DNA of 36,419 nucleotides. Source: Flavobacteriales bacterium. GTDB lineage: Bacteria > Bacteroidota > Bacteroidia > Flavobacteriales > UBA7430. Both the position numbers and the translations under genes were made by a program. This document shows, in pieces, positions 1 to 36,419 of the stretch. The DNA lies in the NCBI GenBank assembly GCA_029247585.1, contig JAQWKY010000087.1, positions 1-36,419 on the forward strand, read 5' to 3'. How positions within the stretch are numbered: the stretch's first letter is position 1; the number at the start of each line of letters is the position of its first letter. The notes under the pieces were generated by a model. It saw only the letters and a list, made by a program, of their open reading frames with translations. It had not been told where the DNA came from and searched no databases.

Positions 1-138
1 CTTGTTTTATTCTATCGTGCTACTGATGTATAAAGTCGTCTGGGGAATGTCAATGAAATGCTTGTTTTTTCAATTTTGGTTTTGAAAAACAATCGCTTGG
101 AAAGGGAGGAGTTGGGGCGGTTAGAGTGTTCTCTAGTT

Positions 139-1341
139 TTACTTGAGTGTTTTGCCCGGATATGTTTTTAAAGCTTCTTCCAGCACCTTAATGGCGTCTT
201 TTAGAGCTGAGATGTTGAGAACATATGCAAATCGAATTTGTTGTTTTCCAAGACCCGGAGTTGCATAAAATCCTTGTGCAGGAGCAACCATAATGGTTTT
301 ATTATTCCAACTAAAGTCTTCCAAAAGCCATTGTGCAAATTTGTCTGCGTCATCTATAGGCAATTGAGCGATGCAGTAGAATGCTCCTGATGGTTTAGGG
401 CAAATAACGCCGTCGATTTTATTCAGTCCATCAATCAATATGTTTCTACGATTCACATACTCTTTTACCACTTCTGTAAAATAGGAGTCCGAGGTTTTGA
501 GTGCCGCTTCCCCAGCTACTTGACCGAATGTTGGAGGACTTAGTCTTGCCTGCGAGAATTTTAGTGCCGTCTCTAGTAAATCTTTATTTCGAGTTACTAG
601 AAAACCTATACGAGCACCACACATACTGTAGCGTTTGGAAATGGAGTCTATAAGTATTGTGTTTTGATCTATTCCTTCGATTTCAAGAACAGAAATATGC
701 TTTTCATCATCATAGGTGAACTCTCGATAGACTTCGTCTGATATTAAAAATAAGTCGTGTTTCAACACGATTTCTTTTAGTGCATCTAATTCTTCTTTTG
801 AATGAAGATGTCCAGAAGGATTTCCGGGGTTGCAAATTAGAATTGCTTTTGTTTTGGGTGTGATGAGTTTTTCGAATTCGGATATTGACGGAAGCGCAAA
901 TCCATTTTCAATGTGAGATGTTATGGCTTTTACCGTAATACCCGCTGAAGCTAAAAATCCGTTGTAATTAGCGTAAAAGGGTTCTGATATAATAACCTCA
1001 TCACCTTCATCCATAACGCTATTTAAGGCCATGGTAACCGCCTCAGAACCTCCTGTAGTCACTAAGATGCTTTTATGATCAATAGCAACGCCAATTTTTT
1101 GGTAATATTCAGCCAGACCTTTTCTGAAAGAAAGGTTTCCAGCTGTATGACTATACTCTACAACACTAGGTTGAAAGTCTTTTATAGCGTCCAGGGCAAC
1201 TTGTGGAGTTTTAATATCTGGCTGCCCAATATTTAAGTGGATGACTTCAAGGCCTCTCTTTTTTGCATTTTCTGCAAAAGGTGCCAATTTACGAATTGGC
1301 GATTCTGGCATTCGAAGTCCCCTTTTGGAAATTCGTGGCAT
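139..1341 (-). CDS. PLP-dependent class I/II aminotransferase
   Basis: A 400-residue fold-type I aminotransferase of the aspartate aminotransferase-like family (cytoplasmic, PLP cofactor). Visible family landmarks are NPGNPSG with N171, SDEVY with D202 and Y205, the Schiff-base lysine K236 in SISKR, and R244 in CGARIGF; a C-terminal arginine in RFAYVLN probably binds the substrate carboxylate. Length is normal for the family. The start is the ATG that gives MPRISKRG; a second Met ten residues later is a possible alternative. The gene lies alone behind the DUF1573 terminator, so it probably has its own promoter. The amino-donor and keto-acid specificity cannot be read from sequence, so aspartate, alanine or aromatic substrates remain possible. 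Confidence 0.93.
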   Translation of the reverse strand: MPRISKRGLRMPESPIRKLAPFAENAKKRGLEVIHLNIGQPDIKTPQVALDAIKDFQPSVVEYSHTAGNLSFRKGLAEYYQKIGVAIDHKSILVTTGGSEAVTMALNSVMDEGDEVIISEPFYANYNGFLASAGITVKAITSHIENGFALPSISEFEKLITPKTKAILICNPGNPSGHLHSKEELDALKEIVLKHDLFLISDEVYREFTYDDEKHISVLEIEGIDQNTILIDSISKRYSMCGARIGFLVTRNKDLLETALKFSQARLSPPTFGQVAGEAALKTSDSYFTEVVKEYVNRRNILIDGLNKIDGVICPKPSGAFYCIAQLPIDDADKFAQWLLEDFSWNNKTIMVAPAQGFYATPGLGKQQIRFAYVLNISALKDAIKVLEEALKTYPGKTLK

Positions 1342-1370
1342 TATTTTGTTTTTAATTATGAATTAAAAAA

Positions 1371-1397
1371 AGTCTCACACACATAGGATGTGAGACT
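1371..1397 (-). terminator. Rho-independent terminator of the DUF1573 gene
   Basis: A perfect 9-bp stem, AGTCTCACA pairing with TGTGAGACT, with a 9-nt loop. On the minus strand it is followed by a run of T (complement of the A run at 1365-1370). It sits just after the DUF1573 stop codon and before the aminotransferase start, so it separates these two minus-strand genes. Confidence 0.85.
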
Positions 1398-1434
1398 GAT
1401 TTTATAAGTTATTAATGCAATATATATTCTATTA

Positions 1435-1863
1435 TTATTTTGCGGTAGGAGAACTACCTGCAGGTGTTTTTAAAGGTGAAGTTTCTTCTTCAGCAACAGC
1501 AAGCGTTTTACCTTTGATTCGGATAACTTTTGTTGGGGCAGTAATTGCGTTTGATGAAATGGTTACACTTTTATTGAATGCACCAATTCTCTTGGTATCG
1601 TATTTAACTTTTATAACGTGACTTTGGCCCGGAGCGATTGGTTCTTTTGGCCATACAGGAACGGTACAACCACAACTTCCTTTTGCATTAGAAATAATCA
1701 ATGGAGCATCTCCACTATTTGTGAAACTAAACTCATAAGCACCATCTCCATATTGATCGAAGGTTCCGAAATCATGGATTTCTTTTTCAAAAGAAATTTC
1801 TTGCGCTTGGGTTGTAAAGATTCCCATAACCGTAAATGCCGCTGCTAGAATTATTTTGTTCAT
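1435..1863 (-). CDS. DUF1573 domain-containing secreted protein
   Basis: A 142-residue protein starting MNKIILAAAF with a signal peptide ending near TTQAQ, followed by an Ig-like DUF1573 domain (motifs HDFGTF, NSGDAPLIISNAKGSCGCT, PGQSHVIKVKYDT) and a short Thr/Ser/Pro tail. DUF1573 proteins are very common in Bacteroidota and are exported to the periplasm or cell surface; their biochemical role is not established. The frame is open upstream to 1923, but the start at 1863 is preferred because it begins the signal peptide and because a good -33/-7 promoter occupies 1894-1923. A terminator follows directly. Confidence 0.88.
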   Translation of the reverse strand: MNKIILAAAFTVMGIFTTQAQEISFEKEIHDFGTFDQYGDGAYEFSFTNSGDAPLIISNAKGSCGCTVPVWPKEPIAPGQSHVIKVKYDTKRIGAFNKSVTISSNAITAPTKVIRIKGKTLAVAEEETSPLKTPAGSSPTAK

Positions 1864-1893
1864 CGTGAGTCGTTTTTTTAATTTTAGATAGTA

Positions 1894-1923
1894 CAAATCT
1901 AATAGAATCTCGTCAACTGCCAA
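1894..1923 (-). promoter_or_regulatory. Bacteroidota-type promoter of the DUF1573 gene
   Basis: On the minus strand, TTG (complement of 1921-1923), 19 nt, then TAGATTTG (complement of 1894-1901). This fits the Bacteroidota primary-sigma consensus TTG-N17-20-TAnnTTTG exactly and lies about 30 nt upstream of the chosen ATG, which supports that start. Confidence 0.75.
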
Positions 1924-2183
1924 AAGATTAGCAGAATCGTTACTGTTAAGGATGTGTTAAAGCTTTTTTAGGGGCTTTATTTACATCTATCATTAATTTT
2001 TTTCGTGGCTTAAGGCTTATGAGATTTTTTATATAATTTTTGTAATTCCGATTGGCATTTCATCAATCGCTGATTGACTGATTCTTGTAAGTAGTAGTGA
2101 AAATACAAATCAATCTATTATATCGCTTGTATATTATTTAGTAATTTGCGTTCGATTTTGCATAATAACTATATTTTATTCAC

Positions 2184-3263
2184 ATGGGTTCAAATTCCTT
2201 CGGAGAAATTTTTCGCTTAACCAGTTTTGGGGAGTCACACGGTAAGGCTATTGGTGGTATCATTGATGGCTGTCCAGCGGGCATTTCTATAGATTTTGAT
2301 GCAATTCAGTTGGAATTGGATCGAAGAAAACCGGGTCAGTCAAAGATAACGACTCAGCGTAAAGAGGCTGATCGCGCCGTTTTTCTGTCGGGTATATTTG
2401 AAGGGAAAACTTTAGGGACGCCCATTGCATTTGAAATTCTCAACAGCGATCCGAAGTCGAAAGATTACTCTCATATTAAAGATTCATATCGCCCTTCTCA
2501 TGCTGATTATACTTACGATACCAAATATGGAATACGTGATTACAGAGGAGGAGGAAGGTCTTCTGCTCGTGAAACGATTGCCAGAGTTGTTGCCGGAGCC
2601 ATTGCGAAACAGATCTTAATTGCTCTGGGTGTTGAAACACATGCTTATGTTTCTTCGGTAGGTGAAATAGCAATGGATGTGCACCACAGCCAGGTAGACG
2701 TATCTAAAATAGACGATAACATTGTACGCTGCCCTGATGAAGCCAAGGCAGAGGAAATGATATCCTACATCGACTCCATCCGTAAGCAAGGCGATACCGT
2801 TGGAGGAGTTATTACAGGATTAGCATTTAACGTTCCTGTAGGGCTTGGTGAACCTGTTTTTGATAAATTGCATGCCGATTTAGCAAAAGCCATGATGGGC
2901 ATCAATGCCGTGAAAGGTTTTGAATACGGTGGAGGATTTGAAATGTGTAAGCGCAGAGGTTCTGAAGTGAATGATTTATTCATCACAACTGATGAAGGCG
3001 TAAAGACCAAGTCAAACCATTCTGGAGGAATACAAGGTGGGATTTCCAACGGAGAGACGATTTATTTTAAAGTAGCTTTTAAGCCTGTAGCTACGATTAT
3101 GCGTGATCAGATATCTCTGAATGATAAGGGTGAAGAGGTTGTCGTAAAAGGAAAAGGTCGTCACGATCCATGTGTAGTTCCTAGAGCTGTAGCTATTGTA
3201 GAAGCCATGACGGCGATGGTCCTTTTAGATCATTATCTAAGAAATAAAAGCACAAAACTTTAA
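2184..3263 (+). CDS. aroC: Chorismate synthase
   Basis: Last step of the shikimate pathway: 5-enolpyruvylshikimate-3-phosphate to chorismate, using reduced FMN, in the cytoplasm. The 359-residue protein has the family signatures [14 protein letters not shown] near the N-terminus, the RRxGQS-type region ([14 protein letters not shown], around residue 48), [12 protein letters not shown] (around 119-130) and [15 protein letters not shown] (around 277). Full length for the family. It overlaps the next gene by one base (TAATG at 3261-3265), so the two are translationally coupled. No standard TAnnTTTG promoter is obvious in the 260 bases upstream. Confidence 0.97.
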
Positions 3264-4567
3264 TGTTGAAGAAGCACATTCCACTGCACTGGAAAATCAT
3301 TCTTGGAATGGTTTTGGGTGTTGCATTTGGACTGTTAGCTATTGTTCTGAATTGGGATCAATTCACCAGTCATTGGATTAAGCCTTTTGGAACCATTTTC
3401 ATCAATCTTCTTAAATTAATTGCCGTTCCCTTAGTCTTTGCATCTCTAATAAAAGGAGTTGCCAGTTTAAGTGATATTTCTCGGCTTTCAAGAATCGGAT
3501 CTAGAACCATAGCGCTCTATCTAGTTTCTACAGTTTTGGCAGTGACTACGGGATTATTGATTGTGAATACCATTCAACCAGGAACCTACTTTTCTGAAGA
3601 GAAAAGAATCGAGTTTAAAGAGAAATACGCTTCAAAAACAGAGGCGAAAATGGAGGCTGCCGCACAGGTGAAAGATCAGGGGCCTCTGCAGTTCTTGGTT
3701 GATATTGTTCCTCAAAACATCATGGATGCCAGTACCAGTAACAAGAATATGCTACAGGTAATTTTCTTTGCCCTTCTTTTTGGGATAGCCATGATTATGC
3801 TTCCGGATGAAAAAACGCTGTATGTAAAAGGTTTTTTTGACGGTATTAATGAAATTATACTACAGATTGTTGATCTTATCATGAAGATGGCGCCCTACGG
3901 AGTTTTCGCTCTATTGGCATCGCTCATGGTTGATTTTTCTGATGGAGATGTTTATAATCTTGTTGAATTGTTCTCTGCTTTAGGCTTGTATTCTATGGCC
4001 GTAATTCTCGGTTTGTTTATTATGATTTTGGTGGTGTATCCGATGGTTTTGAAACTATTCACTAAAATGAGTTATTTGAAATTTTTCAAAGGAATCATGC
4101 CGGCTCAGCTCTTAGCCTTCTCAACGAGTTCTAGTGCGGCTACTTTACCAGTTACGATGGAACGTTGCGAAGATCATCTGGGTATTTCTAAAGAAGTCAG
4201 TTCATTTGTTTTGCCTTTAGGAGCCACTATTAATATGGATGGAACAAGCTTGTATCAAGCCGTAGCTGCTGTTTTTATAGCACAGGCTTTTGGAGTAGAC
4301 TTGGATCTGTCTCAACAATTGACCATTGTTTTAACAGCCACATTGGCATCCATTGGAGCTGCTGCAGTTCCGGGAGCTGGCTTAGTCATGCTGGTGATTG
4401 TTTTGGGATCAGTGGGTATGGATCCAGAAGGAGTTGCGTTGATTTTTGCGGTTGATCGTATTCTTGACATGCTTCGTACGGTTGTAAATGTAACAGGTGA
4501 TGCCACAGTTGCAACGGTTATAGCAAGTACGGAGGGGCAATTAAGGTCGAATCCAAAAACGGAATAG
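3263..4567 (+). CDS. Dicarboxylate/amino acid:cation symporter (DAACS family)
   Basis: A 434-residue inner-membrane secondary transporter of the GltP/GltPh/DctA family, importing acidic amino acids or C4-dicarboxylates with sodium or protons. Family features seen are the serine-rich re-entrant hairpin SSSAATLPVTM (around residue 289), NMDGTSLY (around 325), the second hairpin PGAGLVMLVIVL, and the substrate-binding helix DRILDMLRTVVNVTGD near the C-terminus. Length is usual for the family. The start codon overlaps the aroC stop. Substrate and coupling ion cannot be fixed from sequence; the TGD and RTVVNV residues resemble glutamate/aspartate members, which is only a hint. Confidence 0.93.
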   Translation: MLKKHIPLHWKIILGMVLGVAFGLLAIVLNWDQFTSHWIKPFGTIFINLLKLIAVPLVFASLIKGVASLSDISRLSRIGSRTIALYLVSTVLAVTTGLLIVNTIQPGTYFSEEKRIEFKEKYASKTEAKMEAAAQVKDQGPLQFLVDIVPQNIMDASTSNKNMLQVIFFALLFGIAMIMLPDEKTLYVKGFFDGINEIILQIVDLIMKMAPYGVFALLASLMVDFSDGDVYNLVELFSALGLYSMAVILGLFIMILVVYPMVLKLFTKMSYLKFFKGIMPAQLLAFSTSSSAATLPVTMERCEDHLGISKEVSSFVLPLGATINMDGTSLYQAVAAVFIAQAFGVDLDLSQQLTIVLTATLASIGAAAVPGAGLVMLVIVLGSVGMDPEGVALIFAVDRILDMLRTVVNVTGDATVATVIASTEGQLRSNPKTE

Positions 4568-4693
4568 AACAGCTGTCAAAGAGGACGATAATCCGATGTT
4601 ATATATCTTTTAATTTTATAGATATTTTAATTAAATCCCCTACATTTGATTTTAACTTAACGGAACTATTCTTACGAATTAAATATACACAAA

Positions 4694-5173
4694 ATGAGAG
4701 TACTAATTTTTTCGCTATCCATTTTACTTTTGAGTTTTACATCTTGTAAAAAAGATGAGGTCGTTGACAATTCACCATCAGTTATAGGGTCGTGGGAAAT
4801 AGTACAAACGGCTACTACGCACGAGCTCGGTTATCTTGACCATCTTGACCAAGATGCCATACTTGACAAGGTTGTCAACAGTCGCGTAACAACAACGGTA
4901 GATCATCAAAACCAGTTTGAAGTTTTGGATATTTCTAGAGCTTCAATGACTTGGACAGATCTTCAATCCGAAACCAAGTTGTACAATTGGACGTTTGAGG
5001 GTAATTTATTTACTTTGATGGGAACTGATACGATGAAGTATCATGTAACCGAATTGACTTATGATTCTTTTGTCTTTTTCATTAAAGATTTAAGACCCTA
5101 TTCCGACTCAACAAAATTATATGCTTACGAAGAGTATCAGTATGTATATCATCTTAATAAAGTGAATGACTAG
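4694..5173 (+). CDS. Putative lipoprotein, lipocalin-like fold possible
   Basis: A 159-residue protein with a lipoprotein signal peptide: hydrophobic core at residues 3-16 and lipobox FTSC with the lipidated cysteine at position 18. The mature part begins KKDE and contains GSWEIVQT followed by alternating beta-type segments, a layout seen in small lipocalin-like Bacteroidota lipoproteins. No family could be assigned with certainty. It stands alone, 126 bases after the symporter, and is followed by the structured repeat element. Confidence 0.75.
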   Translation: MRVLIFSLSILLLSFTSCKKDEVVDNSPSVIGSWEIVQTATTHELGYLDHLDQDAILDKVVNSRVTTTVDHQNQFEVLDISRASMTWTDLQSETKLYNWTFEGNLFTLMGTDTMKYHVTELTYDSFVFFIKDLRPYSDSTKLYAYEEYQYVYHLNKVND

Positions 5174-5282
5174 GCACTTTCGGGAGTAAGGTGCAATTTC
5201 GATTGATTTATTATTTTCTTATGTGATTTATGTTGATTAAGATGTTTTTTTAATCTGCTCGTCTGTTTCTAAAAGTTTCCCT

Positions 5283-5752
5283 GAACAGATAAATTGTTTG
5301 CTTTCGCAAACAGATTTATGTCCTTTTGCCTTGATGCAAAAGGACGAAAAAATCAAGGCTTACAAAACTCCGTTATCCTTCTCTTGTAAAAGCTAAGTGC
5401 GGTTGGGTGATCTCCTCATAAATTCGGAGCTTCCCAATCTTACTAAGCTTTTACTGTGATCAGAATAACTCCTTTTTGAATGCCCTTTTAAAAAAAGATT
5501 AAAAAACAAAATCCCATTTTTACACTTAAGGGATCGACATGTTTTTGTTCTCGTAGTATTTGAAAAAAGGTGAATAGTCCTGGGTGAAGTAGCAACAAGC
5601 GAGCTTGTCTGCCAAAGGCAGGCCTGGCGGCTCTTGTTGCGGTGGTGATGAACCTTTTGTACAAATCAAGAGAAGAAAATGAAGTCTTGACTTTTTGGTG
5701 CTTTTGTGTCAAGACAAAAGCACATAAAATTGTTTCGTGGTAAACAAATGGA
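5283..5752. repeat. MITE-like inverted-repeat element with pseudoknot-forming ends
   Basis: A non-coding element of about 470 bp bounded by imperfect inverted repeats (about 5289-5361 and 5681-5750, roughly 75% alike). Each arm has an outer hairpin region (left 5289-5319, right about 5729-5747) and an inner motif. In the left inner motif, TCCTTTTG (5321-5328) pairs with CAAAAGGA (5337-5344) and its loop CCTTGAT (5329-5335) pairs with ATCAAGG (5352-5358), an H-type pseudoknot. The right arm (complement of 5681-5723) has the same architecture with GTGCTTTTG/CAAAAGCAC and TCTTGAC/GTCAAGA. The interior holds two more large hairpins (5386-5454 and 5592-5640). A 74-codon minus-strand frame at 5488-5712 lies across the structured ends and is not accepted as a gene. 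The exact boundaries are approximate. Confidence 0.7.
5386..5454. repeat. Long three-tier hairpin inside the inverted-repeat element
   Basis: GTAAAAGCT-A-AGT (5386-5398) pairs with ACT-A-AGCTTTTAC (5442-5454), 12 of 13 positions. Inside it TTGGG (5403-5407) pairs with CCCAA (5433-5437), and CTCC (5412-5415) pairs with GGAG (5426-5429). The nesting of three stems in 69 bases argues that structure rather than coding is what is maintained here. Confidence 0.6.
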
Positions 5753-5818
5753 CGAACAATTAAAGTTTAGACTGCTCTGAAGGCTCCAAATTCTTTGTAG
5801 TTTCATAAAAGATAAAAC

Positions 5819-5863
5819 CCCGATTTTGTGCTGTTAAGATCATTTTTGGGGCTTTTGTTTTAA
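5819..5863 (-). terminator. Possible terminator after purL
   Basis: Read on the minus strand, AAAAGCCCC pairs with GGGGTTTT across a loop of about 30 nt, shortly downstream of the purL stop codon. The stem is reasonable but the loop is long, so this is a weaker terminator than the others in the window. Confidence 0.4.
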
Positions 5864-5869
5864 AAACAT

Positions 5870-8800
5870 TCATTTCGTTTTTTCTGCAACCCAGTTACGA
5901 GCATTTACAAAAGCTTCGATCCATGGCGAAACTTCGTTTCCATTTTCCGGATAGTGAGCCCAGTTCCAAGGGAATATCGACCGCTCCGGGTGAGGCATCA
6001 TCACCAAGTGACGGCCGTCTTTTGAAGTGATGGCTGCCGTGTTAAAGTCAGAGCCGTTTGGATTGGCAGGGTAGTTCTTGTAGCTGTACTTCGACACAAT
6101 ATGGTATTGGTCTTCATTGTAAGGTAAATTGAACTTACCTTCACCGTGTGCCACCCAAACACCTAAACGAGAACCCGATAGTGTGCTAAACATCACTGAG
6201 TTGTTTTCCGGTATATCTATATTCACAAAACCAGACTCAAATTTGTGAGAGTCGTTGTGAAGCATTTTTGGTTTTTCTTCGTGCTCCGGGTTGATCATTC
6301 CCAACTCTATGAATAACTGACAACCGTTACAAATACCTAAGGATAGTGTGTCTTCTCTTTCGAAGAAGTTTTTCAGGGCCGTACGTGCATTGTTGTTATA
6401 CTTAAATGAACCGGCCCATCCTTTTGCAGAGCCTAAAACGTCTGAGTTAGAGAATCCACCAACGGCAGCGATAAAGTTTACATCTGATAAATCTTCACGA
6501 CCGCTCATTAAGTCGGTCATGTGGATGTCTTTCACATCGAAACCGGCCAGGTAAAGTGCATACGCCATTTCACGTTCAGAGTTTGAACCCTTTTCACGGA
6601 TGATGGCCGCTTTTAATCCACTAGCTGTTTTTCTGTTTGGATCTAATCCCATGGCTGCCAACTGTCCGCTGAAACCTTCAGGGAAGTTGAATTCCAATGG
6701 CATGTGCTTGTAGTTGTTAAATCGCTCAAGTGCTTTTTCTTCACCACTCTGTTTGCGGTCTAACAAGTACGAAGTCTTGTACCAAACATCTCTTAAATCG
6801 CTAACGCTTAAGTTGAAGTTTGTATCCTTATTGGTAATGCTTAATTCAGAAGCATTGGTAGCATGACCAATGGTGTGGTAAGCAATATTCATTTCTGTTA
6901 AAATAGCATCCGCCTTGTCGTTGTCATTTACCTGAAGTAAAACACCTGAGTTTTCAGCGAATAAGACTTTAACAATATCTTGTTCGTTTAAGCCTGATAG
7001 ATCGATGTCGGCACCGAGGTTTACATCTGCAAAACAGAGTTCTAATAAAGCGGTAATTAAACCACCGGCAGAAATGTCGTGTCCGGCCTCAACCAGGTCA
7101 GACTTGATCAATTTCTGAATCGCATTGAACCCATTTTTAAAGAATTCAGCATCTTTAATTGTTGGCGTTTCAGAACCTACTTTGTTATTTATTTGAGCAA
7201 ATGAACTACCCCCTAATTTAAACGCATCTTGCGATAAGTTGATGTAGATGATCGGTGCATTTTCTTTTTTCTTTAATACAGGACTCACCACCTGGTTGAT
7301 GTTACTACACTCACCAATGGCAGAAATGATTACCGTACCTGGAGAAATCACTTTGTTTCCGTCTTTGTACTTCTGTGTCATTGATAAACTATCCTTTCCG
7401 GTAGGAACGTTAATCCCTAAAGAAATAGCGAAGTCACTGATCCCTTTTACTGCATCGTACAAGCGTGCATCTTCCCCTTCATTTCTACACGGCCACATCC
7501 AGTTGGCACTTAAAGAAACTCCGTTTAAGTTATCGGTAATAGGAGCGAAGACGATGTTTGTTAAGGCCTCGGCAATAGAATTGCGCGAACCGGCAACAGG
7601 ATCGATCAATGCACTTACAGGAGCGTGTCCTACCGAAGTAGCAACACCCAATTGACCTTTGTAATCTAAGGCCATCACACCACAGTTGTTTAGTGGGATG
7701 TGTAAAGGTCCTGTATTTTGTTGTTTGGCAACTCTACCCGATACACAACGGTCAACTTTGTTGGTTAACCAGTCTTTACATGCCACTGCTTCTAATTGAA
7801 GAACCGATGTAATGTATTCTAACAGGTTGTCTTGATTGTATGTTAGATTAGAGAAGTTTGAATCTTCTCTATGGTCTGTCATAATAGTTTTTGGAGAAGA
7901 ACCAAAGTAGTGATTCAACTTCATGTCGATAGGTTTACGACCGTCTTTACTTGACTCAAAAGAGAAGTTCATGTCGCTGGTAATTTCACCTACATTGTAG
8001 AAAGGTGCTCTTTCACGCTCGGAGATTTTACGAAGTTCTTCGAGGTGTTTTTCATCGATGACCAATCCCATACGTTCTTGAGATTCATTACCTACAATTT
8101 CTTTTGCGGATAGGGTAGGGTCTCCTACAGGAAGGGCATCCAGGTCTATTTTTCCACCTGTTTCTTCCACCAATTCCGACAGGCAGTTTAGGTGTCCACC
8201 GGCACCGTGGTCGTGAATGGAAACGATTGGATTATCATCACTTTCTACCATAGCTCTAATCGCATTGGCAGCACGTTTTTGCATTTCAGGGTTTGAACGC
8301 TGAATAGCATTCAATTCGATGGCGTTATCCAATTCACCGGTATCAACAGAAGATACCGAAGAACCTCCCATACCAATACGGTAGTTGTCACCACCTAAAA
8401 TTACGACGCGGTCACCTTTGTTAGGTACATCTTTAAGGGCATCCTCATGTTTACCCCATCCGATACCACCGGCCAACATGATCACCTTATCGAAACCAAG
8501 TTGTTTATTGTTTTCTTCGTGTTCAAAAGTCAAAACCGAACCCGAAATTAAAGGCTGACCGAATTTGTTCCCGAAGTCAGAAGCACCATTTGATGCTTTT
8601 ATTAAAATATCCATGGGTGTTTGGTACAGCCATGGACGCTCTTCCATTCCTGCTTCCCAATTACGCTCTTCTTCCAAACGAGAGTAGGAAGTCATGTAAA
8701 CGGCAGTACCTGCTAAAGGTAAACTACCTTTACCTCCAGCCAGACGGTCTCTAATCTCACCACCCGAACCTGTTGCAGCTCCATTAAAAGGTTCTACCGT

Positions 8801-9553
8801 TGTCGGGAAGTTGTGTGTTTCTGCTTTTAGTGATAATACAGCCTGAACTTCTTTGGTGTGGTAGTAATCGGCAATATCCTGACGCTTGGGAGCGAATAAT
8901 TCAATTTTAGGACCTTTTACAAAAGCAACATTGTCTTTGTAGGCAGAAACGAGGTTTCCTCCGTTCATTTCGGAAGTCTTCTTAATTAACTTGAAAAGAC
9001 TTGTTTCTTGTTCTTCACCGTTGATGATGAAAGTCCCGTTAAATATTTTGTGGCGACAGTGCTCAGAGTTTATCTGAGAGAATCCGAACACTTCAGAATC
9101 TGTTAATTTTCTGCCAATTTCTTCACTTACACTGTTTAAGTAATCTACTTCTTGCTGACTTAAAGCCAATCCTTCTTTTTCGTTGTAAGCAGCTATGTCT
9201 TCAATGTGAATGATCTTTTCAGGTTTTGTATCCACCGTAAAGATCTCCTGATCAAGGTTTTTGTATTTTACCTGCAACATTGGGTCGAAACCTGCTTGTT
9301 CATCAAAAGTAAAGTACTCTTCGATACGATCAATACCCTCTATGCCCATATTTTGAGTGATCTCAACGGCATTTGTACTCCAGGGGGTGATCATTTCCTT
9401 TCTAGGACCTGTAAAAGTACCGTCAATAGTTTGAGCATTTAATTGTTCGGCATCTCCGAACAACCATTGTAATTTTTCACAATTTTCCTGGCTAATAATT
9501 TCTTTAGTGGCTAGGGCAAAAACTTGGTTTGCTCCCTTAAAGAATGAAATCAT
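5870..9553 (-). CDS. purL: Phosphoribosylformylglycinamidine synthase (large, fused form)
   Basis: Purine biosynthesis, step four: FGAR + ATP + glutamine to FGAM, cytoplasmic. The 1227-residue protein is the fused single-chain type found in gammaproteobacteria and many Bacteroidota: N-terminal region, two FGAM synthetase halves (AETHNFPTTVEPFNGAATGSGG segment around residue 245; second half around 600-960), and a C-terminal class I glutaminase. The glutaminase has its nucleophile C1075 in GICNGCQ and the catalytic His/Glu pair in MMPHPERS (H1188, E1190). Length is slightly below the E. coli enzyme (about 1295). It is a single-gene unit: a terminator separates it from the serine operon upstream. 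A TAATTTCG sequence just before the start is one base off the -7 consensus. Confidence 0.97.
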   Translation of the reverse strand: MISFFKGANQVFALATKEIISQENCEKLQWLFGDAEQLNAQTIDGTFTGPRKEMITPWSTNAVEITQNMGIEGIDRIEEYFTFDEQAGFDPMLQVKYKNLDQEIFTVDTKPEKIIHIEDIAAYNEKEGLALSQQEVDYLNSVSEEIGRKLTDSEVFGFSQINSEHCRHKIFNGTFIINGEEQETSLFKLIKKTSEMNGGNLVSAYKDNVAFVKGPKIELFAPKRQDIADYYHTKEVQAVLSLKAETHNFPTTVEPFNGAATGSGGEIRDRLAGGKGSLPLAGTAVYMTSYSRLEEERNWEAGMEERPWLYQTPMDILIKASNGASDFGNKFGQPLISGSVLTFEHEENNKQLGFDKVIMLAGGIGWGKHEDALKDVPNKGDRVVILGGDNYRIGMGGSSVSSVDTGELDNAIELNAIQRSNPEMQKRAANAIRAMVESDDNPIVSIHDHGAGGHLNCLSELVEETGGKIDLDALPVGDPTLSAKEIVGNESQERMGLVIDEKHLEELRKISERERAPFYNVGEITSDMNFSFESSKDGRKPIDMKLNHYFGSSPKTIMTDHREDSNFSNLTYNQDNLLEYITSVLQLEAVACKDWLTNKVDRCVSGRVAKQQNTGPLHIPLNNCGVMALDYKGQLGVATSVGHAPVSALIDPVAGSRNSIAEALTNIVFAPITDNLNGVSLSANWMWPCRNEGEDARLYDAVKGISDFAISLGINVPTGKDSLSMTQKYKDGNKVISPGTVIISAIGECSNINQVVSPVLKKKENAPIIYINLSQDAFKLGGSSFAQINNKVGSETPTIKDAEFFKNGFNAIQKLIKSDLVEAGHDISAGGLITALLELCFADVNLGADIDLSGLNEQDIVKVLFAENSGVLLQVNDNDKADAILTEMNIAYHTIGHATNASELSITNKDTNFNLSVSDLRDVWYKTSYLLDRKQSGEEKALERFNNYKHMPLEFNFPEGFSGQLAAMGLDPNRKTASGLKAAIIREKGSNSEREMAYALYLAGFDVKDIHMTDLMSGREDLSDVNFIAAVGGFSNSDVLGSAKGWAGSFKYNNNARTALKNFFEREDTLSLGICNGCQLFIELGMINPEHEEKPKMLHNDSHKFESGFVNIDIPENNSVMFSTLSGSRLGVWVAHGEGKFNLPYNEDQYHIVSKYSYKNYPANPNGSDFNTAAITSKDGRHLVMMPHPERSIFPWNWAHYPENGNEVSPWIEAFVNARNWVAEKTK

Positions 9554-9617
9554 GGGCAGATTTTTTGGTTGCTTTTAATAGTTGCGAAATTAGGGTTTTT
9601 CGAGAATAGTGCCAATT

Positions 9618-9645
9618 AAAAAGCCCCGAACCCGGGGCTTTTTTT
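9618..9645 (-). terminator. Rho-independent terminator of the serine operon
   Basis: GCCCCG (9623-9628) pairs with CGGGGC (9633-9638) around loop AACC, extended by A/T runs on both sides (9618-9622 and 9639-9645). On the minus strand it lies directly after the serA stop. Its flanking A and T runs would let it work in both directions. It isolates purL from the serine genes. Confidence 0.85.
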
Positions 9646-10594
9646 ATTTTAAAAGGCTTTCGATCTGTTCGGCTAATTCTGTACCGATTCGATCTTGAGC
9701 TTCAAGTGTTGCAGCGCCGATGTGCGGGCTAAGCGATACTTGAGGTGCCATAAGAACTTTCATATCTGGTTTTGGTTCGTTTTCGAACACATCCAAACCA
9801 GCAAAGCGTATTTTACCGCTTTCTAATGCTTCCAACAAGTCGGCTTCGTTAACAACACCACCACGGGCAGCATTTACGATTCCAACTTGATCTTTCATCA
9901 TTTCAATTTCCTTTTTGTTGATGACTGGTTTACCCTGGTAAGGAACGTGTAAAGTAATGAAATCTGCATTTTTATAAACTTCTTCAATAGCAACAGTCTT
10001 GATGTTAAAGTTGACTGTTTGTCCATCGTAAAAGTCCAATTCTATGTCAGCACTTTCGCAGAAAGGATCGTGAGCAATCACTTCCATTCCTTGCCCTAAA
10101 GCAACTTTTGCCACGGCTCTACCGATACGTCCAAAACCGATAATACCGATCTTTTTACCACGTAATTCGATACCTGCACCGTAGCTTTTCTTGAGCTCTT
10201 TAAATCTAGAGTCACCGTCTAAAGGCATGTTTCGGTTGGCGTCAAATAAAAATCGAACCATACCGAAAAGGTGAGCGAAGACCAGTTCAGCCACTGAAGC
10301 AGAACTTGCAGCTGGGGTGTTGATAACGTGTAATCCTTTTTCGCGAGCATAGTCTACATCGATGTTATCCATACCGACACCACCACGACCGATGAGTTTT
10401 AGGTTTGGACAAGAGTCAATGATGTCTTTACGAACTTTCGTTGCAGAGCGAACTAAGAGTCCAACAACATTGTTTTCATTGATGTAGTCAATTAATGCTT
10501 CTTGAGCTACTGTGTCTGTGATTACTTCGAATCCAGATGCTTCTAAAGCATCGATTCCGCTTTTTGCAATTCCGTCGTTAGCTAGTATTTTCAT
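9644..10594 (-). CDS. serA: D-3-phosphoglycerate dehydrogenase (short form, no ACT domain)
   Basis: First step of serine synthesis: 3-phosphoglycerate to 3-phosphohydroxypyruvate with NAD+. The 316-residue protein has the D-2-hydroxyacid dehydrogenase layout: the substrate-side motif LIGRGGVGMDNID (around residue 87), Rossmann motif GFGRIGRAVA (around 154), and catalytic Arg in NAARGGV, Glu in FENEP and His in SPHIGAAT near the C-terminus. It lacks the C-terminal ACT regulatory domain of the E. coli enzyme, so serine feedback through ACT is not expected. It starts two bases after the HAD gene in a tight operon serC-HAD-serA. Other 2-hydroxyacid dehydrogenases look similar, but the operon context supports SerA. 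Confidence 0.92.
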   Translation of the reverse strand: MKILANDGIAKSGIDALEASGFEVITDTVAQEALIDYINENNVVGLLVRSATKVRKDIIDSCPNLKLIGRGGVGMDNIDVDYAREKGLHVINTPAASSASVAELVFAHLFGMVRFLFDANRNMPLDGDSRFKELKKSYGAGIELRGKKIGIIGFGRIGRAVAKVALGQGMEVIAHDPFCESADIELDFYDGQTVNFNIKTVAIEEVYKNADFITLHVPYQGKPVINKKEIEMMKDQVGIVNAARGGVVNEADLLEALESGKIRFAGLDVFENEPKPDMKVLMAPQVSLSPHIGAATLEAQDRIGTELAEQIESLLK

Positions 10595-10596
10595 TT

Positions 10597-11031
10597 TTAG
10601 TCTTCTAAATCGTTGTCAAAAACTTCAATAACGTTACTTTTCTTAACCAATGGAGTCCATTTTGTTTTGAACCGCGTGGCACGAACAATGTGATTGTCAA
10701 TCCAGTGGTAGTTTCCTCCACGAGGTTTGTTCATTAACAATCCATGGTATTTGAATTCATGCTTGTCAAGCCAAGCTAGAGTTACTTCTCTGGTGTCGCT
10801 TGTTCTTGACGTGAAGAATGTAATGATGTGACCTTCGTCATACCATTGATTGATGATCGCACGAGCATCTTCCCAAGGTTCGCAAGTCACCATTCTTTCA
10901 GGTTCTTCGTTGGGTACATCTTCAGTAATGGTACCGTCAATGTCAATCAGGTAATTTTTTACGCCATCACCAAGTTGGGGGCTGATGTGATTACCATCTT
11001 CATCATAGAGTTCTTTTAATCCGTGGGCCAT
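10597..11031 (-). CDS. HAD-superfamily small phosphatase, candidate phosphoserine phosphatase
   Basis: A 144-residue HAD-type hydrolase without an evident cap domain. Motif I is LIDIDGT with D30 (nucleophile) and D32 (acid/base), motif II is FFTSRT with T74/S75, a candidate motif III lysine is K102 in NKPRGG, and motif IV acid is probably D112 in HWIDNH. Homologues in Bacteroidota are, as I recall, sometimes labelled phosphoheptose isomerase, but nothing here resembles the SIS fold. The gene sits between serC (1 bp gap) and serA (2 bp gap). The serine pathway needs a phosphoserine phosphatase and no classic SerB is in this window, so this gene may supply it; that role is inference from position and fold only. 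Confidence 0.8.
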   Translation of the reverse strand: MAHGLKELYDEDGNHISPQLGDGVKNYLIDIDGTITEDVPNEEPERMVTCEPWEDARAIINQWYDEGHIITFFTSRTSDTREVTLAWLDKHEFKYHGLLMNKPRGGNYHWIDNHIVRATRFKTKWTPLVKKSNVIEVFDNDLED

Positions 11032-11032
11032 G

Positions 11033-12106
11033 TTAGGAGAGTTTTTCTAGTTCTTGCATTGTATTTACCAATACCTGAATGCTTTCTAGAGGAAGAGCGT
11101 TGTAGATAGAGGCACGGTAGCCGCCTACAGATCGGTGGCCTTTTAAACCACTTACTCCAGCGTCGTTCCATAATTTGTCAAAAGCTTCTTGTTTGCTGTC
11201 ATCTGTCAGCACGAAGGTAACGTTCATTTTCGATCGATCTTCAACAGCAGCAACTCCTTTGAATAATGGGTTTCTGTCTATTTCAGCATAAAGTAATTCA
11301 GCTTTTGCTGTGTTTACTTTTTCTATAGCTTCAACACCACCGTTTTTCTTAAGCCATTCTAAGGTAAGCATAGAAACATACACAGCAAATACAGGAGGCG
11401 TATTGAACATAGACTCTTTAGAGATGTGTGTTGTATAATCCAACATAGTAGGAATGTCTCTACCTGTTTTGTTTAAGATTTCATCTTTTACAATCACAAG
11501 AGTCGTTCCTGCAGGGCCCATGTTTTTCTGAGCACCAGCATAGATCAAGCCAAATTATGAAACGTCAATTTTTCTTGAGAAGATATCCGAAGACATGTCT
11601 GAGGCCAATACGGTGCCCTCAGATACTTCTGGGAACTCATGAAATTGAGTACCAAATATGGTGTTGTTCGAAGTAAAGTGAAGGTAGTCAGCATCTTCAG
11701 GACAGGTATAGCCTTTAGGGATGTAATTGAAGTTTTTGTCTTCAGAGCTTGCGATTACATCGATAGATCCAAGATTTTTACCTTCCGTAATGGCTTTTTT
11801 AGACCAGCTTCCTGTGCTGATGTAAGCTCCTTTCCCATCTTTCTTAAGAAGGTTCATCGCCGTCATCAAGAACTGAGTACTTGCACCTCCTTGGAGGAAC
11901 ATAACAGAATACCCTTCGGGTAAATCCAAAAGCTCTTTTACCAAAGCCTGCGCTTTGTCCATGACCGCAATGAAGTCTTTACTTCGATGGGATATTTCAA
12001 TTAGGGAAAGGTCTAGGTTGTTGAAATTTAAGACAGCTTGTGAAGCTTGCTCAAGAACCTCTTGCGGAAGTACGCAAGGACCGGCACTGAAGTTGTGTTT
12101 TTTCAT
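11033..12106 (-). pseudogene. serC: Phosphoserine aminotransferase interrupted by an in-frame TAA
   Basis: Encodes the second serine-pathway enzyme (phosphohydroxypyruvate to phosphoserine, also a vitamin B6 pathway step), but the reading frame is broken. Codons 1-183 (12106-11558) give the SerC N-terminus (KKHNFSAGPCVLP, SVMFLQGGASTQF, HFTSNNTIFGTQF). TAA follows at 11557-11555, and the same frame then continues without shift through FGLIYAGAQKNMGPAG, which holds the PLP lysine, to the normal stop at 11033. With a sense codon there the protein would be 357 residues, a typical SerC length. In the family this position is usually Lys before F/Y-x-L-IYAGAQKN, so one base change AAA to TAA explains it. 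Either sequencing error, a real nonsense mutation, or readthrough; a TTG at 11548 could start only a useless C-terminal piece. Confidence 0.88.
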
Positions 12107-12333
12107 TTTTAAAATGAGTCAGTTTGACTTAGTGAATAAAAAAGCAAAATTCGACTATTTCAAGGATATGAAAAAGGTTTTGGTCTGTTATTATTAACAT
12201 TTTTTCAACGGATAGCCATCAAGTTTATGATGCTTTGTGAAGTCAGGTAAACAAAGAGAATTTCGGATCTAAAAAGATTTTTTTATTTGGGAGCCTTGAG
12301 GATATTTCAGACTCAAGAGGAGAATCGATGTGC

Positions 12334-13221
12334 TTAAGGTGCTTGAAGACCTCTTTCGATGTTTTTTAATTGCTTACGATTTCGTTTTTTATCGTTGTAT
12401 GCAGGAATGTTTTCTACCAGTCTCCATTTTCCATTTTTAAAGGTAAGGCCATCGTAGCTTAAATTGGGTACATAGAACTCATACATTCCTTTTTCGGCTC
12501 CATCTATCGGCTCAAGTTGGTCGAAAACAATGTATTCGCTGTTATCATTGTACGCCATATTCGTGCTTGTTTTTTTGGCATATTCCAAAATCATACGGGT
12601 GTGAGTGCCGTCATTCATTTTAATGATAGGTGCTCCGAAAATGGGTTTATGGTCTTCGCTGAAGTGTAGGATTTCAATGATTCTTTTGGTCGTAAATTGA
12701 TTGTTACCATCCCAGCCGACAAGGGTGTAGTAATCTTTTTTGTTGAATGAGTTGTGAATGATCTCCGCGTACAGGGCACCGAACCAGTCTCCCCCTTCGA
12801 GGATTTTAAATTGCTCACTGTCTATGTGAGCAGACGTATCATTCAGCTTGAGGAAATGCAACTCTTTAGATCGTTTGTTGTAGAATTGCAGATAAGCAAA
12901 GTACTTAAAAGAACCGTCTTCTTTAGGCATGACCCAATTGAACAGTTTGAACGATTTGTCAGGAGCATCGAGAATACTCAGGTTATCGATATTTTCAAAG
13001 TTGTAATGAAAGCTGCCTTTGATTAAGAGTACTTCCTCAACGTCTTCTATGAGTAAGCGGTTGGCTTCTTCTTTGAGGGAGTCGGTAACTGCCGTTAAAA
13101 CCTTGTTGGCAAGGGTCTGTAGTCTGGCCTCGAAAAAGATAAAATCATTTCCGTTTTGAGCCTGACTAGTTAGTGAAATAGAAAGAACAACAAATAATAG
13201 ATATTTGAAGGGTCTATTCAC
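12334..13221 (-). CDS. Secreted protein of unknown function
   Basis: A 295-residue protein whose best start is the GTG at 13221, giving VNRPFKYLLFVVLSIS with a signal peptide ending near SQAQ. The frame is open further upstream inside the ferredoxin gene, but that part is not plausible coding. The start overlaps the ferredoxin stop (GTGAATAG), so it is probably co-transcribed and coupled with it. The mature part is rich in aromatic and charged residues (KLFNWVMPKEDGSFKYFAY, GWDGNNQFTTKRI, FKNGKWRLVENIP). I do not recognise the family. Similar proteins next to ferredoxin and ser genes appear familiar from other Bacteroidota, but I cannot confirm this here. Confidence 0.78.
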   Translation of the reverse strand: MNRPFKYLLFVVLSISLTSQAQNGNDFIFFEARLQTLANKVLTAVTDSLKEEANRLLIEDVEEVLLIKGSFHYNFENIDNLSILDAPDKSFKLFNWVMPKEDGSFKYFAYLQFYNKRSKELHFLKLNDTSAHIDSEQFKILEGGDWFGALYAEIIHNSFNKKDYYTLVGWDGNNQFTTKRIIEILHFSEDHKPIFGAPIIKMNDGTHTRMILEYAKKTSTNMAYNDNSEYIVFDQLEPIDGAEKGMYEFYVPNLSYDGLTFKNGKWRLVENIPAYNDKKRNRKQLKNIERGLQAP

Positions 13222-13564
13222 AATGTAGCATTGCTTTTTTAGCGAGAAGTTCTTCTTCTGTTTCAACGTGATCTTCATCTGGTATACAGCATTCCACAGG
13301 ACATACTGCAGCACACTGAGGTTCTTCATGAAATCCTTTACACTCGGTACATTTATCTGTAGCTATATAATATAAGTCGTAAGAAATAGGTTCTAGTTCT
13401 TCGTCTGCATCAGCAGAGATACCTGTTTTGGAATTGACTTGACCCGTAAGTTCAGTCCCTTCAGCAAATGTCCACTCCACTCCGCCTTCATAGATTGCCG
13501 TGTTTGGGCATTCAGCTTCACATGCTCCACAATTGATGCATTCGTCGGTGATTATAATTGCCAT
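13214..13564 (-). CDS. 2x[4Fe-4S] ferredoxin, Allochromatium type
   Basis: A 116-residue electron carrier with two cluster motifs: CINCGACEAECPNTAIY near the N-terminus (C-x2-C-x2-C-x3-CP) and CTECKGFHEEPQCAAVCPVE around residues 78-97, in which eight residues separate the second and third cysteines. That insertion is the mark of the Alvin-type two-cluster ferredoxins, which have very low and unequal potentials. The start is ATG 13564 (MAIIITDECI), not the longer upstream frame. A TATCTTTG -7 box lies 38 nt upstream in the shared divergent region with the acyl-CoA reductase gene. The downstream secreted protein overlaps its stop. Confidence 0.92.
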   Translation of the reverse strand: MAIIITDECINCGACEAECPNTAIYEGGVEWTFAEGTELTGQVNSKTGISADADEELEPISYDLYYIATDKCTECKGFHEEPQCAAVCPVECCIPDEDHVETEEELLAKKAMLHCE

Positions 13565-13588
13565 TGTCTTTCTTGGTTTAAAGATTTG

Positions 13589-13609
13589 TATGTTTGCGAA
13601 ACAAAGATA
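13589..13609. promoter_or_regulatory. Divergent -7 boxes between ferredoxin and acyl-CoA reductase
   Basis: In the 60-bp divergent gap, TATGTTTG (13589-13596, plus strand) faces the reductase gene and TATCTTTG (complement of 13602-13609) faces the ferredoxin gene. Both match TAnnTTTG. Neither has a TTG at the ideal distance, so they are likely but not certain promoters. They lie so close that the two transcription units probably influence each other. Confidence 0.5.
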
Positions 13610-13624
13610 GAAAAAACATTGCGG

Positions 13625-14677
13625 ATGAATCGCCAAAAAATCACACAAGCTTTAAGTTGTTTAGGAAAGTTTATGAATCAGTTTCAGTTTCCTGATTCTC
13701 CTAGGGAAAGTACGGATTTGAATGACTTGTTTTACGATGAGTTTAATGAAGTCATTTCTTCCGCAAAAATTCATAATGGGTGGTTTGAAGAACAGCAAGT
13801 TCGCAGGTCCATTTTTGCTTTGACTACATGGCTTAATGAGGAGGTGTTGACTTCCTGGGCATCTAAGTATGTGTGGAATACCGAGCCCAAGAAAATTGCT
13901 ATTATTATGGCAGGGAATATTCCTTTGGTTGGTTTTCATGATTACGTTTGCGGATTGATGAGTGGAAATCACTTATTGGTAAAGCTGTCTTCCGATGATA
14001 AACAGTTTTTACCCCTAATCACCCGGATGCTGACTCATATAAATTCTGACTTTGATAAAAGAATAGAGTTTACTGAGGGAACCCTAGAGGGCTTTGATGC
14101 CGTTATTGCAACGGGTTCTGACAATTCTGGGCGTTATTTTGACCATTATTTTGCAAAGTATCCCCACATAATTCGAAAGAACAGAAACTCTGTAGCTGTT
14201 TTAACAGGCGAGGAGTCTAAAGAAGATTTGGTAGCTCTTGGAGACGATGTTTTTGCCTATTATGGTTTAGGGTGTAGAAATGTTTCGAAAGTTTACGTAC
14301 CTGAAGGCTATGATTTTGATCTTCTTTTTGATGCATTCTATGAATACAAGTATGTCGTTGATAACAAAAAATACGCAAACAATTTTGATTACCATCGAGC
14401 ACTCTTTTTAATGGGTGGGCACGAAATGTTGGAAAATGGGTTTTTGTTACTCAAAGAAGATGAGGCTCTATCTTCGCCCATATCAATGCTTCACTATGAA
14501 ACCTATGAATCTTTGGATGCCTTGAATAAACATTTGAATTTTCAATCAGAATCAATACAGTGTATTGTTTCTAAATCGAATCTTCCAAACTCATTTGATC
14601 TTGGGCAAGCACAATGTCCGGGTGTAGAAGACTACGCCGATGGGGTAGATACCATGGCTTTTCTGGGAGGTTTATAG
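13625..14677 (+). CDS. Acyl-CoA reductase, LuxC family
   Basis: A 350-residue NAD(P)H-dependent acyl-CoA reductase of the LuxC family within the aldehyde dehydrogenase superfamily, making a fatty aldehyde from an acyl-CoA or acyl donor. Motifs seen are IAIIMAGNIPLVGFHDYVCG (around residue 98), a cofactor-side segment FDAVIATGSDNSGRYFDHYF (around 157), and the active-site-like YYGLGCRNVSKVYVP with the candidate nucleophile cysteine near residue 217. The start is ATG 13625 (MNRQKITQAL); the longer upstream frame runs through the ferredoxin gene. No luxD, luxE or luxAB is nearby, so bioluminescence is not suggested. Its 3' end overlaps the nucleoside phosphorylase stop by six bases. Confidence 0.88.
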   Translation: MNRQKITQALSCLGKFMNQFQFPDSPRESTDLNDLFYDEFNEVISSAKIHNGWFEEQQVRRSIFALTTWLNEEVLTSWASKYVWNTEPKKIAIIMAGNIPLVGFHDYVCGLMSGNHLLVKLSSDDKQFLPLITRMLTHINSDFDKRIEFTEGTLEGFDAVIATGSDNSGRYFDHYFAKYPHIIRKNRNSVAVLTGEESKEDLVALGDDVFAYYGLGCRNVSKVYVPEGYDFDLLFDAFYEYKYVVDNKKYANNFDYHRALFLMGGHEMLENGFLLLKEDEALSSPISMLHYETYESLDALNKHLNFQSESIQCIVSKSNLPNSFDLGQAQCPGVEDYADGVDTMAFLGGL

Positions 14678-15481
14678 TTCAGCTATAAGCATGGTGAATA
14701 GTTGTGTGAGGTGAGGCTCTGCATTTCTTGCTGTGGCTATAATCTCTTCGATAGAAACCGGTTTTAGTTGATCTGGGTCACACTCGTCGGTCAGTACAGA
14801 GACAACTGCACAGGGCAAACTCATGTGGTTGGCAACAATGACTTCTGGTACCGTAGACATGCCCACCAAATCAGCTCCTATAATTTTCAGCATTCTATAT
14901 TCAGCTCTCGTTTCAAGGGAAGGGCCTTGCCAAGCAGCGTATACGCCGGTGTGAAATGTGCTTTCTATTTTTTTAGAACACTTCCAGAGTAAGTCTCGTA
15001 GTTTTGGGTCGTAAGGTTCCGACATGTCCGTAAATCTCGGTCCATGTTCATCAATATTCTTTCCACGCAGTGGATTGTCAAACAAGAGATTGATGTGGTC
15101 GTTTACGATGACTAAGTCCCCTTTTTTATAGTCGGTATTTAGAGCGCCAGAAGCATTTGAAATGAGGAGGTTCCCAATGCCCAACTCTTTCAAAACACGA
15201 ACGGGAAAAGTAATCTCTTTAGCATCATATCCCTCGTAATAGTGAAAACGACCTTGCATGATGACTACCGATTTATTTTCAATTTGAGCAAAAATCAACT
15301 GACCTTGGTGAGATTCTACTGTGGCCTCTGGGAAGTGAGGAATGTCTTTGTAGGGGATACTTAGTTCTACTTGGCATTTTTCAAGTAAGCCTCCTAAACC
15401 CGTACCCAATATGATTCCTATTTTTGGGGAGGTGTAATTGTAACTTTTGATGAAATTTACAGCTTCTTGAATTTGTTTCAT
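14672..15481 (-). CDS. Purine-nucleoside phosphorylase
   Basis: Phosphorolysis of purine nucleosides to free base and ribose-1-phosphate (purine salvage, cytoplasm). The 269-residue protein is of the trimeric PNP family: GIILGTGLGGL near residue 22, ESHQGQ, GRFHYYEGY (around 88), SNASGALN (around 118), and the base-binding segment QGPSLETRAEYRMLK with its conserved Glu, followed by VGMSTVPEVIVA. The residue that reads Asn in human PNP (ITN motif, N243) appears to be Asp here (VLTDECDPD), which could widen specificity towards 6-aminopurines; this is inference by motif alignment. The start ATG 15481 gives MKQIQEAV. It overlaps the convergent reductase gene by six bases at the 3' end. Confidence 0.92.
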   Translation of the reverse strand: MKQIQEAVNFIKSYNYTSPKIGIILGTGLGGLLEKCQVELSIPYKDIPHFPEATVESHQGQLIFAQIENKSVVIMQGRFHYYEGYDAKEITFPVRVLKELGIGNLLISNASGALNTDYKKGDLVIVNDHINLLFDNPLRGKNIDEHGPRFTDMSEPYDPKLRDLLWKCSKKIESTFHTGVYAAWQGPSLETRAEYRMLKIIGADLVGMSTVPEVIVANHMSLPCAVVSVLTDECDPDQLKPVSIEEIIATARNAEPHLTQLFTMLIAEL

Positions 15482-15524
15482 TGCCCTTAAGTTGGTTTGA
15501 GGAGTGGATGTGTGGTTTGACTTT

Positions 15525-15872
15525 TCAGCCCCCTTTCTTTTTGGCTTTATAGCCTTTGTCGATGAGGAGTTTTAGAATTTTATCTCTAAAGTCGCCCTGA
15601 ATGAGAATTTCTCCTTCTTTTACAGTGCCCCCTACGCCACAAGATGTTTTCAGTTCTTTCCCCAAAGCTTTAAGGTCTTCAGTTGTGCCAATGAAATCGA
15701 TGATAGCTGTAACCACTTTACCTCCTTTTTTACGATCTAATACAATTCTTAAATCTTGCTCGTTCGGGGCTAGTGTTTCCTCTTCCAATTCATCGTCATA
15801 GGTGTAATCGTAACTTTGATTCGTAGAATAAACCACTCCCGTGATGTCTTTCTTTTTCTTATTCTTCCCCAT
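15525..15872 (-). CDS. SUI1/YciH-type translation initiation factor
   Basis: A 115-residue protein with a charged N-terminal part (MGKNKKKKDITG) and a C-terminal SUI1 domain (RKKGGKVVTAIIDFIG, KELKTSCGVGGTVKEGEIL, IQGDFRDKI). This is the bacterial YciH/eIF1-like family, thought to bind the small ribosomal subunit and affect start-site fidelity; its role in Bacteroidota is not well settled. The length is normal. It lies in the minus-strand series rimM, SUI1, PNP with gaps of 65 and 43 bases, so shared transcription is possible. Confidence 0.9.
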   Translation of the reverse strand: MGKNKKKKDITGVVYSTNQSYDYTYDDELEEETLAPNEQDLRIVLDRKKGGKVVTAIIDFIGTTEDLKALGKELKTSCGVGGTVKEGEILIQGDFRDKILKLLIDKGYKAKKKGG

Positions 15873-15937
15873 GGTGTATTTTTTAATGTTGAGGCAAAGG
15901 AAATCTATGTGTGTTTAATCTTCATAGACTTTTGAAT

Positions 15938-16465
15938 TTAATCGAGGTAAATTTCGATTAACCCTTCAGGGCAATTTAAGTAAAGTACTTTGTTTTCTCG
16001 ATCCAATTGATCGATAATTGAATCGTCGATGGGGATGAGAACTTCTTTCTCACCGTTTTGGATGGCAAAAAGCGGTTGAACCGCTTGGTTGATAACCTCA
16101 GTGATGTTTCCTACTTCACCGTAGGTTTTATCAATCACTTTATACCCTTCAATTTCATGGTAGTAGAATTGATTTCCTTCCATAGGAGGTAGGAAGGAAA
16201 GAGGTAGGTAAAGTCCACATTTTTGAAGTTTATTGGCTTCAGTCTCTGTGTCGACTCCTTCAATGTGAATGTGTAAAAAACCTTTTTGGGTAAGTTTACA
16301 GGAACTCAAAAAAAAAGGAACCAGTCTTCCTTTACGATCAATGAAGACGGATTCCAATTTTTTGTATTTCGAAGGATCATCAACGTCTAGCTTTACGAGC
16401 AGGTCTCCTTTGAAGCCGTGTTTACGACTGATGTGACCTATAAAGTAGCAATCCTTCAGTTTCAT
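15938..16465 (-). CDS. rimM: Ribosome maturation factor RimM
   Basis: A 175-residue 16S rRNA-processing factor that binds S19 and helps mature the 30S head. The N-terminal RimM barrel shows YFIGHISRKHGFKGDLLVK (residues 7-25), and the C-terminal PRC-barrel includes YYHEIEGYKVID and the end segment EVLIPIDDSIIDQLDRENK. Full length. The start overlaps the rpsP stop (TAATG at 16463-16467 on the minus strand), the usual rpsP-rimM pairing, so the two are coupled. The common trmD-rplS neighbours do not follow; SUI1 comes next instead. Confidence 0.95.
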   Translation of the reverse strand: MKLKDCYFIGHISRKHGFKGDLLVKLDVDDPSKYKKLESVFIDRKGRLVPFFLSSCKLTQKGFLHIHIEGVDTETEANKLQKCGLYLPLSFLPPMEGNQFYYHEIEGYKVIDKTYGEVGNITEVINQAVQPLFAIQNGEKEVLIPIDDSIIDQLDRENKVLYLNCPEGLIEIYLD

Positions 16466-17103
16466 TACTCTGCAGCCTCTTCAGCAGCAGGAGCCTCTTC
16501 AGCAGCAGGAGTTTCCTCAGCTGCAGCTTCAGCAGCAGGAGCCTCTTCAGCAGCAGGAGTTTCCTCAGCTGCAGCTTCAGCAGCAGGAGCCTCTTCAGTA
16601 GCAGGAGTTTCCTCAGCTACAGCTTCTTCTGTTTCTTCTACTTCAGGTGTATTTTTTGCAAGAATCTCTGCTTCTTTAGCCGCACGAGCTTCTTTTTCAG
16701 CTGAAAGTGCTTTGGCAGCAGCATCCGCTTTTGTTTTTTCAATAGCGCTATTTACAGAGCTGATTTGTTTGGCTTTGCCTTCCAACCATGCTTCGTATTT
16801 CGCTAAAGCTTCTTCTTCAGTGTGTGCCCCTTTTTTAACACCGTCTAAAAGGTGTTTTTTGGTCATCACCCCAGTGTACGATAAAATCGTTCTTGCTGTA
16901 TCTGTTGGAACAGCACCTACTTGAACCCAGTAAAGAGCTCTGTCGTGGTTAAGGTCGATGGATGCAGGGTTGACGTTAGGGTTGTAAAGACCTAAATTTT
17001 CGATGTAGCGTCCGTCACGTTTAGAGCGAGAGTCTGCAGCTACGATGTGGTAAACAGGTTTCCCTTTTTTACCGAAGCGTTGCAATCTAATTTTAGTTGC
17101 CAT
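16465..17103 (-). CDS. rpsP: 30S ribosomal protein S16 with extended Ala/Glu/Pro tail
   Basis: The first about 85 residues are a standard S16 ([48 protein letters not shown]). After that come a lysine-rich helical extension (about 100-155) and a low-complexity tail of [16 protein letters not shown] type up to residue 212, well over twice the length of E. coli S16 (82). Long acidic S16 tails occur in other Bacteroidota, so this is a lineage trait rather than a fusion. The tail is encoded by three 48-bp tandem repeats (16481-16624), so its length may vary between strains. A near-ideal promoter lies 63-91 bases upstream, and rimM overlaps the stop. Confidence 0.95.
16481..16624. repeat. Three 48-bp tandem repeats in the rpsP tail
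   Basis: Copies at 16481-16528, 16529-16576 and 16577-16624. The first two are identical and the third differs by two bases (cagtagcag for cagcagcag and ctacagct for ctgcagct). Each encodes 16 residues of the Ala/Glu/Pro tail, keeping the frame. Partial degenerate copies flank them. Confidence 0.9.
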
Positions 17104-17165
17104 AGTTAATTGTTTAAGGGTCCGAAACCCGGTTAATTAATAATTCTCTTTCTCGAAGAGAGGCG

Positions 17166-17194
17166 CAAATGTACGCTTTATTGTTTAAAAACAA
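17166..17194 (-). promoter_or_regulatory. Promoter of rpsP-rimM
   Basis: On the minus strand TTG (complement of 17192-17194), 18 nt, TACATTTG (complement of 17166-17173). This is a full match to TTG-N17-20-TAnnTTTG and is the clearest promoter in the window. It gives a 5' leader of roughly 55-60 nt before the rpsP ATG. Confidence 0.85.
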
Positions 17195-17270
17195 GGTATT
17201 ACCGGCTTCTTTTAGGGGTTGTTTTGAAGAATTTGTACAGCAGATTCTTTAGAAAAGCTTACGTACACAA

Positions 17271-17399
17271 TAATGAACAGTTTTATGAATAGGGGAGGGC
17301 TTGGCTTAATAAAGGTTTCAGGAGTTTATGAACACCGTGTTGATGACTTTATCAACACCAACAAGCATTGTTCATTACTTTATGAACAAATGTTAATAA
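17271..17399. promoter_or_regulatory. Phased array of TTATNAACA-like nonamers
   Basis: Within 129 bases lie plus-strand nonamers TAATGAACA (17271), TTATGAATA (17283), TTATGAACA (17326), TTATCAACA (17349) and TTATGAACA (17380), and minus-strand ones TCATCAACA (17338-17346), TAATGAACA (17369-17377) and TTATTAACA (17391-17399). The six from 17326 on start 12, 11, 20, 11 and 11 bases apart, so they alternate in orientation at about helical spacing. Opposed pairs also form hairpins (17337-17358, 8-bp stem; 17368-17389, 8-bp stem; both with a 6-nt loop ending ACTTT). The region lies between the acyl-CoA dehydrogenase stop and the rpsP promoter. It may be an operator or a DnaA-box-like cluster, though the boxes have A where TTATNCACA has C. 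Nothing codes here. Confidence 0.45.
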
Positions 17400-17411
17400 G
17401 CGCTCTGATTT

Positions 17412-18551
17412 CTACTTCAGAATCGATCTTGAAATCACAATTTTTTGAATCTCAGAAGTCCCTTCGTAGATCTGTGTAATCTTTGCATCACGCATCAAGC
17501 GTTCTACATGATATTCTTTCACAAAGCCATATCCTCCGTGAATTTGCACGGCTTCCGTTGTTATTCTCATGGCCTTTTCAGCACAAAACAATTTGGCCAT
17601 AGCACCGGATTCTGTATAATCTAGCTTATGGTCTTTATGCCAAGCAGCTCTGAAGCACAGCAAACGCGCTGCTTCAATTTCAGTCGCCATATCTGCCAAC
17701 TTAAAAGCAATGGCCTGATGTTCGCAAATGGCTTTGCCAAAAGACTTTCTTTCTTTGGAATATTGCAGGGCCAATTCCATAGCACCGGAAGCTACCCCCA
17801 AAGCCTGCGCAGCAATACCAATTCTACCCCCTGCAAGGGTTTGCATGGCGAATTTGAATCCGAAACCATCTTCACCGATCCGATTTTCTTTCGGGACTTT
17901 AACATCGGTAAACATTAAAGAATGCGTGTCTGATCCTCGAATTCCCATTTTATTTTCCTTAGGGCCTATCACAAAACCATCCATCTCCTTTTCGATGATG
18001 AGGGCGTTGATCCCCCGATGGCCTTTTTCAATATCAGTTTGCACGATAACAATATATACGGAAGCACTGCTGCCGTTGGTGATCCAATTTTTAGTTCCGT
18101 TTACGAGGTAGTGGTCTCCACAATCAAGGGCAGTGGTTTTTTGTGAGGTAGCATCGGACCCTGCTTCGGGTTCGGACAAACAGAAGGCCCCAATAATTTC
18201 TCCTGAAGCAAGGGAAGGTAGGTATTTTTGTTTTTGTTCTTCGGTTCCGTATTTTTCAATTCCCCAACAAACCAAGGAATTATTTACAGACATAACCACA
18301 GAGGCCGAGGCATCTACTTTAGAGAGTTCCTCCATGGCTAAAATGTAGGATAGGGTGTCCATACCGCCGCCTCCATACTCGGGAGAAACCATCATGCCTA
18401 GGAAGCCAAGATCTCCCATTTTTTTGATTTGTTCGTGTGGAAAAGTTTGATTTTCATCTCTTTCAATAACGCCCGGTAAAAGTTCTGTTTGAGCAAAATC
18501 TCTTGCGGCATCGCGAATCATTTTATGTTCTTCACTTAATTCAAAATTCAT
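17412..18551 (-). CDS. Acyl-CoA dehydrogenase (short/medium-chain type)
   Basis: A 379-residue FAD flavoenzyme oxidising acyl-CoA to trans-2-enoyl-CoA, passing electrons to ETF. Family features: N-terminal helical domain starting MNFELSEEHKMIRDAARDFA, FCLSEPEAGSDA (around residue 125) and WITNGSSASVY (around 156) of the middle beta domain, and the C-terminal helical domain ending with IYEGTSEIQKIVISRSIL, whose YEGT glutamate is the catalytic base in butyryl-CoA-type enzymes. Length is typical. The placement of the base and the sequence suggest short-chain or general acyl-CoA use, but chain length is not proven. It diverges from anmK across 89 bases and has no terminator visible downstream. 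Confidence 0.95.
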   Translation of the reverse strand: MNFELSEEHKMIRDAARDFAQTELLPGVIERDENQTFPHEQIKKMGDLGFLGMMVSPEYGGGGMDTLSYILAMEELSKVDASASVVMSVNNSLVCWGIEKYGTEEQKQKYLPSLASGEIIGAFCLSEPEAGSDATSQKTTALDCGDHYLVNGTKNWITNGSSASVYIVIVQTDIEKGHRGINALIIEKEMDGFVIGPKENKMGIRGSDTHSLMFTDVKVPKENRIGEDGFGFKFAMQTLAGGRIGIAAQALGVASGAMELALQYSKERKSFGKAICEHQAIAFKLADMATEIEAARLLCFRAAWHKDHKLDYTESGAMAKLFCAEKAMRITTEAVQIHGGYGFVKEYHVERLMRDAKITQIYEGTSEIQKIVISRSILK

Positions 18552-18640
18552 TCGATTACTTTTTAAATTATATTTTTCATTAAATCTCTTACTAAATTAC
18601 ACTTTTTTAGTCAAATTAGTGGGCAAATAAATAACGACTT

Positions 18641-19714
18641 TTGGAAGCTTACCATGTTATAGGATTGATGTCTGGAACCTCCTTAGACGGTTTAGATATT
18701 GCCTATTGTAAATTTGTGAAACAGAAGCGCTGGTTCTTTGAAATTGTACATTTCAAAACGGTGCCTTACGACGCTTTATTTAAAGAGCGCCTAAGAAATG
18801 CACACGGTTTGTCTTCCGACTTACTCGATGACTTGTCTTTAGACTTTGGTGTGTTGATGGCTCAAGAGGTTCGTCGATTTTTGGAAGAAAACAAGGTTTG
18901 TCAACTTGATTTAATAGCCTCTCATGGACACACCATTTTCCATGAGCCCCAAAAAGGAATTACGCTGCAAATAGGGAGTCCAAAACCCTTATTTGAAGTA
19001 TCTAAAACCCCTGTTGTTTACGATTTCAGATCTCAAGATGTAGCAATGGGCGGGCAAGGGGCTCCTTTGGTCCCTTTGGTTGATAAAATGCTATTTTTAT
19101 CTCACGATGCATGCTTAAACTTGGGTGGTTTTTCAAATGTATCTTTTGATGTAAAGGGGAAACGAAGGGCTTTTGACGTATGTCCTGTAAACATCGTTCT
19201 GAATCTTCTATGTGCTCCTTTGGGGCTTGAATATGACGATAAAGGGAAGTTGGCTTCCCTAGGAGAGTTGAATGAAAATTTGTTTCATCAATTGAACGGC
19301 TTGGATTATTACAAAAAGACCTTTCCTAAGTCTCTTGCTTGGGAGTGGGTGGATGAAAATATTCTTCCGCTACTGAAAAGTTCGGGCCTGTCTGTAAAAT
19401 CTCAAATGAGAACTTTTGTTGAACACATAGCTTATCAAATGAGTTCAGTTGTGCGTTGTCATCAGATGAAATCTGTTGTGCTGTCGGGCGGAGGAGCGCA
19501 TCACGATTTCTTATTGGAGCGACTAGATCATTATGCACCTGGGTGTTGGGTGAAGTCTACACCCTTGTTGGTAGAAGCCAAGGAAGCGATGGCATTTGCC
19601 TTTCTAGGTTTGTTGAAATATCAGGGGCAGGTAAACGTACTTTCAAGTGTAACGGGCTGTTCTGAGGATCATAGTAGTGGAAAGATGTATTCCGATTCAT
19701 CTGAGGAAGGGTAG
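18641..19714 (+). CDS. anmK: Anhydro-N-acetylmuramic acid kinase
   Basis: Recycles cell-wall 1,6-anhydro-MurNAc to MurNAc-6-phosphate using ATP. The 357-residue protein belongs to the AnmK branch of the ASKHA kinases: IGLMSGTSLDGLD at the N-terminus, ASHGHTIFH (around residue 92), GQGAPLVPLVDK (around 140), NLGGFSNVSF (around 160) and VLSGGGAHHDFLLERL (around 285). The only possible start before the first motif is TTG 18641, because a TAA in frame lies three codons upstream; the product then begins MEAYHVIGLMSG, as expected. It diverges from the acyl-CoA dehydrogenase gene. Confidence 0.94.
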   Translation: MEAYHVIGLMSGTSLDGLDIAYCKFVKQKRWFFEIVHFKTVPYDALFKERLRNAHGLSSDLLDDLSLDFGVLMAQEVRRFLEENKVCQLDLIASHGHTIFHEPQKGITLQIGSPKPLFEVSKTPVVYDFRSQDVAMGGQGAPLVPLVDKMLFLSHDACLNLGGFSNVSFDVKGKRRAFDVCPVNIVLNLLCAPLGLEYDDKGKLASLGELNENLFHQLNGLDYYKKTFPKSLAWEWVDENILPLLKSSGLSVKSQMRTFVEHIAYQMSSVVRCHQMKSVVLSGGGAHHDFLLERLDHYAPGCWVKSTPLLVEAKEAMAFAFLGLLKYQGQVNVLSSVTGCSEDHSSGKMYSDSSEEG

Positions 19715-19785
19715 GAGAATTTCAGTAGGATTATTTTATATCGTGAATTAAAGAGATGAACATCTTAAATTACTCGATAGTTTTT

Positions 19786-19793
19786 TACCTTTG
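19786..19793 (+). promoter_or_regulatory. -7 element before nhaD
   Basis: TACCTTTG matches the Bacteroidota -7 consensus TAnnTTTG, about 70 bases before the nhaD start. No TTG lies at the expected distance upstream, so the promoter is incomplete by consensus. It is the only candidate for the nhaD-exbB-exbD-tonB-folC series that I can see. Confidence 0.45.
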
Positions 19794-19862
19794 TGCGAAA
19801 TTTTCGGAGCATATTGTGAAGAGAATGAGCGCGTGAAACTAATAATTTCAAAAATCTAGATT

Positions 19863-21155
19863 ATGTTGACATTAATGATTGTCATTTTTGTAATAGGTTA
19901 TCTTGCGATAGCTCTAGAACACCCTCTGAAGGTTGATAAGGCTGGTTCGGCTCTGATTACTGGGGTTTTGGTATGGACTTTCTTTGTGCTTAGTGGAGCA
20001 GACCAACATTTTATAGAAGAGGAATTGTTGCACCATTTGAGTGAAATATCCAGTATTTTATTCTTCCTTTTGGGTGCCATGACCATTGTAGAGTTGATTG
20101 ATGCCCACGAAGGATTCTCCATCATCACCGATAAGATTAAAACCCAAAAAAGAGTAAAGTTGTTGTGGGTTGTAAGTATTCTTACCTTCTTTTTCTCAGC
20201 CGCTCTGGATAACCTGACCACTTCCATCGTTATGATTTCTTTGTTGAGAAAGTTGATTGACGACAAGCACGATCGTTGGTTTTTTGCCGGCTTTGTCGTG
20301 ATTGCTGCAAATGCTGGTGGTGCTTGGTCTCCGATTGGCGACGTTACAACGACCATGCTTTGGATTGGCGGTCAGTTAACGGCCCTTACCATTATTAAAA
20401 CCCTGATTATACCGAGTTTTGTAGCGATGTTGGTTCCGCTTTTGGTACTAACGTTTACCCTAAAAGGTGAAGTTACACGTCCGGTAAAATCAAAAGTATT
20501 GGAGCATTATATGGATCCAACGACCCCTTTTGAGCGAAATTTGGTTTTCTTTTTGGGTCTAGCAGGTTTGTTGTTTGTGCCTATTTTTAAAACCTTAACC
20601 CATCTTCCTCCTTTCATGGGAATGATGTTGAGCTTAGGTGTACTTTGGATTGCTACAGAAATTATTCACCGCAGTAAAAACAAAGAAGGTAAGTCGCAAG
20701 TATCAGTGATCGGAGTACTTCGAAAAATTGACACAGCCAGTGTACTTTTCTTCCTCGGAATTCTTTTGGCTGTCGCGGGTCTGCAAACAGCAGGTCATTT
20801 GGCTGTTGTTGCCGAAAACTTGAACCATTCTTTCAACGGAGACATTTATTCCATTAATGTTGTAATCGGTTTGTTGTCTGCCCTAGTAGACAATGTTCCT
20901 TTGGTAGCAGGATCTATGGGAATGTACGAAGTGGCATCCGTAGGGAGTTTTGCCCAAGACGGTATTTTCTGGCAATTTTTAGCCTTCTGTGCGGGAACTG
21001 GAGGTAGTGCTTTAATTATCGGTTCTGCTTCAGGGGTTGCCGTAATGGGTCTGGAAAAGATTGATTTTGTATGGTATCTGAAAAAGATTTCTTTATTAGC
21101 TTTGTTGGGGTACTTTGCAGGTGCAGGTACTTACATATTGATGCAATATATTTGA
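19863..21155 (+). CDS. nhaD: Na+/H+ antiporter NhaD
   Basis: A 430-residue inner-membrane sodium/proton antiporter of the ion-transporter (ArsB/NhaD) superfamily, with about ten to twelve hydrophobic segments. Typical motifs are SAALDNLTTSIVMISLLRKL (around residue 115), NAGGAWSPIGDVTTTMLWIGG (around 148) and the repeat-related SALVDNVPLVAGSM (around 340), the last two holding the conserved acidic residues. NhaD proteins are common in marine and halotolerant bacteria. The gene is followed 37 bases later by exbB, so sodium homeostasis and the energy-transducing complex may be co-expressed. Confidence 0.93.
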   Translation: MLTLMIVIFVIGYLAIALEHPLKVDKAGSALITGVLVWTFFVLSGADQHFIEEELLHHLSEISSILFFLLGAMTIVELIDAHEGFSIITDKIKTQKRVKLLWVVSILTFFFSAALDNLTTSIVMISLLRKLIDDKHDRWFFAGFVVIAANAGGAWSPIGDVTTTMLWIGGQLTALTIIKTLIIPSFVAMLVPLLVLTFTLKGEVTRPVKSKVLEHYMDPTTPFERNLVFFLGLAGLLFVPIFKTLTHLPPFMGMMLSLGVLWIATEIIHRSKNKEGKSQVSVIGVLRKIDTASVLFFLGILLAVAGLQTAGHLAVVAENLNHSFNGDIYSINVVIGLLSALVDNVPLVAGSMGMYEVASVGSFAQDGIFWQFLAFCAGTGGSALIIGSASGVAVMGLEKIDFVWYLKKISLLALLGYFAGAGTYILMQYI

Positions 21156-21192
21156 TACAATTGCGTTCTAGTGGCGCACAAATAACCTACTG

Positions 21193-21903
21193 ATGAAAAC
21201 AATTCTTTTGCAAGCTCCAGTAGCTGTAGATTCCTTGGGTATTGACTTAGCTCAGACGAGCGAGCCCGTAGAAAAAACACTTTCGATTATTGAATTGATT
21301 ACCAGTGGAGGTTTAGGGGGGCAAATCATCATGATTGCCTTAGGAGCACTTTCCATTCTTACCGTATATTTCTTCATAGAACGCCTCCAAGTGATTCAGC
21401 GTGCAGTAAAAGACGATCCTCAATTCATGAGTAAGGTTAAAGATTACCTTTCCGATCAGAAAGTTGAGTCGGTGGTAGCTCTATGTAACAGGTCTTCTTC
21501 TGCCGTTGCCAATATGGTCGCCAAAGGGACTCTCGCCAAGGGGAATTTAAAGAACATTCAAGATGTTATGGAGCGTCAAGGAAATCTTGAAGTTTATAAA
21601 TTGGAACACAATTTATCTTCCTTAGCAACCATTGCCGGTGCCGCTCCCATGATTGGGTTTTTAGGTACGGTAATCGGAATGATTTTAGCCTTTCACGAAA
21701 TGGCAAGTGCGGGTGGACAGATTGATGTGGAAATGCTCTCCAAAGGGATTTACACAGCCATGACCACTACCGTAGCCGGATTGATAGTGGGTATTGTAGC
21801 TTACTTAGCCTACAACCAATTGGTGGCCAAAGTAACCAAGGCCACCTTTAAAATGGATCAAGGAACCGCAGAATTTTTGGAAGTTATTTCAGAAAACAAA
21901 TAA
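21193..21903 (+). CDS. exbB: ExbB/TolQ-family proton channel protein
   Basis: A 236-residue inner-membrane protein with the MotA/TolQ/ExbB domain. The membrane segments lie around residues 44-62, 143-165 and 188-210; the second contains IAGAAPMIGFLGTVIGMI and the third TAMTTTVAGLIVGIVAY, the family hallmark sequences. The ExbB pentamer with ExbD uses the proton gradient to energise TonB and thereby TonB-dependent outer-membrane receptors. exbD follows after two bases, then the TonB-like gene, so the complex is encoded as a unit. Confidence 0.93.
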   Translation: MKTILLQAPVAVDSLGIDLAQTSEPVEKTLSIIELITSGGLGGQIIMIALGALSILTVYFFIERLQVIQRAVKDDPQFMSKVKDYLSDQKVESVVALCNRSSSAVANMVAKGTLAKGNLKNIQDVMERQGNLEVYKLEHNLSSLATIAGAAPMIGFLGTVIGMILAFHEMASAGGQIDVEMLSKGIYTAMTTTVAGLIVGIVAYLAYNQLVAKVTKATFKMDQGTAEFLEVISENK

Positions 21904-21905
21904 GT

Positions 21906-22301
21906 ATGGCCCTGAAAAGGAAAAATAAAGTCAGTGCATCGTTTAGCATGTCCTCCATGACGGACATTGTCTTTTTATTGCTGATTTTTTTCATGCTTAC
22001 GTCTACCTTAGTAACCACCAACGCCCTCGACTTGGTCTTGCCAAAGAGCAATGCCCAAACCGTTAAAAAACAACGCGTATCGGTTTCCATAAATGAGAAT
22101 TTCGAGTACTTCATCGACAAAGAAACCGTTGAGCTTAAATACTTGGAGGCACAACTCATGGAAAAGATGACCGGACAAGATGAGCAAGTGGTCATTCTGA
22201 GGGTTGATAAATCCGTTCCGGTAGAATACGCCGTAGAAGTAATGGACATTGCCTACAGAAATAAATTCAAAATTGTTTTGGCCACACAGCAGAAACGATG
22301 A
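21906..22301 (+). CDS. exbD: ExbD/TolR-family protein
   Basis: A 131-residue partner of ExbB: short cytoplasmic N-terminus, one membrane helix (about 20-38) and a periplasmic domain. The conserved proton-path aspartate is D20 in SMTDIVFLLLIFFMLTS. The C-terminal part has the ExbD pattern QVVILRVDKSVPVEYAVEVMDIAYR. It overlaps the next gene by four bases (ATGA), showing translational coupling. Confidence 0.93.
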   Translation: MALKRKNKVSASFSMSSMTDIVFLLLIFFMLTSTLVTTNALDLVLPKSNAQTVKKQRVSVSINENFEYFIDKETVELKYLEAQLMEKMTGQDEQVVILRVDKSVPVEYAVEVMDIAYRNKFKIVLATQQKR

Positions 22302-23095
22302 GCCTGATTCGAAACACATACAAACGCAGAGCATTACTAGTAACCCTTCTAGTTCATCTGATGGCTGTATTCGTTTTCTATTCTTTCGGCTTGAAATACA
22401 TGGATCCCAAAATAGAAGAGGGCATCGCGATTGAATTCGGATATGCAGAAGAGGGTATGGGTGAGGAAATCACACAAACCGAAGAAATTCTGACCGAAAT
22501 CCCCGAAGAGGTCGTTCTTGAAACGGAAGTTTCAGCACCTGAGGAGCAGCTTGAGGTTTCTGAAGATGTTGTAACCCAAGAAATAGAAGATGCGCCTAGC
22601 ATCTCTGCAGAAGAAGAAACTGAACAAATTCAAGAGCCCCAGGCGGTTCAGGAAGAGGTGCAAAAGCCTCAAGCCAGTAATGAGCTCCAGCAAGCCCTGT
22701 CCAGTCTGTTTCAAAGTAACGAAACCGCTTCTTCGGGCACTACCGAGGTTGAAGCTGCCCAAGGTGACCAAGGTGGAAGCTTACAAGGAGAACAAGAAGC
22801 CGTGGGCGGAGAGGGTAATTCTTCAGACGGTTATGAACTCGGTGATCGGCAAGCCATTGTAAAGCCCAAACCCAATTATTCTTGCAACGAAACAGGTCGC
22901 GTAGTCATTCGCGTGTGGGTGAATGCCGAGGGGCAGACCTACAAGTCTGAGTTGGATTTAAAGAATACCACAGACACATCGCCTTGTTTGGTCAAGGAAG
23001 CCAAATCAGCAGCTCTTAAAACCACCTGGTTGGCCGATGCCAATGCTATGCCTACTCAGATTGGCTACATCATATACAATTTTAGAAAGCAATAG
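22298..23095 (+). CDS. TonB-like energy transducer
   Basis: A 265-residue protein with TonB architecture: one N-terminal membrane helix (about 12-31), a long periplasmic spacer rich in Glu, Gln, Ser and Pro (about 45-165), and a small C-terminal domain. That domain has GRVVIRVWVNAEGQTYKSEL, the signature of TonB C-terminal folds, followed by a loop with a cysteine; a second cysteine precedes it (PNYSCNETG), so a disulfide is possible. Its place after exbB-exbD makes the transducer role likely. The spacer is glutamate-rich rather than the classical Pro-Glu/Pro-Lys repeat. TolA-like function is the main alternative. folC starts directly after its stop codon. Confidence 0.82.
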   Translation: MSLIRNTYKRRALLVTLLVHLMAVFVFYSFGLKYMDPKIEEGIAIEFGYAEEGMGEEITQTEEILTEIPEEVVLETEVSAPEEQLEVSEDVVTQEIEDAPSISAEEETEQIQEPQAVQEEVQKPQASNELQQALSSLFQSNETASSGTTEVEAAQGDQGGSLQGEQEAVGGEGNSSDGYELGDRQAIVKPKPNYSCNETGRVVIRVWVNAEGQTYKSELDLKNTTDTSPCLVKEAKSAALKTTWLADANAMPTQIGYIIYNFRKQ

Positions 23096-24307
23096 ATGAA
23101 TTATCAGGAAACCTTGGATTGGTTGTTTCAGCAATTGGCATCCTTTCAGCGTGTGGGGCAATCTGCCTACAAAGAAGACCTGACCAATATCGATGCCCTC
23201 TGCGACTTGCTGAACCATCCTCAAAACAAGATCAAATGCATTCATGTAGCGGGTACCAATGGCAAAGGATCTACCTGTCATCTCTTGGCTTCGGTATTGC
23301 AGGAACAGGGCTATAAGGTGGGCTTGTACACCTCTCCGCATCTGAAAGGTTTTAGAGAACGCATAAAGATTAACGGTGCAATGATTTCTGAGGCAGAGGT
23401 GGTGGAATTTGTAAAGAATCACCAAGCTGATTTTACGGACATCAGCCCCTCTTTTTTTGAGATGACCACTGCATTGGCTTTTGCACATTTTGCCCACAAT
23501 AAGGTGGATGTGGCCGTTATTGAAACCGGTTTGGGAGGTCGTTTGGATGCCACCAACATCATTAGGCCCGAACTTTCAGTGATTACCAATGTGGCTCTAG
23601 ATCATCAAAATATCTTAGGTGATGCGGTTGAGTTGATTGCCAAAGAAAAAGCAGGAATCATCAAAACGGGTGTTCCTGTGGTGTTTGGTTCTACAACAGA
23701 AGAGGTACTATCGGTTTTGAAGGCGGAAGCACAAAACAAAAAATCAAGTTATTTCTTGTCCTCATTAGAACATTCTTATACCAGTGCTTTAAGGGGAGCC
23801 TGTCAACAGGAGAATACAGCCACCGTCTGCGAGGCAGTACGTCAAATGCGGGCTTTGGGCTGGGACATCAGCGATGAAGCCTTAGAGAGTGGCTTACAAA
23901 ACGTGCTAAAAAACACTCAATTACGTGGACGTTGGGAACAAATTTCGGAGCGCCCCAAGGTAATTTGCGATACCGGACACAACACCCATGCGATTGAATC
24001 CATTGTAAAGCAGTTGGAGGAGGAGCCTTATCAAAACCTATGGATGGTTATCGGCATGGTGGGGGACAAGGATGTGGATGCTGTTTTGGGACTTTTGCCC
24101 AAGCATGCGAAGTATGTTTTTTGTCAGCCGAATATTCCCAGAGCCCTTTCAGTAGAGGTTTTGTCCGAGAAAGCGGCTCAGTATTTGCTTTTAGGAACTT
24201 CGATTCAGAATCCAAAAGATGCTTTGGTGAAAGCGCAAAAGCTTGCTAATGAGGACGATTTGATTTTTGTGGGTGGCAGCACCTTTGTGGTGGCAGAAAT
24301 TCTTTAA
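23096..24307 (+). CDS. folC: Bifunctional folylpolyglutamate/dihydrofolate synthase
   Basis: Adds glutamate to dihydropteroate and to reduced folates (ATP-dependent, cytoplasm). The 403-residue Mur-ligase-type enzyme shows the P-loop HVAGTNGKGSTCHLL (around residue 49), YTSPHLKGFRERI (around 80), VIETGLGGRLDATN (around 141), VALDHQNILG with the metal-binding His (around 164) and VICDTGHNTHAI (around 290). Length is normal. The ATG follows the TonB-like stop codon without a gap. This end of the operon is metabolically unrelated to ExbBD-TonB; I recall the same order in other Bacteroidota, though I cannot check it here. Confidence 0.94.
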   Translation: MNYQETLDWLFQQLASFQRVGQSAYKEDLTNIDALCDLLNHPQNKIKCIHVAGTNGKGSTCHLLASVLQEQGYKVGLYTSPHLKGFRERIKINGAMISEAEVVEFVKNHQADFTDISPSFFEMTTALAFAHFAHNKVDVAVIETGLGGRLDATNIIRPELSVITNVALDHQNILGDAVELIAKEKAGIIKTGVPVVFGSTTEEVLSVLKAEAQNKKSSYFLSSLEHSYTSALRGACQQENTATVCEAVRQMRALGWDISDEALESGLQNVLKNTQLRGRWEQISERPKVICDTGHNTHAIESIVKQLEEEPYQNLWMVIGMVGDKDVDAVLGLLPKHAKYVFCQPNIPRALSVEVLSEKAAQYLLLGTSIQNPKDALVKAQKLANEDDLIFVGGSTFVVAEIL

Positions 24308-24335
24308 AATCTAATCAAATTAATCCTTGAATTGT

Positions 24336-24367
24336 TTGGGCAAGTATGAAAATGATTTTTATATTTG
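24336..24367 (+). promoter_or_regulatory. Promoter of the tRNA-Val gene
   Basis: TTG (24336-24338), 21 nt, TATATTTG (24360-24367). The -7 box is a full match; the spacer is slightly longer than the 17-20 norm. It lies 40 bases before the tRNA. A small palindrome, CAATC-GCT-GATTG (24368-24380), follows the -7 box immediately and may lie at the transcription start. Confidence 0.65.
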
Positions 24368-24407
24368 CAATCGCTGATTGAAACAGCACACAGTTCTTAA
24401 ATGTATC

Positions 24408-24482
24408 GGGCGATTAGCTCAGTTGGTTCAGAGCACCTGCCTTACAAGCAGGGGGTCACTGGTTCGAATCCAGTATCGCCCA
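24408..24482 (+). tRNA. tRNA-Val (anticodon UAC)
   Basis: All four arms can be folded. The acceptor stem is GGGCGAT (24408-24414) with ATCGCCC (24475-24481) and discriminator A at 24482. The D-arm is GCTC/GAGC, the anticodon stem CCTGC/GCAGG (24436-24440, 24448-24452) with loop CTTACAA and anticodon TAC at 24443-24445, and the T-arm is ACTGG-TTCGAAT-CCAGT. The 3' CCA is not encoded, as is common in this phylum. It is flanked by its own promoter and a strong terminator. Confidence 0.97.
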
Positions 24483-24490
24483 CAGAAAAA

Positions 24491-24516
24491 GCCTCCGTAA
24501 TAGCGGAGGCTTTTTT
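24491..24516 (+). terminator. Rho-independent terminator after tRNA-Val
   Basis: GCCTCCG (24491-24497), loop TAATAG, CGGAGGC (24504-24510), then six T. A run of A precedes the stem. Strong, eight bases after the tRNA end. Confidence 0.92.
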
Positions 24517-24549
24517 GTTTTACATCGAGTCCCATTTATACCTTTTCAA

Positions 24550-24765
24550 ATGTTTGAATTTATATGGAATGCTGGATTGATGCTTTTTGGATTCCCTATT
24601 ATTTTGATGGGTATTTTGATGGGTATTTTGATGAACTTACATCAAAGGATTCCGAAGTTCTTGTGCTATTTAACCTTAATTTCAGGCCTTTCATATATAG
24701 TGGTTCATTTGCTAAAATTAACTTATATTGATAGTCAATTTGTGACGGATTTGGAGCTGATTTAA
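24550..24765 (+). CDS. Possible small membrane protein
   Basis: A 71-codon frame with two predicted membrane segments (about residues 5-30 and 38-60). The first contains a perfect short tandem duplication GILMGILM, encoded by the repeated bases around 24604-24630. No known family is recognised, and no promoter or start-site signal supports it. The hydrophobic pattern and the absence of another gene in this 390-base gap make it a reasonable but unproven gene. Confidence 0.4.
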   Translation: MFEFIWNAGLMLFGFPIILMGILMGILMNLHQRIPKFLCYLTLISGLSYIVVHLLKLTYIDSQFVTDLELI

Positions 24766-24869
24766 CCCATGGCATTGAGTGAGCTAGGGTTCGCGATTTG
24801 GTAGTTAATCAGTGGTTGGAAAGAATTAAAAATAATAAATTTAACCAGATAATTAAAAAAAGCATAAAC

Positions 24870-25397
24870 ATGAAAACACATCGACTAATTTTGCTGACAT
24901 GTGTCATTTTCACCATGGGTATCAATAACTCCCATGCACAGCAACTTACTGAAATTGAAGCCATGAATATCTTAAGTAAATGGGAAGGCGATTGGCAGGG
25001 AAATGCGGTTATGAATAAATCCATCTGGATTCCTAAAGAAATCGAAATGGAAGGATTTACAACATCAGAATTGATTCTTGAGGGAAAATACTTGGAAATA
25101 TTCAATGAGAATTTACGCTCCGAGACGAAAATGCTTATTCGCTATGATCAAGCTTCAAAATCATTCAACAGATGGGAGTTTAAGAGTGACGGTAGTACCA
25201 GTTTCTGGGTAGGAAAATGGAAAAGGTTCAATCAGAAAATGACCTGGAGCTTTATTGATTTTTCCAATTCTGGCATCAGTGGTAAAATAACCGAACGCTT
25301 TGAGTCGGATGAGAAAATTAAAGCTAAAGTTTTCATGAAGGATATCAAAGGAAATGTATTGCTTGAAATAGAATCCGTAGCTACAAAAACGAAATAG
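24870..25397 (+). CDS. Secreted DUF1579-like protein
   Basis: A 175-residue protein with a signal peptide (MKTHRLILLTCVIFTMG, cleavage near SHAQ). The mature part has WEGDWQGNA, then beta-rich segments (SELILEGKYLEIFNEN, MLIRYDQASKSFNRWEF, TSFWVGKWKRFNQKMTWSF). The W-x-G-x-W start and barrel-like strand pattern recall DUF1579 proteins, which are lipocalin-like and of unknown function; the assignment is tentative. The start at 24870 is preferred over an upstream Met because it begins the signal peptide. The first of two hairpin repeats follows 14 bases after the stop. Confidence 0.72.
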   Translation: MKTHRLILLTCVIFTMGINNSHAQQLTEIEAMNILSKWEGDWQGNAVMNKSIWIPKEIEMEGFTTSELILEGKYLEIFNENLRSETKMLIRYDQASKSFNRWEFKSDGSTSFWVGKWKRFNQKMTWSFIDFSNSGISGKITERFESDEKIKAKVFMKDIKGNVLLEIESVATKTK

Positions 25398-25411
25398 ATT
25401 GAAACAGCCTA

Positions 25412-25459
25412 TAACAAAGGTGTATGATTTATACATTTCTCTTTGGAGTAAGTTATTGC
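25412..25459. repeat. attC-like hairpin, copy A
   Basis: Shares the frame TAAC - TGTATGA - centre - TTTATACA - GTTATYGC with the copy at 25729-25778. Here TAAC is at 25412-25415, TGTATGA at 25421-25427, TTTATACA at 25428-25435 with no extra centre, and GTTATTGC at 25452-25459. Outer TAAC/GTTA and inner TGTAT/ATACA pair as a hairpin with an internal loop. The ends do not fit the integron attC consensus RYYYAAC...GTTRRRY exactly. Confidence 0.5.
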
Positions 25460-25525
25460 TTGGATACTTTAAAAAAACTGAATAAACTAAACTCCTTTTT
25501 TTTCATCTCTGCTTCCTACCTATAA

Positions 25526-25741
25526 GCAGGAGTAGCTCATTATGTCGAAAATTTTGGAATTATCACAATCTTGAACAATTTCCCCGATTTGTCGCTAATT
25601 ACCACGAAAGTCACAAATGTTTTTTCAGTGGCTAAAAGTATGACAACAACGGTCTTTTTTGTTGCATTGATTATAACCCTGCTCATACTTGGAATTACAA
25701 CAATAAAAGAAAGAAGAAAAACAAGTGCTAACACTGTATGA
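25526..25741 (+). pseudogene. Start-less membrane-protein fragment between hairpin repeats
   Basis: A plus-strand frame of 71 sense codons with no ATG near its beginning; the stop before it is at 25523-25525. The translation contains FGIITILNNFPDLSLITTK, a clear membrane helix (TTTVFFVALIITLLILGI) and a positive end (KERRK), ending SANTV. This looks like the C-terminus of a real membrane protein, so it may be a decayed gene or a short one starting at GTG 25629 (about 37 residues). Its stop codon lies inside hairpin copy B, as is common for cassette genes. A minus-strand frame here (25540-25767) is not credible. Confidence 0.35.
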
Positions 25742-25778
25742 ACTGCATCAAAGTGCAGTTTATACAAAAAGTTATCGC
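25729..25778. repeat. attC-like hairpin, copy B
   Basis: TAAC (25729-25732), TGTATGA (25735-25741), TTTATACA (25759-25766), GTTATCGC (25771-25778). The central stem TGTATGAACTGCA (25735-25747) pairs with TGCAGTTTATACA (25754-25766) over 13 positions including one G-T, and the outer GTGCTAAC (25725-25732) pairs with GTTATCGC at seven of eight. Compared with copy A the ends are conserved and the centre is variable. No T run follows, so it is not a simple terminator. A further weak hairpin (CTTTAAC 25790-25796, GTTAAAG 25813-25819) lies just downstream; the remaining bases to 25893 show nothing clear. Confidence 0.55.
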
Positions 25779-25893
25779 TAACAATATTTCTTTAACCTGA
25801 TGTTTATAAAACGTTAAAGATTTAATGTTGGGTTATTTTTGTATCATTGTTTATGGCTGATGTTTTAATAGTAATTAATAAGTTAATGATGAT

Positions 25894-26406
25894 ATGTTTG
25901 GTTTGAAGAAATTATTTTTAGTGTTTGTAACCTTGCTTTCTTGTAATAATTTAATTCTAGCAGAAAATTATGGGTACTCAGGAATGAGTAAATTCAACGT
26001 GCACATCGATTTAAGTGCTCTAGTATCCTTATATGGAGGTTCCTTTTCAGCAACTGTTAATTTAGAGCGGCACCTTATTAGTTCTTATTCAGGAAAAACT
26101 AATTTGTATGCAAGAGGAGGTCTTGGGTATGCTGGAGCATTAGCTATAGCTCCAGGAGCTGCCTTTGGAGTATTAGGAAAAGGAGGATTAGGTGCTTTGA
26201 CCCTGCTTACCGGTAGCAATAAACATCATTTCGAGCTGGTTTGTGGAGCCTTTATGGGAATTAGTGACGTTTCAACGTCAAAAGATACCTTCATCTTACC
26301 TGTTGTAGATGTGGGTTATCGCTATCAAAAACCAGGAACAAGCTTTATCTTTCGCAGTAAAGTAGGGTTTCTCGGTTTAGGTATAGGTCTTGGTCATGCT
26401 TTTTGA
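25894..26406 (+). CDS. Exported beta-barrel-like protein, unknown function
   Basis: A 170-residue protein with an N-terminal signal sequence (FGLKKLFLVFVTLL); cleavage after LILA or lipidation at the LLSC cysteine are both possible. The mature part is rich in Gly, Ala and Ser with alternating hydrophobic stretches (SFSATVNLERHL, LYARGGLGYAGALAI, HFELVCGAFMGI, DVGYRYQK) and ends in phenylalanine (GLGHAF), features of small outer-membrane barrels. No family is recognised. After its TGA stop the same frame stays open for another 64 codons (see findings). Confidence 0.65.
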   Translation: MFGLKKLFLVFVTLLSCNNLILAENYGYSGMSKFNVHIDLSALVSLYGGSFSATVNLERHLISSYSGKTNLYARGGLGYAGALAIAPGAAFGVLGKGGLGALTLLTGSNKHHFELVCGAFMGISDVSTSKDTFILPVVDVGYRYQKPGTSFIFRSKVGFLGLGIGLGHAF

Positions 26407-26669
26407 AAGGGCTCACATTTAAAATTTTCCTACACATATAAATCTGAATCAAATGATGTAGATTCGACAGAAGTTTCAAACAAGGTCAACAATTTGGTCA
26501 CAGGAATTGATTATTTTTTTGTCGATAAATATGGATTCGAACCAGAACGATTTGGAATTCATCCCAGAACATCCTGCTTTTTGTTGCAAATTATTTTGTA
26601 GTATTGTGAGTAGTCAAGTCTTGACGATAATCAGCCTCGTTAACCCAAATTTTGAATGGCATTTATTTC

Positions 26670-27860
26670 ATGAAAACACAGAATCATATTGGGCTTCTAC
26701 TGAGTTTATTCTTTTCGATAGCTCCTCTTGCTCAAGCTCAAAATTCGGTGTTCTATGCCCCTGAAACCGTTAACAGTTTTCTCACTCAAGATTTTGGTGT
26801 GCAGGTGAATCATCTTAGTTTCATCAAAAACAATGAGTATTTCAATGGCATCAGTGATGGTTTAACCCTCTTGGGTTCTCAAGTTCACCCAGAGTTCATT
26901 TACAAGCCTAGTGAGCGTACTCAATTTAGGTCGGGACTCTTTTTATTGAAACATTTTGGGGAAGAAACCATTGATAAAGCCCTACCTACCTTTAGTTTTA
27001 AGTACGTGAATGATAAGCATCGATTTACGATTGGGAATTTATACGCAAGAGACAATCACCGTTTGATAGAGCCTTTGATGGGCAGTGAAAAAATATTGGG
27101 CAGTGAGGTCCTCGAAACGGGTATCGCTTATCAATACGCTTCCCAAAAAGTGGAGTCGGAGTTCTGGCTAGATTGGGAAAATTACATTCGAAAACAGGAC
27201 GATAAGAGAGAGGTTTTTACTTTTGGAACCCTATCTCGAGTAGCGATTTCAGATAATTTATCGCTACCCATTCAATTTCTACTGCAACACAAGGGTGGAC
27301 AAATCAATAAAAGATACAATAGCGATACACAAAGTTCTGCAGGATCTTCCCATGCTTTTAACGCATCGCTTGGACTTGAATACAAGCATCTCAATGCCTT
27401 AAATAATGAGTTTGTCTTGAGCTATTATTTCTTGCACCATCAGATGGCATCTAATCTTCTTGAATATCCCTTTGAGAAAGGAGAAGCCCATTATTTAACC
27501 TTGAACTATAAGGTAAAAGATGTGAACTTTTTATTGGGGTATTATCAGGCAGATCAATTTGTGACTTTAAAGGGGAATGAGATGTTTCAAACGTATTCTC
27601 TCAAGACGAATGTGAATTATTGGAACGGTGTTTTAGATCAAACGTACTCGGAGTTGACAGAGCCCCACAGAGAATTGATGTTCGCAAAGCTGTTCTTCGA
27701 AAAGATTTTGGCACCAAAGGTGAAACTAGGATTGCAGTTGGAAGGCTTTTTGCAGTTGAACGATTCAGACCCATCTTTAGGTGCTGAAAAAAATAAGAAA
27801 CATCAGTTGGATCACTCCTTTGGCATCTACGTCATTTTCAATGATGTCTTCAAATTCTGA
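26670..27860 (+). CDS. Putative outer-membrane beta-barrel protein
   Basis: A 396-residue protein with a signal peptide (MKTQNHIGLLLSLFFSIAP, cleavage near LAQAQ) and a body made of alternating hydrophobic, aromatic-rich strands (FRSGLFLLKHFG, SEFWLDWENYIR, FLLGYYQADQF, VKLGLQLEGFLQL) ending FGIYVIFNDVFKF with a terminal Phe. This is typical of an outer-membrane barrel of porin or transporter size. No specific family could be named. The start at 26670 is preferred to a Met six codons upstream because it begins the signal peptide. It converges with the next gene across 21 bases. Confidence 0.75.
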   Translation: MKTQNHIGLLLSLFFSIAPLAQAQNSVFYAPETVNSFLTQDFGVQVNHLSFIKNNEYFNGISDGLTLLGSQVHPEFIYKPSERTQFRSGLFLLKHFGEETIDKALPTFSFKYVNDKHRFTIGNLYARDNHRLIEPLMGSEKILGSEVLETGIAYQYASQKVESEFWLDWENYIRKQDDKREVFTFGTLSRVAISDNLSLPIQFLLQHKGGQINKRYNSDTQSSAGSSHAFNASLGLEYKHLNALNNEFVLSYYFLHHQMASNLLEYPFEKGEAHYLTLNYKVKDVNFLLGYYQADQFVTLKGNEMFQTYSLKTNVNYWNGVLDQTYSELTEPHRELMFAKLFFEKILAPKVKLGLQLEGFLQLNDSDPSLGAEKNKKHQLDHSFGIYVIFNDVFKF

Positions 27861-27881
27861 TTTTAGCCTTGGTTAGCCCTG

Positions 27882-28700
27882 TTAGTATTTAACTTCTACA
27901 TGAAATCCTAAACCCAAACCTTTTACGGTATTCCAGCTCCCTTGGCTAGTTTGCCGATTGACAATAGATCCGGTCAGTCGATCGGCAGAGAACAAAAGAC
28001 TTTTGTTCCCTAAATCTTGAATCCACTCCAAACCTATGTAAAAGTCTTCTTCTACCCATATATTGTAATCGCGAAGGTCTATGTGCATCATCCCGTTTCG
28101 TAGGGATGAGTTTACGATGATGTTTTCGTAGACCAATGACCTATGAGGCAGTCCATTCTTTAGGCTGTAGATGTTCACCCTAAAAACAAGAGGCTTGTAT
28201 TGGTTTTCATTGATGTTGAAATTGAAGGATTCCAATACGGTAGGGGAATCTTTTACGGAGATGACGACGCCTATCTCATTTCCCAATTCGTTGTTGGTGA
28301 AACCGGTAGATACGGATTTGGATTTTGTTTTATTACCTATCGTTTTGCGTCGCCATTTTTTCTCGGACAATACAATTTCAGACAATTCAAAAACTTCAGA
28401 ATTTAAATAGAGGGTATCACCTGAGCTAAATTCACTGATAAATGATCGAACACTTTGCGTATAACTTTCGTAGCCTATCATTGAAAATCTTAGGGCTTCT
28501 TCTTTTTGGGAAGCCTTGATTTTTAGACTGAAAAATCCATCAAGGTCAGAAACGGTACCTGTGTTTTGGTTTACAACACCTATGTTTACAAATGAGAGGG
28601 GCTGTTTGGTTTCACGATCGGCAACCACACCTTGAAAGGTGTTTTGGGCATAGAGGTTACTCACGAGAATGAGTAGGGGGCTCAGAAATTTTAAGGACAT
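27882..28700 (-). CDS. CarboxypepD_reg-like domain protein
   Basis: A 272-residue exported protein: signal peptide (MSLKFLSPLLILVSNLYAQ), then a carboxypeptidase-regulatory-like domain (residues about 22-110: FQGVVADRETKQPLSFVNIG, TVSDLDGFFSL, LRFSMIGYESY), a linker with EIVLSEKKWRRK, and a C-terminal beta-rich region (FRVNIYSLKNGLPH, NIWVEEDFYIGLEWIQ). This domain is frequent in Bacteroidota outer-membrane and surface proteins, where it forms an Ig-like plug. It follows the glutathione peroxidase gene after only three bases, so both are likely co-transcribed. Function unknown. Confidence 0.82.
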   Translation of the reverse strand: MSLKFLSPLLILVSNLYAQNTFQGVVADRETKQPLSFVNIGVVNQNTGTVSDLDGFFSLKIKASQKEEALRFSMIGYESYTQSVRSFISEFSSGDTLYLNSEVFELSEIVLSEKKWRRKTIGNKTKSKSVSTGFTNNELGNEIGVVISVKDSPTVLESFNFNINENQYKPLVFRVNIYSLKNGLPHRSLVYENIIVNSSLRNGMMHIDLRDYNIWVEEDFYIGLEWIQDLGNKSLLFSADRLTGSIVNRQTSQGSWNTVKGLGLGFHVEVKY

Positions 28701-28703
28701 GAT

Positions 28704-29249
28704 TTACTTGAAATGTTTGGTGATTTTTTCACTGAGCGGTTTTGTGAAAGAGTAGTAATAGTTGACGAATTTCCCCTCAGGGTCCACAAGATATTTTTGA
28801 AAATTCCATTTTACAGAACTGGTAGATTTGCCATTTTCAGATTTGTTTGTGAGCCACTTGTATATAGGGTGTTGGTTTTTGCCTTTTACATCTATTTTGC
28901 TTGATAGCGGGAAACTTACTCCGAAATTGACCTGGCAAAAACTTTGTATTTCATCTTCATTTCCGGGTTCTTGCCCTCCAAATTGGTTGCAGGGAAAACC
29001 GATGACGACCAATTGATCTTGGAATTTTTTGGAGAGTTTTTCTAAGTCCTCATACTGAGAGGTAAATCCACACTCTGAGGCTACATTCACAAAGAGAATG
29101 AACTTGCCCTCATAAGTTTTTAAATCTATAGAATCTCCACTAATAGAGGTGTAGCTCAGATGATGAATGGAAGGGGAGTTTTGAGCCTTTCCAGAAGAGG
29201 AAATCGATAGTAACGACATGAAAATGAGATTTAGAATCACTTTGTGCAT
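28704..29249 (-). CDS. Exported glutathione peroxidase family protein (Cys type)
   Basis: A 181-residue thiol peroxidase of the GPx family, starting MHKVILNLIFMSLLSIS with an export signal (a Met nine codons upstream is less likely). Motifs: NVASECGFTSQYEDLE with the peroxidatic cysteine instead of selenocysteine, VIGFPCNQFGGQEPG with the catalytic Gln and the probable resolving Cys, and SVKWNFQKYLVD with Trp and Asn of the tetrad. Such Cys-GPx enzymes usually take electrons from thioredoxin, not glutathione, and reduce peroxides; the export signal suggests periplasmic action. It leads a two-gene unit with the CarboxypepD_reg-like protein. Confidence 0.93.
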   Translation of the reverse strand: MHKVILNLIFMSLLSISSSGKAQNSPSIHHLSYTSISGDSIDLKTYEGKFILFVNVASECGFTSQYEDLEKLSKKFQDQLVVIGFPCNQFGGQEPGNEDEIQSFCQVNFGVSFPLSSKIDVKGKNQHPIYKWLTNKSENGKSTSSVKWNFQKYLVDPEGKFVNYYYSFTKPLSEKITKHFK

Positions 29250-29402
29250 CCTCAAAGGTACATAAATTAGCTCCATTTTAGAGTCTCATCCTCAGGGAAC
29301 ATTTTGGATTTATAGGGATAGAGATTCTTAGGTGATTAAGAACTTATTACAAGTAAAGAATACACAAATAATATTTAGATCCTATTTCCAATAGGAATAG
29401 AT

Positions 29403-31024
29403 TCAATAGGTATTCATGTTCATTTTTTTATAGTCTTTCATTTGCTTTGTCGGCTCTATGATTGAGTAGCCTTTCCATAATTTTTCATCAAATTGATTCA
29501 CATAGATGGTTTCAATATTGTCTTTTTCCTTGAAGTCTGAAAATTGTTTCTGACTGATTTTTTCTTCTTTAAGAACCAATATTTCAATTGATGACTTTGT
29601 TGAAACTCCATAGTTAACTCCCATTTTAATCTGCTCGAGTTTTTGATCAATAAGAACTCTTTTCTTTTTCTTTAGTAAAGAGATTGTTCTGTCTATACTT
29701 AAATAAGTCCCTTCTTTTTTGGAATAGTATTTCAATGCGTATGCATCATCTTTTTTCTCGAAATAGATCGATGTCCTAAATTCATTTTCTGAGAATCGGA
29801 TGCCGAATAACTTTATGTTCCTCCCTGTTTTTCCTGGAGCATAATGGTAATCTGCTCTCAATAAGGCAAATGTGTTCATGGCAATGTAAATTCTACCTTC
29901 ATATGTGCCTCGGAATTTGGGTGTAAAATCGATGATATATACATCTTCTCCATTTGCTATCGTTCCTCCATTGAGTGTGTAATGATATTTATTGGTTTGA
30001 TGCAGAAATTCCCATTGCTCTTCATCTTCCAGTGTACTGAAGCTTAATAAGGTTTCTATGTTGTTTTTTTGTTCACGAAATGCATGTTGACGCTCAGATG
30101 AAAGAGAATCTGTTTTGGTATCATTAAAAATTAATTTTATCTGGGTACTGTCTGAATTTTCTTCCATGTGAAATTTATAGCCAATGATTCCGGTTTTGAC
30201 TTTCCAATATTCATCATTTCTATTGTTTGAAAGTGCCTTTTTTATGTTTTCCATAAATTTCTCATTGGCATCGTCTAATTCCTCCTTTTGAACGATGTCT
30301 TTGAGTTCCGATTCTTCTTTTAATTCTATGATTTTTATGGGATCTACTTTAAGTGTTAAAGAGTCAATACGATCATTGTTAGACAAGTAAATATCTCCCA
30401 TGAAATCAGTGAAGGAAACAGATTTTCTTACTACATTTTTTTAATGGAATTCAACAACTCATTATTCAGATGAACGAAGCTACTTTTTTTAAAATCTAAA
30501 TTTAATTGATTTAAATGGGTAACCTCTTTCTGGCGAATGAACAGCTGTTTTTTGGAGGTTGTTGGCTGATAATTCTGGTGCTTGTTCTCCAAAACTTTTT
30601 TCACGATTAATTTGGGGTCTGGGGTGTTGCCAAAGAGGGTAATGTCGTTCAACATTAAACCTTCTTCATTTAAGCTTATTATCGGAAAAGTTTTTAGTTC
30701 TTTAATCGTTATTTCTTTGGTTTGATACCCCATGTATGAGATACGTAGTGTATCTGTTCCCCTATATTTAGAGGTGTTAATAGAGAAGTAACCTTCCTCA
30801 TTACTAATTAAACCTTTTTTTTTGTCTAACAGGTAAACATTTGCGTAGGGCAAAGGCGTTTGATTTTTCGCGTCTAATATTAAGGTCTTTAATATTTCAT
30901 TGTGAGCTTTCCCTTGAGAATTTTCAATTCCTGTTGAATCCTGAAAGCTTTGTGAATATACATTGGTGATGAATAGTACTGATACAAGTACTGATAAAAC
31001 AGGCCCTTTCTTTAATTTTTCCAT
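29403..31024 (-). pseudogene. CarboxypepD_reg-like outer-membrane protein split by a frameshift
   Basis: Two frames make one protein. The upstream part (31024-30431, 197 codons) has a signal peptide ending near NVYSQ, a carboxypeptidase-regulatory-like domain (about residues 45-125: ILDAKNQTPLPYANVYL, LRISYMGYQTKEI) and the start of a DPKLIVKKVLENKHQNYQ region. It ends within a few codons of seven A (complement of 30436-30442). The downstream part (from the complement of about 30430 to 29403) continues with VSFTDFMGDIYLSNN and 332 codons of the large beta-rich domain. Adding one A to the run restores a single frame of about 540 residues, a usual length for this family. A homopolymer error, real decay, or slippage are all possible. 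The restored protein would be an outer-membrane-associated surface protein of unknown role. Confidence 0.8.
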
Positions 31025-31230
31025 TTCTACTAATTTAATTTTCTTAAAGGGAGGTAGTTATAGACTAAAGAGTTTTAGATCTAATAAATGATTGTGAGCT
31101 GATTTGAATTTGTGAAGGACTCAACTTTATTGTTAAATTATTTTTATTTTAAAATTATATAAATCTAATATAAGGAATTATTCGTGGGTATTTAAGATCA
31201 CATTGACTAAATCCAAAAATTAGGATAGGT

Positions 31231-32091
31231 TTAAAGGAAAAGAAGCTCTACGATGATTAGGATTCCAAAGAGCACGGAAGCAATCCCGTTATTGGTAAAG
31301 AACGCCAGATTGACTTTTGATAGATCATCGGGTTTTACCAGTCGATGCTGATTGAGTAAAAGAGCGATAAAGAGTGCGGATGCGATCCAAAATACTATTG
31401 ATTCCGTAAAATAGTCCCACCCAATAAAGATAATCAGTCCGGCAGTAATGAAGTGAAGTACTCGAGATAAGAGCAAGGCCTTCTTTTTTCCTAAGAGTAC
31501 TGGAATGGAGTGCAACTTATATTCTTTGTCGAAACTCTCGTCTTGCAGCGCGTAGATGATGTCGAAACCACTTACCCAAAAGAGCACTACCATTGAAAAG
31601 AGTAGGGGTAGCAGGTCAAATTCAGCGGTAACGGCCAGATAAGCACCAATAGGTGATAAGGAGAGGCCTAAGCCCAGAACCAAGTGGCAGAGTGCTGTAA
31701 ATCGCTTGGTGTAACTGTAACCTAAAATCACCAAGAGAGCGATGGGAGAAAGCATAAAACAAAGCGTATTGAGCAGATAAGACGCTCCCATAAAAAACAA
31801 GGAGTTGATTGCGACAAACAGCAAGGCCGATTTGGCTTTGATGCTTCCGTTGGGGATTTCTCGAACTGAAGCGGTTCGGGGATTGGCCGTATCGACATCT
31901 TTATCGATGTATCTGTTAAAAGCCATGGCAGCACTACGCGCAAAAACCATACACAAGATTACACCCAGTAGTTTTAGCCAACTGAAAGCATACGTTTCTT
32001 GGCTGATGGCCAAACAGAACCCGATCAGAGCAAAGGGGAGTGCGAAAATCGTGTGACTGAATTTAATCAGCGAAAGGTAGTTTTTTAGCAT
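31231..32091 (-). CDS. UbiA-family polyprenyltransferase
   Basis: A 286-residue inner-membrane prenyltransferase with about eight to nine hydrophobic segments, joining a polyprenyl chain to an aromatic acceptor in quinone synthesis. The first Asp-rich motif is NRYIDKDVDTANPRTA (around residue 60), the second DIIYALQDESFDKEY (around 177). The family resembles 4-hydroxybenzoate polyprenyltransferases, but Bacteroidota use menaquinone, and the NPRTA-x-REIP pattern is what I associate with MqnP of the futalosine route. Which substrate is used is therefore open. The start at 32091 (MLKNYLSLIKF) begins the first membrane helix; the longer upstream frame is not plausible. It diverges from the DUF4442 gene across 62 bases, with a TATTTTTG -7-like box on its side. 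Confidence 0.86.
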   Translation of the reverse strand: MLKNYLSLIKFSHTIFALPFALIGFCLAISQETYAFSWLKLLGVILCMVFARSAAMAFNRYIDKDVDTANPRTASVREIPNGSIKAKSALLFVAINSLFFMGASYLLNTLCFMLSPIALLVILGYSYTKRFTALCHLVLGLGLSLSPIGAYLAVTAEFDLLPLLFSMVVLFWVSGFDIIYALQDESFDKEYKLHSIPVLLGKKKALLLSRVLHFITAGLIIFIGWDYFTESIVFWIASALFIALLLNQHRLVKPDDLSKVNLAFFTNNGIASVLFGILIIVELLFL

Positions 32092-32153
32092 GCTTTTTCT
32101 TTGATGCAAAAATACAAAATCGAATTGACGGAGATTTCTTATCTTGTTATAAA

Positions 32154-32648
32154 ATGAACAAAATGCAAGCATCATACTTGAAGAGGTTTAATCGTTCCTC
32201 TATGTTTAGGCTGTTTTTACTAACTAAACTGCCTATTGCATGGTTGTCGGGCCTTAGGGTGAAATCGATTTCTGCTGAGAAGGCAGAGGTTTCTATTCGC
32301 TATGGTTTTTGGAATAAGAATCCATTTAAATCCATGTATTTTGCTTGTCAGGCCATGGCTGGAGAAATGGCAACGGGTCTTTTGGCTTTGGGCTATGTAG
32401 ATGCACAGCCTGTAAAAATCTCTCTTTTGGTTAAGGAGTTCAACTCAACGTTTAAGAAAAAGGCCGTCGGGAATATAGCGTTTGTCTGTGAGGAGGGTCT
32501 CAAAGTAAAGGACGCTGTCGAGAAGGCCGCTGCAGGTGATGAGCCTGTGTTGTGCGTAATGAATTCAAATGGTTATGACGAACAAGGAGATTGTGTGTCT
32601 TCGTTCCAAATCACCTGGACATTCAAGCGAAAACCTATACGGTCATAA
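32154..32648 (+). CDS. DUF4442 (thioesterase-fold) protein
   Basis: A 164-residue protein resembling DUF4442, a hotdog-fold family related to acyl-CoA thioesterases. Segments in line with it are RVKSISAEKAEVSIRYGFWN and NPFKSMYFACQAMAGEMATG (the substrate-side helix), followed by hotdog strands (VKISLLVKEFNSTFKKKA, GNIAFVCEEG). The length is normal. Catalysis is not shown for the family as far as I know. It is divergent from the prenyltransferase and followed by a terminator shared with the convergent T9SS gene. Confidence 0.82.
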   Translation: MNKMQASYLKRFNRSSMFRLFLLTKLPIAWLSGLRVKSISAEKAEVSIRYGFWNKNPFKSMYFACQAMAGEMATGLLALGYVDAQPVKISLLVKEFNSTFKKKAVGNIAFVCEEGLKVKDAVEKAAAGDEPVLCVMNSNGYDEQGDCVSSFQITWTFKRKPIRS

Positions 32649-32650
32649 AT

Positions 32651-32680
32651 AAAAAAAGGCTGTTGGTACAGCCTTTTTTT
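32651..32680. terminator. Bidirectional terminator between DUF4442 and T9SS genes
   Basis: GGCTGT (32658-32663), loop TGGT, ACAGCC (32668-32673), flanked by seven A on the left and seven T on the right, so it can end both converging genes. It lies between stop codons at 32648 and 32692. Confidence 0.9.
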
Positions 32681-32691
32681 ATGGATTACAA

Positions 32692-34590
32692 TCAGTTTTT
32701 CACCAAGCTTCGCACCATTTTCTGGGTATCTGTTTCAATTGAAACGTGGTAAATCCCCGGTTTGAGTTTTTCTATGTTCATATGGGTTTCAGCGTTTTTT
32801 ATTTTCTTAGTAGCAACTTCTTCTCCCAATACATTAATGATTTTAACCCAAGCAGTTCTGTCATTACTATTCAGGCGAATGTTAATACCTTGTCTTGTGG
32901 GGTTAGGGTACATTTGAAAATCATTCGAAGAGTTCTTGACTTCTTCCGTGGATAAATTAAATACAGTTACCGGTATTTTGAGGTGTACAATTTCATTTTT
33001 CGTAACGGGATCTTTATCACCAGTAATATTTAAGCCCGGTAAGTGATCTCTTTGATAGGTAAGATGTATAAAGTCATCAATAAGATTACCGATACATGCA
33101 AATACGCCCTCTTGTAGCGGGTCTCCTGTAATCGGATTTGTGATTTCTGCCATTAAGTCTATGGGCTTTGACCAAGTATTCCCATTGTCTTCAGATTTGA
33201 TGAGATAGGGGTGTCGATAGTGTTGTAAATATTTTTCATTGCTGCTGTTCCCCGCTTCAATTTGATCGGCATATAGGCTTTCTACAATTCCTGAGTAGCT
33301 CAGGTAAAGGTCCCCATTTTCAGCAAAGGCACTGTTGGGGTAGCTCGTTAGAGATCGACTGCCATAATCAGATATTTGTTCTTTACTTTCTACATTTAGA
33401 ATGTTGTCTTGATTTAAGTCTATGGTGCCTGTAATTGTTGACATGCTCAAATTTTTCTCATTCCAATACATGATTCCGTCAGTAAGCGGATAATATTCCC
33501 AATTATTATCATTGAGGGCTTTGTTTGAGTATTTCATGAGTCCAAAGAATACATGCGCATTGTTGTTAGCATCCAATGAAATACTGAATGAGCCGTCGGT
33601 GTTATCGATGGTGCCATTTGAAGATGAATGTGTTGTTTCATTAACGATTACGTCGTCATTAAATTTGGTAATGGGATGGTCTCGAATGATTGTCTTGGTC
33701 CACGTAGTTCCGTTGTCGGTTGATTTCATGAGTACGATGTCTGTCCATTTATCTCCAAGTACGAAAGCAACGGTTTCACCTCTGACATCCATAGCATATG
33801 CATCAGCGTCTATTCCAGTGAAAAATTCTCTTCCGGTGCCCGGTAATATCGAGTCTACAATATCCCAAGTTCCTCCTCCATCTAGAGATCGGTTGTACGC
33901 TATTAAATTGCTGTCCACTCCATTGTTGTAAGTATGCGCTATTGCATGAATGGTTTTACCATCTGGGCCTCCCACTTTCAGCCTAGGCCACATCTGTTTC
34001 ACTGAGCTGCTTTGCCCTTCTTTGGATACTGATTTGGACTCGGTCCATCGGTCGGTTGTTAAATCGATTTTGGAAGTCCATGTGATTTTTTCGTTTTTGT
34101 TTGAATGTGCACTAATGATGGGTAAGTTGTTTAATTCTGCTATTGAAGGCCAACCCGTTTTTTCGGATTCAATTCTATTCAACGGAATCGTTTGCCAAGA
34201 GGAACCGTCGAAATAATTGTAGCCTGTTCCACGGTTGGGAAACTCTGCATCACGATCGTTACTGGGGTTCATTGTCCAAACGTTAGAAATGCTTTTGTCG
34301 TTATGAATTAACAATCTGTTTTGTATGGAATTGTTGGTTTGAAGGTCGTAATAGGTGTGGCCAATGATTTCCTCCACAATACCATTTGCGTATTCGGTTT
34401 TTTGATTTGAAATAGGGCCATAATTCTCCTCAGCGTAAAGAAGGTTTGGATGACTCGATTTGTCGGTAATTTTTTGTGAAATTACTTTTGTATGACTTTG
34501 GAGGTGGTTTGGGATTTGAATTCTATTTTGCGCCTGCATAGTCAGCGTAAGAACTCCACTAATTGTAACAATAAGGATGGTTTTTTTCAT
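32692..34590 (-). CDS. T9SS-secreted Asp-box (sialidase-like propeller) protein
   Basis: A 632-residue exported protein: signal peptide 1-20 (KKTILIVTISGVLTLTMQA), a large region with three Asp-box motifs of form S-x-D-x-G-x-T-W (SLDGGGTW 235-242, STDNGTTW 290-297, SEDNGNTW 466-473), and a C-terminal type A T9SS sorting domain (about 557-632: MYPNPTRQGINIRL, VKIINVLGEEVA, LKPGIYHVSIET). Asp-boxes mark beta-propellers of sialidase and related folds but occur in many non-enzymes, and I see no sialidase FRIP motif or arginine triad, so no glycosidase activity is claimed. It should be carried across the outer membrane and be surface-bound or released. A promoter about 200 bases upstream implies a long leader. 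Confidence 0.85.
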   Translation of the reverse strand: MKKTILIVTISGVLTLTMQAQNRIQIPNHLQSHTKVISQKITDKSSHPNLLYAEENYGPISNQKTEYANGIVEEIIGHTYYDLQTNNSIQNRLLIHNDKSISNVWTMNPSNDRDAEFPNRGTGYNYFDGSSWQTIPLNRIESEKTGWPSIAELNNLPIISAHSNKNEKITWTSKIDLTTDRWTESKSVSKEGQSSSVKQMWPRLKVGGPDGKTIHAIAHTYNNGVDSNLIAYNRSLDGGGTWDIVDSILPGTGREFFTGIDADAYAMDVRGETVAFVLGDKWTDIVLMKSTDNGTTWTKTIIRDHPITKFNDDVIVNETTHSSSNGTIDNTDGSFSISLDANNNAHVFFGLMKYSNKALNDNNWEYYPLTDGIMYWNEKNLSMSTITGTIDLNQDNILNVESKEQISDYGSRSLTSYPNSAFAENGDLYLSYSGIVESLYADQIEAGNSSNEKYLQHYRHPYLIKSEDNGNTWSKPIDLMAEITNPITGDPLQEGVFACIGNLIDDFIHLTYQRDHLPGLNITGDKDPVTKNEIVHLKIPVTVFNLSTEEVKNSSNDFQMYPNPTRQGINIRLNSNDRTAWVKIINVLGEEVATKKIKNAETHMNIEKLKPGIYHVSIETDTQKMVRSLVKN

Positions 34591-34897
34591 TTGTTGTTTG
34601 TTATTTGTAGTTATAAATTTTATGAGTTACACATACATTTTTGCTTCACACACCTTGTGAAAAGACCCTGAAGACTCTTTCCTTCGGCAAGAGCTACTGG
34701 GTGAAATAAATTTTCAAATGTTTTAATCTATAAGGGAAGGGAGTTGTTCAGTAGATGGACTTTTTTAATCCATAAGTCATTATACGCAAATATATAGATT
34801 TATGACTGTATTAGCCAAGTGTCATTTGTACATTTTAGTCTTTAGGTGGATTGTATGAGTTTTAGTATGTTTATGTTCAATTTGAAAGACGACATTC
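34591..34897. other. Intergenic region with promoter and hairpin leader
   Basis: No gene is seen in these 307 bases. They hold a promoter for the minus-strand T9SS gene (34787-34818) and, in the leader it would give, a hairpin at 34665-34702: ACCC pairs with GGGT outside, and CTCTT-x-CC pairs with GG-x-AAGAG inside around a 3-nt loop. No clear consensus promoter for the flippase gene is visible on the plus strand. Confidence 0.5.
34787..34818 (-). promoter_or_regulatory. Likely promoter of the T9SS gene
   Basis: On the minus strand TTG (complement of 34816-34818), 21 nt, TATATTTG (complement of 34787-34794). The -7 box is perfect and the spacer slightly long. It would give a leader of about 190 nt before the ATG at 34590. 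Confidence 0.55.
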
Positions 34898-36127
34898 TTG
34901 ATTCGTATTCTTAAAAATTTTAAAAACAAAGAGGGGACCTATGTGTTTGCCTCGTCACTTTTCACTAAGATTTGTAGTTTTCTAACTTCATTAATCTTGA
35001 TTCGTGTCTTGAGTCCTGAGAATTTCGGAGTCTTGTCTTATGTGCTTTCAGCGCTAGCTTTTTTCATCCCCTTTTCTGGGGGAGGTATGCAGTATTCCTA
35101 TCTGCGTTTTGCACCTATGCTTTCGGACGATCGAGAAAGAAACGAATTGTTTAAGTACAGCATAAAACGTGGATTGTTACTTACAGTATTCAGTGCTGTA
35201 GTTTTGTTTGTCTTGGTGCCTTGGTTAAACAAACCTGTGGGAGATGCTTCTGTATTGTTTTATTGTGCGCTTGTTTATTTGTTCAGTTTCTTTTTGATTG
35301 AACTTGTTAAAACAAAATACCGAGTGGCCTTTCAAAATAAGAAATACGCGGGTTTTGATGCTAAATTATCGGTGATCGTGCTCCTTTTGGGTTGCGGTTT
35401 GGCCTATTTGTATGGTTCTTTAGCTTACCTTATGGTACTTGCTTGCGTTCCTTTATTTTTGGCGCTGCCTGAACTTACGTTTGCTAGGAAGTCAAGCGTC
35501 AATATTCCTAAGAACTACCATTCTTATGGGCTTTGGGTAGGTTTGGGCGCTGTTGCCTCTCAGCTTATGTATTCTTTAGATGTGTTTTTGGTAGGGCAAT
35601 TGATTCAAGATTCTCAACAGGTGGCGCTCTATCGATCGGCAAGTATCATTCCCTTGGCCTTATTTTTTATTCCTAATTCGTACATCACGACACATTATGC
35701 TGATATAGCAAAACACAGTACTGACAAGAACTATCTGATTCAATTTGCAAAAGATTATTGTAAGTTTTTCTCGCTTATAGCGGTATTACTAGGATTGCTT
35801 CTTTATCTGATGTCTGATTTTATTGTGGTTCAATTTTTTGGAGAGGCCTATGCCGATGCCGTACCCTTGTTTCAAATTTTAGTATTCGGAATGGTGGGGG
35901 CTTTTGTACTTAGGATTCCTTTTGGCAATATGTTGGCGTCTGTAGGTAAATCCATTTGGAATGCTTTCGTGGCTTTTGCAATACTCGTTTTAAATGGAGT
36001 TTTGAATTACTATGCCCTAGATGCCTGGGGTCTTATAGGTGCAGCTATCGTAACAAGTGGATTGCTATGGGTTTCAGGCCTTATCTCCTTGATTTTATTT
36101 TCCCGTTATCTCAAAAGCCTCCATTAA
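34898..36127 (+). CDS. Wzx-type polysaccharide flippase
   Basis: A 409-residue inner-membrane protein of the polysaccharide-transport (PST, MVF/MOP superfamily) group, with about 12 hydrophobic segments. Such proteins flip lipid-linked sugar units across the membrane in O-antigen, capsule or exopolysaccharide assembly. Family-like features are the N-terminal ASSLFTKICSFLTSLILIRVLSPENFGVLSYV, the GGGMQYSYLRF loop and the mid-protein LWVGLGAVASQLMYSLDVFLVG. The start must be TTG 34898, since TGA is in frame four codons before its upstream limit and no ATG intervenes. It is followed by a decayed glycosyltransferase on the other strand, which fits the edge of a surface-polysaccharide locus. Confidence 0.85.
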   Translation: MIRILKNFKNKEGTYVFASSLFTKICSFLTSLILIRVLSPENFGVLSYVLSALAFFIPFSGGGMQYSYLRFAPMLSDDRERNELFKYSIKRGLLLTVFSAVVLFVLVPWLNKPVGDASVLFYCALVYLFSFFLIELVKTKYRVAFQNKKYAGFDAKLSVIVLLLGCGLAYLYGSLAYLMVLACVPLFLALPELTFARKSSVNIPKNYHSYGLWVGLGAVASQLMYSLDVFLVGQLIQDSQQVALYRSASIIPLALFFIPNSYITTHYADIAKHSTDKNYLIQFAKDYCKFFSLIAVLLGLLLYLMSDFIVVQFFGEAYADAVPLFQILVFGMVGAFVLRIPFGNMLASVGKSIWNAFVAFAILVLNGVLNYYALDAWGLIGAAIVTSGLLWVSGLISLILFSRYLKSLH

Positions 36128-36133
36128 GTATAT

Positions 36134-36419
36134 TTAGGTATTCTCTGTGTATTTTTCATCGATGAGTTCATTGCTAAATCCTTCTGCTATGTGTTTTAGT
36201 TTTTCGGGTTCATAGGTTGTGTAATTCTCAATTAGAGATTTCATAGCTTATGTAAGCTTCTTTGTATTGTCAGGTTCTATGAGGTTACCTGTATTTTTTG
36301 TTAAGAAACTTTCAAGGCCTTCACATTGTATCGATATTTTCGGAATTCCACACAATATGTTTCCTCACAAAAATCCCCAACAAAGGTTCATCTTTATTGG
36401 GATACCACTTAGCCAGATG
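36134..36419 (-). pseudogene. Decayed group 4-type glycosyltransferase, internal deletion
   Basis: On the minus strand, entering at the window edge, the frame HLAKWYPNKDEPLLGIFVRK matches the start of GT4-type (GT-B fold) glycosyltransferases and ends at TGA near 36325. Overlapping it in another frame is the C-terminal part CGIPKISIQCEGLESFLTKN, GNLIEPDNTKKLT, an in-frame TAA (36250-36248), AMKSLIENYTTYEPEKLK and IDEKYTENT, stop at 36136-36134. The GIPxIS...E..F region with the conserved Glu, and LIEPDN, are the donor-site end of the family. The N-terminal about 30 and the last about 75 residues are therefore joined with some 200 or more residues missing, plus a frame change and a stop. The true start lies beyond the window. 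Confidence 0.8.

Follow-up and report, generated by a model that had tools for sequence, protein, structure and literature searches.

Do two arms of an inverted repeat that fold alike mark the ends of one mobile element, or is each an element of its own? The question arises from the window, a stretch of 36,419 nucleotides (contig JAQWKY010000087.1, assembly GCA_029247585.1) from a Flavobacteriales bacterium (genome G000; 1.79 Mb, 122 contigs). An earlier note had read positions 5283-5752 as a single inverted-repeat element whose ends form the same pseudoknot, and had left a non-autonomous mobile element and a structured RNA as alternatives.

Two units tail to tail

Both arms hold the stems described in that note, and the three double changes that it listed between them (one in stem S1, two in pseudoknot helix S2) are all correct. 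The arms (54 nt each, 5308-5361 versus 5682-5735) are 81% complementary; because they are inverted relative to each other, comparing one with the other is weak evidence, and homologues were therefore sought. The outer hairpins, also claimed to be conserved, are present on both sides (the right-hand one, TTGTTT..AAACAA, near 5730-5747) and recur in a second genomic copy on contig C110.

The reading as one element with two ends did not hold. The locus consists of two elements placed tail to tail (Table 1), each with its own rod hairpin: a left unit (5320-5484, plus strand, 165 nt) and a right unit (5536-5723, minus strand, 188 nt) that both fold into the same rod. Since the same pseudoknot-rod units also occur singly, the arms are not the ends of one element. 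By-eye comparison with the C110 copy (CTGCTAGTCCG...CGGACTAGCAG) and with a copy in genome G003 (L025) corrected the limits of the composite to those in Table 1. In G003, a solo copy (L034) related to the right unit shares its inner hairpin, and L025, which carries a REP-like hairpin inside its pseudoknot, is related to the left unit. Tail-to-tail pairs spanning 366-416 nt were also found in genome G015, Mucilaginibacter, a Prevotellaceae MAG and Flammeovirga. Elsewhere in the window, positions 28506-28535 (minus strand) matched the pseudoknot model at 18.4 bits (E 0.02), a weak match that is probably due to chance.

Table 1. Annotated parts of the composite locus, in window coordinates.
Feature	Position	Strand	Basis
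Whole composite: tail-to-tail pair of pseudoknot-rod units between imperfect terminal inverted repeats CTGCTCGTC... / ...GACGAACA	5255..5759	.	sequence
Left terminal inverted repeat CTGCTCGTCTG (C110 counterpart CTGCTAGTCCG)	5255..5265	+	sequence, C110 comparison
Outer hairpin GTTTGC-TTTC-GCAAAC, kept in C110 and G003 copies	5296..5311	+	
Left unit stem S1, 8-nt loop, GTCCTTTTG/CAAAAGGAC	5320..5345 (5320-5328/5337-5345)	+	
Left unit pseudoknot helix S2, CCTTGAT/ATCAAGG	5329..5358 (5329-5335 with 5352-5358)	+	covariation in homologues
Left unit rod hairpin P2-P3-P4 (GGC...GCC)	5357..5484	+	fold energy; nested architecture as in homologues
AT-rich spacer separating left and right units	5485..5535	.	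inferred from unit ends
Right unit rod hairpin (GAC...GTC), inner hairpin GCAACAAGAGCC..GGCTCGCTTGTTGC	5536..5686	-	inner hairpin conserved in L034, a solo copy in G003
Right unit pseudoknot helix S2, TCTTGAC/GTCAAGA	5685..5714 (loop 5707-5714 with 5685-5691)	-	
Right unit stem S1, GTGCTTTTG/CAAAAGCAC	5698..5723 (5723-5715/5706-5698)	-	
Right terminal inverted repeat (reverse complement TTGTTCGTCCA)	5749..5759	-	

Architecture and covariation of a unit

The boundaries of a unit are those of its structure. In a Chryseobacterium-type genus (g10), copies at unrelated sites have ~202 nt in common and are sharply bounded: they start with the first base of S1, and their terminal letters ...CCTAAGTC are followed by a purine in 33/33 copies. 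Each unit comprises S1 (9-10 bp), S2 (6 bp), an A-rich linker and, 3' of S2, a rod in which P2 (GACTTGGAAAC/GTTTCCTAAGTC) has its last pair at the very 3' end of the element, followed by P3 and P4. Unit length ranges from ~202 nt in the Chryseobacterium type, through the 165 and 188 nt of the window, to ~85 nt in Parabacteroides. The internal loop of P4 (AACTCG.../...CTCARACAG) recurs in other families and in the compact Parabacteroides form.

Compensatory change is extensive. Across 42 copies from one genus, a 49-pair structure was 95.9% paired, compared with 82.4% for shuffled and at most 56.3% for slid controls; 27 of its pairs showed double changes, and the covariation score was 0.316 versus 0.092. 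The variable S2 pair, which neither the pairs of the covariance model nor the scan pattern constrained, was of Watson-Crick type in 133 of 134 distinct motifs, drawn from many orders (T-A 68, A-T 47, C-G 18). S1 and S2 thus cross with the support of covariation, forming an H-type pseudoknot. This covariation, together with the homologues recovered by the covariance model, bears out the suggestion that structure is under selection; chance is excluded because a model encoding S1 alone found homologues in 144/396 genomes.

The pseudoknot shares crossing helices, linkers of 1, 1 and 6-7 nt and an A-rich long linker with H-type RNA pseudoknots, but here belongs to a dispersed repeat rather than to a fixed riboswitch, frameshift site or antitoxin RNA. 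STAXI (Weinberg et al. 2010, PMC2864571) is likewise a tandemly repeated pseudoknot of unknown function that has been proposed to act as RNA; however, it lies near DNA-handling genes and consists mainly of the pseudoknot, and our Rfam scans produced no match. Nothing in Rfam 15 (Flavo-1, STAXI, Bacteroidales-1 and all others) exceeded its gathering threshold, and when the locus was scanned with relaxed settings, all scores lay far below the thresholds. We found no description of the repeat in open papers (subscription literature, ISfinder and preprints lay outside the scope), so that, as far as Rfam and the open literature reach, it seems to be uncatalogued.

Some copies are themselves interrupted. 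REP-like hairpins (CACCCTTCGACAGGCTCAGGGTGACA; CCCGGACGTCCGGG) are inserted in the pseudoknots of L025 (G003 C126, ~186-290), L030, L037, L044, L048 and L051 (G035), either between S1 and the far S2 strand or within S1. A Parabacteroides MAG (L208) carries six compact copies (~85 nt) within 8 kb, all in the same orientation and interspersed with short genes that give the impression of nucleotidyltransferase/HEPN-type pairs.

Distribution and movement

The impression recorded in the earlier note that similar sequences occur in other Bacteroidota proved right, and the element is not single-copy everywhere. The host genome has one further copy (on C110), and blastn matches were obtained in 10/60 relatives. 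The covariance model (R1), with both window arms in its seed alignment and only S1 pairs encoded, scored those arms at 67.9 and 66.5 bits. In the order it matched 144/396 genomes and 54/108 genera at E<=0.01, including 18 genomes with weak, probably chance matches, notably genomes of 0.3-0.6 Mb. In the phylum it matched 91/395 genomes and 44/171 genera at E<=1e-4. Copies are often multicopy or in tandem arrays. Among the matches listed, a pattern scan recovered Flavobacteriales, Sphingobacteriales, Cytophagales, Chitinophagales, Saprospirales, Bacteroidales and Balneolaceae, the fusobacterium Propionigenium maris, and single Neomarinimicrobiota and Patescibacteria MAGs that are possibly contaminated; the covariance model confirmed most of these taxa. 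A copy is probably also present in Bacteroides thetaiotaomicron, which is genetically tractable, because the core TTTTGCCTTGATGCAAAA sits in a published deletion primer (BT1222-5OUT, downstream of BT1222; PMC12548429). Carriage by plasmids or phages was rejected: blastn of one Chryseobacterium-type copy found no match among them, and a pattern scan of 2.9 million viral contigs returned only 18 stretches.

Units are dispersed over unrelated intergenic sites and vary in presence between congeners. At the window site, between purL and a lipoprotein gene, the element is absent from a congener (G001, L099). Using the joined flanks of six copies from G236 as queries, we found one site (L113) contiguous, spanning ~400 nt and free of an insert, in 66 of 78 congeners among the matches listed, with its flanks 0.5-0.6 kb apart in G447 and G428; the flanks are too diverged for the breakpoints of the exact empty junction to be placed. 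A second site (L115) is filled in some congeners and empty in others. Some positions are old, one locus being common to six Chryseobacterium-type records and another to three; movement is therefore rare.

The composite and the solo units differ in their ends. The C110 copy has perfect 11-bp terminal inverted repeats (CTGCTAGTCCG, at 7582-7592 and 7704-7714), an interior deleted between CTTTTG repeats, and a perfect 10-bp target duplication (AAAAAGTAAT on both sides), and the empty counterpart of its site in G003 contains AAAAAGTAGT once. The repeats, the flanking duplication and the empty site suggest that the composite moved as a MITE-like unit. Among 13 genomes, CTGCTAGTCCG occurs only at both ends of the C110 copy, in G003 and at one site in G015. 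A target duplication, which the earlier note had suggested looking for, is thus present at this MITE-like derivative; none is visible at the window copy (5255-5759), and direct repeats at the ends of 33 solo copies did not exceed those in shuffles. Terminal inverted repeats are confined to the composite and the C110 copy. The composite and its C110 derivative therefore resemble bacterial MITEs such as that of Porphyromonas gingivalis (PMC4596501), whereas the solo units have neither terminal inverted repeats nor target duplication. Beside the C110 copy, the intergenic region L021 (7380-7560) holds several REP-like CCTTCGACA..CTCAG..TGACA repeats.

Tandem arrays have a 285-365-nt period on a single strand and look like recombination products, since the flanking DNA is repeated too. 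Such same-strand arrays at first sight resemble integron cassettes; this candidate was rejected, as the units sit between ordinary genes and have no ORF of their own. In two Flavobacteriales genomes (L083, L084) arrays lie within capsule/exopolysaccharide gene clusters, and in L082 (7900-12200) low-complexity ATTCAAAATCCAAAATTC tracts of variable length separate the array units.

Partner genes, strand and mode of action

Could another gene move these units? The search for a transposase, reverse transcriptase or other common gene near the copies found only ordinary conserved neighbours; no adjacent transposase, which the earlier note had suggested looking for, turned up. A reverse transcriptase partner, or a retroelement, was dismissed: RVT_1 occurs in only 76/396 genomes and in none of such many-copy genomes as G029 and G236. 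REPs, to which the earlier note had likened the ends, are 20-40 bp long and include GTAG- and CGTC-tagged families with Y1 transposases (PMC3733652; PMC2817692). Like REPs and BIMEs, the units are multicopy intergenic palindromes found in Bacteroidetes, for which recognition as a folded single strand has been proposed (PMC3733652; PMC2817692). They differ in being several times longer (165-202 nt), in their pseudoknot, in having no GTAG/CGTC tetranucleotide tag or linked transposase gene, and in their independence of a resident Y1 gene. That a REP-associated or IS200-type Y1 transposase moves a REP-like element is very improbable. The solo units' freedom from target duplication agrees with it, as does the co-occurrence of Y1 genes and copies at genome level (82/126, odds ratio 8), an association confounded by kinship and genome size. 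Yet 44 of the 126 genomes with clear copies encode no Y1 transposase, among them the host genome G000 and near-complete genomes in which 9-14 copies occur; the motif is absent within 1.5 kb of all 30 Y1 loci; and units of ~200 nt with a pseudoknot are far from REPs of 20-40 bp (PMC3733652). Y1 partnership was rejected on these counts, and the REP/IS200-type comparison is not supported.

The structure described in the earlier note stands, although folding may take place on the other strand. We lean towards the strand opposite to its left-arm reading, with the rod first and the pseudoknot last, on grounds of fold energy, of asymmetric wobbles and of how neighbouring genes are oriented. The alifold consensus energy is -35.4 on the opposite strand versus -26.0, with 14 further pairs; single rods are more stable there in 33/42 copies (p=4e-6, ignoring kinship), and the left rod of the window folds at -44.1 kcal/mol on the minus strand and -40.6 on the plus strand. 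Rod and S1 pairs comprise 1421 Watson-Crick pairs versus 7 G-U and 22 C-A, and in a wide set the outer S1 pairs show C-A over G-U at 41:8. Linker geometry, by contrast, favours the strand of the earlier note: linkers of 1, 1 and 6-7 nt, the long one A-rich on the plus reading, fit an H-type pseudoknot, and the complement would need one nucleotide to bridge six pairs.

So few wobbles make a DNA-level role possible. We nevertheless consider it quite unlikely that the repeat is a palindrome serving as a protein-binding or recombination site, its covariation kept or created in DNA, for example by template switching in hairpins. A wobble count low for so variable an RNA, the tandem arrays and the inverted pairs suit such an origin, but the non-Watson-Crick pairs and the fold energy differ between strands, the internal loops (AACTCG...CTCARACAG) stay unpaired and conserved where palindrome correction would erase them, and the pseudoknot core is conserved across phyla.

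Neighbouring genes are co-directional with the opposite strand in 70 cases versus 38 (p=0.003; 55 versus 36 in a first, smaller set), and divergent gene gaps are avoided (35:17). Both biases, like the energy and C-A over G-U asymmetries that indicate one strand, the positions common to 3-6 species and the compensatory changes among copies within one genome, agree with a tentative alternative: a host functional 3'-UTR or intergenic RNA domain (for mRNA 3'-end protection, attenuation or protein titration) that has been duplicated, with the fold selected in each copy. This alternative is possible, though the distribution speaks against it, being very patchy, covering half of the order's genera and failing in congeners; copies also occur in convergent and antisense settings, and no gene class is associated with them.

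The most likely reading, to which we give roughly an even chance, is that the repeats form a Bacteroidota family of interspersed, structured and non-autonomous elements that move or act as a folded single strand, a reading within the alternatives of the earlier note, both of which keep support. Copying or insertion would proceed through a folded single strand, either RNA or DNA that replication or transcription exposes, and a trans-acting protein may recognise the invariant pseudoknot core. On the strand involved, the rod would probably precede the pseudoknot, and this strand more often matches the direction of the adjacent gene. In the window, two tail-to-tail units would have been carried together by terminal-inverted-repeat transposition of the MITE kind. 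The widest form of this proposal is speculative and rather doubtful: a phylum-wide selfish element, RNA or single-stranded and gene-less, whose pseudoknot would let a protein of the host or of another source, so far not associated with transposition, mobilise it by a mechanism not yet described.

Copies within one genome are separated by numerous compensatory changes, which allows a direct check of folding. A folded repeat in about a quarter of the sampled Bacteroidota genomes, including those of gut Parabacteroides, and seemingly absent from Rfam and the open literature, could explain some of the unexplained intergenic repeats of this phylum.
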